Assembly: GCA_004293445.1 (NCBI GenBank)
Contig: RDYP01000004.1
Span: forward strand, 124,001 to 188,000
Direction: 5' to 3'
DNA length: 64,000 nucleotides
Origin: Verrucomicrobiota bacterium
GTDB taxonomy: Bacteria > Verrucomicrobiota > Verrucomicrobiia > Verrucomicrobiales > Akkermansiaceae
Part shown: positions 1 to 64,000 of the stretch, one piece after another
How positions within the stretch are numbered: the stretch's first letter is position 1
Layout of the letters: the number at the start of each line of letters is the position of its first letter
Notes under the pieces: model-generated
The model's input: only the letters and a program-made list of their open reading frames with translations
The model's database searches: none
What the model was told of the DNA's origin: nothing
Program-made: the position numbers and the translations under genes

Positions 1-656
1 GAGGTTCCCGCGGCGATAATGGTCAGCCCGATCACCGCCTCTGAGACTCCCAACGCCTCGGCGATTTTCACAGCGTGCACGACCAGCAATTGCGAGCCGA
101 AAACCAGCACACCCAGCCCGGCCACGATTTTCAACACATCGGTGAAAATGCTGCCACGCTCCTTGATTTCCGGGATGTCGATATGGGCTTCATGCCCCAG
201 TTTTTCGTCCTTTTTCGCCATCCGCACCGCCCACCAGGTGTAAGCAACCGTCGCAAGAGCGAGGACGATGCCCTCGAACCGCGAAACCGATCCGTCCAAG
301 AAAGTCAACGGGACCAGCAGCGTCACCCCAACCAGCAGCGGAGCATCCCAACGCAGCACCTGAAGATGCGTGCTTACCGGATACACCACCGCCGCAAGAC
401 CGAGGATAACGGCAATGTTGAAAATGTTGGAACCCACCACGTTGCCCACAGCGATATCAGATTGCCCTAGCATCGCCGCTTTCAGCGAAACAATCAGCTC
501 CGGCATCGAGGTGCCAAAGGCCACCACCGTGAGCCCGACCACCAGCGGAGTCAGCCCCAGCTTCAGAGCCAAGGAAGCCCCACCCCGGACCAGGAGCTCG
601 GCACCCGCGAAAAGAATCAAACAGGCCAGCAGAATCAGCAGAACGGAAACAAACAT
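1..656 (-). CDS. Calcium/sodium antiporter, CaCA family (partial)
   Basis: The reading frame is open to the window edge, so only about 218 N-terminal residues are present. The protein starts with a hydrophobic helix (MFVSVLLILLACLIL) and carries the first alpha-repeat signature GTSMPEL near residue 45, followed by GNVVGSNIFN. Both are hallmarks of the K+-dependent Na+/Ca2+ exchanger (YrbG-like) family in the inner membrane. A cytosolic acidic/basic loop (AKKDEKLGHEAHID) separates the two halves. The second alpha-repeat begins just before the edge (EAVIGLTIIAAGT). It is divergent from kup, which suggests an ion-homeostasis neighbourhood. The family call is firm; ion specificity is not readable. 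Confidence 0.9.
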   Translation of the reverse strand, partial: MFVSVLLILLACLILFAGAELLVRGGASLALKLGLTPLVVGLTVVAFGTSMPELIVSLKAAMLGQSDIAVGNVVGSNIFNIAVILGLAAVVYPVSTHLQVLRWDAPLLVGVTLLVPLTFLDGSVSRFEGIVLALATVAYTWWAVRMAKKDEKLGHEAHIDIPEIKERGSIFTDVLKIVAGLGVLVFGSQLLVVHAVKIAEALGVSEAVIGLTIIAAGT

Positions 657-699
657 GCGGCCGGAGAATGCCCCATCTCCTTCAACGGGCGATTGAGAA

Positions 700-719
700 A
701 ATTGGCGAAATTTCCAATT
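700..719. promoter_or_regulatory. Short inverted repeat between the antiporter gene and kup
   Basis: Arms aattgg and ccaatt are separated by eight bases in the roughly 160-bp divergent intergenic region. It could be an operator serving either ion-transport gene, but six-base arms are short enough to occur by chance. Confidence 0.25.
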
Positions 720-815
720 CCCGCCGTCCCACGCATCCCGAGGACCATGGTTTTTCGCTGGTCAGCCATCGAACAGCCTGATTGGAAGGCCGGGCGGACG
801 ATCCGTTTCGCGACG

Positions 816-2714
816 ATGAATCAGCACTCCGACGGTCACTCCGTCCACAAGCCCAGCCTCGCTGCCGTCACTCTCGCCGCCCTCGGAATTGTCTTTGGCG
901 ACATCGGGACCAGCCCGCTTTATGCTTTTAGAGCGTGCTTTTCCGGCAATCACGGTGCCCCGGTGGACCCCACGAACCTCATCGGTGCCGCCTCGCTGAT
1001 CGTCTGGTCACTGATCCTCGTGGTATCCGTCAAATACCTCTTCATCATCCTCCGCCTCGACAACCGCGGCGAAGGCGGAATCCTAGCCCTCTCGGCCTTG
1101 ATTCGATCCAACGTTCGACGCCTCGGCGGCAGGGATCCCAAGTCGGTCCTCTACCTCGGCCTCGCCGGAGCCGCCTTGATTTACGCCGATGGCATGCTGA
1201 CCCCCGCGATTTCGGTGCTCAGTGCGGTCGAAGGCCTCTCGGTCAGCGCTCCAGTCGTTGCCGACTGGATCCTCCCCATCTGCGTCGCCATCCTCGTCCT
1301 GCTTTTTACGATCCAACGCCACGGCACCGGCAAAGTCGGCGTCCTCTTCGGTCCGGTGGTCCTGCTCTGGTTCTTCACCTTGGGAGCCCTCGGCATCCGC
1401 GCGCTGGTTCAGCACCCCGAAGTCTTGCTCGGCCTCAACCCCCAAGCCGGATTCCTCTTCCTGATTCACGAATGGCAGCACGCTTTTCCTCTGCTCGCAT
1501 CCGTCTTCCTCGCAGTAACCGGCGGCGAGGCCCTCTACGCCGACCTCGGGCACTTCGGAGTCAAACCCATCCGCATGGCTTGGTTCTCCGTCGTTTTTCC
1601 CGGACTCGCCTTGAACTACCTCGGCCAGGCCGCCCTCCTCACCGCAGATCCGGGAGCGATCACCAATCCTTTCTTCCTCCTCGCTCCCGACTATCTCCGC
1701 TTGCCTCTGACCGTCTTGGCGACCTGTGCCGCGATCATCGCCAGCCAAGCCCTCATCTCCGGAGCCTTCTCCCTGACCACCCAAGCCGTGCAACTCGGCT
1801 GCCTCCCGCGGGTGAGAATCCGCTACACCTCGGAACACTCCGCCGGACAAGTCTACGTTCCCGCCGTCAACCACCTGCTCGCCGTCGCCTGCATCATCCT
1901 CGTTCTCAGCTTCGGCAGCTCCGCCGCACTGGAAGGTGCCTACGGGATCGCGATCGCGCTGACCATGACCATCACCTCGATGCTCTTCTACTCCGCCGCC
2001 CTCTCCACTTGGGCTTGGAGCAAATGGCGCGCCGCCTTGGTCACCCTGCTCTTTCTCGCCGTTGATGGAGCCTTCCTCGCTGCGAACACCCACAAAATCC
2101 GCGAAGGCGGATGGCTGCCACTTGTCGTCGGCACGGCGATCTTCTTCATCATGCTCACCTGGATCTGGGGCCGGGCACGCCTCTACGCGCGACTTTCCAA
2201 AGAATCGCTGCCGATCGATGCCCTGCTGCAGGATCTCCGCCGTGGCTGCATCCACCGGGTTTCCGGCACCGCCGTTTACATGAGCGGCCGCGGCGATACC
2301 GTGCCCACCGCCCTCTTGCACAATCTCAAGCACAACCAAGTGCTCCACGAACGCGTCGTTCTCCTCCACGTCGAAACCCTCGACCAACCCCACGCTGAAA
2401 GCATCGATGCCGCGGACCACGGCGACCTCGGCGAAGGCATTCACCGCGTCACCCTGCGCTTCGGATTCGCCGACACCCCCGATGTCCCGGAAGCGCTGAA
2501 ACTTCGACTCCCAGAGACGGCCCGCTTCAATCCCGGCAAGGCGACTTTCTTCCTCGGCCGCGAAACCTATGGCGTTGGAAAAAACGCGAGCCTGCTCGAT
2601 CGACTCCGCCTCGTCGTCTTCGCCGCCATGGCCCGCAACGCATCGCCCGCCACCGCCTACTTCCGGCTCCCGCCGGGCCGCGTCGTGGAACTCGGGGCCC
2701 AGATCACCTTGTGA
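816..2714 (+). CDS. kup: Low-affinity potassium transport protein Kup
   Basis: A 632-residue K+ uptake permease of the KUP/HAK/KT family in the inner membrane. The family signature GIVFGDIGTSPLYAF lies near residues 24-38, followed by about twelve hydrophobic segments to roughly residue 440 and then a hydrophilic C-terminal cytosolic domain. An open frame extends 41 codons further upstream to 693, but that extension is basic and not family-like, whereas ATG at 816 gives the usual short N-terminus and a family-typical length. The 3' end overlaps the convergent truA gene by 11 bp, so no terminator separates them. Confidence 0.93.
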   Translation: MNQHSDGHSVHKPSLAAVTLAALGIVFGDIGTSPLYAFRACFSGNHGAPVDPTNLIGAASLIVWSLILVVSVKYLFIILRLDNRGEGGILALSALIRSNVRRLGGRDPKSVLYLGLAGAALIYADGMLTPAISVLSAVEGLSVSAPVVADWILPICVAILVLLFTIQRHGTGKVGVLFGPVVLLWFFTLGALGIRALVQHPEVLLGLNPQAGFLFLIHEWQHAFPLLASVFLAVTGGEALYADLGHFGVKPIRMAWFSVVFPGLALNYLGQAALLTADPGAITNPFFLLAPDYLRLPLTVLATCAAIIASQALISGAFSLTTQAVQLGCLPRVRIRYTSEHSAGQVYVPAVNHLLAVACIILVLSFGSSAALEGAYGIAIALTMTITSMLFYSAALSTWAWSKWRAALVTLLFLAVDGAFLAANTHKIREGGWLPLVVGTAIFFIMLTWIWGRARLYARLSKESLPIDALLQDLRRGCIHRVSGTAVYMSGRGDTVPTALLHNLKHNQVLHERVVLLHVETLDQPHAESIDAADHGDLGEGIHRVTLRFGFADTPDVPEALKLRLPETARFNPGKATFFLGRETYGVGKNASLLDRLRLVVFAAMARNASPATAYFRLPPGRVVELGAQITL

Positions 2715-3474
2715 TCCGGCCGTAGTCGACCGACTCCAGGAAAAGCCCGTCCGCCGGGGCACAGTGCGAGCAACGCCCGAGCGGCAGGCCCGGCGCTTGA
2801 TCCAGCAAGCCCGCCACCTCCGCGACCGCGAGACGCCCCTGGGCCACTTGAACCGCAGCACCCGTCATCAGCCGCACCATTCGGTATAGGAAACCATCGC
2901 CGGTGAACCGCAGCCGCCAGCCCCACGCGATCTCCTCCAATCCGACCCGCGTGATCGTCCTCACGTAGCTCGTTTCCTCGGTCTCGTTTCCACGCCGCGC
3001 GCCGAAGGCTTCGAAATCGTGCCTGCCCTCAAAACAGGCCAGCATTTCGCGTAGAGTGAAGGGATCGAGCTGCCGCGGCAAATGCCAGGCCCGCCCCGCA
3101 CGAAAAGGCGAAAGCACCGGCTCCAACGAGAGATCATAGCGGTAGGTCTTGCCCTGCGCCGAGTGCCGCGCGTGAAAATCCGCCGCCACCTCCTCGCAAG
3201 CCAACACCCGGATCGATGCCGGCAACTTCGTGTTCAGCGCGGGCACCCAGTTGAAAGGATTCATCGTCAATCCCTCCGGCACGTCGAAATGCGCGATCTG
3301 TCCCAGTGCGTGAACCCCCGCGTCCGTCCGACCCGAACCATGAATGCGCACCGCCTGCTTGGCCGTCGCCGCAATGGCCGACTCGATGAAATCCTGCACC
3401 GTGTTCCCGCCGGGCTGCGACTGCCAACCCGCCAGAGCCACGCCATCGTAAGCGATCGTCAATTTCAAGCGCAC
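2704..3474 (-). CDS. truA: tRNA pseudouridine synthase A
   Basis: This 256-residue enzyme isomerises uridines 38-40 in the tRNA anticodon stem to pseudouridine. The catalytic aspartate lies in GRTDAGVHA (Asp51), and the N-terminus MRLKLTIAYDG with GWQSQ is typical of TruA. The C-terminal half contains the family's FLYRMVR segment. Length matches the family. The gene lies downstream of tRNA-Arg on the same strand, with a stem-loop terminator between them. Confidence 0.95.
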   Translation of the reverse strand: MRLKLTIAYDGVALAGWQSQPGGNTVQDFIESAIAATAKQAVRIHGSGRTDAGVHALGQIAHFDVPEGLTMNPFNWVPALNTKLPASIRVLACEEVAADFHARHSAQGKTYRYDLSLEPVLSPFRAGRAWHLPRQLDPFTLREMLACFEGRHDFEAFGARRGNETEETSYVRTITRVGLEEIAWGWRLRFTGDGFLYRMVRLMTGAAVQVAQGRLAVAEVAGLLDQAPGLPLGRCSHCAPADGLFLESVDYGRITR

Positions 3475-3557
3475 GCCGCGGAGCCTTCACCAAGCAAGGC
3501 CCAGCGCCAAGCTCCGAGCGACTCGTTCCCAACCACCAGGACCCAAGCTCTTTCGCT

Positions 3558-3600
3558 CGAAAACAAAAGCGCCGCGAGCAAATTGCCAGCGGCGCTTTAA
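3558..3600 (-). terminator. Rho-independent terminator after tRNA-Arg
   Basis: Read on the minus strand, arms aaagcgccg and cggcgcttt (plus positions 3590-3598 and 3566-3574) form a perfect 9-bp stem with a 15-base loop, followed by tgtttt. It sits a few bases past the tRNA 3' end. Confidence 0.85.
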
Positions 3601-3603
3601 AAG

Positions 3604-3680
<77 letters not shown>

Positions 3681-3708
3681 TTTGTCGTGCCTCGCGGCGC
3701 GGGCGGGA

Positions 3709-3737
3709 AGAAAGCCGAAGCAGGTGGCACCTGTCAA
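3709..3737 (-). promoter_or_regulatory. Possible promoter of tRNA-Arg
   Basis: On the minus strand a perfect sigma-70 -35 box ttgaca (3737-3732) is followed, after a 17-18 bp spacer, by a weak -10 (ctttct or tttctt) about 30 bp before the tRNA. The -35 is convincing; the -10 is poor. Confidence 0.4.
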
Positions 3738-3781
3738 GAACTTCGATGCCCGAAAATCATCCAAACGCCACATTTCTTCCC

Positions 3782-4720
3782 TCATCGGGACTGCTCCAGC
3801 ATGCGCAGCAAGGGCAGCTCGGCACGCGCGCGAATGTCCTCCGGCAACTCGACCCTCGGCTGGAGCGTCTCCAAACAAGCATGAAGCTTCGCCAAGGTGT
3901 TCATTTTCATATAACGGCAGTCCGCGCAGGCACAGCGATCGGTCGGACCGGCGATCAAATTCTTGTCGGGACACTCGCGGCGCAGTCGGTGCAGCATCCC
4001 ACTCTCCGTCACCACAATGATGTCCTGGACCGGCGCGTTGCGGCAGAAATCGATCATCCGCTCCGTCGAGCATACCTCGTCCGCCAGCAAGCGCACCGCC
4101 TGGGTGCACTCGGGATGAGCGACGACCAGCGCGTCAGGATGCTGCGCCTTGATCCGCTGGATAGAATCGCGGGTGAATTCGACGTGCACGTAGCAACTCC
4201 CCTTCCAGAGATCCATCTTGCGACCCGTCTGCTCCATCACCCAGGCCCCCAGATTTTCGTCCGGCACGAAAAGAATCGGCCGATCCGCCGGAGCCTTGTT
4301 CACGATCTTCACCGCGTTGCCCGAAGTGCAGATCACGTCGCAAAGCGCCTTCACGTGTGCCGAGCAGTTGATGTAGGCGATCACATAGTAGTTCTTCGCC
4401 GCATTCGCCTGGAGAAAGGCTTCCAGCTCCGGACCGGGACAGGATTGCTCGAGCGAGCAACCCGCATCTTTGTCCGGCAGCACGACGACCTTCCCGGGAT
4501 TCACAATCTTTGCCGTCTCCGCCATAAAATGGACGCCACAAAAGGCGATCACATCGGCGGAAGTCTCCTTGGCATGATAGGCGAGACCCAGTGAATCGCC
4601 CACATAGTCAGCGATGTCTTGGATGTCACCGGTTTGATAGTTGTGAGCCAAGATGACGGCATTGCGTTCCTTCTTCAGGGCGAGAATGGCCTCCTTGAGG
4701 TCGAGCGCGGCGGCGGGCAT
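3782..4720 (-). CDS. nadA: Quinolinate synthase NadA
   Basis: This 312-residue 4Fe-4S enzyme condenses iminoaspartate with dihydroxyacetone phosphate to quinolinate in de novo NAD synthesis. The N-terminus holds ILAHNYQ (about 24-29). FCGVHFMAETAKI lies near 60-72. Candidate cluster cysteines are in GCSLEQSCP (88-95), HPEC (205) and CACADC (263-268). The length fits the compact bacterial NadA type. nadB and nadC are not in the window. ATG at 4720 gives a normal short N-terminus. Confidence 0.95.
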   Translation of the reverse strand: MPAAALDLKEAILALKKERNAVILAHNYQTGDIQDIADYVGDSLGLAYHAKETSADVIAFCGVHFMAETAKIVNPGKVVVLPDKDAGCSLEQSCPGPELEAFLQANAAKNYYVIAYINCSAHVKALCDVICTSGNAVKIVNKAPADRPILFVPDENLGAWVMEQTGRKMDLWKGSCYVHVEFTRDSIQRIKAQHPDALVVAHPECTQAVRLLADEVCSTERMIDFCRNAPVQDIIVVTESGMLHRLRRECPDKNLIAGPTDRCACADCRYMKMNTLAKLHACLETLQPRVELPEDIRARAELPLLRMLEQSR

Positions 4721-4778
4721 GCGGGGACGATGAGCCCGGAAAGGGACTTGCTCAATGCGGAAGTCCCATCAAAACCGT

Positions 4779-4817
4779 GCAAAGAAAAACCCGCCGCAGC
4801 CGAAGCCAGGGCGGGTT
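4779..4817 (-). terminator. Rho-independent terminator after the bactofilin gene
   Basis: On the minus strand aacccgcc and ggcgggtt form an 8-bp stem (plus 4810-4817 with 4788-4795) followed by a tttctttg tract. It lies about 20 bp beyond the bactofilin stop codon. Confidence 0.8.
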
Positions 4818-4837
4818 CGCGAAAAAAAGGCTCTCGC

Positions 4838-5467
4838 TCAGGGATTCACCACCCCAGCCAGATCGGCCTGCTTCGGCAGTTCCACCGCCTTCGCCGCTGG
4901 TGCCGCCGGGGCGGGGCTTGTGGCAGCAGCAGGAGCTGAGGCAGCAGCCTTACCCGTCGCCGCTGGCGTCGAAGGGGTTCCCACGCTCGACTTGCCGACG
5001 AAAATCGCGCCGGGCTCGATGGCCAGACTCTTCGCCTTGATGTCTCCGACCACCTCGGCGGTCGACTTCAGTTCGACCCGATCACTGGCGACGATGTTGC
5101 CATGAACCTTGCCATAAACCACCACGGTACCGGTCTTGATTTCCGCTTTCAGGCGGGCGTTTTCGCCGACAGTCAGATTCCCGTCCGACTGGATCTCACC
5201 CTCGATGCGACCATCCACCACCAAGTCGTTGGTGAATTTCACGGTGCCCTTGATCTCGACGTCGGAGCTCAGGACATTGCGGGACGGACCCACCGGGCGC
5301 TGCGGAGCTGGAGCGGCGAAGGAGGCCGGCGCGGCAGGAGTCTCCAAGGTCGTGAAGCTGGAGACAGGGGTCGGAGCCGGGGTGTAACTTGGGGCCGGAC
5401 TCGGCGCGGCGGGCTCTTCCACGGGCTTTTGACCGATGACTTTACGGAATCCGAAGCTGCTGCTCAT
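4838..5467 (-). CDS. Bactofilin (polymer-forming cytoskeletal protein)
   Basis: A 209-residue protein with a central right-handed beta-helix bactofilin (DUF583) domain at about residues 70-170. It is recognisable from repeating six-residue rungs such as IKGTVKF, VVDGRIEGEI, TVVVYGKVHGNI and KSTAEVVGDI. Both flanks are low-complexity and rich in Pro/Ala, as is normal for bactofilins. Bactofilins self-assemble into non-nucleotide filaments that position envelope enzymes at the inner membrane. It follows the TPR membrane protein by 33 bp on the same strand, so the two are probably co-transcribed, and it ends at a clear terminator. Confidence 0.9.
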   Translation of the reverse strand: MSSSFGFRKVIGQKPVEEPAAPSPAPSYTPAPTPVSSFTTLETPAAPASFAAPAPQRPVGPSRNVLSSDVEIKGTVKFTNDLVVDGRIEGEIQSDGNLTVGENARLKAEIKTGTVVVYGKVHGNIVASDRVELKSTAEVVGDIKAKSLAIEPGAIFVGKSSVGTPSTPAATGKAAASAPAAATSPAPAAPAAKAVELPKQADLAGVVNP

Positions 5468-5500
5468 AGTGATTGGATAGGAATAGGTTAGAAGAAAAAG

Positions 5501-6328
5501 TCAATTGGTTTTCCCGTCGGCAGGGGCCGCTGGTGCCTCGACTGCAGGTGCCGGCGCGGGCGCGGGCGCGGGCGCGGCAGGAGCCACTTCTTGGGGAGCA
5601 GCGCCTTGCGGAGCAGGATCTTTCGGTGCCTCGGCCTTGCCAGCCTCATCCGGCGTTGGCGCGGGGGCCGGCGGAGCCTCGATCTCGAGCGGAGCTTTGA
5701 AGCGCAACATCCGCAGGTGCTGGTCGGCAAGCGTGGCCATCGGGCTCTCCGCGAAACCATCTTGGACCCGCTTGTAAAACTGCTCCGCCTCGTCGAGCTT
5801 GCCGTCCGCCTTCGCGAGATCACCGAGTGAAATCAGTGCGTAAGGGGCGATGAATTTCGCATCCGGGGCATCGGCCAAATCCCGGAACAGGCCCGCGGCC
5901 TCCTCATTTTTGCCCTGCTGCATCAGGCGGGATGCCAGACTGGCACGCGCCGTCGGCCCCGAAGGATGCCCCGCCGAACCGGCCACGCACTCGCGCAGGG
6001 TTTCGATCGCCGCATCTTGGTCGCCTGCCTCCCATTGCTTTTCAGCAACTAACAGACGCGCGCTACCTGCAGCGACGCTGTCCGGCTGGCTCTTCAAAAG
6101 GTCCTGCAAATCCTGCAAAGACTCCGCCTTCGAAAGGGCAGCACCTGCCGACTTTTCGGCCCCTTCCTTGATCCCGCTGTAAACGATCCACCCCGCGGCA
6201 GCGGCGGCGAGCACGATTCCCAACACGATCAGATTCTTCTGGTTGCGATCCAGAAAAGCCTCGAATGCCGAGGGACCGTGGGAAATCTCGGCGAGGGGAC
6301 GCGGGGTATCGGATGGATCTTCGACCAT
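5501..6328 (-). CDS. Membrane-anchored TPR protein (YfgM-like)
   Basis: A 275-residue protein with a short cytosolic N-terminus, a single transmembrane helix (about 33-50, LIVLGIVLAAAAAGWIVY), a tetratricopeptide-like helical domain (about 70-215, with ALISLGDLAKADGKLDEAEQFY as one repeat), and a C-terminal Ala/Pro-rich tail from residue 220. The architecture matches YfgM/ancillary SecYEG translocon subunit proteins, which sit at the inner membrane facing the periplasm. The gene is immediately upstream of bactofilin, and the pairing hints at an envelope scaffold role, which is inference. It is divergent from lpxB. Confidence 0.7.
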   Translation of the reverse strand: MVEDPSDTPRPLAEISHGPSAFEAFLDRNQKNLIVLGIVLAAAAAGWIVYSGIKEGAEKSAGAALSKAESLQDLQDLLKSQPDSVAAGSARLLVAEKQWEAGDQDAAIETLRECVAGSAGHPSGPTARASLASRLMQQGKNEEAAGLFRDLADAPDAKFIAPYALISLGDLAKADGKLDEAEQFYKRVQDGFAESPMATLADQHLRMLRFKAPLEIEAPPAPAPTPDEAGKAEAPKDPAPQGAAPQEVAPAAPAPAPAPAPAVEAPAAPADGKTN

Positions 6329-6470
6329 GATGCAAGCGGGCTGCGGTGGCCGATTAAGGGTCGAGGTCGGGCGAAATCAATGACGAATTCCCCGCGGGAA
6401 GCATCGATCGCTCCCACGGCGGGGATTTTCATGGCCAGCGCGGTCGGCCGATCCCTAGAGTCCGCCGCAG

Positions 6471-7598
6471 ATGGCCCAAGCGCTGTATGTCATCGCAGGA
6501 GAATTGAGCGGAGATGCCCACGGCGCGGGAATGCTGCGGGCCCTCGCCGCCCTGCATCCCGACCTGGAAATCCACGGTGCCGGGGGACCGGAAATGCACG
6601 AGCTTTCAGGTGGAAAGGTGCGCGACTGGGTGGAAGACGCTGCCGTGATGGGATTCTGGGAAGTCCTTAAACGCTACCACTGGTTCAAGGCCCGCTTCGA
6701 CGAAATGCTGGCCGAAGCCGTCGCCCTGCGACCACAGGCATTGGTGCTTGTCGACTATCCCGGCTTCAACCTGCGCTTCGCCGCCGCCATCCGCAAGGCG
6801 CTGCCGGAAACTCACATCATTTACTACATCAGCCCCCAAGTCTGGGCTTGGAACAAGGGACGACTGCCCAAAATGACGCGCATCCTCGACGAAATGCTCT
6901 GCCTCTTCCCCTTCGAGCAGGCGATCTTCGAGGGCGCCGGCCTGAAGACCACCTTCGTCGGACATCCCTTGGTCGACGAATTGGAAGCCCGACGCACGGA
7001 GATCTCCCGCGACGAAAAGCTCGTCGCCCTGCTACCCGGAAGCCGCGAGCGCGAGATCGCCCGCCTCTTCCCGATGATGCTGGAATCGGCCAACCGCCTC
7101 CACCAGAAGCACCCGCAAGTCCGCTTTGCCGCCTGCGGTGCCTCGCCCAAACTCACCACCCGAATGCGCGAAATGAGCGCCGCCGCCGGAATGGCGGACC
7201 TCGTTCGCATCGAAGAAGGCGGCGCGCACACTTTGATGCAGCAGGCCGCCTGCGGAGTGGTTGCCAGCGGTACCGCGACGCTCGAGGCCGCCTATTTCGG
7301 TCTCCCTTACTGCCTCGTTTACAAGGTCGCGTGGCCCACCTACCTCGCCGCACGCCTCTTGGTCACCATCGAGCACATCGGCCTCATCAACATCCTCGCC
7401 GGAACCCGCGTGGTGGAGGAATTCATCCAAGGGGAGGCGGAAGCGCCCCAAGTCGAACGCTCGCTATCGCGGTTTTTGGAGGACGCCGCCCACCGCGAGG
7501 CGACCCGACGGCAAGTTCTGGCTACCGCCGCCAAATTGGGAGCCACCGGGGCGCACGAGCGCGCTGCCAATGCCGTCGCCCGCTGGTTGCAGAGTTGA
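6471..7598 (+). CDS. lpxB: Lipid-A-disaccharide synthase
   Basis: This 375-residue GT19 glycosyltransferase joins UDP-2,3-diacylglucosamine with lipid X to make the lipid A disaccharide on the cytoplasmic face of the inner membrane. Family motifs include the start IAGELSGDAHGA, VDYPGFNLR near 92-100, YYISPQVWAW near 119-128, LLPGSREREI near 186-195, and VASGTATLEAA near 263-273. Length is normal. It shows the organism makes lipid A and so has a conventional LPS-type outer membrane. Confidence 0.96.
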   Translation: MAQALYVIAGELSGDAHGAGMLRALAALHPDLEIHGAGGPEMHELSGGKVRDWVEDAAVMGFWEVLKRYHWFKARFDEMLAEAVALRPQALVLVDYPGFNLRFAAAIRKALPETHIIYYISPQVWAWNKGRLPKMTRILDEMLCLFPFEQAIFEGAGLKTTFVGHPLVDELEARRTEISRDEKLVALLPGSREREIARLFPMMLESANRLHQKHPQVRFAACGASPKLTTRMREMSAAAGMADLVRIEEGGAHTLMQQAACGVVASGTATLEAAYFGLPYCLVYKVAWPTYLAARLLVTIEHIGLINILAGTRVVEEFIQGEAEAPQVERSLSRFLEDAAHREATRRQVLATAAKLGATGAHERAANAVARWLQS

Positions 7599-7656
7599 CA
7601 CCTCCGCACACATCGCCACTTGCCATCGCCGATCGATCCGCTACACCCGCGGCGGG

Positions 7657-7833
7657 ATGAAATTGACGTCGATCTTCGCCACCGCTGCCGCCGGACTCTT
7701 GCTTTGCTCGGTTTCTTGCGAGCGTCACGAGTGGGAGGAAACCAAAGCCCTGCACGAAAAACACGGCCACGGCGCGTCGCATTCCGACGACACCCACGCC
7801 ACCGGCGATCACGCCGAGGAAAAGACTCACTGA
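7657..7833 (+). CDS. Small histidine-rich lipoprotein
   Basis: A 58-residue exported protein. The signal peptide MKLTSIFATAAAGLLL runs into a lipobox-like CSVSC, predicting a lipidated Cys near residue 21. The mature part is only about 38 residues and very rich in His, Glu and Asp (HEKHGHG, DDTHATGDHAEEKTH), suggesting divalent-metal binding. A longer open frame starts at 7261, but its upstream part is a shadow of lpxB. No domain is recognised. It is read 58 bp after lpxB, and its 3' end overlaps the convergent reductase gene by 7 bp. Confidence 0.65.
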   Translation: MKLTSIFATAAAGLLLCSVSCERHEWEETKALHEKHGHGASHSDDTHATGDHAEEKTH

Positions 7834-8444
7834 GTCTTCCTGCGATAAGTCAAAAAGCATTCACCGATCGCCGGTCTTGGATCGAAATCGACCAGATCGA
7901 AGGCCAGCGATGCAGGCAAAAAAGCCCCGGGCACACCGCTGAGCGTCGGTGCCTCGCCCCCGCCAAACAATCGATGACCCGCCCAAGTCAGGTGGAGTTC
8001 ATCAATCGCATCCATTTCCGCGAGGGCGAACACCAACTGCCCACCGCCTTCGCAGTGGACACGACGAATCCCTTCATCCGCCAGCATCCCGAGGAATTCG
8101 GCCAGATTCCCTCGATGCATCACTGCTCCGACGACTTCCTGCCCGACGCCCTCCGTCACGAGCAAGTGCACGGGCCCGCCAGGCGAGTGAAATAAAGGGT
8201 GCCCGGCATCGAAAGCCCCACTCCGCGAAACCACGCAGCGCCAAGGATCGCCCGCCGCCTTCAGCGTCATTCGATCCGCCTCCAAAGTACCGCGGCCGAC
8301 CAGCAGTGCATCGGCCCCCGCACGCAGCGCGAGCAAACGCGCGTGATCCTCGCGCGAAGTCCATCCCGACGGCCGCCGCGCGACCGACGAAATTTTTCCG
8401 TCCGCCGAAATCGCGAGATTGATGCTGATCTGAGGGCGGGTCAT
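7827..8444 (-). CDS. RibD C-terminal/dihydrofolate reductase-like reductase
   Basis: A 205-residue single-domain protein of the RibD_C family, which reduces pyrimidine or folate-like substrates with NADPH. It begins RPQISINLAISADGKIS, has the DALLVGRGTLEADRMTL nucleotide-site segment near 43-60, and HCEGGGQLVFAL (about 125-136), the conserved EGG motif. No deaminase domain is present, so the riboflavin deaminase step would need another gene. ATG at 8444 places the conserved N-terminal strand correctly; the open frame extends to 8519. It could act in riboflavin synthesis or be a paralogue of unknown substrate. Confidence 0.8.
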   Translation of the reverse strand: MTRPQISINLAISADGKISSVARRPSGWTSREDHARLLALRAGADALLVGRGTLEADRMTLKAAGDPWRCVVSRSGAFDAGHPLFHSPGGPVHLLVTEGVGQEVVGAVMHRGNLAEFLGMLADEGIRRVHCEGGGQLVFALAEMDAIDELHLTWAGHRLFGGGEAPTLSGVPGAFLPASLAFDLVDFDPRPAIGECFLTYRRKTQ

Positions 8445-8562
8445 GCGATGCGGGGAACTCATTCCCGACCGACTTTGAGCGCGGATCTCCTCGCGATCAA
8501 GATCCACCGCGACCCGCATTTCCCACGCTTGCCCCGGTCCGCTCCCCGGCTATCGTCCGCCC

Positions 8563-8934
8563 GTGAGCAAGCCCCAACCAAAAATCACTGCCTACCTCAA
8601 AACCTTCTGCGGCTGGAGCGAAGGAGTCCGTGCGATCATGCGGAAATACCAACTTCCCTACGAAGAAAAGGACATCATCAAGAATCCCGCCTTCCGCTGG
8701 GAAATGGAGCAGCGCAGCGGCCAATCCCTCTCACCATGCGTCGAAATCGACGGCACCATGCTGCCCGACATTTCCGGTGAAGAAGTTGAAAAGTGGATGA
8801 TCGCCAACGGTTACTTCGAGGCCAGCGATGCCGAAGCCGACGCGCCGACCAATTCCGCGTGCAGCGACGAACAACACGCAGCCATGGCCCGCGGTGAATT
8901 CCAGTTGCCCGGCAAAATCCGCTTCCTCGGTTGA
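8563..8934 (+). CDS. Glutaredoxin-like protein with CGWS active site
   Basis: A 123-residue thioredoxin-fold protein beginning at GTG 8563. The active site is TFCGWSEGV (C-x-x-S), so only the nucleophilic cysteine is kept, as in monothiol glutaredoxins. Later blocks are the cis-proline-like SLSPCVEIDG and LPDISGEEVEKWM, typical of the glutaredoxin C-terminal glutathione-binding region. A 30-residue tail (CSDEQHAAMARG) is extra. It could serve in Fe-S handling or glutathione-dependent reduction; the serine excludes a standard dithiol disulfide reductase. Confidence 0.85.
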   Translation: MSKPQPKITAYLKTFCGWSEGVRAIMRKYQLPYEEKDIIKNPAFRWEMEQRSGQSLSPCVEIDGTMLPDISGEEVEKWMIANGYFEASDAEADAPTNSACSDEQHAAMARGEFQLPGKIRFLG

Positions 8935-8940
8935 GACCGA

Positions 8941-10065
8941 TCAAGCGAACAAGGCCGCGACCAAGCCCAAGCTCTTCGCTCCGGGCATCACGCCCAACTC
9001 CATCTGGTTCATCACGTAAGCAAAGCTGACCCCGCTATCGGGATCCCCCATGGCGTGGCTGCCTCCCGCTCCCGGATGCCCGAATGCCCGCGGCGAAGGG
9101 CCGTAGATTTCGCGAGCCTTTCGACCCGATTCATCCAAGGGATCCAACTGGCAACCGCAGGCAAAAGCCGTCGGCTGAATGAGCACCCGGTCCTCACCCG
9201 AAACCCGCAGCCCGGCCAGCGCACTCCGCACCTGCTCGCTCAGGGGACTCTGGATCGCCCCGATCGCTGCCTGATAAAATTTCGCCAAGGCCCGCGCCGT
9301 CCCCACCCCGCCCAGCGCCGGCAAGGCAGCCGACCAAGCCTTCGGATCGTTCATTTCCTGCACGGAATGCAATCCGCGGGGCGATGAAAAAGCCCGCCGC
9401 GTCAAGGTGCCCTCAGAGCTGAACTCTCGGTAAAAGCCACTCTGCAAATCCTCCGCAGCCGCTTTTCCCGGATAAAGCCGCGCCACCCGCGGCCATTCCT
9501 TCTCAGGTAGGCCGATCCAAAAATCCAAACCCAGCGGCGCGGCAATCCTTTCCCACCATGCCTCGCCCAAAGTGCGACCCGTGAGCCGCCGGACCGGCTC
9601 TTCCACCAAGGCCCCGAAAGTCCGCGGATGGTACCCATGTGCCGCACCCGGACGCCACGCCGGCACCTGGGCCTCGATCGACGCAACAACCTCCGCGTGG
9701 TCCCACAAGGACGCGCGACGATCCAATGCGGCCAGTCCGCACTGATGCGAAAGCAAATCCCCGAAGCTCGCTTCCGCCACAGGAAACAGCGGCCAAACCT
9801 CACAGACCGGCGTCTCCGGACCTAGGCCACGATCATCCAAAGCCATCAGCAAGGTGGCCGCTGCAGGCCCCTTGGTTGCGGAGTAAACCGGCACCAAAAC
9901 CTCGCTATTCCATGGCCTTGAGCGCTCCTTGTCACACCAACCCCGGCCGACGGAAAGCAGTTCCTCGCCACGCCACCAGACACTCACCGACGCGCCCAAC
10001 TCACCCCGTGCGCGGAAATTTTCCTCAAATCGGTCCAAGAGTTCGCCAAGTGAGGACGGAGACAC
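8941..10065 (-). CDS. Serine beta-lactamase-like hydrolase (class C/EstB fold)
   Basis: A roughly 374-residue protein of the beta-lactamase/transpeptidase-like superfamily. The catalytic SxxK is in YSATKGPAAATLL, the second motif is YHPRTFG (tyrosine in the YxN position), and the third is HPGAGGS (HxG replacing KTG). This trio is typical of EstB-type esterases and related peptidases rather than true beta-lactamases. No signal peptide is evident. GTG at 10065 with a G-rich stretch upstream is preferred over 10188, which would overlap the TPR gene by about 65 bp. Confidence 0.85.
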   Translation of the reverse strand: MSPSSLGELLDRFEENFRARGELGASVSVWWRGEELLSVGRGWCDKERSRPWNSEVLVPVYSATKGPAAATLLMALDDRGLGPETPVCEVWPLFPVAEASFGDLLSHQCGLAALDRRASLWDHAEVVASIEAQVPAWRPGAAHGYHPRTFGALVEEPVRRLTGRTLGEAWWERIAAPLGLDFWIGLPEKEWPRVARLYPGKAAAEDLQSGFYREFSSEGTLTRRAFSSPRGLHSVQEMNDPKAWSAALPALGGVGTARALAKFYQAAIGAIQSPLSEQVRSALAGLRVSGEDRVLIQPTAFACGCQLDPLDESGRKAREIYGPSPRAFGHPGAGGSHAMGDPDSGVSFAYVMNQMELGVMPGAKSLGLVAALFA

Positions 10066-10123
10066 GCCCCAGCCCTGCCCGATACGCGCGCCCCACGCAA
10101 GCCCCGCGCAGCGCAAATCCACC

Positions 10124-10591
10124 TCACTCCACTTCCCGCAAGGCCTCCAAATCGCTGTCCTCCCGCGCCGTCTCCCGCAGCGAGGCATCCAACTCGAAAG
10201 CCCGTGCCAAATGCGTCTCCGCCCGCTTGCAGTCGCCCAGCACCGCTAGGTAACAGGCAATGTTGTAGTGAAACAAAGGGTCCTCGATCAAGGCGGCCGG
10301 TCCCCGCAACAGCCAATCGCGGGCCGCCAAAGTATCACCAGTCTCATGCAGGCAATACGCCGCATGGATGAAAAATCGAGCCTCCTTCGGCTCCTTCATG
10401 CAAAGCAAACGCCCGGTATCCGCCGCCGCGTTCCATCGCTTCGCCTCCATCTCCGCCAGCAGGCGCAACTCCAAGGCATGACGCCTCATCCGCTCGCGGG
10501 CCGGCAAGGAGGCCAGCTCGGACAGCGACTCCTCGGGCAGGCCCAGTTCAAGCCAACCCATTGCGGATCTCAAGATCCCGACGCAGTCCAT
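10124..10591 (-). CDS. Tetratricopeptide-like helical protein
   Basis: About 155 residues of paired helices with TPR spacing, for example GWLELGLPEESLSEL, FFIHAAYCLHETGDTLAA and FHYNIACYLAVLGDCKRAE. No signal peptide or membrane segment is seen, so it is probably cytosolic. ATG at 10591 is preferred because the longer frame to 10627 would need a TTG start; ATG at 10561 is another option. It lies upstream of the beta-lactamase-like gene on the same strand. Function is unknown beyond likely protein-protein contact. Confidence 0.65.
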   Translation of the reverse strand: MDCVGILRSAMGWLELGLPEESLSELASLPARERMRRHALELRLLAEMEAKRWNAAADTGRLLCMKEPKEARFFIHAAYCLHETGDTLAARDWLLRGPAALIEDPLFHYNIACYLAVLGDCKRAETHLARAFELDASLRETAREDSDLEALREVE

Positions 10592-10668
10592 TCCCTGATG
10601 GCTAAGGATTTCCGCGGAACGACGCAATCCCGCATTTGATCCAATGCCAACAACAGCCGTTCCGGGGT

Positions 10669-10845
10669 TCAGACATCATGACGAACCCGAACCCATCCCG
10701 CGTCGGGCAGCGGATCCACCCGACGGTGTCGGGCCACCTCGTCGCCGACCCGCTTGAGCACGGCGATCAGATAGGCATTCAGGAAATATTCCTTCAGCAA
10801 AAGCTCGCGGCTCTCACCCCTGGCATTCTTGCGGACGATTTTCAT
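10669..10845 (-). CDS. Small hypothetical protein
   Basis: A 58-residue basic polypeptide from ATG 10845, containing a helical-looking segment (LLLKEYFLNAYLIAVLKR) and a basic C-terminus. The frame is open upstream to 10971. It is divergent from dnaG and fills an otherwise empty gap, with amino-acid composition more protein-like than the overlapping plus-strand frame. No family is recognised, and it may not be expressed. Confidence 0.35.
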   Translation of the reverse strand: MKIVRKNARGESRELLLKEYFLNAYLIAVLKRVGDEVARHRRVDPLPDAGWVRVRHDV

Positions 10846-10979
10846 GGCAATCTTCGGTTTGGCCGGGAGGCACATCCCCCAAGCCGTCACAAGGTCCACC
10901 TGCCCTGAAAAAGCGCATCTGAAAACTTCGACATCTTTCGCGATTCCCGTTTCATCCACCCTGCGCTTCACTCCCCGCC

Positions 10980-12884
10980 GTGGCCCAAATCTCGCAGGAA
11001 ACCAAGGAACAGATTCTCGCCGCGACGGACATCGTCGACGTGATCGGCTCCTACATCGAGGTCAAGCGCGCCGGCCCCTCGTTCAAGGCGCTCTGCCCTT
11101 TCCACAACGAGAAATCGCCCTCCTTCAACATCAATCCCCAACGCCAGTTCTTCCACTGCTTCGGCTGCAAGAAGAGCGGCGACGCGATCACTTTCGTCCG
11201 CGAATACGAAAATTTACCCTACGTCGACGCCATTAAAAAACTCGCCGCTCGCGTCGGCATCACGGTGACCGAACAGGCATTCGATCCCAAGGAAGACCGC
11301 GCCCGCAGGCAACGCGGACGTCAGCTCGACATCCATCGCGAGGTCGCCGCCTTCCTTCACCAACTCCTCTTCACCCGCGAAGCGACCCACGCCCGCGACT
11401 ACCTGAAATCGCGGGGCTTCGGCAAAGAAATGGCCCAGCGCTGGCAGATTGGTTGGATGCCGGACAGCCCCCAGGTCTTCATGGACTGGGCACGAGCGAA
11501 AAAATTCACCGGCCGGGAACTCGTCGACTCCGGCATCTTCGTCCAAAAAGAACGCGGCGGCATCTATGTCCGCTTCCTCGGCCGATTGATGATCCCCATC
11601 CGCAACGAACATGGCGACGTGATTGCTTTCACCGCCCGCCAACTTCACCACGATCCGAAAAGCGGGAAATACATCAATTCGCCCGAAACCTCGATCTTCA
11701 AGAAGTCCAACGTCCTCTTCGCCCTCGAACGGGCCCGCAAGGCGATCCTCAACGAAAACGCCGTCGTGATTTGCGAAGGCCAACTCGACGTCATCTCGTG
11801 CCACGAACAAGGCATCGAACACGTCATTGGCACGCAAGGCACCGCCATCACGCCCAACCACGCGCGACTCCTCCGCCGCTACGCGAAGAACGCGATCGTT
11901 TGCTTCGACGCCGACAATGCCGGCATCCTAGCGTCCGAGAAAGCCTTTCGCGTCCTCTCCGAAGAAGGCATCCCGGTCCGCATCGCACGGATGCCTTCAG
12001 GCGAGGACCCCGATTCTTTCATCCGAAAAAATGGCCCGGATGCGTTCCGCCAGCTCCTCACGAACGCCGTCAGCTTCTTCGATTTCAAAATCGAACTCGC
12101 CAGCGCCAACGGTGGCCTCGACGACCTGCAACGGCGCGTAGCCTTCGTCCGCGAATGCGCCTCGCTCCTCGCCGTCCTACCCGATGCCGTCGGCCGCGAA
12201 GCCACCATCAATCACGTCGCCACCCGCCTCCACTCCGGTGCCCCGGAACTCCGCGAAGCCGTCAACCGCATCGTACGCGCCAACAAAAACAAAGGCCCGG
12301 AACGCACCCGCGGCGACACTCCTCCAGAACCGGAGAAAATTGAACCCATCGCGATCGATCCCGTCGTCGCCTACCTCTGCGGACTCGCCCTGCACTCCGG
12401 CCCCGCCCAAGAATGGCTGGGCGAACAATTCGAAACCCTGCACGAGGCCGCCAATCACATCGAGGGCATCCCCTTGCTCGAAGCCGTCCTCTCCGCCCGC
12501 CCCGACGCCACTTCCCACGCCGCAGTGAATTCCTTCATCGCCGGTCTCTCGGAAGCCCAGCGCCTGGCCATTCTGTCCGACCCGACCTTCCACGACGACC
12601 CACCGGAACATCCGATCCAAGCCGCGGAGAGCGCCCTCGCCGAACTCAGCGCCAAAGTCCTCCACCGCCGCGATCAGGACATCAAAGCCCAAATGAGCCG
12701 CCCAGGCCTGCCCGCCGATGAAATGATCCGCCTCCTGCACGAAGCCAAAGAGATCGCCCATCTCCTCAAAGGCGTCGATCAACGCTTCGTGTTCTCCGAC
12801 CGCTTTGCCCCTTCTCGGAAGCCCACTCCGCCGGGATTTCAGCGCCGTCCACCGTATCGTCAAAGTTCTGAAAAGAATCCTTGA
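10980..12884 (+). CDS. dnaG: DNA primase
   Basis: This 634-residue primase makes RNA primers for replication. The N-terminal CHC2 zinc finger has C39, H42, C60 and C63 (CPFH and CFGC). The DnaG core follows, with Toprim motifs CEGQLD (about 264-269) and FDADNAG (about 304-310). The C-terminal region (about 440-620) is helical and would bind DnaB. GTG at 10980 is the start. It precedes rpoD by about 100 bp in the same direction, echoing the dnaG-rpoD macromolecular synthesis operon. Confidence 0.96.
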   Translation: MAQISQETKEQILAATDIVDVIGSYIEVKRAGPSFKALCPFHNEKSPSFNINPQRQFFHCFGCKKSGDAITFVREYENLPYVDAIKKLAARVGITVTEQAFDPKEDRARRQRGRQLDIHREVAAFLHQLLFTREATHARDYLKSRGFGKEMAQRWQIGWMPDSPQVFMDWARAKKFTGRELVDSGIFVQKERGGIYVRFLGRLMIPIRNEHGDVIAFTARQLHHDPKSGKYINSPETSIFKKSNVLFALERARKAILNENAVVICEGQLDVISCHEQGIEHVIGTQGTAITPNHARLLRRYAKNAIVCFDADNAGILASEKAFRVLSEEGIPVRIARMPSGEDPDSFIRKNGPDAFRQLLTNAVSFFDFKIELASANGGLDDLQRRVAFVRECASLLAVLPDAVGREATINHVATRLHSGAPELREAVNRIVRANKNKGPERTRGDTPPEPEKIEPIAIDPVVAYLCGLALHSGPAQEWLGEQFETLHEAANHIEGIPLLEAVLSARPDATSHAAVNSFIAGLSEAQRLAILSDPTFHDDPPEHPIQAAESALAELSAKVLHRRDQDIKAQMSRPGLPADEMIRLLHEAKEIAHLLKGVDQRFVFSDRFAPSRKPTPPGFQRRPPYRQSSEKNP

Positions 12885-12918
12885 CGACCCGAAAAGCGCT
12901 CTGAAGATTCCCGCCCGC

Positions 12919-12947
12919 TTCGGAGTTCGCTCCGGCAGCACTATAAT
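12919..12947 (+). promoter_or_regulatory. Probable rpoD promoter
   Basis: A perfect -10 hexamer tataat at 12942-12947 lies 41 bp before the rpoD ATG. With a 17-bp spacer, the -35 position (12919-12924) reads ttcgga, only a half match to consensus. It lies in the short dnaG-rpoD gap, so rpoD can be expressed independently of dnaG. Confidence 0.55.
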
Positions 12948-12988
12948 GGGAGAACTTTGCCCGGAACTTCCCTTCATCCATTCTGTCC

Positions 12989-15118
12989 ATGTCCACCAAG
13001 AAAGCTGCTTCTTCCGCCAAACCAACGGCTTCCAAGCCGAAGGCCGCCGCAGGCACCAAGAAACCATCGCCCGCGAAAAAGGCCACCCCAGCCAAGTCCG
13101 GCAAGGATTCCAAGGCCCCCGCGAAAACCAAGCCCGCAGCAAAGCCGGCCTCAGCCAAGCAGCCAGCGACCAAGCCCAAAGCAGCCAAGCCGGCCACCAA
13201 GCCCGCAGCGGTGACTCCTCAAAAGCCCGCGGTCAAAAAGGAAGCCGCGAAGAAAGAAGTGCCGAAAAAGGCAGTCGCGCAGAAGCCAGTCGCCTCCAAG
13301 GAAACTGCAAAGCCCGCCAAGCCCGCGTCGAAGACCTCCGCTCCGGCTTCCAAAGTCGCTGAGACCCCTAAAGCGAAAGCAGACGCCCCAAAGGTCGAAA
13401 CCTCGAAAAAGCCAGCTACGAAAGCTGACGCCAAGAAAGGCGATAAGGTCGGAAAGGTCGAAGTGAACCCTGAAGAGGCCATTGCGCCTCGCAACGATGC
13501 GGACAAGCCCCGCATCGATACCCCGGAAATTCAGGAGAAGATCCGCGAACTGATCAAGCTCGCCAAGGAACAGGAATACCTGACCTACGACGACATCAAT
13601 GAGATCCTCCCCAACGACCTCGTCGAACCCGCCGACGTGGAAGCCATCATGGAGCGGCTCCGCAACATGGAGTTCGACATCATCGATGCCTCCGAAGTCG
13701 ATCGCTACAAGGACAAGAAGCGCGACGACGACACCGACGAAGGTGAGGACACCAAGGATCAGAAGCTCGACATCCTCGACGACCCGGTCCGGATGTATCT
13801 CAAGCAAATGGGCCAGGTCCCGCTGCTGACCCGCGAGCAGGAAGTCGAAATTTCCAAGCGCATCGAAGACGCCGAGATCGAGGTCGCCAAACAACTCCAT
13901 CTCTTCGGCTTCACCACCGAATGCTACCTCGATCTCGCCGACAAGCTGATCAAGGGCAAGGAGCGCTTCGACCGAGTGATCCTCGACAAGAAGATCGAAA
14001 GTCGCGAGCGCTACATGAAGATCCTGCCCAAGCAGTGCGAGCAGCTCAAGCAGCTCCATGAGGAGAACGACGATCTCTTCCGCCAGCTCTCTGCCAAGAA
14101 CCCGCGCGGGAAGAAAAAGCTCGAGGAGACCTTCGCCAAGAACCTCCAAAGCCTCCACCGCCTCTACACCCGTTTCTACTACAAGCAGAAGGTGGTCGAG
14201 GACTTCTGCGAACAGGTCGACGACTACCAGCAGAAGTTCTGGAAATACGGCCGCAAAGTCCAAGCGGACCCCGAGGACAAGGAGTTCGTCACCAAGCTCC
14301 GCGAAGTCCAACAACGCTGCTGGCACGAGGTCGAAAGCTTCGAGCAAACCAACAAGCAGCTCCGCCACTGGCTGAAGGAGGCCCTCAAGGCGAAGACTGA
14401 AATGGTCGAAGCCAACCTCCGGCTCGTCATCTCGATCGCCAAGAAATACACCAACCGCGGTCTCTCATTCCTCGACCTGATCCAAGAAGGCAACATGGGC
14501 CTGATGAAAGCGGTCGAGAAATTCGAATACCGCCGCGGCTACAAGTTCTCGACCTACGCCACCTGGTGGATCCGCCAGGCCATCACCCGCTCGATCGCCG
14601 ACCAGGCGCGGACCATCCGCATCCCGGTTCACATGATCGAGACGATCAACAAGCTGATGCGGGTCCAGAAGCAGCTCGTCCAAGAATACGGCCGCGAGCC
14701 ATCCCCGGAAGAAATCGCCGAAGAAATCCACCTTCCCGTCGAGCGCGTCCGCGCCGTTCTGAAAATGGCCCAGCAGCCGATCTCGCTGCAGGCACCCGTC
14801 GGGGATTCGGACGACACCTCGTTCGGTGACTTCATCGAGGACAAGAGCGCCGACAACCCGATGGAGGAAGCCGGTTTCTCGATGCTCAAGGACAAGATCA
14901 AGGACGTCCTCGACACCCTCACCGAACGCGAACGCGAAGTGCTGGAGCAGCGCTTCGGCCTCAAGGACGGCTACAGCCGCACCCTCGAAGAGGTGGGCCG
15001 CCAATTCCAAGTGACCCGCGAACGCATCCGCCAGATCGAAGCCAAGGCTCTCCGCAAAATGCGCCACCCCACCCGCATTCGGAAGCTGGAAGGGTTCATC
15101 GAGCTCCCCGGAGCCTGA
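12989..15118 (+). CDS. rpoD: Primary sigma factor RpoD with long Lys/Ala/Pro tail
   Basis: A 709-residue housekeeping sigma-70. Residues 1 to about 155 are a low-complexity Lys/Ala/Pro tail resembling histone H1. Region 1.1 follows (about 170-235, [13 protein letters not shown]), then region 1.2 ([19 protein letters not shown]), an acidic/helical non-conserved insert, and region 2 ([13 protein letters not shown], with the core-binding [14 protein letters not shown]). Regions 3 and 4 follow, ending with the helix-turn-helix [20 protein letters not shown]. Everything from region 1.1 on is canonical; the basic tail is the unusual part. A strong terminator follows. Confidence 0.97.
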
Positions 15119-15133
15119 CATCTACCTTCCAAG

Positions 15134-15169
15134 AAAAGCCGGCCTCCCACCAAGGATGCCGGCTTTTTC
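15134..15169 (+). terminator. Rho-independent terminator after rpoD
   Basis: Arms agccggc (15137-15143) and gccggct (15158-15164) form a 7-bp stem with a 14-base loop, followed by a T tract. It lies about 20 bp after the rpoD stop. Confidence 0.85.
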
Positions 15170-15197
15170 GCGTCCGAAAATCGCGCAGCAAACACCC

Positions 15198-16100
15198 TCA
15201 GTGCGATTTACCGCGCAGCTTGGACACTCCAAGCATCACCAGCAGCGCAAGCGCGCCAGCCAACAAACCAAAAAGCCCATCGAGCAAGGACGGCACGATT
15301 TTTTGCGCCACGCCGCCCATCGATCCCGCCAAGCGGGCGATCCCGTCGTGCACGGCATGAATCCCGTGAGTCAGGATCCCTCCACCGACCAAAAACATGG
15401 CCGCAGTGCCGAGCACCGATAGCACCTTCATCAAAAAAGGTGCCGCCCACAAGATCGCCACCCCGGCACCGCGGGCCCCGCGCGAATCTCGCTGGCTGAG
15501 ATAGAGCCCGAGATCATCCAACTTCACAATTCCGGCCACCAGACCGTAAACCCCGACAGTCATCAGCACGGCGATCAAGGAAAGCACCATGGCCTGGGTG
15601 CCCAAAGGCTTCGCGGCGACCACGCCCAAAGTGATGGCGATGATTTCGGCAGACAGCACAAAGTCCGTGCGGATCGCGCCCTTGATCTTGGCCGCCTCGT
15701 CCACATCACCCGCCTTCAATTCGTCCAATTCCGCCTTGGCCTGCTCCACCGACTTCTTACCCCGGTGCGAAATGGCGTGAGCCAACTTCTCGACACCCTC
15801 GTAGCAGAGATACAGCCCCCCGATCATCAGCAAAGGCGTCACCAACCACGGCGCAAAGGCACTGATCACCAAAGCCGAAGGCACGAGGATCAATTTGTTG
15901 ATGAAGGAACCCTTCGCGACGCTCCAGACCACCGGCAACTCGCGCTGGGCGACGACCCCGCTGACCTGCTGGGCATTCAATGCAAGATCATCTCCCAGAA
16001 CCCCGGCGGTCTTCGACGCCGCGGTTTTGGTCATCACTGAGACATCGTCGAGGATCGACGCGATATCATCCAACAGCATTAGCAAACTCCCACCGGCCAT
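15198..16100 (-). CDS. DUF808 (YedI-like) inner-membrane protein
   Basis: An integral membrane protein of about 300 residues. The N-terminus MAGGSLLMLLDDIASILDDVS and the segment ALNAQQVSGV are hallmark DUF808 sequences. Several hydrophobic helices follow (LILVPSALVISAFAPWLVTP, IIAITLGVVAA, AMFLVGGGIL). The biochemical role of this family is unknown. ATG at 16100 gives the conserved family start; the frame runs open to 16277 but that part overlaps the ruvA promoter region and is not conserved in character. It is divergent from ruvA. Confidence 0.88.
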   Translation of the reverse strand: MAGGSLLMLLDDIASILDDVSVMTKTAASKTAGVLGDDLALNAQQVSGVVAQRELPVVWSVAKGSFINKLILVPSALVISAFAPWLVTPLLMIGGLYLCYEGVEKLAHAISHRGKKSVEQAKAELDELKAGDVDEAAKIKGAIRTDFVLSAEIIAITLGVVAAKPLGTQAMVLSLIAVLMTVGVYGLVAGIVKLDDLGLYLSQRDSRGARGAGVAILWAAPFLMKVLSVLGTAAMFLVGGGILTHGIHAVHDGIARLAGSMGGVAQKIVPSLLDGLFGLLAGALALLVMLGVSKLRGKSH

Positions 16101-16215
16101 GCCCGAAGATGAAGCGAGCTCGCCGACCGGAGGCAAGGCCCTTTTCAGCCCACTGGAACCGCATGACGGAACTTCACCCTTGGCAGTTCCACGAGCAGGT
16201 CCAAGGTCGGTGCCG

Positions 16216-16815
16216 ATGATCGCACGATTGCGCGGAACAGTCCTGGAGGCGTATCCCAATCGCTTGGTGGTGGACACCGGTGGCGTGGGCTACGAGGTGC
16301 AGGTGCCGCTCTCCACCTTCGACCGCCTGCACGCCGCAGAAGGCCTGGTAGTGGACTTGCGCACGCACCTGAACGTCAGCCCGCGCGACATGGTGCACAC
16401 CCTCTACGGCTTCGCGACCGAGGAGGAGCGGGACATTTTTCTACTGCTGATCGATCGCGTCAGCGGCGTCGGCCCCTCGGTCGCTCTTGCCGTGCTGAAT
16501 GGCATGCCACCCGACCGCTTCAAGGCCTGCGTGGCGAATGGAGACGCGGCGGAGCTATCGAAAATCAAGGGCCTCGGCAAAAAAACCGCCGAACGGATCG
16601 TCCTCGAACTCAAAGACAAGGTAGGAGTCGCCGAAACTTGGCAGGAAGTCGCCAGCGGTCAGATGGCACCAGCCACCGCGGACGCGGAACTCGCCCTGAT
16701 GGCTCTCGGCTACAAGCAGGTGGACGCGCGCAAGGCCATTCGCAAGGCCATCGATGCCCAACCCGAGGCAAGCGTGGAGGAACTCGTGCGCGGAGCACTG
16801 CGATCGATGCAATGA
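16216..16815 (+). CDS. ruvA: Holliday junction DNA helicase subunit RuvA
   Basis: A 199-residue protein that binds four-way DNA junctions and recruits the RuvB motor. It starts MIARLRGTVLEAYPNRLVVD (OB-fold domain I), has helix-hairpin-helix segments GVGPSVALAVLNG and IKGLGKKTAERIVLEL in domain II, and a domain III ending DARKAIRKAI. The open frame reaches back to 15895, but ATG 16216 is the family start and gives the usual length. Its stop overlaps the next gene's start (ATGA), implying translational coupling. ruvB and ruvC are not in the window. Confidence 0.96.
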   Translation: MIARLRGTVLEAYPNRLVVDTGGVGYEVQVPLSTFDRLHAAEGLVVDLRTHLNVSPRDMVHTLYGFATEEERDIFLLLIDRVSGVGPSVALAVLNGMPPDRFKACVANGDAAELSKIKGLGKKTAERIVLELKDKVGVAETWQEVASGQMAPATADAELALMALGYKQVDARKAIRKAIDAQPEASVEELVRGALRSMQ

Positions 16816-18089
16816 GCCTCACTCTAGAAACCATCCACGCAGCCCTGCCGGAAAACGGCCTCTTCGACGGTGGCTGGAGATTTTCGCCCGAACCCCTGCG
16901 ACTGACCCGCGCCGAAGGTCGTTTCCTCTCATCGCTAGGCCACCCTCTCGCACGCTTCCAGCAGGCCTGCGACACGCTCTATCAGCAAAGTTCGCGCGGC
17001 ACCTCGCCCGACTGGATCTCGCGGGTGCTCGATGCCGGCAAACCGGACTGGATCACCGATCTTCAAAAAACAGCGGGCTCACGCATGGGTCAACCACGGG
17101 TGATCCGACCGGATTTGATCGTCACGGGCGACGGCTTCGCTCTCACCGAACTGGATTCCGTGCCCGGCGGGATCGGCATCACCGCCTGGCTTTCCCGGAT
17201 CTACGCCGATGCCGGATTCGACGTTCTCGGCGGACGAAATGGGATGATCGATGGCTTCCGCTCGGTTCTCCCCGAAGACGGAGCGGTCCTGATCTCGCAG
17301 GAAGCCAAGGACTATCGCCGCGAAATGGAATGGCTCACTAGCGAAGCAGCGGGCGGCCGGACCATCGAAGCCGCCGAAAATCATGAGCAGGACTCACGCT
17401 CGATTTATCGCTTTTTCGAGTGGTTCGATTGGGAGGCCATCCCCGCCGCCCGAAAACTGGCCGAGGCATCCGCCAGCGGAGATCTGGACCTGACACCGCC
17501 CTGCAAACCGCATCTGGAAGACAAGCTGTGGCTGGCTCTTCTCTGGACTCCAGCGCTTAGGCCGCTGTGGGAAAAAATCCTGCGCCGCAGCCACCTCGAA
17601 CGCATCCGGTCCATCGTCCCCCCCGGCTGGATCGTCGACCCCTCGCCCCTCCCCCCCCAAGCCGTGCTTCCAGGCCTCGAGGTGAATGCTTGGCACGAAG
17701 TGGCGGGCTTCAGCCAAAAGCGACGGCAGCTCGTTCTCAAAATAAGCGGCTTTCACGAGACCGCATGGGGATCCCGCGGCGTCTACATCGGCCACGATCT
17801 CCCGCAGTCCGAATGGTCGGAAAAAATTCATCACGCCCTGTCCGAGTTCTCCAACCAACCTTGGATCGTCCAGCGGTTCCGCGAAGGGAGGGTCATCGAA
17901 CATCCCGTCTTCGAGAAGGATGGCAGCATCTCGATGCTCCGCGGACGGGTGCGCCTGTGCCCTTACTATTTCACCGACGGACAAGGCAGGACCTCACTCG
18001 GCGGCGTACTGGCGACCCTCGCCCCGGCCGACAAGAAGAAGATCCACGGCATGCGCGATGCCGTGCTCCTGCCCTGTGTGGTCGAATGA
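16812..18089 (+). CDS. ATP-grasp-like protein of unknown substrate
   Basis: A 425-residue protein starting at ATG 16812, overlapping the ruvA stop by 4 bp. PDLIVTGDGFALTELDSVPGGIGITAW (given in part: LDSVPGGIGITAW) resembles the acidic/Gly motif of circularly permuted ATP-grasp or glutathionylspermidine synthase-like enzymes. Later, LVLKISGFHETAWGSRGV supplies a candidate ATP-binding lysine and Gly-rich strand, and PWIVQRF a downstream strand. These fit an amide- or ester-forming ligase, but the substrate is unreadable. Tight coupling to ruvA is positional and does not prove a role in recombination. Confidence 0.55.
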   Translation: MSLTLETIHAALPENGLFDGGWRFSPEPLRLTRAEGRFLSSLGHPLARFQQACDTLYQQSSRGTSPDWISRVLDAGKPDWITDLQKTAGSRMGQPRVIRPDLIVTGDGFALTELDSVPGGIGITAWLSRIYADAGFDVLGGRNGMIDGFRSVLPEDGAVLISQEAKDYRREMEWLTSEAAGGRTIEAAENHEQDSRSIYRFFEWFDWEAIPAARKLAEASASGDLDLTPPCKPHLEDKLWLALLWTPALRPLWEKILRRSHLERIRSIVPPGWIVDPSPLPPQAVLPGLEVNAWHEVAGFSQKRRQLVLKISGFHETAWGSRGVYIGHDLPQSEWSEKIHHALSEFSNQPWIVQRFREGRVIEHPVFEKDGSISMLRGRVRLCPYYFTDGQGRTSLGGVLATLAPADKKKIHGMRDAVLLPCVVE

Positions 18090-18229
18090 GTCTCATCCTT
18101 AAAAACACTCCCCCGCCCTCTAGCCACCCCGGTGCCGGATCGTAGAAGCACCCGGCCCGGATCAGAGAATGACCTGCCGCGCATTCCGCTTCCCGCTCCG
18201 GCACTCCTACTGCTTCACTGGCCGCGCCG

Positions 18230-20986
18230 ATGACTGAGATCCACCCGACCCGCGAACAGCTCCGCCTCGAAGGCTTCGACCTGATCGATGAAACTCTCTC
18301 GTTTTTGATCGATTGCCTCAGCGACGCCCTGAAGAGCTTGGGCGAAGATGACCTTCTCCCCTACCTACCATGGGCGGGCAACGCACCGGAAAACAACCAC
18401 CCACCGGAAGGCACTCAGCAACTCTATTCCATCGGCTTCCAACTGCTCAACATGGTCGAGGAACGGGTCTCTTCCGCGATCCGCCGCGAACGGGAAAAAG
18501 TTCTCGGCGCGGAATCCATCCGCGGACTGTGGCCGCGCGCCCTGCGCAACATGGTCTCCCTGGGCCTGGGCCCCAAGGAAATCCTCGCAGTCCTGGAGGA
18601 TGTCGACGTGCAACCCGTCCTAACCGCCCACCCGACCGAAGCCAAACGCGCCTCAGTCCGGGAACGCCACCGCGCACTCTACGAAGAACTGGTCCGCAAC
18701 GAATATCCGAAATACACCGACCGCGAGCGCAGGCGCATCCGCGAACGCATCGTAACGGCTCTGGAAACCCTCTGGCGGACCGGAGAAATTCACCTCATCC
18801 GCCCCGATATCTTCCGCGAACTGCGCGATGCGATCCACTATCTCCGCGACCTCTTCCCCGCGGCGCTGAATCGCCTCGACCTCCATTTCACCGAAGCCTG
18901 GCGAGACGCGGGCTTCCCCCTCGCCGACCTGCGGGCGGCTGGAAATATCCCACGGCTATCCTTCGGCAGCTGGATCGGCGGCGACCGCGATGGCCATCCG
19001 CTGGTAACCCCGGAAGTCACGGAAAAAACCCTCGAAATGCTCCGCCGCGCCGCATGGCAACTCCTTCGGCGGGAAATCGAGGTGGTCGCCAGCCAGCTCA
19101 CTCTGTCACGCCAGCTCAATGCGGTCCCGGATTCCTTGGAAACACGCATCGACGAGCTGACCTTCCTGCTCGGCGACGAAGACGCCACGGGCGATCTCCA
19201 CGACCGCTACCACGAGGAACCCTGGCGCCACTTTGCGAGCCTCATCTCCTTCCGTCTGCAAAGGCAGATCGACGGACACGAGGGCTACCGCACCCCACAG
19301 CAGCTCAATGAAGACCTCGAACTGCTGGCCACCGGTATCCGCGGCGCCGGCTGCTCGCTCATCGACGAACAAATTCTCGGTCCGCTCCGCCAAAAACTGG
19401 AAACCTTCGGCTTCCATCTCGCCACCCTCGATGTCCGACAAAACTCGGAGTTCCACGACAAAGGCATCGCCCAACTGCTCGAGGCGGCAGCCGTGCCCGA
19501 TGGCGAGAACTACGCCAACTGGCCCGAGGAAAAGCGCGTCGCCTTCCTCAACGCCGAACTAGGCTCGACCCGCCCCTTCCTCCACGACTCCGCACGCATC
19601 GGCCCGGAAGCGGATCTCGTCCTCGACAGCTATCGCGTGCTGGCCCACCACCGCCGCGAATGGGGCGGTGCCGGACTCGGAGCCCTCATCGTGTCGATGA
19701 CCCGCCAGCTGTCCGACCTGCTCGGCGTCTTCCTGCTCGCCCGCGAGGCCGGCTTGATGGAGGCAGGCAGCGACGGACCCTGCTGCGCGATGGAAGTGGT
19801 TCCCTTGTTCGAGACCATGGACGACCTCGACCGCTCGCCCGCTATTCTGGCAGCGTTCCTCGATCACCCGATGGCGCGCCGCTCGATCCTTCACCGCGCG
19901 GGCACCTCCGGGCCGAGTCAACAAGCCATGCTCGGCTACTCCGACTCGAACAAAGATTGCGGCATCCTGGCCGCACAATGGGCACTCCACCGGGCCCAGG
20001 AAAACCTCACCGCCACCGCGACCGAACGCGGCATCCGGCTGCGCTTCTTCCACGGCCGTGGCGGCACCATCTCACGCGGCGCCGGTCCCACCCATTGGTT
20101 CATGGCCGCCCTCCCGCACGGATCACTCAGCGGCGGCTTCCGCATGACCGAGCAAGGCGAGACCATCGCGCAAAAATACGGCAACCTCGCCAACGCCACC
20201 TACAATCTCGAACTCCTCCTCGCCGGTGCCGCGATCACCACGGCGAACCACCGCCACGCCCCAAAAATCGAGGACCCTGCGCTCGAATTCCTGCCCTTCC
20301 TCGCGGATCAAAGCCAGGCCGCCTATCAGGAATTCCTACGCGCCGACGGCTTCATCGATTTCTACCGGCAGGTCACCCCGATCGACGCCCTGGAAAATTC
20401 GCGCATCGGCTCACGACCCGCCCGCCGCACCGGCAAGAAAGGCCATTCCATCGCCGACCTCCGCGCCATCCCTTGGGTCTTCTCCTGGACCCAAGCACGC
20501 TTCTACCTGCCAGGCTGGTTCGGCACCGGCACCGCCCTGCAAGCACTGAAAGCAGAGGCTCCCGACCGCTTCGCGGCCCTCAAAGCCGCCCTGCCCCACT
20601 CGACCTTCCTCTCCTACGTTTTCACCAACGTCGAAACCAACCTCGCATCCGCGAACCTCGACTTGATGCACGACTACGCCGAGCTCGTCGACGACCAGAA
20701 TCTCCGCCAGAGCTTCATGAAGCGGATCGTCGACGAATTCGAGCGCACCCGCGACCTGCTCGCGGAACTTTTCGACGGACCGATGGAAGAACGCCGCCCC
20801 CGCATGGCAAAGACCCTCGGCATCCGCGAAGCGCCGCTGAAAGTTCTGCACCGCCAACAAATCACCATCCTCCGGGAATGGCGCGATCTGGTCGCGGCTG
20901 AAAACGAAAGTGCTGCCGACGCCCTGTTCCCCAAACTCCTTCTCTCGATCAACGCCATCGCCTCCGGCCTTCGCACCACCGGCTGA
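18230..20986 (+). CDS. ppc: Phosphoenolpyruvate carboxylase
   Basis: This 918-residue cytosolic enzyme carboxylates phosphoenolpyruvate to oxaloacetate to refill the citrate cycle. It has the catalytic histidine in VLTAHPTEAKR (about residue 133), substrate-site GGDRDGHP (near 247), the lysine block GYSDSNKDCG (near 567) and the glycine loop FHGRGGTISRG (near 605). The C-terminus ends in an alpha-helix followed by NAIASGLRTTG; the family usually ends NTG. Length fits the family. It stands alone, with about 140 bp before it and 56 bp before the next gene. Confidence 0.97.
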   Translation: MTEIHPTREQLRLEGFDLIDETLSFLIDCLSDALKSLGEDDLLPYLPWAGNAPENNHPPEGTQQLYSIGFQLLNMVEERVSSAIRREREKVLGAESIRGLWPRALRNMVSLGLGPKEILAVLEDVDVQPVLTAHPTEAKRASVRERHRALYEELVRNEYPKYTDRERRRIRERIVTALETLWRTGEIHLIRPDIFRELRDAIHYLRDLFPAALNRLDLHFTEAWRDAGFPLADLRAAGNIPRLSFGSWIGGDRDGHPLVTPEVTEKTLEMLRRAAWQLLRREIEVVASQLTLSRQLNAVPDSLETRIDELTFLLGDEDATGDLHDRYHEEPWRHFASLISFRLQRQIDGHEGYRTPQQLNEDLELLATGIRGAGCSLIDEQILGPLRQKLETFGFHLATLDVRQNSEFHDKGIAQLLEAAAVPDGENYANWPEEKRVAFLNAELGSTRPFLHDSARIGPEADLVLDSYRVLAHHRREWGGAGLGALIVSMTRQLSDLLGVFLLAREAGLMEAGSDGPCCAMEVVPLFETMDDLDRSPAILAAFLDHPMARRSILHRAGTSGPSQQAMLGYSDSNKDCGILAAQWALHRAQENLTATATERGIRLRFFHGRGGTISRGAGPTHWFMAALPHGSLSGGFRMTEQGETIAQKYGNLANATYNLELLLAGAAITTANHRHAPKIEDPALEFLPFLADQSQAAYQEFLRADGFIDFYRQVTPIDALENSRIGSRPARRTGKKGHSIADLRAIPWVFSWTQARFYLPGWFGTGTALQALKAEAPDRFAALKAALPHSTFLSYVFTNVETNLASANLDLMHDYAELVDDQNLRQSFMKRIVDEFERTRDLLAELFDGPMEERRPRMAKTLGIREAPLKVLHRQQITILREWRDLVAAENESAADALFPKLLLSINAIASGLRTTG

Positions 20987-21042
20987 GGCATCCCCACTCT
21001 CTTTCCCCTTTGCCTCCGGCGATCCGCCCTCTAAATGAAGGC

Positions 21043-22737
21043 GTGACCGCAAAAATCCTACTGCTCGCCCTCTCCCTCGCCACCGTTGCCACCGCACCCG
21101 CCGCGGTCAGCCTCGGCACCGATGCGCCCGTCGCCCAGCCGACCTCGACCGAGGGACCGGCAAAAGGCGCGCTCGATGCCTACCGCGAAGGCCGCCACTC
21201 CATCGGCGTGGACCTCGCGAAACCCTTGGCTGCCAAAGGCAACGCCGATGCGCTCTTCCTCCTGGGCTTCGCGGCCGAAACCGGACAAGGCCTTCCCGCC
21301 TCACGCGAAGCGGCCCTCGAAAATTACAAGAAAGCCGCCGATGCCGGACACAAGGATGCCAGCTATCGGCGCGCGCTCATTCTCCTCAATTCCAAAGAAA
21401 AGGAAGAGCGCCAGCAAGGCCGCGAAGCACTGGAATCCTCCGCCCGCAGCGACGCCGCCAATGCCGGCCGCATCCTCGGCGAAGCCTGGCTGCGCGGTCT
21501 GCTCAGTGAGAAACCCGACTTCAACCAAGCCGCCGATTGGTGGAACAAGGCATCCGAAGCCGGCGATACACCATCCATCATCCTCCTCGCGCGACTCTAC
21601 GAAGAAGCTTTCGGCCCCTTCGAAAAGGCGGACCCGAAGCGCGCACTGGAACTCTACCGCAAGGCCGCGGGTCTCGGCGACGAGAACGCGCTGATTCCCC
21701 TCGGCTCGCGCTTGCTGAATGGAGACGAAAAGCTCCGCAACGAAAAGGAAGGCCGCGAGTGGCTCGACAAAGCCCTCGGGAAAAAACAATTCGCCGCCTA
21801 TCTGGCGCTCGGTGACTTCGAGGAAAACGTCAAGAAAAGCGACAAGGCTGCGCTCGCCCAGTACATGAAAGGCGCCGATGAAAAACAGCCCGACTGCATG
21901 CTGCGCGTCGCCGCCTTCCACCTCGAAGGCAAGGCCGTCGAGAAAAGTGAAAAAACCGGCCGCGAATGGCTCACCAAGGCGAGCGAAGCCGGCAACCCAG
22001 TCGCCGCACTCGAACTGGCCTCACGCATCATCAAGGATGAAAAACCCGATCTCCTCGCCGCCTACAAATTCCTGCTCTCAGCGGCGAATGCCGGCCTGCC
22101 GGTGGCGCAAAACGAACTCGGACTGCTCTATGTATCGGGCAATCTCGGACTGAGCGATCCCACCGCCGGAGTCGCTTGGTTCACCAGTGCCGCAAAAAGC
22201 GGCTTCGCCGCCGCCCAGAATAATCTCGGCACTCTCTTCGAACGCGGCATGGGAGTGCCCGTGGATTTCAACAACGCCGGCCAACTTTACATGCTGGCCG
22301 CTAATCAGGGACACGCCGCCGCGACGACCGGCCTCGCCCGCCTCCACGCTGCCGGTCAAGGAACCGATCAAAACCTGCCCAAAGCCTGGGCCCTCGCTTC
22401 ACTCGCTATCGAACGCGGCGACAACGAAGCCAAAACCCTGCTCGGCGACCTGACCAGCAAGCTCGACGACCAACAAATGAAGGCCGCCAAAAAGGAACTC
22501 GAAGCACTCAAAAAGCCCGCCACAGAGCAACCCGCCGCAGAGCAACCCGCCGCAGAGCAACCCGCCGCAGAGCAACCCGCCGCAGAGCAACCCGCCGCAG
22601 AGCAGCCTGCCGCAGAGCAACCTGCCGCAGAGCAACCTGCCGCAGAGCAACCTGCCGCAGAGCAGCCTGCCGCAGAGCCAGCCACGCCACCCAGCCCGGC
22701 GCCGGAAGCTCCCGCAGGAGAAAAAGAGCAACCCTAA
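21043..22737 (+). CDS. Secreted Sel1-repeat protein with EQPAA tail
   Basis: A roughly 564-residue protein starting at GTG 21043, with a gaag Shine-Dalgarno-like box just upstream; the frame extends to 21010 only through a TTG. Residues 2-20 form a signal peptide (AKILLLALSLATVATAPAA). Residues about 30-480 hold many Sel1-like repeats such as AAQNNLGTLFERGMGVPVD and AVAQNELGLLYVSGN variants, helical hairpins used for protein contact. The C-terminus carries a 15-bp tandem array encoding EQPAA (10 EQ units, then EP) and a Pro-rich end. It is presumably periplasmic; partners are unknown. Confidence 0.85.
   Translation: MTAKILLLALSLATVATAPAAVSLGTDAPVAQPTSTEGPAKGALDAYREGRHSIGVDLAKPLAAKGNADALFLLGFAAETGQGLPASREAALENYKKAADAGHKDASYRRALILLNSKEKEERQQGREALESSARSDAANAGRILGEAWLRGLLSEKPDFNQAADWWNKASEAGDTPSIILLARLYEEAFGPFEKADPKRALELYRKAAGLGDENALIPLGSRLLNGDEKLRNEKEGREWLDKALGKKQFAAYLALGDFEENVKKSDKAALAQYMKGADEKQPDCMLRVAAFHLEGKAVEKSEKTGREWLTKASEAGNPVAALELASRIIKDEKPDLLAAYKFLLSAANAGLPVAQNELGLLYVSGNLGLSDPTAGVAWFTSAAKSGFAAAQNNLGTLFERGMGVPVDFNNAGQLYMLAANQGHAAATTGLARLHAAGQGTDQNLPKAWALASLAIERGDNEAKTLLGDLTSKLDDQQMKAAKKELEALKKPATEQPAAEQPAAEQPAAEQPAAEQPAAEQPAAEQPAAEQPAAEQPAAEQPAAEPATPPSPAPEAPAGEKEQP
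22516..22677 (+). repeat. 15-bp tandem repeat encoding AEQPA
   Basis: Ten units encode EQPA plus a final EPA variant, in frame within the Sel1 protein. Units differ only by cccgcc/cctgcc and gagcaa/gagcag changes, so the array is recently expanded and liable to length change by slippage. Confidence 0.95.
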
Positions 22738-22787
22738 GCGCGATTCCCGGTAGCACTCTTACTTCCCCCCGCTCGAAACTGCAGAAC

Positions 22788-23435
22788 ATGCGCGTCCTCG
22801 TCACCGCCGGCCCGACACGCGAGGCGCTCGATCCCGTCCGCTACCTCAGCAACCGGTCATCAGGTAAGATGGGTTACGCCCTCGCCGACGCTTTCGCCCG
22901 CGCCGGACATCAGGTCCTGCTGGTGTCCGGCCCCAGCGTTCTCGAGGTCCCAGAAGGCGTCGATTTCCTTCCTGTCGAGACCGGCTTGGAAATGTTCGAA
23001 GCGGTGAAGCGCCATCTCGGACGAATGGACGCCGCCCTCTTCGCTGCGGCGGTCGCCGACTACCGGGCGGCCGAAATTTCAGATAGGAAAATCAAAAAGG
23101 ACGGCGAAACCCTGAAGCTCGAACTCGTCCGCAACCCCGATATCCTCGGCTCGGCACGGGCAAGCTTCGGCTTTACCGGCACCCTCGTCGGCTTCGCCGC
23201 GGAAACCGAAAACCTCGAGCACAACGCACGAGAGAAACTCCGCCGCAAGGGCTGCGATCTCGTCATCGCCAACGACGTGTCGAAACCCGGGATCGGCTTC
23301 GATTCCGATCGCAACGAAGTCCTTCTGGTCTTCCCCGAACACAGCGAAGCGATGCCCGAAGACGAGAAACATCACCTTGCCCCGAAAATCGTCCGCGAGA
23401 TCGAACGACTCGCCGCCGAACGCGCCACGCACTGA
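22788..23435 (+). CDS. coaB: Phosphopantothenate-cysteine ligase (stand-alone CoaB)
   Basis: A 215-residue protein equivalent to the CoaB half of Dfp/CoaBC, which ligates cysteine to 4'-phosphopantothenate in coenzyme A synthesis. It opens MRVLVTAGPTREALDPVR and continues RYLSNRSSGKMGYALADAF. AAAVADYR lies near residue 86, the CoaB catalytic loop includes KIKK, and GFAAETEN and VIANDV are conserved. The flavin decarboxylase CoaC half is missing here and must be separate. ATG 22788 is the natural start. Confidence 0.93.
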   Translation: MRVLVTAGPTREALDPVRYLSNRSSGKMGYALADAFARAGHQVLLVSGPSVLEVPEGVDFLPVETGLEMFEAVKRHLGRMDAALFAAAVADYRAAEISDRKIKKDGETLKLELVRNPDILGSARASFGFTGTLVGFAAETENLEHNAREKLRRKGCDLVIANDVSKPGIGFDSDRNEVLLVFPEHSEAMPEDEKHHLAPKIVREIERLAAERATH

Positions 23436-23493
23436 GCTCCCTCCCGCCTCTTGACGCTTGGCAGCTCGCTCTTACAGCTCCACCCTCCAAACC

Positions 23494-24243
23494 GTGACCG
23501 ACCTCGAACTCACCGTCCACGCCGCGCTCGAAGCCGGCAAGCTGCTCAAAGCCCACTTCGGCAAAGATGCCGTCGTCGACGAAAGCACCCACCACGACAT
23601 CAAACTCGCCCTCGACAAGGAATCGCAGACCCTGATCGAAGGCATCCTCCTCGGCGCACGCCCCGGCGACGCTCTTTACGGCGAGGAAGGACTGGGCGGA
23701 AATCAGGACAGCGACCGGCAATGGATCGTCGACCCGATCGATGGCACGGTGAACTTCTACTACGGCATCCCCCACTTCTGCGTTTCCATCGCCCTGCGCG
23801 TTGCCGGAGAGGTGGTCGTTGGCGTCATCCACGACCCCATCGTCGGCGAAACTTGGACGATTGAAAAAGGCGGAGTCCCAATGCTCGACGGCCGCCCGAT
23901 TTCTGTCAGCCCCCGCACCAAGCTCGAGGAATGTGCCCTTTTCGTCGGCTGCGGCAAGGACGAAGAAGCCCTCCGCACCGGCCTCGAACGCTTCCGCAAG
24001 GCATCCCTCCGCGCCCGCAAGATGCGCATGATGGGCAGCGCCGCCCTCGGCATGGCCTACATCGCCAGCGGCCGACTCGACGGCTACATCGAGTCACGCA
24101 TTTCCCTTTGGGACATCGCTGCCGGCAAGCTCCTCGTCGAGGCCGCTGGCGGCAGCGTCTCGCTGGAACCCTCGCCCGATTGCCCCGACGCCTGGGCCAT
24201 CGTCGCCACCAACGGCAAGATCCCGATCGAGGAAATCCTCTGA
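23494..24243 (+). CDS. Inositol monophosphatase-family phosphatase
   Basis: A 249-residue Mg2+-dependent sugar or cyclitol phosphatase. Metal-site motifs are GEEG (about residue 66), WIVDPIDGTVNF (about 77-88, the DPxDGT signature), and WDIAAG (about 205). GTG at 23494 gives a family-like N-terminus; the open frame to 23458 would need TTG. Candidates are inositol-1-phosphatase, histidinol-phosphatase or 3'-phosphoadenosine-type activity; the sequence does not decide. Confidence 0.88.
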   Translation: MTDLELTVHAALEAGKLLKAHFGKDAVVDESTHHDIKLALDKESQTLIEGILLGARPGDALYGEEGLGGNQDSDRQWIVDPIDGTVNFYYGIPHFCVSIALRVAGEVVVGVIHDPIVGETWTIEKGGVPMLDGRPISVSPRTKLEECALFVGCGKDEEALRTGLERFRKASLRARKMRMMGSAALGMAYIASGRLDGYIESRISLWDIAAGKLLVEAAGGSVSLEPSPDCPDAWAIVATNGKIPIEEIL

Positions 24244-24335
24244 AAAGCGGCCGATGGCAGATAGAAGATGAAGGGTTCAAGAATCCGACTTCCCCCTGAC
24301 TTCCATCCACCATCAACCCTCCACTATCTCCCTTC

Positions 24336-24806
24336 ATGACCGGCATCGGCTACGACGTTCATCGTTTTAAGGAAGGTCGCCCTCTGATTCTCGGCGGTGT
24401 GGAAATCCCCCACAGCCACGGATTGGAAGGCCACTCGGATGCCGACGTGCTCTGCCACGCCATCGCCGACGCCATCCTCGGCGCACTGGGGCTGCCGGAC
24501 ATCGGCCACTACTTCCCGCCCGGTGATCCGGATTGCCTCAACATCTGCTCCCTGAAGATCCTCGAAAAAGCAGCCGCACTCTGCCACGAGGAGGGCCAGC
24601 GTTTGGTGAACATCGACAGCACCCTCATCGCGGAAGCACCGAAGGTCCTACCGCACCGGACCGCCATGAAAGAGAACATCGGCCGCGCGCTCGGACTCGA
24701 TCCCGCACGCGTCGGTGTCAAGGCGACTACCAATGAACTGCTCGGCTTCATCGGGCGCCGCGAAGGAATCGCCGCGATGGCTGTCGCGCAGGTCGCCCCG
24801 CTCTAG
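24336..24806 (+). CDS. ispF: 2-C-methyl-D-erythritol 2,4-cyclodiphosphate synthase
   Basis: A 156-residue trimeric zinc enzyme of the non-mevalonate isoprenoid pathway. It converts CDP-methylerythritol 2-phosphate to the cyclodiphosphate with loss of CMP. The N-terminus GIGYDVHRF supplies metal ligands Asp and His, and HGLEGHSDADVLCHAIADA the third ligand and active-site aspartate. DIGHYFPP and the C-terminal GFIGRREGIAA motif are present. ispD is not in the window. Confidence 0.97.
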   Translation: MTGIGYDVHRFKEGRPLILGGVEIPHSHGLEGHSDADVLCHAIADAILGALGLPDIGHYFPPGDPDCLNICSLKILEKAAALCHEEGQRLVNIDSTLIAEAPKVLPHRTAMKENIGRALGLDPARVGVKATTNELLGFIGRREGIAAMAVAQVAPL

Positions 24807-24851
24807 TCATCCGCCTTGCCGACCCGCTGGGGCATCGCTAGCACTCCACAC

Positions 24852-25118
24852 GTGTTTCACGGACGCCCCGAACGCCCCTATCTCGAAAGCTGGCTGCGGC
24901 GCACCCGCAAGCAGCTCGCGGGCAGCGGTCGTCTTTCGGAAATCGCGCTCATTCTTTCCCGCGAGGAAGGCCAAAGCCCCGCCCATTGGTCCGCCTATCT
25001 CCGCGATGTGCTGGAGGAAAACACCACCCCATCGCTCGACCTGCTGACCAGGATCGATGCCCTGCTGGCCCGCCCCGCGAAATCCACCAACGATTCCGAG
25101 CAACCCGGTCTTTTTTGA
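24852..25118 (+). CDS. Small conserved-looking hypothetical protein
   Basis: An 88-residue basic helical protein from GTG 24852, in the wake of ispF (45 bp). The sequence GSGRLSEIALILSREEG followed by WSAYLRDVLEE and LLTRIDALLARP has the spacing of a small Cro-like helix-turn-helix protein. It ends GLF. The alternative TTG start at 24816 adds 12 residues. DNA binding is a guess from helix spacing only; no family was recognised. Confidence 0.55.
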   Translation: MFHGRPERPYLESWLRRTRKQLAGSGRLSEIALILSREEGQSPAHWSAYLRDVLEENTTPSLDLLTRIDALLARPAKSTNDSEQPGLF

Positions 25119-25153
25119 TCCAAGGATCATTCGTACCACCTGCCGCAGCGTCC

Positions 25154-25888
25154 TCACCATCCAGTGCAGCGACGGAGCATTTCCAGCATCCGTCCTACCT
25201 TGCTCCGCCACGGTTGCCGCGGGCGGAGAATTTCCCAACCCGCCGCACAACCTATCTCCGCTAACCGCTCGGACGGATTCACCAGGGTATTGCGCTTGCA
25301 ACAGCCAAGCATTGGCAAATCCGCAGAGCTGTCGGAATAGCCCCAACTCGCCAGCCAGCCCCCCTCCGGCGGCGACCCCAGAATTTCCGAGAGCCGCCGC
25401 ACTTTCTCCTCCCCCTTGTGATTTCGCAGTTTTGGCATCAGCGGTACCCGCTCACCGATCCCCACCGGGGTGCCCAAGGCCAAATCAAAACCCAACGCGC
25501 GCCCCACCGCCTGCACATAGAAATCCGGACTGGCCGATGCCAATACCGTGAGCTCTCCCGCATCCCGATGCCGCGCCAGGCGTTCGAGCAATTCCGGGTA
25601 GCACCTCGCAGGAAAAAACTCTGCAACCAAATCATCAACCCAAACTTCCAACCGCGCCCGCCGCACGCGCCAGAGGTAACTGAGAAACACCCGCTTCATC
25701 CCCTCGGCACCCAAAATGCCCGCCAAGGGCAAAAAGGCCGCGAAGAACAACAGATAGGCTCGCCGCCAGCCCTCTCGCTTCAAAACAAGATCGCAGAGCA
25801 GGACCTGAGTGTCCCAGGCAATCAGCGTCCCATCGAGATCGAACAGGGCGAGTCCGCGATGGAACTTGGCGCGGTGGTCATCGGTCAC
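25154..25888 (-). CDS. HAD-family hydrolase (SerB-like, HAD-IB)
   Basis: A 244-residue phosphatase-type protein from GTG 25888. Motif I is LFDLDGTLIAWDT (about 15-27) with the nucleophile Asp and the general acid Asp. Motif II is VLASASPDF (about 115-123), and motif IV is GYSDSSADLPML (about 186-197). The cap between motif I and II is helical (WRRAYLLFFAAFLPLAG), as in HAD-IB enzymes acting on phosphoserine-like or phospholipid substrates. It closes the minus-strand block with the dehydrogenase and DUF1501/1800 genes, 51 bp after DUF6807. Confidence 0.85.
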   Translation of the reverse strand: MTDDHRAKFHRGLALFDLDGTLIAWDTQVLLCDLVLKREGWRRAYLLFFAAFLPLAGILGAEGMKRVFLSYLWRVRRARLEVWVDDLVAEFFPARCYPELLERLARHRDAGELTVLASASPDFYVQAVGRALGFDLALGTPVGIGERVPLMPKLRNHKGEEKVRRLSEILGSPPEGGWLASWGYSDSSADLPMLGCCKRNTLVNPSERLAEIGCAAGWEILRPRQPWRSKVGRMLEMLRRCTGW

Positions 25889-25939
25889 GGCGCGAATTGA
25901 AGCGCCAAGCCGCCATGACCGCCAAGGAAGAAGCGGTGA

Positions 25940-26881
25940 TTACTTACGGGCCGCATATTCCGCCGCCCACCGCTCCGCAGCCCGAGGATCGGGCGAGCCA
26001 TCGGCGACAATGATTCGAAACCGCGCGGTGTAGGCTTTTCCCGGAGCAATCTCCATGGCACCGAGTTGCTGGGGCGCGAACGAAAAAAACGGCTCGGCGG
26101 GATGCGCCCGCACCGGCTGCGGCGCGCGGAAGTTCGAAGGATGACCCAAGATCGTGACTCCACAAACCCCGCCATCCACCTTCCCACCGATCCAGCACCA
26201 AGGCTCGCGCGAACCATTCACCGCATCGCGAGAGGTTTTACCGGATGCTGTTAGGAAACCGCAATTCGCCACGCCGTCCCATTGCTCGTGGCCACGAAAA
26301 CCAAAGCCACCGTAGTGATATGCCGGCAGCTTCAGCGGCGACTCGCCCGCGCAGGTCTGGGTCAAGGTAAGATCGATCACGTGATGCTTGTCACCGGCAG
26401 CCACTTCGATTTCCCAAGTCTCTAACAAAGCGACCTTTTCTGGCTTGGCGATCATGTCGACAAAACGATGCCTGACCCGGAAACCCGCACGGCCCTTCCT
26501 TTGCCAAATCTCATCCACCGCGACGAAGTCCACCCGGCCAGTCCTGTCACCCATGTTCCAGAAGTCCGGCTTACGGCCCTCGAATTCGGTCTTCGTCCAC
26601 GGCGTCCAGACCCCGTGGTGATGGATGTGATTCGCCGGAAAATCATCGGTCACCCGCTTGCCGGATGGCGTGAAAATCGACTGCACGTAGCCACCACGGC
26701 GAAACGATTCAGGAATCCCAGGCCGCGGAAAATCACCCGCCTCCGCCTGATAACGCAGCACTTCCTTGCCACTCGAACGGACCACCACCTGACGGCCCTC
26801 GCGAACGGCAAGGGTTTCGCCAGCAAATACCGGAAGCGCCAGGGCAAGAACCGCGGACAGGGAGCGAACAGGAAAAAGCAT
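25940..26881 (-). CDS. Secreted PmoA-like protein (DUF6807)
   Basis: A 313-residue exported protein. ATG 26881 gives a clean signal peptide (MLFPVRSLSAVLALALPVFA, cut before GE); the frame extends to 26911. The conserved block DDFPANHIHHHGVWTPW and the nearby EFEGRKPDFWN are characteristic of the family annotated as PmoA-like or DUF6807, common in Planctomycetota and Verrucomicrobiota. Despite the name it is not methane monooxygenase. The beta-rich C-terminal half suggests a carbohydrate-interacting fold, which is inference. It lies downstream of the DUF1501 gene on the same strand. Confidence 0.78.
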   Translation of the reverse strand: MLFPVRSLSAVLALALPVFAGETLAVREGRQVVVRSSGKEVLRYQAEAGDFPRPGIPESFRRGGYVQSIFTPSGKRVTDDFPANHIHHHGVWTPWTKTEFEGRKPDFWNMGDRTGRVDFVAVDEIWQRKGRAGFRVRHRFVDMIAKPEKVALLETWEIEVAAGDKHHVIDLTLTQTCAGESPLKLPAYHYGGFGFRGHEQWDGVANCGFLTASGKTSRDAVNGSREPWCWIGGKVDGGVCGVTILGHPSNFRAPQPVRAHPAEPFFSFAPQQLGAMEIAPGKAYTARFRIIVADGSPDPRAAERWAAEYAARK

Positions 26882-26936
26882 GTGGCGAGCAAAGCCCGGC
26901 GAAGCCATCATGCAAACCTGCTTCTCTGTCAGATTC

Positions 26937-28241
26937 TCAGCCGATCAGAGGCATTTTCGCGAACTCTCCGCGCAGCACCGGCTTGGACGATGTCTTCAAC
27001 CAGTCCTCGAGCACCGAAGCGTAGACACCCCGGAAATCGACGTGATGCTTGAGATCCCCGGCATCGAGATCGGTCAAACTCGGGTAGCGGCCATGCAGGC
27101 CTCCCTTGACCGACGGGCCCGCGAGAAACATGCACGATGCCCGGCCGTGATCCGTCCCGGCACTGGCATTTTCCGCAACACGACGCCCGAATTCCGAAAA
27201 AGTCATCACCGCCACCCGCTGGTCATTCCCCTGCTGCTTGAGGTCCGCAAAGAAGGACTTCAGCGCGCCATCCAACTGTCCCAGAAGACGATCATGCGAA
27301 TTGACCTGCTGGTTGTGGGTATCGAAACCACCGTGGCTGACATAATAGACCCGCGTCGGCATGCCCCCTGCGATCAGCCGCGAGACCATGTTCAAGCTCC
27401 GCGCGATCGGCGTGCCGTCGTAACTGACGCGCGTCCGATGCTTCGCCGCGAGCTCAAGGATTTTCGCTGAACTCAGCCGGGCATCCATCGCCACCCGCTC
27501 GAGGAAAGCCAGGTTGTCCTCACCCTGAATCCCGCCGATCCGCCCTCCCGCCGGCATGTCGATCGACGCGCCATCCACCGGCCCCTCGTCGTCTTCCGGC
27601 GCGTTGAGCGATGCGAAGAATTCCTCTGCCGCCGCCTTTTGCCCGCCGCCATGAATCCATCGGTAAAGCTCCGGCGAACTCAGGCAAACACCGGGATTCT
27701 TCATCGCACCGAAGGATTCCGGCTGAGTCTTGTTGAGACTGATGCCCACGGTCGGATCCGCCCCGGGACAGGCATTGTCGAAATATCGACCGAGCCATCC
27801 CGTGCTCGACCGGTTCGAGGTGTCCCCCGTTTCCCAGATCGAGGTGGAGACAAAATGGGAGCGATTGGGATTCGGATAACCGACCCCTTGCACCACTCCA
27901 AGGTTGCCGTCCTTGAACAAGCTGCCGAGGAAAGGCATCGAAGCGTTCAGTCCGACGTGATCGCCGAGGCGGATGATATCCTTCTCCTTCTTCGCCAAAC
28001 GCGGCCGGGCCTTGTGGTAGGCATCGTCGGTAAAGGGGACCACGGTGTTGATCCCATCGTTACCGCCGGCGAGCTGAAGTACGATGAGAATCGTATCATC
28101 TTTCCCGGTGGTTGGCTGGACCGCCAGATCGCGGGCACCGAGATGAAGATCGGCGAAGGTCCGCTCGACAAACATAGGAACGGTCCAAGCGGTCGAAGCA
28201 CCGAGCACGGTGGAGCGGAGGAATTCACGACGGGTTTTCAT
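26937..28241 (-). CDS. DUF1501 family exported protein
   Basis: A 434-residue protein of the sulfatase-like DUF1501 family. Start ATG 28241 gives a Tat-like signal (KTRREFLRSTVLGASTAW), implying export in folded form. Family motifs include LQLAGGNDGINTVVPF near residues 55-70, GVGYPNPNRSHF, and the C-terminal VAVMTFSEFGRRVAENASAGTDHG (in part MTFSEFGRRV). It almost always pairs with DUF1800, as here, 22 bp after it. The pair's biochemical role is not established. Confidence 0.93.
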   Translation of the reverse strand: MKTRREFLRSTVLGASTAWTVPMFVERTFADLHLGARDLAVQPTTGKDDTILIVLQLAGGNDGINTVVPFTDDAYHKARPRLAKKEKDIIRLGDHVGLNASMPFLGSLFKDGNLGVVQGVGYPNPNRSHFVSTSIWETGDTSNRSSTGWLGRYFDNACPGADPTVGISLNKTQPESFGAMKNPGVCLSSPELYRWIHGGGQKAAAEEFFASLNAPEDDEGPVDGASIDMPAGGRIGGIQGEDNLAFLERVAMDARLSSAKILELAAKHRTRVSYDGTPIARSLNMVSRLIAGGMPTRVYYVSHGGFDTHNQQVNSHDRLLGQLDGALKSFFADLKQQGNDQRVAVMTFSEFGRRVAENASAGTDHGRASCMFLAGPSVKGGLHGRYPSLTDLDAGDLKHHVDFRGVYASVLEDWLKTSSKPVLRGEFAKMPLIG

Positions 28242-28263
28242 GGCAATCGAAAGAATGAACGGT

Positions 28264-29829
28264 TCAGGCAAGCTGGTAGTGGGGCGTGCTAAGCATGAGG
28301 TGGCAGAGCTCACCTACCTCCTTGTTGGTGAATACCGCACCCTTCTTCGAACGCGCGTATCCGACAAAAGTCTCCCGCTCCTTCGCCCCCAGCGGAGCTT
28401 GGAAAAAGCGCAGGGTCAGGGAATCCACCAGCTGCAAAGGATCCTCGCGCTGGGCCCGCGGCGCGATCTTCTCAAAGTCAGGCCCCGGCCATGCGGCCAT
28501 CCCTTTCCCCACCCGCTCTCCCTTGCGAAGCTTCGGCGATTCCATCTCCATGCCTTCTTCCATCTCCATCCCCATCGACGATTCCTTGCCGGCCGCAGCG
28601 AACGCCGGAGCCTCGAGGGCACCCTTGGTGATGAAACCCGCCGCATTGTAGCGCGACAGCAGGGTGTTGGTATTGATCCACGCCTTGCCCCAATCCCAGC
28701 CGGCCACATTGGGCGGCATAAACAGAACCTGCCCCAACTGCTGCTGGGCAGCGAGGATGTAAGCTGTCGGCGGATTGGAAATCTCCAGCTCCCGCAGCAT
28801 CTGCACCAGATACTGCACAGGGCTCTTGATCTGATTCCGGATCACCTTCTCCGCGTAAAACGCCTTCGATAAAAAGATCTCCCGCAGTAGGGGCTCGATT
28901 CTGAAATCCGCGGCACGGAACGACTTTGCCAACGCATCGATGCCTTCCTTCGGCGGATTTTCCGCGACGAAATATTCCCACAACTTGGTAGGGATCAATC
29001 GCGCGGCGGCAGGCTGCTCGAACAACAGATCAATCACCGCGTCACCATCGAAACGGTCGCGCTTGCCGAAGATCGTCTTCTCCCCATCGTCCCACTGGCG
29101 CTTTTGCAGGAACACTTTCCCGGTGATCCGGTTGAGCTGGATCCCCGTGAAAGCACGGGCCGCTTCCTTGATGTCCGCTTCGCTGTAATTCCCCTCACCC
29201 AGCGTGAAGAGCTCCATCACCTCACGGGCGAAATTCTCGTTGGGCTTCCCTTTCTTCGAACTTTGACGATCCAGATAGAGCGTCATCGCAGGATCGGCCG
29301 CAACCGCTCGCAGCAGCTCTTTGAAGGAACCCGTGGCATGACGACGGAACAAATCGTTCTGCATCGCCATCAAGATCGGCTGCCGGACCTTTTGAACCGA
29401 TGTCGCAAAGTGATCGTGCCAGAAAATCGTCATCTTCTCGCGCAAAGGAGCACGGGTCTTGAGCATCCGACGGAACCACCAACTCTGGGCCTCGATCACT
29501 TGCCGCCGGTTCTCCTGCTGCTCTTCCCGTCGGAATTCGCGGCGCTTGCGGTCGGCCTCCTCGGCACTGAGCCCGCGACTGGCGACCCTGAGCTCGCGCG
29601 CCCGCTGAACCCGGGACTTCATCGCTGCCGCCACCTGCTCGGACTTCGCCCATTCGGGCATCGGAAAAGCATCGGCCGACTCGCTCGGAGCCAACATGCT
29701 CTCGACTGCACGATTCCGCCCAAGAGCATGGAAGGCCTTGATCTCTGCCGGAGCCCCCCCGAAGCCGGCTCGCCGGAGCAAATGCGCAGCTTCAAAGATG
29801 GTCCATGAGTCGGGTGCGGGAGCGAGCAT
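28264..29829 (-). CDS. DUF1800 family protein
   Basis: A 521-residue DUF1800 protein, the usual genomic partner of DUF1501. The N-terminus AAHLLRRAGFGG is the family signature. The internal block QSSKKGKPNENFAREVMELF is also characteristic, as is MPPNVAGWDWG near residue 370. No obvious signal peptide is seen. Linked immediately upstream of DUF1501, it is probably co-transcribed with it. A Met/Glu/Gly-rich stretch (MGMEMEEGMEME) near residue 425 is low-complexity. Activity is unknown. Confidence 0.93.
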   Translation of the reverse strand: MLAPAPDSWTIFEAAHLLRRAGFGGAPAEIKAFHALGRNRAVESMLAPSESADAFPMPEWAKSEQVAAAMKSRVQRARELRVASRGLSAEEADRKRREFRREEQQENRRQVIEAQSWWFRRMLKTRAPLREKMTIFWHDHFATSVQKVRQPILMAMQNDLFRRHATGSFKELLRAVAADPAMTLYLDRQSSKKGKPNENFAREVMELFTLGEGNYSEADIKEAARAFTGIQLNRITGKVFLQKRQWDDGEKTIFGKRDRFDGDAVIDLLFEQPAAARLIPTKLWEYFVAENPPKEGIDALAKSFRAADFRIEPLLREIFLSKAFYAEKVIRNQIKSPVQYLVQMLRELEISNPPTAYILAAQQQLGQVLFMPPNVAGWDWGKAWINTNTLLSRYNAAGFITKGALEAPAFAAAGKESSMGMEMEEGMEMESPKLRKGERVGKGMAAWPGPDFEKIAPRAQREDPLQLVDSLTLRFFQAPLGAKERETFVGYARSKKGAVFTNKEVGELCHLMLSTPHYQLA

Positions 29830-29956
29830 GACGAACAGCGAGAAGGGTTACCTCCCCATCAACCCGCCAAAACCATCGCGGTTGCGCGACAATCGACAGA
29901 GCACCACCGAGCCCCGCCACCGCACACGATCACAAGGCGAGCGAGGGCAAAGCCAC

Positions 29957-32900
29957 TCACTTCCCGAGCAGATAGGCAAGCAGATCCTTCAACTCGTCGG
30001 GATTCAGGCGATTGATCAGCCCCGGCGGCATAGGAGAGACCGGCGACTGGCGCTTCTCCTTGATCGATCCCCGCTCGATTTCAACGGTCTGACTGAAGTC
30101 GAAAGCACTCGTCGCCACAATCCAGTGCTCGTCCTTTTCATCAATCAATTTGCCGGTCACCTGGCTGCCATCGGTGCGAGTGATCAAATCAAACGCATAC
30201 TGGTCGGACACCACCTTGCTCGGCTCCAAAATCGCCTCCGCAATGTCACGCGCGGTGAACCGTCCACCCAGCGCCGTGAGATCCGGACCCGCGGCTCCGC
30301 CCTCGCTGCCAAAGCGATGACACGCGGCACAAAGACTGGCCTGATACATCCGCTTGCCGTTCTCAAGATCCCGCCCGCCCAAGCCACTCTCGGCAAGCGT
30401 CACCACCTCGTCGATCGTCCACTCACGACCCGGCCCCTTCGGTTGCGGGATGTTGGCGAAAGGATTAGCAACGGCACCCGCATCGAGCTTGCCAATCCAC
30501 TCCCGCTCTTCGGCCGTCGCCGTCGCCAGCGTCTCCCGCTTCAGATCCTCGATGAACCCGCCATAGCTCGCTCCCCCGCTCTTTCCCGCGAGCCTGCCGA
30601 ACCATGCGAAGAAACGTTCGCGCTCGTCCCGACTCCACGGTCCCTTCACCATCCTCAGGCAGTAAATGTAGTGAATGATCTGAGCGGGAGGAAGATTCGC
30701 AATCATCGCCTCCACCGTCTTGCCATACTGCGCGTTGCGCTTGGCCAGCGCCAACCAATCAGGAACCGGAGTCGGCCCGGCGGAATCCATCAACGCCAGG
30801 GTCCGCCCCACCACCCCAGGAGCCTGCAAATAGGCAAGCAAACGGCAGAGCTCGCGGTCGACCGCCGGCTGGCCGGAAGGGTAAGCAGCATCGATTTTCG
30901 ACAGCACAGCGGCGCGCGCTCCCGGAGTCGGCCCGCCGTGACGAATGAAGAGCAAGCCATAAGCCCGCAGCGCATTGATCCGCTGAGGCTCCGACAGCTT
31001 GGCAAAGTCCAGCTTGCCGAGCGCTCCGAGCACGGCATCCGCATCGGAAGCCCCGTCGTAGCGGCCCACCTTCCATGCCTTGCCCGAGCCATCGTGCGGC
31101 CCGGCATCGGCCGGCAATCCTTCCGCCAGCCCACCCGCACGGGCCAGCGCCAGCGCGCCACCGATGATCCGCCACGGATCGCTCTCGTCCGCCAGCTTCG
31201 AGCGGATTTCAGCCACGGGACCCGCTTCCAAAGCAACCCGGCCCTGATAACGAAGCATGCGGTCGTCCGATCCCAAATTCTCCCACGCCTTGGCACGATC
31301 GCCCAATTCCAACTCCTTGTTCGCAAAGGCCACCGGCGCGACCGATTCACTCCCGCGGTAGGTCACCCGCCAAAGCGCGGAATCCGTGCGACGCCCGCCA
31401 GTGAGGAAATACATCGCCCCATCGCGCCCCATCGCCGCATCCGTCAAAGGCAGCCCGCTCCCCGCGACAAACTCTTCCCGCCGCGCTTTGTAACCCGCTC
31501 CATCAGGGCTGAGGTGAATCGCATGAATGGTCGCATAGGTCCAATCGAAGGCGTAGATCGCACGCTGGTAACGCTCGGGAAATTTCGCGCCCTTGCCCGA
31601 CAGCACACCGGTCGGCGACCCCGGACCGATGTCCAACTGCGAAGGCATGCTGTCTTCATAATACTCCGGCCATTTGCCCGTCCCGTTGCGCCATCCGAAC
31701 TCCGAACCCGGCACGACATGGCAAATCCGCGTCGGCCGATACCATGGCATGCCCAAGTCCCACTCCATGTCGGAGTCGTAGGTGAAAAGATCCCCCTCGG
31801 GATTGAAGGCGACATCATACTGGTTTCGATACCCCACCGAAAAGAGCTGCCAATGAGATCCGTCGGGACGGAAGCGAACGATGAATCCACCCGGAGCCAT
31901 CCGCTCGCGAGCATGGCCGCGGGCATCCGGACGACGCGGCAGAAGCTGATCTTCCATGAAACGGGTCGAGACCAGCGAGGAGTCAAACTCCGGGCAGTCC
32001 GTGTGATTACCCGCAGCGAAATAAATCCACTTCCCGTCGGGCGAAGCCACCAAGGCATGTGGCCCGTGCTCCCCACTGCCATGGAAAGCCTTCATCAATT
32101 CCGCCTTGTCCGGATCGCCGTCGCCATTGCTGTCCGTCACTCGCCAGACTCCCCTCTCGGAAGGACCCTCGTTGACCGTAACATAGAGCGATCCCTCGTG
32201 CCACAGAAGCCCATGAGCTCCACGCAAAGGAATGTCCATGGGCTCGATCGCCGTCAGTTCTTCTCCCGCCGCAGCTGGGGTGACGCGATAAAGCTGGCCA
32301 TACTGATCCGCACAAATCAGCCGCCCTTTGGCGTCGACGGTCATCGCCACCCAGGACCCCTGGGGCTTGGGAACCTGGTAAAGTCGTTCGAGCCGGAAAC
32401 CCGGAGCCACTTGGTAGCGATCGGTCATATCCACCGCAGAAGCCGGACCCTGACCTTCAGGTGACAAGACAGGCCCCCAAGGCGCATCTCCCATCTTGGC
32501 AACCACCGTCACCTTCGGCCAGGCCGATACAGACAGCGCCGGGTCCTGCCAGTTCTCGGGAACTTCGGAAGCGCAGTGCCAGTTTCCGTCCGACATCACG
32601 TAAAATTTCCGCCCATCCTTCAGCGTCGCGCGAAAACGCAGCACCATCCCCGCACTCGATCCATCGTTCCGACCCTCGACCGCCAGGACGTTGCGGCCAC
32701 CCTGCTTGATCTTCCCGGTCACATCGTAGCCCCGAGGATTCGCCCAGTCGGCACTGAAACCGAGATCCTGCCCGTTGATCCAAACCCGGCTCCAATTGTC
32801 GCAGGCCACCGTAAGCGTTGCTCCCGCAACCTCTGCCGGCAGTTCGAACTCCCGCCGGAAAAACACTCTTTCATTCGACCCTGCTTGCGCAGTCCTCCAA

Positions 32901-32986
32901 ATCCATTGCGCAGCTGGCTCATCGGCAGTCAGCAGCGAGGGGAGCACGATGAATGCGGCACAGATTGCCGATAGAGAAAGTCGCAT
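29957..32986 (-). CDS. PVC-type dehydrogenase with C-terminal cytochrome c domain
   Basis: A 1009-residue exported protein: signal peptide (MRLSLSAICAAFIVLPSLLTA), a beta-sandwich N-terminal domain (30-155, with VRVFFRREFELP-like and SRVWINGQDLG features), a beta-propeller dehydrogenase domain (about 205-560, including DQYGQLYRV and GPHALVASPDGKW), a helical repeat region, and a C-terminal haem domain with LCAACHRFG (CxxCH near residue 887) followed by MPPGLINRLNPDELKDLLAYL supplying the axial Met. Such proteins are abundant in Planctomycetota/Verrucomicrobiota and thought to oxidise sugars. Start ATG 32986 is chosen for the signal peptide. Confidence 0.92.
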   Translation of the reverse strand: MRLSLSAICAAFIVLPSLLTADEPAAQWIWRTAQAGSNERVFFRREFELPAEVAGATLTVACDNWSRVWINGQDLGFSADWANPRGYDVTGKIKQGGRNVLAVEGRNDGSSAGMVLRFRATLKDGRKFYVMSDGNWHCASEVPENWQDPALSVSAWPKVTVVAKMGDAPWGPVLSPEGQGPASAVDMTDRYQVAPGFRLERLYQVPKPQGSWVAMTVDAKGRLICADQYGQLYRVTPAAAGEELTAIEPMDIPLRGAHGLLWHEGSLYVTVNEGPSERGVWRVTDSNGDGDPDKAELMKAFHGSGEHGPHALVASPDGKWIYFAAGNHTDCPEFDSSLVSTRFMEDQLLPRRPDARGHARERMAPGGFIVRFRPDGSHWQLFSVGYRNQYDVAFNPEGDLFTYDSDMEWDLGMPWYRPTRICHVVPGSEFGWRNGTGKWPEYYEDSMPSQLDIGPGSPTGVLSGKGAKFPERYQRAIYAFDWTYATIHAIHLSPDGAGYKARREEFVAGSGLPLTDAAMGRDGAMYFLTGGRRTDSALWRVTYRGSESVAPVAFANKELELGDRAKAWENLGSDDRMLRYQGRVALEAGPVAEIRSKLADESDPWRIIGGALALARAGGLAEGLPADAGPHDGSGKAWKVGRYDGASDADAVLGALGKLDFAKLSEPQRINALRAYGLLFIRHGGPTPGARAAVLSKIDAAYPSGQPAVDRELCRLLAYLQAPGVVGRTLALMDSAGPTPVPDWLALAKRNAQYGKTVEAMIANLPPAQIIHYIYCLRMVKGPWSRDERERFFAWFGRLAGKSGGASYGGFIEDLKRETLATATAEEREWIGKLDAGAVANPFANIPQPKGPGREWTIDEVVTLAESGLGGRDLENGKRMYQASLCAACHRFGSEGGAAGPDLTALGGRFTARDIAEAILEPSKVVSDQYAFDLITRTDGSQVTGKLIDEKDEHWIVATSAFDFSQTVEIERGSIKEKRQSPVSPMPPGLINRLNPDELKDLLAYLLGK

Positions 32987-33025
32987 GGCGGGGCCACTAC
33001 GCCGTTGCATCCCTCATTTTTTCAA

Positions 33026-33051
33026 CGCTTTTCAGAATTCTACGAAAAGCG
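33026..33051. promoter_or_regulatory. Inverted repeat upstream of the cytochrome-tailed dehydrogenase
   Basis: Perfect 8-bp arms cgcttttc and gaaaagcg flank a 10-base spacer that itself contains the palindrome agaattct. The element lies about 40 bp before the dehydrogenase start in an AT-rich gap, a sensible place for an operator or a 5'-leader hairpin. Confidence 0.5.
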
Positions 33052-33210
33052 AGCTTGCCACTTTCGAGAAAAATTTTAGGGTCTTCTCCCGCCCACCCCC
33101 CGTCCGAGATCGATACCCGGCGATCTCCGACCGACCCCCAAAAATCCAACCCCCGCGCCCCGCGCCCGATCCACCCCAGGTCGGTCGTACCCAAAAGGCC
33201 GAAAAACCCC

Positions 33211-33669
33211 ATGAAACCGCTCTTCGAAAGCGATCCACGCATCGACGTGTCATTCCTCTTCGGCAAGTTCCCGGACCTTGCTCTCCTCGAACGTCAGGGT
33301 TTTCACCTCGACGCCATCGGCAATGAGCTGGTCCGTCGCAGACAGGGGAAGCAGGCACGCCAAAAGCGCGAGCCAGAGGTCAGCGATCCGAAGTCCTCGA
33401 CGGAACTTCTGGATTGGTCACGCATCAAGGCCGCCCTCCATCAAATCATCTGCACCAGCAGTCAGGACTTCGAGGAAATCCGCGGCCGACTGCGGAACCA
33501 CGCCGGTGCCACGACGCCCCACCTGCTGGCCACCCTCAGCCTGTGGCTGGCGGGATTCCTCGGCATGTCCATCGCCACCGCGAGCCCGCTGGTCGCCACC
33601 GTTTTGCTAGGCATCGCCCGCGGCGGAGTCGACGGCTGGTACCAGATCGAAGAACCCGTAGAAGCCTGA
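33211..33669 (+). CDS. Hypothetical protein with C-terminal membrane helices
   Basis: A 152-residue protein from ATG 33211; the frame extends to 32953 but overlaps the divergent dehydrogenase's leader. The first 70 residues are charged (FESDPRIDVSFLFGKFPDLALLERQG, shown in part), with a basic patch RRRQGKQARQKRE. The last 50 residues are hydrophobic (LLATLSLWLAGFLGMS, ATVLLGIARG) and would form one or two membrane helices. No family is recognised. Confidence 0.5.
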   Translation: MKPLFESDPRIDVSFLFGKFPDLALLERQGFHLDAIGNELVRRRQGKQARQKREPEVSDPKSSTELLDWSRIKAALHQIICTSSQDFEEIRGRLRNHAGATTPHLLATLSLWLAGFLGMSIATASPLVATVLLGIARGGVDGWYQIEEPVEA

Positions 33670-33679
33670 TCCAGCTGGC

Positions 33680-34216
33680 TCAGAGCGGCCGCTCGATCAA
33701 ACGGAAACGCGCGTCGAAACGTCCGTCGCTGTATCTACGGCAACAGTCGTAGCACGCCACCATCCGCTCGATCCGCTTCACCCGCCGGATCGTCGTCTCG
33801 CACTGCGGACAGACATATGCGAACTTCCGCCGCATCCTCCTCCGTTTGAACGGCAGGCTGTGAAAGGGCTGCTCGTTGGGAATCCCGAGCTCGGCACAGG
33901 CGGCGCGCCACTCAACGCCGTGGACCTCGATCCGACGCCGCCCCGCCCGCTCGTGCGCTACCAGATGCGCCAATTCATGCCGCAAGGTCCGCCACAGCTC
34001 CTCCGGCGGCTGATCTTTGAGCTTCGGATTCAGCTCGATCAAACGGTCCGGCCACCAGGCACGACCCGCCGTCGTCTGCATTCGGGAATTCCACGACACC
34101 CGCACGCGCCGCGCCAGTTCGGGTAAACCCAAATGCCCGGCAGTCTCGCGACACCACTCGCTCAAGCCGCCATCCAGCCCGAGCACGTTCGAACGCGCCG
34201 ACGACGAGGAAGCCAT
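33680..34216 (-). CDS. SprT-like zinc metalloprotease-domain protein
   Basis: About 178 residues. The zinc-binding HExxH is in LRHELAHLVAHE, with a third candidate ligand in VHGVEW. The C-terminal third has a zinc ribbon (VCPQC and CYDC). This layout matches SprT-like/Spartan-type proteins. ATG 34216 is preferred because a strong aaggggg Shine-Dalgarno precedes it; the frame extends to 34336. It is read after the DUF167 gene on the same strand. Protein-DNA crosslink repair is known for eukaryotic relatives, not shown for this form. Confidence 0.82.
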   Translation of the reverse strand: MASSSSARSNVLGLDGGLSEWCRETAGHLGLPELARRVRVSWNSRMQTTAGRAWWPDRLIELNPKLKDQPPEELWRTLRHELAHLVAHERAGRRRIEVHGVEWRAACAELGIPNEQPFHSLPFKRRRMRRKFAYVCPQCETTIRRVKRIERMVACYDCCRRYSDGRFDARFRLIERPL

Positions 34217-34339
34217 CCGGCCCCCCTTTCCCCAGGAGATCTTCAGCTGCTGGAACGTCCACGCCATCCAAGGTCTGCCTAGCAAGCACCTCATCGACTG
34301 GCAATGCAGCATCGACGATTCCATCGGAAATTCCAATCG

Positions 34340-34585
34340 TCACCCGTCACCTTCCAGCACGACGAAGGTCTTCAGCCGCGAACCATCCCCTTTTTCCAGC
34401 GACACCCGCGACTTCGGCACACCCAAATGCGCGGCCAAAACATCCCGAAGCACCAAGTTGGCCTTACCCTCTACCGGAGGCGCGGCAACCCGGACTCGCA
34501 AGACCCGACCCGCCCGCGGATCTTCTTCCCAGCCCACGACCTTGCTGATTTTGGCATTCGGCACCGCTAGGACCCGGATCCGCAT
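34340..34585 (-). CDS. DUF167/UPF0235 (YggU-like) protein
   Basis: An 81-residue protein that matches the small DUF167 fold in length and pattern: KISKVVGW near 12-19, LRVRVAAPPVEGKANLVL (about 29-46), and VPKSRVSLEKGDGSRLKTF. Function of this family is unknown. The coding sequence begins at ATG 34585 and precedes the SprT-like gene on the same strand. Confidence 0.88.
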   Translation of the reverse strand: MRIRVLAVPNAKISKVVGWEEDPRAGRVLRVRVAAPPVEGKANLVLRDVLAAHLGVPKSRVSLEKGDGSRLKTFVVLEGDG

Positions 34586-34779
34586 GCACGATGCTCCACC
34601 TCCGGGAATGCCCGCTCAAGTAAGGAAATCGCCGTGGTGAAATCATACCAGTTTTGGACGCGATTCCCCAAGCAACTCCGGTCATTTCGCGCATACATTG
34701 TAAAAGTTCGCGACACGATTACCTCTCGCAATCAAACTGCGGCAGTACTCGATCTCTCAGGCCGTTCACCCAGCTCCCG

Positions 34780-37700
34780 ATGAAATCTTTCCCCTATCCC
34801 TCAGCCTTCAAGGGCCGCTGGCAGGACTTCAGGCGGCAGGAAGGCTTCGCTCTCGTCATTTCGCTCTCCCTGATGGTCCTCCTGACCGTCATCGCCATCG
34901 GCCTGCTGACCCTTTCCACCGTCTCCCTCCGCAGTTCCAGCCAAGGCGAAGCCGCGGCCGTCGCCCGCAACCACGCCCGTCTCGCACTGATGATCGCCCT
35001 CGGCGAAATCCAGGCGGAACTCGGCCCCGACCGCAGAATCTCCGCCCCCGCCGCCGCGGTCATCGCCAGCCCCAAACAAGCCCACCTCACCGGCACTTGG
35101 GATTCTTGGCGCTGGGATCCCACCGGCAGCACCCCACCCGAATACAGCGGCAAACGCTCCAAATTCCGCTCCTGGCTCGTTTCCTCCAACGACGCCGCCA
35201 GCCTCGCGAAGCCTGATTTCCCCTCCGTCGATCCCAGCGGGACGAGCGCCCATCTGGTCGCCGACCTTCCCCAGCAAAGCGGCTCCACCGCCGTCAAAGC
35301 CGAAAAAATCCCCACCGACAACGGATCCAAACTCCCGGGCAAATTCGCTTGGGCCGTCTTCGACGAAAGCACCAAAGCCTCGATCGATCTCAGTCCTTCC
35401 CCCACAGCACCCGGCCCCGGGACGGAAATGGCCAGCCGCTTCGCCCCCGATCGCTTCCGCCCCGATGTCGTCGACCCCGCTCTCGCCAGCCTCAAAAGCC
35501 CCGAAAAACTGTTCACCCTCGACACCGCCATCATCCCCGCCGGGGCCCAAAATGCCCCCGCCTTCCGCAAGCGTTTCCACGACTTCACCACCGGCTCGCT
35601 CGGCCTGCTGACCGACGCGGTGAACGGTGGCTTCAAAACCGACCTCACCCAGCTCTTCGAGGCAACCAGCTTTCCAAGCAACGCCTTCAGCGCACAAACA
35701 CTCTACGGCTCCACCACCGCCGGCGCCCCACGCTGGAACTACCTCTACGACCACTACCGGAAATACAAATCCATCACCAAAGCGCCGACAGGTACCCCGA
35801 CCTACCAAGCCACCAACACCGACCTCGCCGTCACCAGCAGCGGCAACAACCTCTCGCCTTCCACCGAACGACTGATCCCCGCCATCGCCAAACTGCAGAT
35901 CCTCTTCTCGGTCGTTTCCCACCACGCCCACTTCCCCGACCGGATGCAATTCCTCAACGCCAACGGTGTCCCCAAAGGCAACGAACAGCACGCTGTCCCC
36001 CACATCGTCTACGAGCCCGTCATCACCCTGATCAACCCCTACGACGTCGCCCTCGATCTCAAAAAACTGCGCATCCGCGTCTGGGACCCACCGGTTGGCT
36101 TCCGCTTCGCCAAAATCGACAAACAGAAGAACGTCACCGCATGGGTCCGCAGCGAAATGGCCAACCAATTCCAAGGCCTCGCCCGCTTCAATTACACCGA
36201 CGAAGGCAACCCGAACGCCCGCAAGTCCTTCACGCTGGTCCTCAGCGATGGCAGCAGCCAGGCCGCCGGCAACTCCATGAAGCTGAACCCCGGCGAGGTG
36301 AAAGTCTTCTCCGCCCGAGTGGAAAAGGACTGGTCCTGGGCCTTCGAAAACCAAATCTACTACGAACCCCGCTCCTTCTTCGACTGGGGCGTCGGTCGGG
36401 ACTTCGGCAATCAGGACAGACGCACTTCGAATGCCTACGGTGTCGAAGCCGTACCCGGCTGGGACACCCGCGCGGGGCTTCAGACCGATCACCTCAGCTA
36501 CACCGGCAACCGCCCGCAAAACACGAAGTACGATTTCGAAGTCCAACACAACTCCGCCCGCGGTTTCGTCTCGATCCGCATGACCGATGACTTCCTCGTC
36601 GAGGCCCGCGCCGAACGCACCACCGGATCCAGCACCACGATCCCCGATTTCCAAGTCGACCTCCTCGCCGCCAAAAACGTCGACCCCACCCAGGACCTCC
36701 TCCGCAGCTACAAGTTCCGTTTCTCCAACCTCTCCTCCGAAATCAGCGAAAACCCCGCCAAACCCGTCATCGCACGCACCTACAACATCGCCCAAACCCT
36801 CCAAAAACCCAACGACAAGACCCGCGGTCTCAAGAAACCTTTCGCGGTGCTGGAAATGGCCGCCCGCACCACCCGGGACCCCATCGACGACAGCAAGGCA
36901 TGGCTCTATAACAATCCCATCGTCGAGGGAGCCGAGCAGAATTCCTCCTCCGTCGGTGCCGCGAACCAGAGCTACGACGTCCGCCTGCTCGAGCTCACCA
37001 GCTACACCAGCTTCCCCGGCGTCGAAATCGACCCTGCCACCAACCGCGGCTACTTCGGTGCCAGCCGCACGTCGACGGAGGGCTCCAGCCACGTCCCCAT
37101 GTTCCGCGTCCCCACCGCCCCAGCCACTTCTCTCGGCGACCTGATTCCTTCAAACCTCGTCGCCGGCAGCCGCCTTCCACGCGTCGTCCACCCCTTCGGA
37201 AATTCCCGTGCCCATCCCCTGCTCCCCGCGAACGCCGTCACCCGCAGCCTCGCCGGAGTCTCCGCGCTCGACCACTCCTACCACCTCAACGACAGCCTCT
37301 GGGACCGTTACTACCTCTCTTCCATCACCAGCTACGGCGGCGGCGTCACCACCGAAACCCGCAGCCGCCGCGAAGTCCTCACCGGCCTGCTCGATGGCAG
37401 CCGCCCGGCCCTGAACCCGCGCCTTGCCGCACTCTCGAACCAGCTCAATAGCAGCCGAATCGCCGAAGAACTCGACTCCCTGAGCGACCTCGACCGCGCC
37501 AAGCAGATCGGCGCCCGAATCGGAATCCGCGGCCCCTTCAATCTCAACTCGACTTCCCTCGATGCCTGGCGCGCCGTTCTTTCCTCGCTCCGCGACCGCG
37601 AGGTCACCGCATGGCAAAACCGAGTTACCCCCAACGCCGGAACCACCCCCTTCGTCCGCACCGGCTTCCCCCTCGCCGCACCCAGCGACGGCGGAGCCAA

Positions 37701-38328
37701 CGCCAACGTCCTCGGCCAAATCCGCTGGGCGGGCTACCGCAGCCTGAGCGACACCGAAATCGAAACCCTCGCCGCCGCCATCGTCACCGAAATCCGCAAT
37801 CGCGGCCAAGCCGACCAAGCACCCGCTCTCAGCATCGCCGAGTTCGTCAACCGACGACCCGGACCCGATGGCAGCCTCCACAGCCTCGCCGGACTCCTCC
37901 AAACCGCCATCGACAACTCCGGCGTGAACGATGCCACCCACGCGCTCGACTCGAAAACCCTCAACAGCGCCACCATTCCCAACGCCCGCAAGCTCGGCGC
38001 CGTCAACCTGCCCGCCATGAACGGCAACAGCGCCGACGGTGCGCCCTCCACTCTCACCCAAGGCGACCTCATGGCCGCCCTCGCCCCCGTCGCCACGGTC
38101 CGCGGCGACACTTTTAAAATCCGAGCCTACGGCGAAGCCACCAGCAAGGACGGCAAAAGCATTCTTGCCCGCGCTTGGTGCGAAGCCACGGTCCAACGCA
38201 TGCCGGAATACATCGATCCCATCGATGCCCCCGCAAAGGCCGAAGCCGACCTCACTGCCGCCAATCGAAAATTCGGCCGCCGCTTCCAGATTGTTTCCTT
38301 CCGCTGGCTGAACGCCGACGAACTCTAA
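34780..38328 (+). CDS. Verru_Chthon cassette protein A-like giant pilin-class protein
   Basis: A 1182-residue protein with a basic N-terminus and one hydrophobic helix (GFALVISLSLMVLLTVIAIG, preceded by QE), the arrangement of type IV pilin or PilX-like proteins. The large exported region follows. Size and the segment after the helix match the Verrucomicrobia-specific Verru_Chthon cassette protein A family, normally the first of a four-gene pilin-like set (A-D). Here the next gene is a 237-residue secreted protein, and no B, C or D gene follows directly. ATG 34780 is the natural start; the frame reaches 34654. Role in assembly or adhesion is inference. Confidence 0.75.
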   Translation: MKSFPYPSAFKGRWQDFRRQEGFALVISLSLMVLLTVIAIGLLTLSTVSLRSSSQGEAAAVARNHARLALMIALGEIQAELGPDRRISAPAAAVIASPKQAHLTGTWDSWRWDPTGSTPPEYSGKRSKFRSWLVSSNDAASLAKPDFPSVDPSGTSAHLVADLPQQSGSTAVKAEKIPTDNGSKLPGKFAWAVFDESTKASIDLSPSPTAPGPGTEMASRFAPDRFRPDVVDPALASLKSPEKLFTLDTAIIPAGAQNAPAFRKRFHDFTTGSLGLLTDAVNGGFKTDLTQLFEATSFPSNAFSAQTLYGSTTAGAPRWNYLYDHYRKYKSITKAPTGTPTYQATNTDLAVTSSGNNLSPSTERLIPAIAKLQILFSVVSHHAHFPDRMQFLNANGVPKGNEQHAVPHIVYEPVITLINPYDVALDLKKLRIRVWDPPVGFRFAKIDKQKNVTAWVRSEMANQFQGLARFNYTDEGNPNARKSFTLVLSDGSSQAAGNSMKLNPGEVKVFSARVEKDWSWAFENQIYYEPRSFFDWGVGRDFGNQDRRTSNAYGVEAVPGWDTRAGLQTDHLSYTGNRPQNTKYDFEVQHNSARGFVSIRMTDDFLVEARAERTTGSSTTIPDFQVDLLAAKNVDPTQDLLRSYKFRFSNLSSEISENPAKPVIARTYNIAQTLQKPNDKTRGLKKPFAVLEMAARTTRDPIDDSKAWLYNNPIVEGAEQNSSSVGAANQSYDVRLLELTSYTSFPGVEIDPATNRGYFGASRTSTEGSSHVPMFRVPTAPATSLGDLIPSNLVAGSRLPRVVHPFGNSRAHPLLPANAVTRSLAGVSALDHSYHLNDSLWDRYYLSSITSYGGGVTTETRSRREVLTGLLDGSRPALNPRLAALSNQLNSSRIAEELDSLSDLDRAKQIGARIGIRGPFNLNSTSLDAWRAVLSSLRDREVTAWQNRVTPNAGTTPFVRTGFPLAAPSDGGANANVLGQIRWAGYRSLSDTEIETLAAAIVTEIRNRGQADQAPALSIAEFVNRRPGPDGSLHSLAGLLQTAIDNSGVNDATHALDSKTLNSATIPNARKLGAVNLPAMNGNSADGAPSTLTQGDLMAALAPVATVRGDTFKIRAYGEATSKDGKSILARAWCEATVQRMPEYIDPIDAPAKAEADLTAANRKFGRRFQIVSFRWLNADEL

Positions 38329-38340
38329 GCCACCCGCACG

Positions 38341-39054
38341 ATGCGCCTCATCTTTCTCCTCTCCGCCCTCCTCGCGACATCCCTCGCCGCCCAAGAACCT
38401 CCCGCCAGGCCGCCGCTCGAACTCCGACTTCTCGCCTTCAACTCTTCCCTCGGCATCGACGCCGTTCACGCCCACGACCCCGCAAACCCGGACGCCCCAT
38501 CCGTCGCCACCCCGATCAAAACCTACCTGAATCACGAATTCTCCACCCTCAACCCCGGCGGCAACACACTCCGCTTCACCACCCGGCCCGAGCCCGAATC
38601 CGCGACCCGCCCGGAAGAACTGCTCGGCGATGTCACCCTCCCCGCGGGCACCCGCTCCGCCATCCTCCTATTCCTGCCCGTTCCTCCCGGCGGCAAGTCC
38701 CGCTTCAAAATCCTTCCCATCGACGACTCGTCCAAGGCCTTCCCTGCCGGTTCCTTCAAGGTCTTCAACCTCAGCCCGCAGGCCGTCCGCATCCAACTCG
38801 AGACCCAAAACTTTGACTTCAAGCCCGGCGCTACCACCCTGATCCAAGACCCACCCGTCGGCGACAACCACCACTCATCCATGCGAGCCTTCGCCTTCCA
38901 CGGGAAACAATGGCAACGCATCGCCACCAGCCTCTGGCCACCGCCCGGCGAAGCCCGGGTTCTCCAAATCCTCTTCCAACACCCGCAAAGCGGCCAAGTC
39001 CAACTCCGCGGATTCGACGACGTGCCGCCCCGCGCAGCCGCCGCCGAGCCCTGA
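38341..39054 (+). CDS. Secreted hypothetical protein next to the Verru_Chthon A-like gene
   Basis: A 237-residue protein 12 bp after the giant gene, so translationally linked. It has a signal peptide (MRLIFLLSALLATSLAA). The mature part is Pro-rich and beta-like, with VFNLSPQAVRIQLETQNF and AILLFLPVPPGGKSRF reading like an extracytoplasmic beta-sandwich. No family was recognised. Its position suggests it works with the giant pilin-like protein. Confidence 0.65.
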   Translation: MRLIFLLSALLATSLAAQEPPARPPLELRLLAFNSSLGIDAVHAHDPANPDAPSVATPIKTYLNHEFSTLNPGGNTLRFTTRPEPESATRPEELLGDVTLPAGTRSAILLFLPVPPGGKSRFKILPIDDSSKAFPAGSFKVFNLSPQAVRIQLETQNFDFKPGATTLIQDPPVGDNHHSSMRAFAFHGKQWQRIATSLWPPPGEARVLQILFQHPQSGQVQLRGFDDVPPRAAAAEP

Positions 39055-39111
39055 GCCACGGGAAATTTCCACACTTTCCCAGCGCGCCCCCTGCCCTAAG
39101 CTCGACCCGCA

Positions 39112-41592
39112 ATGAACGGCGAGCCCACGGGATCCACAGAACCAAGCCGCCGCGAGTGGGCCGGCTTCTGGAGCATGATCGCCCAGCAAACGCAAAACGC
39201 GTTCAATGACAAGGCCGCCCAGTTCACCCTCATCCCCCTCGGCGGCGCGATCGGATTCTCTCTGGCCGGTGCCCGCGTCGAAGACCTCGCGGCCGTCCTC
39301 ATCTCGCTGCCCTTCATCCTCTTCGCTCCCCTCGCCGGCTGGCTGAGCGACCGATGTTCAAAACGCGATGTGCTCCTTGGCAGCGCCCTCGCCCAGCTGA
39401 TCATCCTCACCGCCCTATTCCTCGCCACCCGCTGGGAAAACATGCCCCTCGCCCTGGTCGGCTTTTTCGCGCTCGCCGTCCAATCCGCCTTCTTCAGCCC
39501 CGCCAAAATCGGAATCAACAAGGAACTGGTCGGCTCCCGCCACCTCGGTTTTGCCAGCGGTATCCAACAAATGATGGCGATGCTCGCGATGCTTGCCGGA
39601 CAAATCGCCGCAGGCCTGCTCTACGACAAACGCTGGCAGGCACTCGGAGGATCTCCCGATACCGCCTGGCAAGCCGCCCAACTCCCCCTCGCCGTCCTCT
39701 CGATCTCGTCCGCCCCGGCCCTCCTGCTCGCGTGGTACGTCCCCCGCGTCCCCGCCCAAGGCGGCACCCCGCTGCACCCCGGCCTGCTCGTCGAACATTT
39801 CCAACACCTCCGCGGACTCTGGTCCGATGCTCCCCTCCGCCGCGCATCCCTCGGCGTCGCTTACTTCTGGGGCTTCGCCGCTTACATCAATCTCTGGTCG
39901 CTGAAAGTCGCCACCCACCTGACCGGCGGCGGCACCGGCTTTGGCACCCTTTCCTCCCTCTACATGGCCGCTGCCTCACTCGGCATGATCGCTGGCTTCG
40001 CCGCCACCGCCTTTCTCCTCCGCCGCAGGATCGAACTCGGCTGGGTCCCCGTCGGCGGCATCGCCATGTCCCTACTGGCCCTCGCCCTCGCCTGCATCGA
40101 TCCCTCAAAACCCCTCTTCCTCGCCCTTCTCGGCAGCCTCGCCTTTTCCTCCGCCCTCTTCCTCGCTCCCCTCAATGCTTGGATGCAGGACCGCTACCCA
40201 CCCGCCCGCCGCGGCGAATTCCAGTCCGCCGCCAATCTCCAAGACTGCTTCTCCGGCATCCTCGCCTTCGCCATCCTGATGGCTTCCGCCAGCGCGCTAA
40301 AGGGCTTCGGACTCACCCCGTCCGCCATCCTGCGAGGACAAATCGCCATCGTCGCCCTCGCCAGCGGTGGAATCACCTGCTTCATCATCCGCCTCCTCCC
40401 CTCGGACTTCATTCGCGTCATCGGCCTGATGCTTATCCGCCTCGGCTACCGCATTCGCGTCAGCGGCGAAAACCACCTGCCCGCCACCGGCGGAGCCCTC
40501 CTGCTGCCGAATCACATCACCTGGGGAGACGCCTTCTTCCTCACCGCCGCCTCCACCCGTCCGATCCGCTTCATCATGGAGGAAGGCTTCATGGGAAAAC
40601 GGGCCATCCGTCTTTTCTGCCAGCTCTTCGATACGGTGCCGATCTCCTCCGCCAAGCCGCGCGAAGCCCTGCGCGCCGCAGCCGATTCCCTCAAAGAAGG
40701 CCACCTCGTCTGCATCTTTCCGGAAGGCCAGCTCAGCCGCACCGGCACCCTGCGCGAACTCAAGCGCGGCTTCGAACTCATCGCCCGCCAGGCCGACTGC
40801 CCGCTCGTCCCCGCTTGGAACGACGGGGCCTGGGGCTCCGTCCTGTCCTTCGAAGGCGGACGCTTCTTCCGCAAATTCCCGCAGCGCCTGCGCTACGGAC
40901 TCAGCATTGCCTTCGGCCCACCCATCGACCCGCGCGAAGCGAATCTCGATCGCGTCCGCCACGGCATGCTCGCCGCCTCGGCACTCGCCCTTGATGCCCG
41001 CGTCGGCCACCCCCGGAAAGACCGCTCCCGCCACGCCAACGCGCTCCAACTCGGCCAAGTCAACGCCCTCCCACGACGCGGCCCGATCCACCTCCTCGCC
41101 CACGACGCCCTACCCGACGCTCTCCCCGCCCTCGGGATCTTCAGCCACCTTCAAAAAGCCAAGCTCACCCGCTGCCCCGATCTTTCCCCCGCCAACAGCA
41201 ACTGGCTCGGGGGCGATGCCCTGCGCGACCGCATCGAAGCATCTCCCCCACGCGATAGCCCCGCCACTTTCTTCGACTTCAGCTCGCGCGCCCACCAAGC
41301 ACTCGAACACCCCGGCTGGCTCCACTGTCCCTGCCTCGCCATCGACGGCGTGATCGTCGCCATGTCCATGCCCGATCCACCCGCCCCCTACCCCGGCAGC
41401 CCGACCCAGACCGGCCGCAAACCGGGAGCCCTCGGCATCCTGCTGCCGGGTTTCACGGCGGAGCCCGATGCCGACCGCTGGCTCGTCCGCGGTCCCTCCA
41501 CGCCCGATGGCCTGCAGCTGCCAGCGGGCTTCGGGATCGATGCCGAGAGCTTCATCGTCCCCACCGCTTGCGCGACCGGACTTCGCGCCTAG
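39112..41592 (+). CDS. LplT-PlsC fusion (Aas-like) with a reduced ligase tail
   Basis: An 826-residue protein. Residues 1-430 form an MFS transporter resembling the lysophospholipid carrier LplT (QNAFNDKAAQFTLIPL, FILFAPLAGWLSDR). Residues about 450-640 form a PlsC-type acyltransferase with NHITWGD (HX4D, about 468-474) and FPEGQLSRTG (about 537). In Aas and relatives an AMP-binding acyl-ACP synthetase follows; here only about 185 residues remain, ending with a ligase-like tail (GILLPGF, RGPSTPDG). The protein probably flips and re-acylates lysophospholipids at the inner membrane. Acyl activation by the tail looks unlikely. Confidence 0.82.
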   Translation: MNGEPTGSTEPSRREWAGFWSMIAQQTQNAFNDKAAQFTLIPLGGAIGFSLAGARVEDLAAVLISLPFILFAPLAGWLSDRCSKRDVLLGSALAQLIILTALFLATRWENMPLALVGFFALAVQSAFFSPAKIGINKELVGSRHLGFASGIQQMMAMLAMLAGQIAAGLLYDKRWQALGGSPDTAWQAAQLPLAVLSISSAPALLLAWYVPRVPAQGGTPLHPGLLVEHFQHLRGLWSDAPLRRASLGVAYFWGFAAYINLWSLKVATHLTGGGTGFGTLSSLYMAAASLGMIAGFAATAFLLRRRIELGWVPVGGIAMSLLALALACIDPSKPLFLALLGSLAFSSALFLAPLNAWMQDRYPPARRGEFQSAANLQDCFSGILAFAILMASASALKGFGLTPSAILRGQIAIVALASGGITCFIIRLLPSDFIRVIGLMLIRLGYRIRVSGENHLPATGGALLLPNHITWGDAFFLTAASTRPIRFIMEEGFMGKRAIRLFCQLFDTVPISSAKPREALRAAADSLKEGHLVCIFPEGQLSRTGTLRELKRGFELIARQADCPLVPAWNDGAWGSVLSFEGGRFFRKFPQRLRYGLSIAFGPPIDPREANLDRVRHGMLAASALALDARVGHPRKDRSRHANALQLGQVNALPRRGPIHLLAHDALPDALPALGIFSHLQKAKLTRCPDLSPANSNWLGGDALRDRIEASPPRDSPATFFDFSSRAHQALEHPGWLHCPCLAIDGVIVAMSMPDPPAPYPGSPTQTGRKPGALGILLPGFTAEPDADRWLVRGPSTPDGLQLPAGFGIDAESFIVPTACATGLRA

Positions 41593-41605
41593 CTTGCCGC
41601 CGCCC

Positions 41606-42235
41606 ATGCGACAAAGAATCATCCTCCAGTCCCTCGCTGCCCTCCTTCTCGTCTGGGGCCTCGTCGCCGGGGTCCGCGCCCTCGCCGCCGCAAAGCGCAT
41701 CACGGCCGAAAAAGTCGCCCGCGAAGTCGAAACCTCCGGCCTCCAAGACTGGTCGCAAAGCGAAGCGGCACCCGACCCCGCAAGCGCCAAAGCCCGCGAG
41801 AAAAAAATCCGCGATATCGCCTCACTCGTGAACCGGCTCGATTTCCACGAGCGCCAAAAAAACCGCGACGACCGCTCGATCGAGCAGCTCTTTCGTCGGC
41901 TGAACAGCGGCGAAAAAAGACTCTTCATCGACCTCACCATCCGCGAATCGATGGGCAAGTTCATGGAAGCCCTCGATGCCCTGCCGCCCGCCGACCGGAA
42001 GAAATTCGTCGAAAAAGGCCTCAGCGAAATCGAAAGCGGACAGACCGGCAAAGAAATGCTCATCGCCGACGAACTCGGCGAAGAACTGCTCGAATCCATC
42101 ACCAGCGAGGGCATGCGCGCCTACTTCGAAAAAGCCAGCACCGAGACCAAGCTCGACCTCGCCCCGCTGATGCAGTCGATGAACGAGGTCATGCAAGGCA
42201 TCCGCGGCCAGGAACTGATGCCAAACGCACGATGA
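41606..42235 (+). CDS. Hypothetical protein with N-terminal membrane anchor
   Basis: A 209-residue protein starting ATG 41606, 13 bp after the Aas-like gene. It has one N-terminal membrane helix (IILQSLAALLLVWGLVAGV) followed by a charged helical domain with Glu/Lys/Arg runs (REKKIRDIASLVNRLDFHER in part). Its 3' end overlaps the pseudopilin start (ATGA). No family is recognised; it is probably an inner-membrane protein facing the periplasm. Confidence 0.65.
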   Translation: MRQRIILQSLAALLLVWGLVAGVRALAAAKRITAEKVAREVETSGLQDWSQSEAAPDPASAKAREKKIRDIASLVNRLDFHERQKNRDDRSIEQLFRRLNSGEKRLFIDLTIRESMGKFMEALDALPPADRKKFVEKGLSEIESGQTGKEMLIADELGEELLESITSEGMRAYFEKASTETKLDLAPLMQSMNEVMQGIRGQELMPNAR

Positions 42236-42753
42236 AATCCTCCCCCCGCGGCTTTACCCTGACCGAGCTGCTCGTCGTGCTCGCCATTCTGGGAGCCCTC
42301 GCCGCCCTACTCATCCCCGCCGGCCGCGGCGTGATCGGACGCTCCCGCTCCGCAGCCTGCCTCGGAAATCTCCGCCAGATCGGCAGCGGACTGGAGGCCT
42401 ACCTCCAGGATCACACCCAGCTCATGCCCGATCTCGCAGCCGGCCGGAAATCCAAATCCGAAGATCTGCCCGTGCTGGACACCGCTCTCGCCGAATACCT
42501 GCCAAATCCCGAGGTCTTCCACTGCCCCGCCGATTCCGACGAGTTCGAAAAATCCGGATCCAGCTACTTCTGGAACACCACCCAAAGCGGCCGCCATCGC
42601 AACCGCCTCGAATTCTTCGGCAGCAGCGGAGCCTCCCAACGCATCCCGCTCGTCACCGACAAGGAAGCCTGGCACCCCGGCGAACCCGGCGTGAACTTCC
42701 TCTACGCCGACTTTTCCGCCTCCACCAAAGTCCACTTCGGCGTCGGTCCGTGA
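42232..42753 (+). CDS. Type II secretion/pilin-like prepilin
   Basis: A 173-residue protein with a class III prepilin signal: basic leader MKSSPRG then FTLTELLVVLAILGALAALL, where cleavage would come after the Gly and before Phe, with Glu at position 5 of the mature chain. The remainder (LGNLRQIGSGLEAYLQD, FHCPADSDE and NFLYADFSAS) is typical of GspG/DUF1559-type pseudopilins common in this phylum. It overlaps the previous gene by 4 bp. No prepilin peptidase or assembly ATPase is in the window. Confidence 0.88.
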   Translation: MKSSPRGFTLTELLVVLAILGALAALLIPAGRGVIGRSRSAACLGNLRQIGSGLEAYLQDHTQLMPDLAAGRKSKSEDLPVLDTALAEYLPNPEVFHCPADSDEFEKSGSSYFWNTTQSGRHRNRLEFFGSSGASQRIPLVTDKEAWHPGEPGVNFLYADFSASTKVHFGVGP

Positions 42754-42795
42754 CCAGCCTCCAGTCCCGAGTCCTCAAGCCATCCTTCTCCGCCC

Positions 42796-43680
42796 ATGCT
42801 CTCCGTATCCGGCCTCCACAAATCCTTCGGGGGAAAACCCGCGCTGCACGATGTCTCCTTCACCGTCGCACCCGGTGAGATCCACGGCCTGCTCGGACAC
42901 AACGGTGCAGGCAAAAGCACCACCCTCGGCATCATCCTCGGGATGGTCGCTCCGGATCGCGGCGAGGCCAGCATCGGCGGCGTTTCGGTACAGCACGATT
43001 ACGCCAAAGCCCTTCGCCAAGTCGGCGCGATCTTCGAAAGCCCCGCCTTCTACGAATACCTCAGCGGCTGGGAAAACCTCCGCATCCTCGCCAACTACTC
43101 CGGCCGCTTCGACGAGAAGGCCGCGCGCGAAGTCGTCGACCGCGTCGGCCTGACGAAGCGCATCGACTCCAAGGTCCGTACCTACTCCCACGGCATGCGC
43201 CAGCGCCTCGCGCTCGCCCAAGCCCTACTGCCGGAGCCAAAGGTCCTGCTGCTCGACGAACCGACCGACGGCCTCGACCCCGAAGGCATCAAGTGGTTCC
43301 GCGACTTCATCCTCGACCTCCGTCAAGAGCGCGGCATGACCGTCCTCTTCAATTCCCACCTCCTCGCCGAAGTCGAGCTGATGTGCGACCGCGTCACCAT
43401 CCTCCGCGAAGGCCGACTGGTTCACGAAGGCACCCTCAGGGAGCTCCGCGAAGAAGCTCCGATCTACGAGGTCGAGCTCGAACCCTGGGACCGCGCTGCC
43501 GCCTTCCTCGAACTCAACGACGTGAAAATCCTCGCCCCGGGTCGCATCGCCCTACCGCCCGGTGCCGACCCCGCGCTCACCGTCGCCGCCCTCGTCGGCT
43601 CCGGCTTCCGCGTCTCCGCCTTCTCCCCGGTCCGCCGCTCGCTGGAAGACCTCTACCTCGAAATCACCGCCGCCCGATGA
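42796..43680 (+). CDS. ABC transporter ATP-binding protein
   Basis: A 294-residue ATPase. Walker A is GHNGAGKSTT (about 35-44), the signature is YSHGMRQRLALAQAL, Walker B is VLLLDEPTDGLDPEG, and the switch His lies in FNSHLLAEVE. The fold matches the CcmA/YxlF/Bcr-type ABC-2 exporter subunit. It overlaps the permease gene by 4 bp, and the two form an ABC-2 exporter of unknown cargo. Confidence 0.93.
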   Translation: MLSVSGLHKSFGGKPALHDVSFTVAPGEIHGLLGHNGAGKSTTLGIILGMVAPDRGEASIGGVSVQHDYAKALRQVGAIFESPAFYEYLSGWENLRILANYSGRFDEKAAREVVDRVGLTKRIDSKVRTYSHGMRQRLALAQALLPEPKVLLLDEPTDGLDPEGIKWFRDFILDLRQERGMTVLFNSHLLAEVELMCDRVTILREGRLVHEGTLRELREEAPIYEVELEPWDRAAAFLELNDVKILAPGRIALPPGADPALTVAALVGSGFRVSAFSPVRRSLEDLYLEITAAR

Positions 43681-44525
43681 ACTTCCTCCGCCAGCTCCGC
43701 GGCGAACTCCGCAAGCTCTTCGCCCGCCCACGTTCCTTCATGGGCTACGGCGTCTTCGTCGCCATGGAGGCCCTCATCCTCACCGTTTACAAGTTCGGTC
43801 GAGGGCAGGAATACATGCGCGATCTCATCGAGCGCAACGGCTACTCCTTCGCCACCTACTTCAGCTCGCTGTCGATCACCTTCATGATCATGACTCTGAG
43901 CATGTTCCTGTTAGGCTCCGTCTTCTTCGCCCTCGTCGCCGGCGACATCGTCGCGAAGGAAACCGAAGACGGCAATCTGCGCCTCGTCATGGCCCGACCC
44001 GTCAGCCGCCTCCGCCTGCTGCTGGTGAAATACGCCGCCATCCTCATCTACACCTTCACCTTCGTTTTCTTCGTCGGCATCACCGGCTACCTCATGGCCG
44101 TCGCCGCGATGGGCATCGATGGCGGGCTCTTCGTGATGGAGCCGAAAATGAAGATCTTCGCCGTCTTTCCCAGCTGGACTGAAGGCGCCGGACGCTTGGC
44201 CGTCGGAGCAGCGGGCATCGCCCTCAGCATGGTCACCCTCTCGTCGCTCGCCTTCATGTTCTCCTGCTTCAAAATCAAACCCGCCGCGGCCACCATCATC
44301 ACCCTCGCGCTGCTGTTCGTGGACATGATCCTGCAGAACTTCCCCTTCTTCCGGCCCTATGAGGAATGCTTCGTCACCTGGCGGATGAGTTGCTGGCTGT
44401 TCCTGATGGAGAACCAGATTTCTTGGCCGAAGATCCTCGAATCCTACGCCTTCCTCTTCGGCCTCAACGCCACCCTCTTCCTCATCGGTTTCACCTCCTT
44501 CCGCCTGCGCGATTTCAAAACCTGA
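43677..44525 (+). CDS. ABC-2 type permease
   Basis: A 282-residue membrane protein from ATG 43677 (overlapping the ATPase stop). It has about six hydrophobic helices (TFMIMTLSMFLLGSVFFALV, YAAILIYTFTFVFFVGITGY, VTLSSLAFMFSC) and the ABC-2 hallmark KETEDGNLRLVMARPVSR between helices 2 and 3. The partner ATPase is directly upstream. No substrate-specific feature is evident. Confidence 0.88.
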   Translation: MNFLRQLRGELRKLFARPRSFMGYGVFVAMEALILTVYKFGRGQEYMRDLIERNGYSFATYFSSLSITFMIMTLSMFLLGSVFFALVAGDIVAKETEDGNLRLVMARPVSRLRLLLVKYAAILIYTFTFVFFVGITGYLMAVAAMGIDGGLFVMEPKMKIFAVFPSWTEGAGRLAVGAAGIALSMVTLSSLAFMFSCFKIKPAAATIITLALLFVDMILQNFPFFRPYEECFVTWRMSCWLFLMENQISWPKILESYAFLFGLNATLFLIGFTSFRLRDFKT

Positions 44526-44584
44526 AACCGCGCCCCCCTTTTTCAGCGTTTTCACCCGCGCCCATCCGGGAAAGAATCGCCCCG

Positions 44585-45838
44585 ATGCGCAAGGACACGC
44601 GACGCTGGATCGACGCCGACAAAGCCCACTGCTGGCACCCCTTCACGCCCCAACAGGCATGGACGGAGAGCGAGGCGCTGGTACTCGTCCGCGGTGAAGG
44701 ATCCTGGCTCTGGGACTCCGAAGGACGCCGCTACCTCGACGGGAATTCATCGATCTGGACGAACATCCACGGCCACAATCACCCCCACCTGAACGCAGCG
44801 ATCACCCGCCAACTCGGCGAAATCGCCCACAGCTCCTACCTCGGCTTCGCCAACCCCCGCGCCAGCGAACTGGCGGAACGCCTCTGCGCCCTCTTCCCGC
44901 CCGCCACCCTCGAACGCGTGTTCTTCTCCGACGACGGCTCGACCGCGGTCGAGTGCGCGATGAAAATGGCCATCCAATTCCGCCAACAAAGCGGAGAACC
45001 CGAACGCGACGGCTTCATCGCCTTCGACCAGGCCTACCACGGCGACACCCTCGGCGCGGCATCGCTCGGCGGCGTGGCCCGCTTCCAAGAACGCTTCCGC
45101 AAGCATGGACTGCCGGTCCGCTTTGTCGCCGACCTCGATGCCCTGCGCGCCTTGCCCGCGGACATTGTCGCCACGACCGCCGCACTGGTGATCGAACCCC
45201 TCATCCAAGGCGTCAACGAGATGCGCCCCTGGCCCGCCGGCATGTTGCGGGCACTCCGCACTTGGTGCGACACCCACGGCGTCCACCTCATCCTCGATGA
45301 GGTCATGACCGGCTTCGGCCGCACCGGGAAAATGTTCGCCTGCCAGCACGAAGACGTGATCCCCGACTTCCTCTGCCTCGCCAAGGGCCTCACCGGCGGC
45401 TACCTGCCGCTGGCCGCCACCATGACCACCGGCCGGATCTACGACGCCTTCCTCGGCGAGCCCGACCGCGCTTTCTACTACGGGCATAGTTACACCGCCA
45501 ACCCCCTCGGCTGCGCCGCCGCACTCGCCAGCCTCGATGTCTTCGAGCAGGAACAGACGCTCGACAGGTTACAGCCGAAAATCGCCCGGATGACGGCACT
45601 GCTTGGCGAACTGAAAAGCGCGAGCCCGCGGGTCCGCGACATCCGTCAATGCGGCTTCATCGCAGGAATCGAAGTCGACCACGACGGTGCCGCCGTCTGC
45701 CTTGCCGCCCGCGACCACGGCATCCTCACCCGACCGATCCGCGACACTCTCGTCCTCATGCCACCCCTTTCCACCACCGAAGAAGAACTGGCGACCGCGG
45801 TCGAAGCCATCGCGCGCGCGCTCGAAGCCCGCCCGTGA
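44585..45838 (+). CDS. bioA: Adenosylmethionine-8-amino-7-oxononanoate aminotransferase
   Basis: A 417-residue class III PLP aminotransferase that makes 7,8-diaminopelargonate in biotin synthesis. It opens with WIDADKAHCWHPFTPQ, typical of BioA. PLP-site features are SDDGSTAVECAMKMA, ILDEVMTGFGRTG, and LAKGLTGGYLPLAAT (Schiff-base lysine about residue 265). GHSYTANPLGCAAA and the C-terminal RDTLVLMPPLS are also BioA-like. The start is ATG 44585; the frame extends to 44366 inside the permease. No other bio genes are in the window. Confidence 0.93.
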   Translation: MRKDTRRWIDADKAHCWHPFTPQQAWTESEALVLVRGEGSWLWDSEGRRYLDGNSSIWTNIHGHNHPHLNAAITRQLGEIAHSSYLGFANPRASELAERLCALFPPATLERVFFSDDGSTAVECAMKMAIQFRQQSGEPERDGFIAFDQAYHGDTLGAASLGGVARFQERFRKHGLPVRFVADLDALRALPADIVATTAALVIEPLIQGVNEMRPWPAGMLRALRTWCDTHGVHLILDEVMTGFGRTGKMFACQHEDVIPDFLCLAKGLTGGYLPLAATMTTGRIYDAFLGEPDRAFYYGHSYTANPLGCAAALASLDVFEQEQTLDRLQPKIARMTALLGELKSASPRVRDIRQCGFIAGIEVDHDGAAVCLAARDHGILTRPIRDTLVLMPPLSTTEEELATAVEAIARALEARP

Positions 45839-45870
45839 AAAAGCCGGCCTCCCCACCCGGAGAGACCGGC
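45836..45870 (-). terminator. Rho-independent terminator of the outer-membrane protein gene
   Basis: On the minus strand gccggtctctcc and ggggaggccggc (plus 45859-45870 and 45843-45854) form a 12-bp stem including G-U pairs, with a gggt loop and a ttttt run (plus 45838-45842). It overlaps the bioA stop codon but points away from it, towards minus-strand transcription. Confidence 0.85.
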
Positions 45871-45892
45871 CGCCGAACCATGAAAACAAGTC

Positions 45893-46585
45893 TCAGAAGT
45901 TGTAGCGGAACCCGCCCTCGACCAGGAAATCGTCGAGTTCGACTTCCAGCACACTATCCGTCGCCGCCTCGCTGAACTCTGGATCGTCGAACCACAGATA
46001 GCGGACACCGCTGTAGAGCTCCACCTGATCGCTGGCATTCCAGACCAACCCGGCGAACACCTGCCCGGCGAACACCGTATCATCATCGGAGAAGCGTTCC
46101 TCGAAGGGCGGAAACTCGCCGGTGACCGAGAGCCTGTAGTCCGCATCCACGAAAGCCGCGCCTGCGCCAGCTCCGACATACCAGTTCCAACGATCGCGGA
46201 TCACCCCCTCCAACTTGTAGTTCAGAGTCACCGGAACCATCTCGAGTTCGCCGGAAAAGGTCCCGAGCCCGTCCTCGAGCACCACCTGCCCTGCGATCTC
46301 CGGCACGAAGTCGCCGACCACGGCGCGCCCGACTCGCGTTTCAAGTCCTTCGGCATACCCGGCTTCGAGGAACCACGAGTGGGTCAGCGATTCCGAGCGC
46401 CGGAAGTCTGCTCCGAGGTGGACATGATACATGGCGTCCTCGAAGTCGGTCAGATAGCCACCACTCCCCCCGGCGAACCATTGCCAAAGAGTTGGCTCCG
46501 GAGCAGGTGGAATGACTTCTTTGCTCGAGTTGCCGGCAAACGCGATGCCACCGGCGAGTAGGAATGCGATCAATGGATTGTTCAT
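45893..46585 (-). CDS. Predicted outer-membrane beta-barrel protein
   Basis: A 230-residue exported protein with a signal peptide (MNNPLIAFLLAGGIAFA). The mature part shows alternating amphipathic strands (VHLGADFRRSE, WNWYVGAGAGAAFVDA, VFAGLVWNASDQVELYSGV) and ends with a terminal Phe (FRYNF), the BAM recognition signature of outer-membrane barrels. It resembles OmpA/opacity-type eight-stranded barrels in size. A strong terminator follows, and a long non-coding repeat region lies upstream. Confidence 0.75.
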   Translation of the reverse strand: MNNPLIAFLLAGGIAFAGNSSKEVIPPAPEPTLWQWFAGGSGGYLTDFEDAMYHVHLGADFRRSESLTHSWFLEAGYAEGLETRVGRAVVGDFVPEIAGQVVLEDGLGTFSGELEMVPVTLNYKLEGVIRDRWNWYVGAGAGAAFVDADYRLSVTGEFPPFEERFSDDDTVFAGQVFAGLVWNASDQVELYSGVRYLWFDDPEFSEAATDSVLEVELDDFLVEGGFRYNF

Positions 46586-46703
46586 AGCATTCCGTTTCTA
46601 GCAAGAATCCCCCGGGCGCGACAGACGCGGATCTTCTATCGTTACCGTACGCAAAAGCCCCAACAGCCCCCTCGCAGTTCAACGCTGGGGTCGGGGGCAG
46701 GGA

Positions 46704-46738
46704 AGTGGTTAGTGGCCAGTGGTTAGTGGTTAGGGATC
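46704..46738. repeat. Heptanucleotide tandem repeat
   Basis: Five back-to-back 7-base units: agtggtt, agtggcc, agtggtt, agtggtt and agggatc. It is the left edge of a 131-bp duplication. Confidence 0.85.
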
Positions 46739-46987
46739 GGGAGCTAATAAATGGTAGGGACCGACTGCCAGGCGGTCCCACTTTATCTGCGACAGCGGAG
46801 GCGATGGATTGGCGAAAGGGAGGTGGTGCCGGGGAGGGATCAGTGGTCAGGGATCGGGGATCGGGGATCGGGGGCTAATAAATGGTAGGGACCGACTGCC
46901 AGGCGGTCCCACTTTATCTGCAGCAGCGGAGGCGGTGGATTGGCGAAAGGGAAGTGGTGCCGGGGAAGGATCAGTGGTCAGGGATCG
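46733..46987. repeat. Direct duplication, 131-bp period, with an internal hairpin
   Basis: Two copies (46733-46863 and 46864-46987) are offset by 131 bases and nearly identical. Each includes the inverted repeat gggaccg/cggtccc (46757-46779 and 46888-46910). The junctions are heptads (agggatc, agtggtc, ggggatc) at 46835-46869. The surrounding 46586-47229 contains no convincing gene. Confidence 0.85.
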
Positions 46988-47229
46988 ATGCAAGGTCCCG
47001 GGGCGTGAATGAAATCCGGGTTCAGCGCGATCTTCCCGTCGGCACCCGCAGCGCGCTGTCCATCTCCGCTGCGGCCTCCGCTCTGTGGGATGGCTTTTAA
47101 CCAACCACAAGCCCGACTCTCATAGGAGCAGGTTCAAAGAGCGGGGCTCGCCACCTCCTCTCCAGCCAGGGTAGCTGAGGGTTTGTTGATCTTGTGACGT
47201 GAACTTTCCATGAACGATGAATCGGAATG

Positions 47230-48261
47230 TTAGAGAGAATCGAGCAGGCCGGGCACGGTCGCTTCGAGCGAGGCGAGCAGTTCCTGGCCGGTGGCTCCGG
47301 AGCGGAGGTTCAGCAAAGGAAGCAAGCCGGCGGCGGCGATGGCTTCACCATCGGCGGCAAGGCGGTCGCGGAGGGCGGAAGAGATGATGGCGGGATGTTT
47401 GGTGGCTTGGCCGGGCTCGGGCAGGACATCGAGCAAGGTCTGGACGAGCGACCAGAGCGGCGGCCAGGAGATCCAGCGGGGCAGCGGAGTGCCGGCGGTG
47501 AGGAATTGCCAATCGGCGGCTTTGATGTGGTAGCGGCGGGAGCTGCCGCATCCGTGTTTCCCCCGGGGACGGAGCGTGGTCTCGCCGGTGAGTACATGGC
47601 CGGAGAGCGCCATTTCCTGAAGTAGGAGCTGCATGGTGCGGGCTTTGTAACCGGTGAGGCGGGCGATTTCCGATGGATGCGCGGCGGGGCCGGTGGCAAG
47701 GCAGAGGATGACTTCGGCACGGGCGCTGGTGCCGATCAAGGCGCGGAGAGAAAGCAGCAGGTTGGGCGGCAGCGTGGGATTGGGGGCGCGGCTCATGCCC
47801 CGAACCTGAATGAGCGGACGGAGGATGCCGCGCTTGGCGAAGATCGGATCGGGATCGGACGGGGTGGCACCATCGAAGAGCGACACGGGTTCGGCTTGGC
47901 GTGCGTCGTTCTTGGTGAAGTCCTTCCATTTCGCCTGGCCTCCCTGGCTGAAGAGCCAGTCGGCGATGGCGGCGAGGATCACGGGATCGCCGAGGCCGGT
48001 ATCGGCGTGCAGGGTCTTGAGGCGTTGCAGGTGGAGGCGGGATGCGTGCTGCGAGAGCCAGTCGAGGCATTCATCGAAGAGACGCGGATCGTGTTTCCCG
48101 ATGCGGGTGGTGGCGAGCAGCAGCGCCTCGGGATCGATGATCGTGCCGGGCTCCGCCGGGCGCGAATATCCCGCGACTCCGAGGCTGCACCACTGCCGCC
48201 ACAGGAGATCGAGCGCCGCATCGAGACAGCGTTTTCTAAAGTTGGTCAGCGATTCGTTCAT
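47230..48261 (-). CDS. Winged-helix protein paired with a nucleotidyltransferase
   Basis: A 343-residue cytosolic protein. The first half is helical with no recognised motif. Around residues 180-260 lies a winged helix-turn-helix-like segment (PSEIARLTGYKARTMQLLLQEM, shown in part as PSEIARLTGYKARTMQ, followed by GHVL and a basic hairpin). Its start lies inside the upstream gene: the stop of the nucleotidyltransferase is 26 bp downstream of this ATG, so the two are co-translated. No family name is known to me. The pairing resembles AbiE-type antitoxin plus nucleotidyltransferase modules, but no homology was tested. Confidence 0.6.
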   Translation of the reverse strand: MNESLTNFRKRCLDAALDLLWRQWCSLGVAGYSRPAEPGTIIDPEALLLATTRIGKHDPRLFDECLDWLSQHASRLHLQRLKTLHADTGLGDPVILAAIADWLFSQGGQAKWKDFTKNDARQAEPVSLFDGATPSDPDPIFAKRGILRPLIQVRGMSRAPNPTLPPNLLLSLRALIGTSARAEVILCLATGPAAHPSEIARLTGYKARTMQLLLQEMALSGHVLTGETTLRPRGKHGCGSSRRYHIKAADWQFLTAGTPLPRWISWPPLWSLVQTLLDVLPEPGQATKHPAIISSALRDRLAADGEAIAAAGLLPLLNLRSGATGQELLASLEATVPGLLDSL

Positions 48262-48826
48262 AGCCCATTTGTTTCAATGCGTCGCGGACGATAGCGGGGA
48301 AGACTTCACCGGAATCCTGAGTGAGCACCCAGCAGGCGGCGGCAAGCAGTTCGGGATCGGTGGGTGCGAGTGCGGCGAGGTCGGTGACATGCCGGCCCAT
48401 CCCCTGATCCACGGCGGCGAAGAGCTTGAGGTGAATCAGGTCGTAGCGGTCGGGTAGGTAAATCGTCAGCCGGGGGCCGTAGCTTCGGGAGGTGAGGCGT
48501 TCCAGAAAACCCTCGGGCAACCCGGCGAGCACTTGGTCGGCGGGACCAGTGTTGAGCCAGTTTTCCTGAAGATCGTATTCCCGTGCCACGCGCAGCGCGG
48601 CGGTGCGCAGGGCATCCGACATCGGGCGGGGATCGACGAGGCCTTTCCGCAAATCCACTCCCGCCATGATGTCGGCATCCCGCGTGGTGCGAGAGATCAG
48701 CCCCAGCGCGAGCAAGGCGGAGCCCCCGATGAGGACGAAGCTCTCCGGATCCGCGTCGGCTTCATCGAGGAAGGCAGCCAAGGCGGAGAAGGCTTCATTC
48801 AAAATGTCGCTGGAAATTCGGTTCAT
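48236..48826 (-). CDS. Nucleotidyltransferase-like protein (DUF6036/AbiEii-like)
   Basis: A 196-residue protein with the nucleotidyltransferase-fold start VLIGGSALLALGLISRTTRDADIM: the GGS helix turn followed by a DxD pair (RDADIM), the usual metal-binding arrangement. Later blocks (PDRYDLIHLKLFAAVDQG, HVTDLAALAP) match antitoxin/toxin nucleotidyltransferases annotated DUF6036 or AbiEii-like. It precedes and overlaps the winged-helix gene by 26 bp. It may modify RNA, or act as one half of a toxin-antitoxin or defence pair. Upstream DNA is AT-rich (48840-48880), a likely promoter area. Confidence 0.75.
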   Translation of the reverse strand: MNRISSDILNEAFSALAAFLDEADADPESFVLIGGSALLALGLISRTTRDADIMAGVDLRKGLVDPRPMSDALRTAALRVAREYDLQENWLNTGPADQVLAGLPEGFLERLTSRSYGPRLTIYLPDRYDLIHLKLFAAVDQGMGRHVTDLAALAPTDPELLAAACWVLTQDSGEVFPAIVRDALKQMGYERIADQL

Positions 48827-48944
48827 GCAGGCGGCGAGTAATGCGAAATTTAAATACGTTTTATCCGCGAATTATTTTTAATGTCAATCCAGAATCCAGA
48901 TGCCCGGAATGGCCATAGTTGGGGTGTCTTCTTGAGGGGGATCA

Positions 48945-49203
48945 TCAGAGTCCGAGGTCTTTGAGGTGGTTGGTCATTTTTCCCCGGACGCTGGCGAGCT
49001 GGGATTCGAGGGTGGCGCGGTAGGCGTTTTTCTCGACAGTCTGGAAGGACTTGTGGGTGGCGACAATCTTTTCAAGGTGCTCTTCGGTGAGGATGTTCTG
49101 GTTTTTCGCGTCCTTGAAGTCGCGTGAAGCATCGATGAAGAGGACGTCGCCATGCGTCTTGCCCTTGTTAAAGAGCAGGATGGCGGCGGGGATGCCGCTA
49201 CCC
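48945..49203 (-). pseudogene. Remnant of a type I restriction methylase (hsdM)
   Basis: An 85-codon fragment with a stop at 48945. It reads GSGIPAAILLFNKGK, then VLFIDASRDFKDAKNQNILTE, in part the HsdM motif block GTGIPAAI, then EKIVATHKSFQTVEKNAYRA. It jumps directly to ESQLASVRGKMTNHLKDLGL, the typical HsdM C-terminus, so an internal deletion of perhaps 100-150 codons is likely. Upstream of 49203 similarity ends. There is no start codon in a plausible context, and no hsdS or hsdR beside it. It cannot be a working methylase. Confidence 0.8.
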
Positions 49204-49444
49204 CGGGCTGCTTTCGAGCGAATCTTGCAACCCCAACGTGGATTGCCTCGGGGCCGGACTTACCGACACAACTGGCATGAGTGGGCTCATTGCATTCTCC
49301 ACGCGCGGATCACACCGATGCTCGCAAGCCCCGTGAAACGCGAAGCCATCGTCCACGCCGCGCAGGGCTTAGCCCGAAGAGTCGCTTGCCAGAACTCGGG
49401 GCACTTCCTTAAGATTCAAGCGTGCCACCGGAACTTTGCCCCCG

Positions 49445-49531
49445 CCCCTCGTGTTGCCTTTGCAGGTGCTTATGCAACACACCGCCGAAGCACCGGCGAA
49501 GTAAGCGCACTGCGTGATAACACTGTTAGGC
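49445..49531 (+). other. attC-like recombination site
   Basis: The core gttaggc (49525-49531) matches the integron R' consensus GTTRRRY, six bases before the next ATG. Left (49451-49471, gtgttgcctttgcaggtgctta) and right (49501-49523) arms are imperfect complements and would fold into an imperfect hairpin capped by cgccg/cggcg (49483-49498). The expected R'' box on the left is degenerate (gcccctc). The layout is attC-like, but no integrase is seen. Confidence 0.5.
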
Positions 49532-49536
49532 CAAAA

Positions 49537-49890
49537 ATGAAGAAAATTGGAATAACATCCACCGGCAGCGTAATCGTCGAGATGACCACGCTAGAGTTCG
49601 ACGCCCTACAGCAACTTCAGGTCGGTGGATCGCGCCCGGCAGCGAAGGTTGTCGCCTGCACTGAAATCACCCCAAAGATGAATCATGCCGAGAGGTCGTC
49701 CTATGTGGCAGAGCGATTGAAGAAGCTCAGTCCGAAGAAAAAGGACGGAGTGATTCGCTCGATAGAGGCGATGTTTCAGTTCGGAGGCGGTATTGATTCC
49801 TCAGAGGTTCAGAAGGTCATTTCGACTCTCCAGAGACAGAAATTCTTTTCGATTACTCCACAAGGTCGCGTCACCTACGCCAAGGGCTAA
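49537..49890 (+). CDS. Cassette-like hypothetical protein
   Basis: A 117-residue protein from ATG 49537. The DNA has lower GC than the core. The ORF begins six bases after the gttaggc core and its TAA stop lies inside ggctaac (49885-49891), which resembles the R'' box of an attC, so the ORF fills the unit exactly, as in an integron gene cassette. The N-terminus is MKKIGITSTGSVIVEMTT, and the C-terminal half is helical (AERLKKLSPKKKDGVIRSIE). No family is recognised. The frame extends upstream to 49051, which is not coding-like. Confidence 0.6.
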   Translation: MKKIGITSTGSVIVEMTTLEFDALQQLQVGGSRPAAKVVACTEITPKMNHAERSSYVAERLKKLSPKKKDGVIRSIEAMFQFGGGIDSSEVQKVISTLQRQKFFSITPQGRVTYAKG

Positions 49891-49962
49891 CAAGCCGCGT
49901 ACTGACAACCATTACCAGCGGTTCAGTTTCGATGATTTACCCTGACCTCAACCTCAACCCTT

Positions 49963-49990
49963 AATCGACGCTCGCACTCGCGGACAGCGG
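49963..49990. repeat. Spacer motif copy 1 in the small-protein cluster
   Basis: The sequence from aatcgacgctcgc to acagcgg matches a second copy at 50752-50779 at about 20 of 26 positions. Both lie just before a small exported-protein gene. Confidence 0.35.
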
Positions 49991-50017
49991 ATCTCACTCT
50001 TTGACGTTCACCCCAGA

Positions 50018-50416
50018 ATGCCCACGACAATGCGTTTTATTATACTCTTCATCACCTTTCTCGCTTCTCCTCACGTTTGGGCCGAGCAAAAGCCACTAAC
50101 CGCAGAAGCACTACTCAAGGGGTGCGAATATACCTTGCTCATGGCCGAGGGCAAAAAACTGAGCGCCGAGGAAATGGCACTCTCCGCACGGGCAACCTCT
50201 TACGTCGATGGCTATATCGATGCGATTGCAATGGCCCAAGGTATCAATCCAAACTTCCAATTTACTGACGTGAAGCAGGAGAGGAAGCTGGCGACTTACA
50301 TCCGGGAGATCGCTGAGTTCATTCGTAAGACCCCGCAGGTCCGAGAACAAGCGACGGCTCGAGTTGCTTTGATGCTTGCCCTCAAAGAGAGCCATCCGCC
50401 GGAACAAAAGCCCTGA
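50018..50416 (+). CDS. Small exported hypothetical protein
   Basis: A 132-residue protein; ATG 50030 is an alternative start that gives a cleaner signal peptide (MRFIILFITFLASPHVWA). The mature part is helical and charged (LSARATSYVDGYIDAIAMAQG). The final 40 residues are basic/helical. Codon use is AT-richer than core genes. No family is recognised. It is the first of three small exported proteins in a row. Confidence 0.6.
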   Translation: MPTTMRFIILFITFLASPHVWAEQKPLTAEALLKGCEYTLLMAEGKKLSAEEMALSARATSYVDGYIDAIAMAQGINPNFQFTDVKQERKLATYIREIAEFIRKTPQVREQATARVALMLALKESHPPEQKP

Positions 50417-50425
50417 CTCGAAGAA

Positions 50426-50671
50426 ATGAAAGGACTAGCCAAGGCCGGCATTTGTTTGGGAACTGCGGCAATACTCTTGTCATGCAAGCCCTCGGAAGAC
50501 TCAAAATACGATTCTGGTTACGATGATGGTTACGCTGAAGGCTACAACACCACGCTCGCTATTCGAGCCACGATCGTGAAGGGGGATTGGGGTGATGAAT
50601 CCTACTCCCGAGGATATAAAGATGGACGTGCAGAAGGAGTAAGAGACGCGCTTGCAGAGAAAACTGAATAA
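50426..50671 (+). CDS. Small lipoprotein with Gly-Tyr repeats
   Basis: An 81-residue protein 9 bp after the previous gene. The N-terminus ends in LLSC, a lipobox, so the lipidated Cys is near residue 20. The mature part repeats GYDDGYAEGY and later SRGYKDGRAEG, a G-Y/D spacing seen in DUF-type surface peptides. Overall only about 60 mature residues. No family or activity can be assigned. Confidence 0.6.
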   Translation: MKGLAKAGICLGTAAILLSCKPSEDSKYDSGYDDGYAEGYNTTLAIRATIVKGDWGDESYSRGYKDGRAEGVRDALAEKTE

Positions 50672-50751
50672 GCTCGAACAAGACGAGACACGGCATCCCT
50701 TATCAACCGCCCCATTTCAATGCTCTCCCTTAATTTAAAATCCACACCCGT

Positions 50752-50779
50752 GATTGACGCTCTCCCCCGCTGATAGGAG
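50752..50779. repeat. Spacer motif copy 2 in the small-protein cluster
   Basis: Matches copy 1 (49963-49990) at about 20 of 26 positions around gacgctc. Copy 2 also contains a local stem cgctc/gagcg. Copy spacing is about 790 bp. Confidence 0.35.
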
Positions 50780-50804
50780 CGAGTGCTGTTTCACGCTCGA
50801 AAAA

Positions 50805-51296
50805 ATGACAATACCGCTCGGCGCGTTGATCCTGATTCTTTCCGCATTGTCACTGCACGCGACGCCGCAGGCGGGTGACTCGCTTGTCTTGGCGAAAGGC
50901 AAAAAAGTCTGGGTTCACAACTTTGCCTTGAGTGCTCCTGCGGACAAGAAGCTCGACGCTTGGAAGGATGCGAAGGGTTACAGCGGCGTGGGTTCGACGG
51001 CGAATTACGATGGCTTTTATGCGAGCCTCGAACTCCGGGAGGGTAAGCTTTTCCTCACCAAGCTGGAGGTTGATGCCCATTCCGAGAAGAGAGGCTTTTT
51101 TGAAGATGAAGTGCCACTGTCCCACATCTTCGGGCAGAAAGACGCAGTGCCCGCCGATTGGTTTTCGGGAGAGCTCTGGGAGTTCTTCGGTGAGGCCAAG
51201 GGCTACACGCACTACAAGTCAGACGCGAGAATCTACCGGATCGAAAAAGGGCATCTTGTGAAGACGACGGAGAAGAAGGCGGCCGAGCTGAAGTAA
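50805..51296 (+). CDS. Small exported hypothetical protein
   Basis: A 163-residue protein from ATG 50805 with a signal peptide (MTIPLGALILILSALSLHA). The mature part has no recognised fold; segments such as GFYASLELREGKLFLTKLEVD and WEFFGEAKGYTHYKSDARIY are mixed alpha/beta. The frame is open to 50754 but that part is not signal-like. It is convergent with mutS. Confidence 0.55.
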   Translation: MTIPLGALILILSALSLHATPQAGDSLVLAKGKKVWVHNFALSAPADKKLDAWKDAKGYSGVGSTANYDGFYASLELREGKLFLTKLEVDAHSEKRGFFEDEVPLSHIFGQKDAVPADWFSGELWEFFGEAKGYTHYKSDARIYRIEKGHLVKTTEKKAAELK

Positions 51297-51364
51297 CAGC
51301 CCAAAATGCTGACTCCATGTGCGTTCAATGAATCGACGTCACAAGACACCCATGCTCCCCTTTT

Positions 51365-53851
51365 TCAAAGCTCGCCGAAGAGGTCGAGCTGGGGCGGGTT
51401 GGCGACGGGCAGCGGGTCTTGGCGGGTGTTCTTCGCCTTGGGGCCCTTTTGTTTGGCGTCGGGTTTGGTCGAGTTAAGCTCGAGGTGGGAGAGGATGTCC
51501 TTGGCGCGGTCGAGGATTTCCTTCGGTAATCCGGCGAGGCGGGCGACTTGGATACCGTAGCTCTTGTCAGCCGCGCCGGGGAGGATCTTGCGGAGGAAGA
51601 TGATCTCGTCGTTCCACTCGCGGACGGCGACGTTGAAGTTGGCGACCGCAGGGCGGGTGTGGGCGAGGTCGGTCAGCTCGTGGTAGTGGGTGGCGAAGAG
51701 GGTGCGGCAGCCGATCACATCGTGCAGGTGCTCCGCCACCGCCCAAGCGATCGACAGGCCGTCGAAGGTCGCGGTGCCGCGGCCGATCTCGTCGAGAATG
51801 ACCAACGAGCGGTCGGTAGCGTGGTTGAGGATGAGGGCGGTCTCGTTCATCTCGACCATGAAAGTCGACTGGCCGCGCGAGAGGTCGTCGGAGGCGCCGA
51901 CGCGGCAGAAGATGCGGTCGACCATCCCGATCCGTGCGCTTTCCGCCGGGACGAAAGCACCGGTCTGGGCCATCAGGGTAATCAGCGCGACCTGGCGGAT
52001 GTAGGTCGACTTGCCGGCCATGTTGGGACCGGTCAAAATCTGGAGCAGGGAGTCGGAGGGATCGAAGCCGCTATCATTCGGCACGAATTTTTCCTCAAGC
52101 AGGGTCTGCTCCAGCACGGGGTGACGACCCTGGGCGATGACCAGATGGCGGGAATCGTCCAGCAGCGGTCGAACGTGGCCGTGGGTCTGGGCGGTTTCGG
52201 CGAGACCGCAGAGGACGTCGATTTCCGCGATGGCGGCCGCGCTCCGCTGGAGGGCATCGAGCCGGGTGCAGACCTGCTGGCGAAGCTGGAGGAAAAGTTC
52301 GGCCTCCAGCTGCTTGGCCCGCTCTTCCGCTCCGAGCACCTTGTTCTCCATCTCCTTGAGCGCCGGGGTGATGTAGCGCTCGCAATTGGCCATGGTCTGC
52401 TTGCGGGTGTAGTCGTCGGGGACCTTAGCGAGCTTGGACGAGGTGATCTCGATGAAGTAGCCGAAGACGTTGTTGAACTTCACCTTCAGCGAATCGATGC
52501 CGGTGCGCTGGCGTTCGTCTTCCTGGAGCTTGGCGATCCACGACTTGCCGTCGCGGGACAGCGAGCGGAGTTCGTCAAGTTCCGGTGAATGGCCGTCGCG
52601 GATGATCCCGCCGTCGCGGAGATTGGCCGGAGGCTCGTCGGCGAGGGAGGCTTCGAGCAGGGCGACGAGATCCGGGAAGGCTTCCAGAGGTGGCCGTTGC
52701 GAGATGGAAGACGGCGGCAGCGAAAGACAGGCGAGATCTTCTTGAAGGGCGGGGATGTGGGCGAGGGAGTTGCCAAGAGACTGGAGGTCGCGGGCGTTGC
52801 CGGCACCTTGCGAAAGGCGGCCGACGCAGCGCTCGACGTCGCGGATGCCCTGCAGCGATTCGCGGCACTTCGAGAGGATGAAGGGCTGGGCGAGCAAGGC
52901 GGCGACGAAGTCGTGGCGGAGTGCGAGGGCGTCCCGGTCGCGCAGCGGATGGAGGATCCAGTCGCGCAGGAGTCGGGCTCCCATGGGGGTGCGGGTGCGG
53001 TCGAGCACGCCCAGCAGCGTGTGCTTTTTCCCCGAGCGGGCATCGACGAGGTCGAGGTTCCGCTGCGACGCGGCGTCGATGAGCACGTGGCGGCGCTGAT
53101 CGAGCATCCGCGGCGGACGGAGGTGTTCGCAGGGACGACGAAGCTGGTGGACCAGGTAATGAAGGATGGCACCAGCGGCAGCCACCGCGGCGGGCGCGTC
53201 GCCGCAACCGAAGCCATCGAGCGAATGGACGCTGAAATGGTCGCAGAGCAGCTGGCGCGCGGGATCGGGCAGAAAGGCGTAGCCGTCGTAGGGCTGGGCC
53301 GCAGGCAGCGCACCGAAGAGGGCGAGCTGGTCGTCGGAGACCAGCAATTCCGAGGGCGTAAGACGGGCAAGCTCGTCATCGAGCTGGGCGGGATCGGCGA
53401 ACTCCGCGACGCTGAACTCACCGGTCGAGTGGTCGACGCAGGCGAGGCCGCGGACTTTGCCCAGCACAAAGACGGCCGCGAGGTAGTTAGGCCGCTGGTC
53501 GTCGAGCAGGTGGGTTTCAAGGATCGATCCGGCGGAAATGATCCGGGTGATTTCTCGTTCGACGATTTTGCCCGGCTTCGGTTCGCTGGTTTGCTCGGCG
53601 ATGGCCACCCGCTTGCCGGCCTTGACCAGCTTCGCGATGTAATTTTCCGCCGCATGGTAAGGAACGCCGCACATCGGTACCGCGTTGCGGCGGGTCAGGG
53701 CGACATTCAGGATGGGCGCGGCGGTCTTCGCGTCCTCGAAGAACATCTCGTAGAAGTCTCCCAAGCGGTAGAGTAGCAGCACGTCGTCGGGCAGCGAGCG
53801 GCGCATCGCCTGATACTGCGCCATCATCGGAGTGAGCGTCGGTGCGGACAT
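51365..53851 (-). CDS. mutS: DNA mismatch repair protein MutS
   Basis: An 828-residue mismatch-recognition ATPase. Its N-terminus has the mismatch-reading LYRLGDFYEMFFEDA (Phe-x-Glu in FYE). The connector and lever follow, then Walker A GPNMAGKSTYIRQVAL (about 625-640) and Walker B ILDEIGRGTATFDG. The helix-turn-helix ends the ATPase. The C-terminus is short and ends DLFGEL. Start ATG 53851 is natural. mutL is not in the window. Confidence 0.97.
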   Translation of the reverse strand: MSAPTLTPMMAQYQAMRRSLPDDVLLLYRLGDFYEMFFEDAKTAAPILNVALTRRNAVPMCGVPYHAAENYIAKLVKAGKRVAIAEQTSEPKPGKIVEREITRIISAGSILETHLLDDQRPNYLAAVFVLGKVRGLACVDHSTGEFSVAEFADPAQLDDELARLTPSELLVSDDQLALFGALPAAQPYDGYAFLPDPARQLLCDHFSVHSLDGFGCGDAPAAVAAAGAILHYLVHQLRRPCEHLRPPRMLDQRRHVLIDAASQRNLDLVDARSGKKHTLLGVLDRTRTPMGARLLRDWILHPLRDRDALALRHDFVAALLAQPFILSKCRESLQGIRDVERCVGRLSQGAGNARDLQSLGNSLAHIPALQEDLACLSLPPSSISQRPPLEAFPDLVALLEASLADEPPANLRDGGIIRDGHSPELDELRSLSRDGKSWIAKLQEDERQRTGIDSLKVKFNNVFGYFIEITSSKLAKVPDDYTRKQTMANCERYITPALKEMENKVLGAEERAKQLEAELFLQLRQQVCTRLDALQRSAAAIAEIDVLCGLAETAQTHGHVRPLLDDSRHLVIAQGRHPVLEQTLLEEKFVPNDSGFDPSDSLLQILTGPNMAGKSTYIRQVALITLMAQTGAFVPAESARIGMVDRIFCRVGASDDLSRGQSTFMVEMNETALILNHATDRSLVILDEIGRGTATFDGLSIAWAVAEHLHDVIGCRTLFATHYHELTDLAHTRPAVANFNVAVREWNDEIIFLRKILPGAADKSYGIQVARLAGLPKEILDRAKDILSHLELNSTKPDAKQKGPKAKNTRQDPLPVANPPQLDLFGEL

Positions 53852-53944
53852 CTGGAGGACAGCTTGAACGGCCCGGCGGGACCCCGGAAGCAGGAAGTCA
53901 CCGCCTTGACAGGAAGCCCGGCCGGGCGCTGTATCCTGCCGCGC

Positions 53945-54361
53945 ATGAAAAAATTATTTTTGCCTGTGATGTTGCTGGCCACCGCCTGCCTGATTCCCGC
54001 TCCAGCCCGCGCCGATGACTCGCCATTGGCCAAGCAGATGGAGGCCTTGGACGATGCCTACAAGGCCTTCCGCCGGGAGCAGGACCCCGCCAAGGGTGCC
54101 GCGCTGGCACGCGAAGCGCAGGACGCGGTGCTCAAGGCCATCCCGATGGCCCCTTCGATGTTCGACGGCATGCCAGACGGCGAGGCCAAGGCCAAGGGTC
54201 TGGCCAGCTACCGCATGCAGATGGGCCAGCTCTTCGTCTCCTTGTGCGAAGTCGAGGCCGCCTTCGCCGGCAAGGACCTGACAAAGGTCGCGGAACTGGT
54301 GAAGACCCTGAAATCTCAGAAGAAGACCGGCCACGACGACTTCATCCCCGAAGAGGAGTGA
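53945..54361 (+). CDS. Cytochrome b562-like periplasmic four-helix protein
   Basis: A 138-residue exported protein. The signal peptide is MKKLFLPVMLLATACLIPAPARA. The mature helical bundle begins SPLAKQMEALDDAYKAF, with a Met in the position of the b562 axial ligand, and ends KKTGHDDF, with a His where the second ligand is expected. No CxxCH is present, so haem would be non-covalent. A role in electron transfer is plausible but not proven; non-haem members of this fold exist. Confidence 0.65.
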   Translation: MKKLFLPVMLLATACLIPAPARADDSPLAKQMEALDDAYKAFRREQDPAKGAALAREAQDAVLKAIPMAPSMFDGMPDGEAKAKGLASYRMQMGQLFVSLCEVEAAFAGKDLTKVAELVKTLKSQKKTGHDDFIPEEE

Positions 54362-54400
54362 GGCCGGTCGGCCGCGTCATCCAAGCGGACCGAATTTTCC

Positions 54401-54435
54401 AACAACCCCGTTCGCATCGTGCGGCCGGGGTTGTT
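54401..54435. terminator. Bidirectional terminator-like stem-loop
   Basis: Perfect 10-bp arms aacaaccccg and cggggttgtt with a 15-base loop separate two convergent genes. T content is modest on both sides. Confidence 0.55.
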
Positions 54436-54449
54436 TCGTCCCGGCGGCT

Positions 54450-55106
54450 TCAGCCTTCGATGAGGACCTTCGTGCCGAGCTTCACCTTGCTGTAAACGAT
54501 GGGCATCACAGCCCGGGGGCCGCGAATGCAGGCATGGGAAGCGGCCCGGCGCGAACGGGGGATCGGACCGATGTGATGCCCCACGCCGTCCCATGTGAGG
54601 CGGAGCCAGTAGGGCATCGGCGCGCCGACGAAAGTTCCGCCCTCCGGCACTTCTTTCGGCGTTTCGCCCGACACTTGCTTGCCCTCGGCATCGAAGACCT
54701 TGCCGTAGCTGTTAGATGCCTTGTCCACGACCATTTCAAGCACCTGATAGCGCCCCGTCGGCGTGGGGCGCGAAGGCACGCCGCTCGAAACCGGGTAGTC
54801 GAGCACCACCTCGTCGTCCTTCATCAAAAAGGCACGCTGCATCGGGAGCGAAACGACCAGCCGCGAGTTTTCGGGGGTCGTCTCAGGCAGCAGCTGATCG
54901 TTTTTCCAGGCCCTCATCGTTTTCGGATAGTCCAGTTCCGCCTTGAAGTGATCGTAGCTGCCGGGCGGGTAGGGATTGGTCGGATTCCCCTGCGAATCGA
55001 TCGGCTTGCCGTTCGGTCCGAGGACGACGCCCTTGTTGGCACAGCTCGCGAACACGAACGTGAAGGCGGCGGCGAGGATCAGCTGCAGGACTTTGGAGGA
55101 CTTCAT
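54450..55106 (-). CDS. L,D-transpeptidase (YkuD family) lipoprotein
   Basis: A 218-residue protein. ATG 55106 gives a signal peptide ending FASC, so it is likely a lipoprotein. The catalytic domain contains the YkuD fold with RLVVSLPMQRAFLMKDD at its start and the nucleophile region SHACIRGP, where the Cys and following Arg match the S/THGC(I/V)R consensus apart from Ala for Gly. It cross-links peptidoglycan or attaches proteins to it in the periplasm. The longer frame to 55241 is not needed. Confidence 0.85.
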   Translation of the reverse strand: MKSSKVLQLILAAAFTFVFASCANKGVVLGPNGKPIDSQGNPTNPYPPGSYDHFKAELDYPKTMRAWKNDQLLPETTPENSRLVVSLPMQRAFLMKDDEVVLDYPVSSGVPSRPTPTGRYQVLEMVVDKASNSYGKVFDAEGKQVSGETPKEVPEGGTFVGAPMPYWLRLTWDGVGHHIGPIPRSRRAASHACIRGPRAVMPIVYSKVKLGTKVLIEG

Positions 55107-55165
55107 GAGGGCGCGTAGGCGCGGGTCTATAGCCTCCCCCCTCCCATCCGGCAACACCTTAAGCA

Positions 55166-56500
55166 CTAGCGAGGATCGAGGGCATCGGCGCGATGAAGCA
55201 AGGCCGCGGCAGCCTCGGCATGACGGCCCTCGCTCTGCCAAATCCCGGCCAAACGACGCAGCGCGGCGGCGGTCTCCTGCTTTCGTTCCGGAGGAAAGGC
55301 CCGGATCGCGGCACGCAGTCGATCCTCGGCGGCAGCGCTCTGACCCGACTCCAGCAAGGACTCGGCGAATTCCTGCAAAAAGACCGGATCCCTCGTCGGC
55401 CCGTCCTTCGCGGCCAAAGTCTCGGCCTCGCGAAACAGGCGCGACGCCTGCGAGCGGCCCGCCGGATCACGACGATTCGCAATCGCCCGCAACGCCAACA
55501 GCGAGGCATCGGCCGGATGCTGAAAAGCTCCTTTTTCTAACAACAACCGCGCCGCACGGGGATCATCCGCAGCAAGAAACTCCTCGGCCAAAGCGATGAA
55601 TTCCGCCGGCTCTCCGCCCCGCAATTGCAGTCGCTGCGCCGCATGGGGACGAGCCTCGGCGATGCGCTGCTGCTTGCGATACAACTTCGCCAAAGCCTGA
55701 TGGGCGAGGGCCTGGCGGGGATCGATCTCCAACACCGCCCGCAAGGTCCGCTCACCCTCCCCCGCCCGATCCGCGGCGAGCTGCAAGAGCCCCAGTCGAA
55801 TCCGCAGGGCCAGCGACGAGGGAAGGGCGGCCGCATGATCGGACAAAATTTCGACCGCCGTCGGCAGATCGCCGATCCCCCGAAACCAATCGCTCGCCGT
55901 GCGGGCCAGCGCAGCATCGGCTGGAACACGGCGACACGCATCCCGCAGCAAACCCGCGATGCGACCGCGCGCAGCAAGGTCGTCCGCCGCAAACAAAGTC
56001 CGAGCCATCGCCAAGGCATCCAGCACGCCATCGGGGCGGGAAGCCACACGCTCGAACACTTCCATCGATCGATCCCTCCGACCGAGGCTTTCGTGTATTC
56101 GGAACAGCCGACGCTGAACCTGCAGCTCATCGGCAAAGGACGGCTCAGCCCGCTCCAAAACCTCCAGCGCGAGACGGGACGCAAAGTCATCGTCCGGCGA
56201 AGCCTCGCGGAGGAAATCGACATAGGCCAGCCGGGCATCCAGCCGTCCCGGATGCGCTGCGGCAAACTCCCGATGAAGCATCGACGCACCCGCCAGATCG
56301 CCTGCTGCCCGACGTTGCTCAGCGACGCGCAGCATCAGGGGAAAGGCCGCCGGGTCCGCGGCGCGAGCCTTTTCGGAAAGCTCCCGCGCCGCGGCATCCT
56401 CACCCCGCAATCCGGCGAGCACGGCCCGCGCGAAGTCCACCCGAGTCGAGGCTGCCAGCGGCAGCGACCCGACGAGCCAACTGAGGGCGGCGACTTTCAT
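55166..56500 (-). CDS. Secreted TPR protein
   Basis: A 444-residue exported protein of about ten TPR-like repeats. The signal peptide is MKVAALSWLVGSLPLAAS. Repeats include LRIRLGLLQLAADRAGEGERTL, ALAHQALAKLYRKQQRIAEA and ARLLLEKGAFQHPADASLLALRAIA. It starts 9 bp after the M42 gene stop, so it is co-transcribed with it. It is presumably periplasmic; partners are unknown. Confidence 0.75.
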   Translation of the reverse strand: MKVAALSWLVGSLPLAASTRVDFARAVLAGLRGEDAAARELSEKARAADPAAFPLMLRVAEQRRAAGDLAGASMLHREFAAAHPGRLDARLAYVDFLREASPDDDFASRLALEVLERAEPSFADELQVQRRLFRIHESLGRRDRSMEVFERVASRPDGVLDALAMARTLFAADDLAARGRIAGLLRDACRRVPADAALARTASDWFRGIGDLPTAVEILSDHAAALPSSLALRIRLGLLQLAADRAGEGERTLRAVLEIDPRQALAHQALAKLYRKQQRIAEARPHAAQRLQLRGGEPAEFIALAEEFLAADDPRAARLLLEKGAFQHPADASLLALRAIANRRDPAGRSQASRLFREAETLAAKDGPTRDPVFLQEFAESLLESGQSAAAEDRLRAAIRAFPPERKQETAAALRRLAGIWQSEGRHAEAAAALLHRADALDPR

Positions 56501-56509
56501 GCACGGCTT

Positions 56510-57565
56510 TCAGAAACTCCAGTCGTGCGCATCGAGTTCGCAGACGCAGGCCACGAGCAGGTCGATCGATGCCTTGAGATCGGCTTTGTGGACGGTCTCG
56601 ATCGTCTGATGGATGTGCCGCGTCGGGACCGACACCGCGCCGGCGATCGATCCCCCGGGCACCATCCGCTGCAAGCTCGCGGTGTCGGTGCCACCCGCGG
56701 AGAGAATCTCGGGCTGCCACTTGATCTTGTGCTTGCCCGCCGTCTTTTTCATGAAGGCGACCATCCGGTAATCGCAGATCACCGAACTATCCATGATCTT
56801 GATCGCCGCGCCCTCGCCGAGCGAAGTGCAGCGTTCCTGCGGCGTCGAGCCAGGCACGTCGTAGGCGATCGTCGTGTCGAGCCCGAAGCCGAAATCCGGC
56901 TTGATATCGAAGGCGGACACGTTCGCGCCACGCAGGCCGACCTCCTCCTGCACAGTGAAGACCGCGTAAAAATCATAGGCCGGCTTCTTGCGGGACTTTT
57001 TCATCGCGCGCAGGGCCTCCAACAGCAGGAAAACGCAGACCCGGTTGTCGAGCGACTTCACATTAACGCAATCGCCCAGCTCCAACAGCGGGCTCCAGCG
57101 GGTGACCGGATCGCCAACCTCCACCAGTTTCACAACCTCCTTCTTCGGCAGTCCGGTATCGATGAAGTAATCGGTGATCTTGGCCGGCCTGTTCCGCTCT
57201 TCGGGCTGCATGATGTGAGTCGGCTTCGAGCCCATCACGCCGAGCAGGTCCTTCTTGCCGTGAATGATCACGCGCTGGGAAGTGAGGGTTTTGGGATCGA
57301 AGCCACCGAGCGGGTTGAAACGGACGAAACCCTTGTCGTCGACGTGGATGACGATGAAGCCGATCTCGTCCATGTGGGCGGCGGCCATGGATCGCTTGGC
57401 GGACGACTTGCCTTTTTTCAGGGCGACCACATTGCCCATGTTGTCGACCCGCACTTCATCGGCCAGACCTTCCAGCTGCTGGAGCACCAGCTCACGGATG
57501 CGTTTTTCAAATCCCGGCGCGCCGGGAACTTCACAGACACGGGAGAGCAGCGCGACGTCGATCAT
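56510..57565 (-). CDS. M42-family zinc aminopeptidase
   Basis: About 351 residues. Metal ligands and catalytic residues are present: AAHMDEIGF (His), SLDNRVC (Asp bridging), EEVGLRGA (catalytic Glu pair), GLDTT (Asp) and SVPTRHIHQTIE (final His). These identify a glutamyl/deblocking aminopeptidase of the M42 (PepA-type) dodecameric family. ATG 57565 is preferred over 57574. It is followed by the TPR gene. Confidence 0.93.
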   Translation of the reverse strand: MIDVALLSRVCEVPGAPGFEKRIRELVLQQLEGLADEVRVDNMGNVVALKKGKSSAKRSMAAAHMDEIGFIVIHVDDKGFVRFNPLGGFDPKTLTSQRVIIHGKKDLLGVMGSKPTHIMQPEERNRPAKITDYFIDTGLPKKEVVKLVEVGDPVTRWSPLLELGDCVNVKSLDNRVCVFLLLEALRAMKKSRKKPAYDFYAVFTVQEEVGLRGANVSAFDIKPDFGFGLDTTIAYDVPGSTPQERCTSLGEGAAIKIMDSSVICDYRMVAFMKKTAGKHKIKWQPEILSAGGTDTASLQRMVPGGSIAGAVSVPTRHIHQTIETVHKADLKASIDLLVACVCELDAHDWSF

Positions 57566-57622
57566 GCGACACAAGTTAGACCCAGCCCATGCGACGAGGA
57601 AACCCGAAAAACCCGCAGGTCA

Positions 57623-57648
57623 CCGGATTTTCCCTTGCCAAAATCCGG
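57623..57648. promoter_or_regulatory. 9-bp inverted repeat overlapping the presumed tRNA-Tyr promoter
   Basis: Perfect arms ccggatttt and aaaatccgg flank cccttgcc, in the gap between the divergent M42 gene and tRNA-Tyr. A ttgcca -35-like hexamer (57635-57640) lies inside it, with cattct about 18 bp downstream. Confidence 0.35.
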
Positions 57649-57683
57649 GGTGCCCGATCATTCTCCGCCCCGCTGCAAAGCAA

Positions 57684-57769
57684 GGGTAGGTTCCGGAGCG
57701 GTCAAACGGGGCAGACTGTAAATCTGCTGGCTCACGCCTTCAAAGGTTCGAATCCTTTCCTGCCCACCA
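57684..57769 (+). tRNA. tRNA-Tyr (anticodon GTA)
   Basis: An 86-nt tRNA with the long variable arm expected of Tyr. Acceptor stem gggtagg pairs with cctgccc, the anticodon stem gcaga/tctgc frames ctGTAaa, and the T arm reads ttcgaat. Discriminator A and CCA are encoded (57767-57769). Confidence 0.96.
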
Positions 57770-57991
57770 TCTTCCCGCCGGGATTCGTCCATCCCCGCCC
57801 GCCCACCATGACGAAGCGCTTCTCACAGCGCCTCGTTGTTAGATCCTTGGCCAGACCTCCTCGTTCGCGAAGCGACTTTGCCGCCGAGCTTCCGGCCCCC
57901 TTTCCTCCCCGTCCGGAGATGCGCTGGACAGCCCGCTTTTCGAATGATGAAAGCCTTCCGGCAAAACTCCGTATCCATTCAACCCAATACC

Positions 57992-59818
57992 ATGAAGGCG
58001 CATTTTCATTCCATGCTCGCCGCGGCGACACTCGCCCTACCCGCAGGAGCCGGCAGCTTGCTGATCGAGGCCGAGCAGTTCGCCGAAAAGGGCGGCTGGC
58101 AGATTGACACACAGTTCATTGAGACGATGGGCTCGCCCTACCTGATCGCCCACGGCATGGGGAATCCAGTGGGGGATGCGGCGACGGAAATCGAGATCGC
58201 GGAAGCGGGCGATTACCAAGTCTGGGTGCGCACCATCGACTGGTCCGAATCGCTCGGCCGACCGGGCGGGGCGGGACGCTTCGCCTTGAGCATCGACGGC
58301 AAAAAGATCGGTAGCGAACTGGGCCAAGGAGTGGGCACATGGCACTGGGAACAGGCCGGCAGCGTCGCGCTGGAGGTCGGAAAAGCCAAACTCGCGCTGC
58401 AAGACCTCTCCGGCTTCAACGGCAGGGTCGATGCCATCTTGCTCACTCGTGGGGCGAAGACAAAGCCGCCCGAAAAGTGCCAACTCGAAGACCGTGTCGC
58501 CTGGAAAATCCCTGGCGCGCCGAGCCCGATCGAAAACGCGGGGAATTTCGATCTCGTGGTCGTCGGTGGTGGCTACGGCGGACTTGGTGCGGCCATCTCC
58601 GCGGCGCGGATGGGCTGCAAGGTGGCTCTGGTCCAAAACCGCGAGGTGCTCGGCGGCAACGGATCGTCGGAGATCCGCGTGTGGGCCAAGGGCAACCTGC
58701 CACCCAGCGAATTCCTGATGGCCGACATCATCCGCGAGATCGAAGACAAAGCGAAGGCCTCACCCGCCGCAGCCGAACAGTTCGTCGATGACAAAAAAGA
58801 GCGCGTGGTGCGGGCGGAGAAAAACATCACCCTCTTCCTCGGCCACCACGCCTATGGCCTCGAAATGCGCGGCAAAGAGATCGGCGCCGCCAAGCTGCTG
58901 GAAGTAAAGACCGGCAAGCTCAAGCGAGTGACGGGCCGGCTTTTCGCGGACTGCACCGGCCACGGCTTTATCGGCCAGTGGGCGAACGCCGACCGCACGA
59001 TGACCGAGAAGGGTCGGATGGGAATGAGCAACATGTGGATGTGGAAAAACGACGCCGCAGCGCAGGCCTTCCGCGAAGAGCCATGGATGCTCACGCTCAA
59101 CGAAAAGGCCTTTCCTTACCCACAGCGCGGCCACGCCGAATGGTTCTGGGAAGGCGGCTTCGATTTCCACCCGGTCGCAGATCTGGAGCAGACTCGCGAC
59201 TGGAACCTGCTGGCTTCTTACAGCGCTTGGAATGCAATCAAGAACCACGGTGCTTACGCCGCACGCGATCCCGGGAAGCACGCCAAGGCCCGTCTCGACT
59301 GGATGGCCTACGTCGGCGGCACGCGCGAAACCCAGCAACTGCTCGGCGATGTGGTGCTGACCGACGACGACATCGAATCGAAAAAGTCCTTCCCCGACGG
59401 CTGCGTGCTGACCACCTGGTCGATCGACCTCCACGTCCCGCACCCGGCTTACACAAAGGCCAACCCCGAGCGGCCCTTCATTTCCAAGGCGATCTTCCGC
59501 GATGCCGTCGACTCCCGCAACGGCTACCCCATCCCCTACCGCTGCTTTTACTCGCGCAACGTGCCGAACCTCTTCATGGCCGGGCGCAATATCAGCGTCA
59601 CCCGCGAGGCACTGGGCACCATCCGCGTGATGAAAACGATCGGCATGATGGGCGTCGCGGTCGGTCGAGCAGCGGCCATTTGCAAGGCCCATGACTGCAC
59701 CCCGCGCGAGGTTTACACGAAGCACCTCGACGAAGTGAAAACCCTCTGGCGGATGCCCGGAGCACAGCGCTTCGAAAGCATCGAAGCCCTGCAAGAAACG
59801 CTCGAAGCCGGGCGCTAA
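57992..59818 (+). CDS. Secreted FAD-dependent oxidoreductase
   Basis: A 608-residue exported protein: signal peptide (MKAHFHSMLAAATLALPAGA), an N-terminal beta-sandwich of carbohydrate-binding type (about 20-160, IEAEQFAEKGGW, with ALQDLSGFNGRVDAILL at its end), then the FAD domain starting DLVVVGGGYGGLGAAISAARMG (Gly-rich loop, about 188). A conserved RxW-type acidic pair and the C-terminal FMAGRNISVTREALGTIRVM (in part) anchor the isoalloxazine. This architecture occurs widely in Planctomycetota/Verrucomicrobiota. The substrate is unknown. Confidence 0.85.
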   Translation: MKAHFHSMLAAATLALPAGAGSLLIEAEQFAEKGGWQIDTQFIETMGSPYLIAHGMGNPVGDAATEIEIAEAGDYQVWVRTIDWSESLGRPGGAGRFALSIDGKKIGSELGQGVGTWHWEQAGSVALEVGKAKLALQDLSGFNGRVDAILLTRGAKTKPPEKCQLEDRVAWKIPGAPSPIENAGNFDLVVVGGGYGGLGAAISAARMGCKVALVQNREVLGGNGSSEIRVWAKGNLPPSEFLMADIIREIEDKAKASPAAAEQFVDDKKERVVRAEKNITLFLGHHAYGLEMRGKEIGAAKLLEVKTGKLKRVTGRLFADCTGHGFIGQWANADRTMTEKGRMGMSNMWMWKNDAAAQAFREEPWMLTLNEKAFPYPQRGHAEWFWEGGFDFHPVADLEQTRDWNLLASYSAWNAIKNHGAYAARDPGKHAKARLDWMAYVGGTRETQQLLGDVVLTDDDIESKKSFPDGCVLTTWSIDLHVPHPAYTKANPERPFISKAIFRDAVDSRNGYPIPYRCFYSRNVPNLFMAGRNISVTREALGTIRVMKTIGMMGVAVGRAAAICKAHDCTPREVYTKHLDEVKTLWRMPGAQRFESIEALQETLEAGR

Positions 59819-59843
59819 TTGGTCCGGGCGGCTTCGAGAAAAC

Positions 59844-62800
59844 TTAAGCCGCTTCGTTCCCACCCATTCGCCGAAGTTCCTCGTAAAGCCGACCTGGGCC
59901 GAGGAGCAACTCCAACAAACCGCCGCGCACCTTTTCGGAATTCAGTGCCTGAGTGCTCATCTTACCATGGGCTTCGAAGGCACCGATGATTGCGTCCATC
60001 AACGCGTTCGGAAGGTCGGGTGAGTTCGCGAATTGTTGCTCGCTGTTGTTCGCCGCTTGCTTGCGTAAAAGATCGGACTCCAGCAGCTTCGACTTCACGT
60101 GGTTCACATAGACGAGCTTATCGTCGTCGCTCAGCTCGCCTTCGAAGAGGTCGTTCACCTTGGCGATGATCTCGGACAGCAGCGCTTTTTCGGGATCCCG
60201 CAGGATGCCGGTTCCGGTCTCGGACACGGGCTTGAGCTTCGGGGATTCACCGGGCGTGAGGTCCAGCTTCTGCATCCCTTGGTTCTTCAGCTTGTGGTGG
60301 GTCAACACCACCTTGGAGAGATCCACGCCTTCCCGCTCGCGGCCGAATTCCAGCAGCGGCAGCAGCCGGCGGTAGAAGATCGCACGTTTCTCGATCTCGG
60401 TGTTCCCGTAGTCGAAGATCTGGGACAGGAAGCCGTGCAGTTTCAGGTAGGCCCCGGCGTCGTGCTTGAACTTCTCCAGTGACTCCCGGATGTCGCGAGC
60501 CTTCTTCTCGGCCGCGGCATCCTCCTTCTCGATTGCCATCTTGATCTCCTCCTGCGCCGCTTTGAAGCGTTTCAACAAGCGGTCCGCCACCGGCCAGATC
60601 GCCGCGGTGAGCTTCGATTGGGTCTGCGGCAGATCGAATTCCGCCTTCACCACCCGCTCCACCTCGTAGTCGTCGTAGAAGCCCGTAACGTCCAACTTCG
60701 CCCGCAGGTCGAGCAGTTGGTCCGGATCGGTCGCCGATTCCAGCGTGGCTGTGGTGTGGTAGGTCTTGAAAGCCTTGAGGATGTCCTGCGGGTCGTTGAT
60801 GAAATCGAGGACGTAGGTTGTGTCCTTACCCGGATGCGCACGGTTCAGGCGTGACAAGGTCTGCACTGCCTGGATGCCAGCAAGCCGCTTGTCCACGTAC
60901 ATCCCGCAGAGCAAAGGTTGATCGAATCCGGTCTGGAACTTGTTCGCCACCAGCAACAGGTGAAAGGACTCGTCCTCAAAGGCCTTGCGGATCTCCCGGC
61001 CCTTCAACCCCGGATTCAACGACTGGCTGGTCTCGGTGAAGGGTTCGCTGCCGGAGTCCGGATCGTTCACCTCGCCGGAAAAGGCGACCAGAGTCCCGAA
61101 TCCATAATCGGGATGCTTCGACAGATACTTTTCCACGGCAAGTTGCCAGCGGACGGCTTCCAGACGACTGGACAGGACCACCATCGCCTTCGCCTTGCCA
61201 TTCAGTAAGGGGGCCACGTGATGGCGGAAGTGCTCCACCACGACCTCCACCTTCTGGGCAATGTTGTAAGGATGAAGGCTCACCCAGCGAGAAAGCCGTT
61301 TCATCGCCTCGTTTTTCACCACCGAGCTTTCCTTCCAGTCCTTCCCGTCGTGGGCCAAGCGGTAGGCCAGTTTGTAGGAGGTGTAGTTCCGCAGCACGTC
61401 GAGGATGTAGCCCTCCTCGATCGCCTGCCGCATCGAGTAGACGTGGAATGGCTCCGGCAGGTTGTCGGGGCCCGCCGGCGCCTCGGGCCGGGGACGCCGC
61501 CCGAAAAGTTCGAGCGTCTTCGGCTTCGGCGTCGCGGTGAAGGCGATGGAGGTGATGCCTTTCGGATTTGCCTTTGCCGCCATCTGCGCGGCCAGGATGT
61601 CTTCGGTCGAAATCTCGCCGCCGTCCTCCAAGTCACTCAACTCTTCGGCAGAAAGCACTAGCTTCAGGCTGGAGGCGGCATTGCCGGCCTGCGAGCTGTG
61701 CGCCTCGTCGGCGATCACCGCGAAGGTCTTGCCCTCGGTGGCGGCCAGCTTCTTCACCTCCTCGAAGGCGTGCGGGAAGGTCTGGATGGTGCAGACCACG
61801 ATCTTCTTCCCCTCGGCCAGCGCCTGGGCCAGTTCGCCGCTCTTGCTGCCGGACTTGCCGCTGATCATCGCCACCACACCCAACGTCCGCTGGAAGCCGA
61901 AAATCGCGTCGCGTAACTGCCCGTCCAGCACGTTGCGGTCGCTCACCACGATGATCGAGTCGAAGACCTTCCTGTTCTCCGCGTCGTGCAGGTCGGCGAG
62001 GAAATGGGCCGTCCACGCGATGGAGTTCGTCTTTCCGGAACCGGCGGAATTCTGGATCAGGTAGCGCCCGCCCGGCCCCTCCTCAGCTACCGCGGCGACC
62101 AGCTTGCGGGTCACGTCGAGTTGGTGGTAGCGCGGGAAGAGCACCCGGGTGAGCTGCTTCTTGTCGTCGCGCTCCGCCACCAGATAGCGGCCGATGATTT
62201 CCAGCCAGCTCTCCCGCTGCCACACCTGTTCCCACAGGTAGGCCGTCGGGTGACCGTTCGGGTTCGGCGGATTGCCGGCCCCGCCGTTGTCGCCGAGGTT
62301 GAAGGGCAGGAAGACGGTGGACGCCCCGCGCAGCCGCGTGCTCATCCACGCCTCGGCGTTGCTCACCGCGAAATGCACCAGCGCGCCGCGGGGGAATTCC
62401 AGCAGGGGCTCCGCCGCGGCCTGGCCCTTCGGCTTCGGATCGCGGTCGAAGCGGTACTGGTCCACCGCGTCCTGCACGGACTGCGTGAAATCGGTCTTCA
62501 GCTCCGCCGTGGCCACCGGGATGCCGTTGAGGAAGAGCACCAGGTCGATCGCGTTGCCGTTGTGCTTCGAGTAGCGGACCTGCCGCACCACCCGCAGCCG
62601 GTTGGCGGCGTAGCGGTCTTGGAGTTCCGCGTTCATCGCCAGCGCCGGTCTGAATTGCGCCATCGCCAGCTTCTTCTTCAGACCCGTCAGGTCGATCCCG
62701 CCGCGCAGCACCTCCAGCGTGCCGGCGACATCCAGTTGCTTCCTCAGCCGGTCGAGGAGGACCGTCTCGGCGGCGGTCCCGTGGCTCTTCAGCAGCGATT

Positions 62801-62966
62801 CCCACGCCTGCGGCTGGCTCGCCTGCACCCACGCCACCACGTCCGCTGGGAACAGAGCACGCGCCACGTCGTAGGCCTTGGCATCCTCCGACGCATAGTG
62901 CCAGCCGTTCGCCGCCAAGTGGCCGCAGATGTCGTTCTCGAACTCGATCTCGTGGTGGAGGGGCAT
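59844..62966 (-). CDS. hsdR: Type I restriction endonuclease subunit R
   Basis: A 1040-residue ATP-dependent nuclease-translocase. The PD-(D/E)xK nuclease has D141 and E155-x-K157 (AIDLVLFLNGIPVATAELKT region). Walker A is NSAGSGKTNS (about 310), the DEAH box is DEAHSSQ (about 423), and later motif FTATPKPKTLELFGRR follows. The C-terminal helicase/coupling domain is present and the end is intact. Its normal partners hsdM and hsdS are absent within the window; upstream is a divergent toxin-antitoxin operon. It may be an orphan, or the rest of the locus may lie beyond 64000. Confidence 0.95.
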   Translation of the reverse strand: MPLHHEIEFENDICGHLAANGWHYASEDAKAYDVARALFPADVVAWVQASQPQAWESLLKSHGTAAETVLLDRLRKQLDVAGTLEVLRGGIDLTGLKKKLAMAQFRPALAMNAELQDRYAANRLRVVRQVRYSKHNGNAIDLVLFLNGIPVATAELKTDFTQSVQDAVDQYRFDRDPKPKGQAAAEPLLEFPRGALVHFAVSNAEAWMSTRLRGASTVFLPFNLGDNGGAGNPPNPNGHPTAYLWEQVWQRESWLEIIGRYLVAERDDKKQLTRVLFPRYHQLDVTRKLVAAVAEEGPGGRYLIQNSAGSGKTNSIAWTAHFLADLHDAENRKVFDSIIVVSDRNVLDGQLRDAIFGFQRTLGVVAMISGKSGSKSGELAQALAEGKKIVVCTIQTFPHAFEEVKKLAATEGKTFAVIADEAHSSQAGNAASSLKLVLSAEELSDLEDGGEISTEDILAAQMAAKANPKGITSIAFTATPKPKTLELFGRRPRPEAPAGPDNLPEPFHVYSMRQAIEEGYILDVLRNYTSYKLAYRLAHDGKDWKESSVVKNEAMKRLSRWVSLHPYNIAQKVEVVVEHFRHHVAPLLNGKAKAMVVLSSRLEAVRWQLAVEKYLSKHPDYGFGTLVAFSGEVNDPDSGSEPFTETSQSLNPGLKGREIRKAFEDESFHLLLVANKFQTGFDQPLLCGMYVDKRLAGIQAVQTLSRLNRAHPGKDTTYVLDFINDPQDILKAFKTYHTTATLESATDPDQLLDLRAKLDVTGFYDDYEVERVVKAEFDLPQTQSKLTAAIWPVADRLLKRFKAAQEEIKMAIEKEDAAAEKKARDIRESLEKFKHDAGAYLKLHGFLSQIFDYGNTEIEKRAIFYRRLLPLLEFGREREGVDLSKVVLTHHKLKNQGMQKLDLTPGESPKLKPVSETGTGILRDPEKALLSEIIAKVNDLFEGELSDDDKLVYVNHVKSKLLESDLLRKQAANNSEQQFANSPDLPNALMDAIIGAFEAHGKMSTQALNSEKVRGGLLELLLGPGRLYEELRRMGGNEAA

Positions 62967-63111
62967 GTGTGGATGAGGCGGAAGTTACGCCAATCGGTTT
63001 CGGGACTGCACGCGAATATCCGAGGATTCGAGCTGTCGGAAGCCGCATGATCGGAAAACGGGCCATCCCAGCTCGGCCATTGTCGCGTGAATCGCCATTC
63101 TGAAAAAAATA

Positions 63112-63130
63112 GTTTACCTATTAGGTAAAC
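63112..63130. promoter_or_regulatory. Palindromic operator of the higBA-type operon
   Basis: Perfect 8-bp arms gtttacct and aggtaaac with spacer att, 38 bp before the toxin ATG and in the hsdR intergenic gap. The spacing is ideal for a dimeric HTH antitoxin and it may also affect hsdR. Confidence 0.7.
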
Positions 63131-63168
63131 GATGCGAACCATCTCCCTGTCGCCCGTTCTCCCGCCCC

Positions 63169-63504
63169 ATGGACGTTTCCTTCCGCAACAAGAAGCTCGA
63201 GAAACTGGCGAATGACACCAAGGAACAGCAACGGCAGTTGGGAACCAACTCCGCCAAGAAATTCAAGCGCCGCCTGGACGATTTGAGGGCGGCCCGGAAC
63301 CTGGCTGAGATGTTCTTCCTGCCCGGGAGATTGCACCCGCATACGGGTGACAATGCCGGGGTCCTCTCTCTGGACATTGAACACCCGATGAGGTTGCTCA
63401 TGGTGCCCGCACACGATCCCATCCCGCGAAAAAGCGACGGCGGACTGGACTGGGATGCGATTACCGCCGTCGAAATCACCGAAATCACCGACCCCCATGA
63501 CTAA
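63169..63504 (+). CDS. higB: HigB/RelE-family toxin
   Basis: A 111-residue small protein beginning ATG 63169. The fold is RelE/HigB-like: basic N-terminal helices (FRNKKLEKLAND, AKKFKRRLDDL), AEMFFLPGRLHPHTG in the middle, and a C-terminal ITAVEITEITDPHD. RelE-type toxins are ribosome-dependent mRNA interferases; the catalytic residues cannot be confirmed by eye. Toxin-first order and an 8-bp overlap with the antitoxin are typical of higBA rather than relBE. Confidence 0.85.
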   Translation: MDVSFRNKKLEKLANDTKEQQRQLGTNSAKKFKRRLDDLRAARNLAEMFFLPGRLHPHTGDNAGVLSLDIEHPMRLLMVPAHDPIPRKSDGGLDWDAITAVEITEITDPHD

Positions 63505-64000
63505 AAGCATCACCAAGCCGAACGCCTACCGGCCGGACGGCGTTTCGCCCCCGGGCGGCACGCTGGACGACGTGCTGGACGACCGGGGCATGTCCCAGGC
63601 CGAACTGTCCGAGCGCACCGGGCTGTCCAAGAAGACCATCAACCTGATCGTGAAGGGCAAGGCGCCTCTCACGCAGGAAACCGCCTTGCTCCTTGAGAAG
63701 GCGCTAGCAATTCCCGCGGGATTCTGGATCAACCGCGAAAAGGACTACCGCGAGCACCTCGCCCGGAAGGAATCCGTCGAACGCCAGTCCGCTTACACCG
63801 CTTGGGCAAAACGTTTTCCCTATGCCCAAATGGTCAAATGGGGCTGGATCGAAGACGCTGGCGACATGGGCGGAAAAATCGACCGGCTCCTGACCTACTT
63901 CCGGGTCGCCAATCCTGAAGGATGGAAGCAGCTTTATGAACGGCCTCAAGTGGCCTTCCGCCGGTCGGAGAAGTTCGGCAAGAAAACCGAGGTCATTTCC
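63497..64000 (+). CDS. higA: HigA-type antitoxin (HTH), partial
   Basis: Open to the window edge; 168 codons are present. An XRE-type helix-turn-helix (MSQAELSERTGLSKKTINLIVKG, in part) lies at about residues 32-55. The C-terminal half (YFRVANPEGWKQLYERPQVA) continues beyond a short HigA and may lead into an ImmA/IrrE-like domain. It overlaps the toxin by 8 bp. As a HigA it would autorepress from the palindrome at 63112-63130. Confidence 0.85.
   Translation, partial: MTKSITKPNAYRPDGVSPPGGTLDDVLDDRGMSQAELSERTGLSKKTINLIVKGKAPLTQETALLLEKALAIPAGFWINREKDYREHLARKESVERQSAYTAWAKRFPYAQMVKWGWIEDAGDMGGKIDRLLTYFRVANPEGWKQLYERPQVAFRRSEKFGKKTEVIS

Follow-up and report, generated by a model that had tools for sequence, protein, structure and literature searches.

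A probable degraded chromosomal integron that retains its attI site in a bacterium of the Akkermansiaceae

We describe a low-GC locus in a Verrucomicrobiota genome that we believe, with a probability of roughly 0.86, to be a degraded chromosomal integron, namely a CALIN (attC sites clustered without an integron integrase) that kept its attI. Such a locus would be ordinary in kind. It lies within the 64,000-nt stretch of DNA analysed here (the window), and the 117-aa ORF at its left end appears, judging from the sequences around it, to be the gene of an integron cassette with its own attC behind it and GTT cores on both sides. This reading is carried by the homology of the two sites to integron sites, by the junctions themselves, by the scattered homologues of the gene and by the fact that no intact integrase gene (intI) was found.

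Results

The ORF occupies positions 49537-49890 of the plus strand. The first-pass annotation had placed a GTTAGGC core ahead of the ORF and its stop codon inside a GGCTAAC box, and both positions were confirmed: GTTAGGC lies at 49525-49531, the ATG at 49537, and the stop codon (49888-49890) falls within GGCTAAC at 49885-49891. The gene is indeed lower in GC than the core genome, as had been claimed, with 51.4% against 62.6% outside a low-GC island (48850-51300) that is flanked by a nucleotidyltransferase gene and by mutS, the latter named from its sequence. With 56 copies of GTTAGGC in the 3.35-Mb genome, or about one per 64 kb, the boxes could by themselves be due to chance. Read backwards, these letters have 676 occurrences, a strong skew that perhaps reflects codon and base composition only. 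GGCTAAC is moreover partly coding, as it encodes a conserved C-terminal Lys-Gly-stop, and relatives retain AAGGGCTAA or AAAGGCTAG at the equivalent stop. Further to the left, a six-frame reading revealed the C-terminal part of an N-6 DNA methylase gene (48946-49194, minus strand; Pfam N6_Mtase, E 4.5e-12 over 63 residues), a remnant that sits near the place where intI would be expected. We also observed that, within 47230-48826 of the minus strand, an AbiEii/DUF6036-type nucleotidyltransferase gene overlaps a 343-aa ORF without a match to any Pfam family; the two could be a toxin-antitoxin-like pair.

The left junction is formed by an attI-type site. An imperfect dyad had been noted to the left of the GTTAGGC core and interpreted as an attC-like hairpin; the dyad exists, and the element that contains it (49448-49531, plus strand) matches attI instead, with the core TAACACTG^TTAGGC and the crossover between 49525 and 49526. 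The attI model used here (R2) was built from five other sites with the window left out, two from this genome and three from the same family that lie beside integrase genes or their remnants. Its sole match in the 64-kb window is 49448-49531 (23.5 bits, E 1.5e-4), a score far weaker than those of the other two places matched in the whole genome (91.5 and 85.8 bits; three places in all). The site is also the top-ranking one among about 128,000 positions in a 20-nt attI core profile derived from 12 loci. The sequences preceding the first cassettes on two other contigs (C28 and C47) share 92% identity with each other, and the dyad has a similarity of 54 to the attI on C28 (null 16.7 +/- 3.4), the best of 5326 sequence windows. 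Throughout the phylum, loci that bear intI have a motif, AATAA(C/A)ACTGTT, between that gene and their first cassette, and in relatives from the same family the attI element follows a same-orientation intI after 107-110 nt. Based on the model match and the first rank in the core profile, we conclude that the dyad is an attI-type site and that the cassette starts at the TT of the core. As an attC end, the dyad ranks only 1973 of about 128,000 and is silent in the covariance model, and this interpretation was rejected. So was that of a dispersed REP-like repeat, since the genome holds three copies and each precedes a cassette locus. At 31.7 kb, a weak resemblance to attI falls in coding sequence and was attributed to chance. 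Covariation in the attI palindrome is weak (the score is beaten by 1 of 500 shuffles, and doubly changed pairs are not unusual), so that a hairpin and double-strand binding sites are indistinguishable by this measure. In family f1 (loci L144-L163), attI carries an imperfect palindrome inside which a second one is nested, and one of these loci (L156) retains the attI palindrome though its sequence is largely different. A search for copies of this attI in plasmids returned none.

The right junction is a decayed attC. Because a covariance model punishes broken pairs, attC ends were also scored as plain sequence, using a two-ended profile of 70 attCs that allowed one indel and was drawn entirely from other genomes, with the window excluded. 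Among about 128,000 positions, none scores higher in this profile than 49885 as a start and 50012 as an end, and together they reach a pair score of 34.5, compared with 21.1 for the next best pair. The stretch 49885-50012 also scores 60 in an alignment with the sequence downstream of a homologue of the gene in genome G190 (null maximum 47.5) and 54.5 in one with L104, a typical attC of 126 nt (null maximum 47), and it carries one inserted base. These end ranks and alignments indicate that GGCTAAC opens a decayed attC of 128 nt (plus strand; R'' GGCTAAC, R' GTTCACC) that gained a base. The structure model (R1), built from 39 attC sites in arrays beside integrase genes and with a clearly covarying L stem, finds attC in 74 of the 142 genomes of the order and at two sites in this genome, on C28 and C47. 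At 49885-50012 it gives 2.1 bits, which is why the attC looks decayed, and it finds no attC above noise in the 64-kb window; its best match there (47731-47767, 11.9 bits) lies in a coding region, lacks the L stem and was discarded. The attC search that the first-pass annotation had named as a check thus gave a divided answer: the structure model is silent in the window, but both halves of 49885-50012 take first place in the sequence profile. In complete integrons of the phylum, the boxes of attC follow the patterns GSCNAAC (R'') and GTTNGSC (R'). When complementary RYYYAAC/GTTRRRY boxes were strictly required instead, not even genuine arrays gave a match, because R' is part of the following cassette and the boxes here have the forms just given.

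The unit does not end at 49891, as had been supposed, since the attC continues to 50012; the cassette proper (TTAGGCC ... attC ... G) spans 49526-50006 on the plus strand and is bounded by the attI and attC cores, with junctions at 49525/49526 and 50006/50007. Cassettes beyond this first one are probable. Five bases after the attC core begins the ATG of a 132-aa ORF (50018-50416, plus strand), which has a weak Rap1a-like Pfam match (17.6 bits, under the cut-off of 27.7), no relative among 387 genomes and none found in viral contigs. It is closely followed by an 81-aa ORF with a lipoprotein-like start (50426-50671, plus strand), and the two would make up a probable second cassette. A possible second attC, tentative and heavily decayed, lies at 50673-50765 (plus strand); its 5' half scores 0.8 (rank 164) and its 3' half -2.7, and its similarity to the first attC is 56 (shuffle maximum 48.5). 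Finally, a 163-aa ORF of low GC and without a family (50805-51296, plus strand) is possibly the last cassette gene, and no attC was identified behind it.

The 117-aa gene has four homologues in other Verrucomicrobiales, three of them intact (82, 77 and 67% protein identity), while the copy in G190 is frameshifted. Orthologues are not found in a fixed context, an outcome in keeping with the first-pass proposal: neighbours differ among all five loci, window included, and in four of the five a core of the GTT type, once CTT (GTTAGGC, GTTCGCC, GTTGTCC and CTTAGCC), stands 5-6 bases before the ATG. The context of the homologues varies from the junction outward, and identity figures for the short flanks are too noisy to set the boundary alone. 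The Haloferula luteola copy is likewise preceded by an attI-like core. Behind the stop codon of the nearest homologue, in a Prosthecobacter MAG (L038), no attC was found. At that locus (L038:4780-5480), the gene is flanked on both sides by a copy, about 95 bp long, of a gene end and immediately precedes a gene for a T4SS-like ATPase; it may have moved by another route.

With respect to its product, the gene has a dN/dS of about 0.1 compared with its relatives and has therefore been kept for its protein. That it belongs to no known family holds for the curated families searched, none of which matched above the cut-off, and a PDB search returned no sequence relative. The C-terminal half is predicted to form three helices and a hairpin in a winged-helix-like arrangement; the AlphaFold model (pLDDT 62) was too poor for a fold search. 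This C-terminal part also has remote matches, in a protein with a PIN domain and in a NERD-like one. Our guess is that the small product is winged-helix-like and has a role related to nucleic acids.

An intI above the family cut-off was not found in this genome (49 contigs, 97.4% complete), so an intact copy could be absent from the assembly only, and a six-frame reading of the expected place at the window locus revealed no IntI-like sequence. One contig end carries a remnant of intI (C19:6-272, minus strand), which is truncated and frameshifted, with its 5' part missing and the contig end cutting through it. It reads RKWPNATREL..WQYLF and, in the other frame, RHHLHE... (26 more letters), includes an IntI-specific segment and resembles the intI of another genome (G535). 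In addition, two further attI loci with cassettes and without intI are present, on C28 and C47. Together with the frameshifted fragment, they point to a system that formerly worked in this genome. The C28 locus (L081, about 269,990-272,400) comprises attI and at least two cassettes, one encoding a small membrane protein and one an endonuclease/exonuclease/phosphatase-like protein (named from sequence only); at the C47 locus (L082, about 30,900-32,540), one cassette encodes a protein with NYN and OST-HTH/LOTUS domains.

Across the phylum, an integron integrase above the family cut-off is encoded by 79 of 288 Verrucomicrobiota genomes. The family attI model detects 18 sites in eight of 117 genomes, at one to five per genome; beside these, intI is near-complete at three loci, preserved in large part at two, fragmentary at two and lacking at 11, within flanks of at most 1.5 kb that are in some cases cut by contig ends. 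This palindromic attI, with as many as five copies in one genome and usually no intI beside it, is mildly new, and a narrow literature search found no description of this attI.

Discussion

We propose that an integrase, later lost from the locus, would have recombined a circular cassette, through its folded attC, with the chromosomal attI, cutting between the G and the TT of the core. This would have left attI (49448-49525) and the first cassette with the 117-aa gene and its attC, probably followed by one or more others, all within the stretch of low GC next to mutS, where the cassettes are probably fixed now. We infer both this recombination history and the loss of mobility. The central idea of the first-pass annotation, a cassette without a local integrase, is borne out, with no intI above the cut-off genome-wide and junctions that fit attI and attC; placement by an IntI-type enzyme, also proposed there, would agree with these junctions.

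The same arrangement could have arisen in trans, if a lone attI that never had a neighbouring intI was loaded by an integrase encoded elsewhere in the genome. This would be in line with the 11 of 18 family attI loci that lack intI within the stretch examined, and with one genome (G528) in which four solo attI sites coexist with two intact intI genes on other contigs. However, four loci (L144, L148, L152 and L163) carry truncated intI genes or fragments exactly where a neighbouring intI would lie, which favours decay in place over service in trans at such loci, and only a broken intI remains in the genome studied here. On balance, we regard insertion in trans as unlikely. Somewhat more doubtful still is the broader proposal that integrons of this family use their palindromic attI, of about 82 nt, as several stand-alone copies, such that one integrase elsewhere loads many sites and the window holds a landing pad, not a ruined integron.

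It is very improbable that an integrase chose a non-classical genomic site (attG) and that the left sequence is merely chromosome. Cassettes are known to enter genomes by insertion at attG (Loot et al. 2024, as cited in PMC12901181), but the left sequence is not arbitrary, since the attI model (82 nt) and the attI core profile both match it. Least probable of all is that an ordinary, horizontally acquired small gene happens to be flanked by look-alike boxes: single boxes are common, one is partly coding and the structure-based attC model is silent, yet two independent site models and the core profile pick the same two junctions as the best in 64 kb, and the context of the homologues changes from the junction outward.

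A degraded chromosomal integron thus being the preferred reading, the locus can be compared with known systems. CALINs are by default called from a minimum of two attC sites (IntegronFinder 2.0, PMC9024848) and are thought to be degraded integrons or off-target insertions (PMC8618304). Like them, the window has cassettes with attC and no neighbouring intI, but its attI is still recognisable, and its attC sites number at most two and are too decayed for the structure model, so the default two-attC rule would probably miss it. Similarly, the chromosomal integron of Treponema lost intI in T. phagedenis, where attC sites can outlive it (PMC3607928). There, as in the relatives from the present family, intI reads in the same direction as the array, although Treponema belongs to another phylum, its attI is a different one, and the genomes here can hold attI in several copies. 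Complete Verrucomicrobiota integrons (G560, G535, G088 and G140) share the attI core AATAA(C/A)ACTGTT and the attC style with the window, but they combine intact intI with well-paired attCs. In terms of a complete integron, attI is present at the window locus and an intact neighbouring intI is absent.

Taken together, these results show that an orphan cassette can still be traced via its attI when decay has put its attC out of reach of structure models. Moreover, the family-specific attI model makes it possible to test, within one clade, whether CALINs originate by loss of the integrase in place or by insertion in trans.
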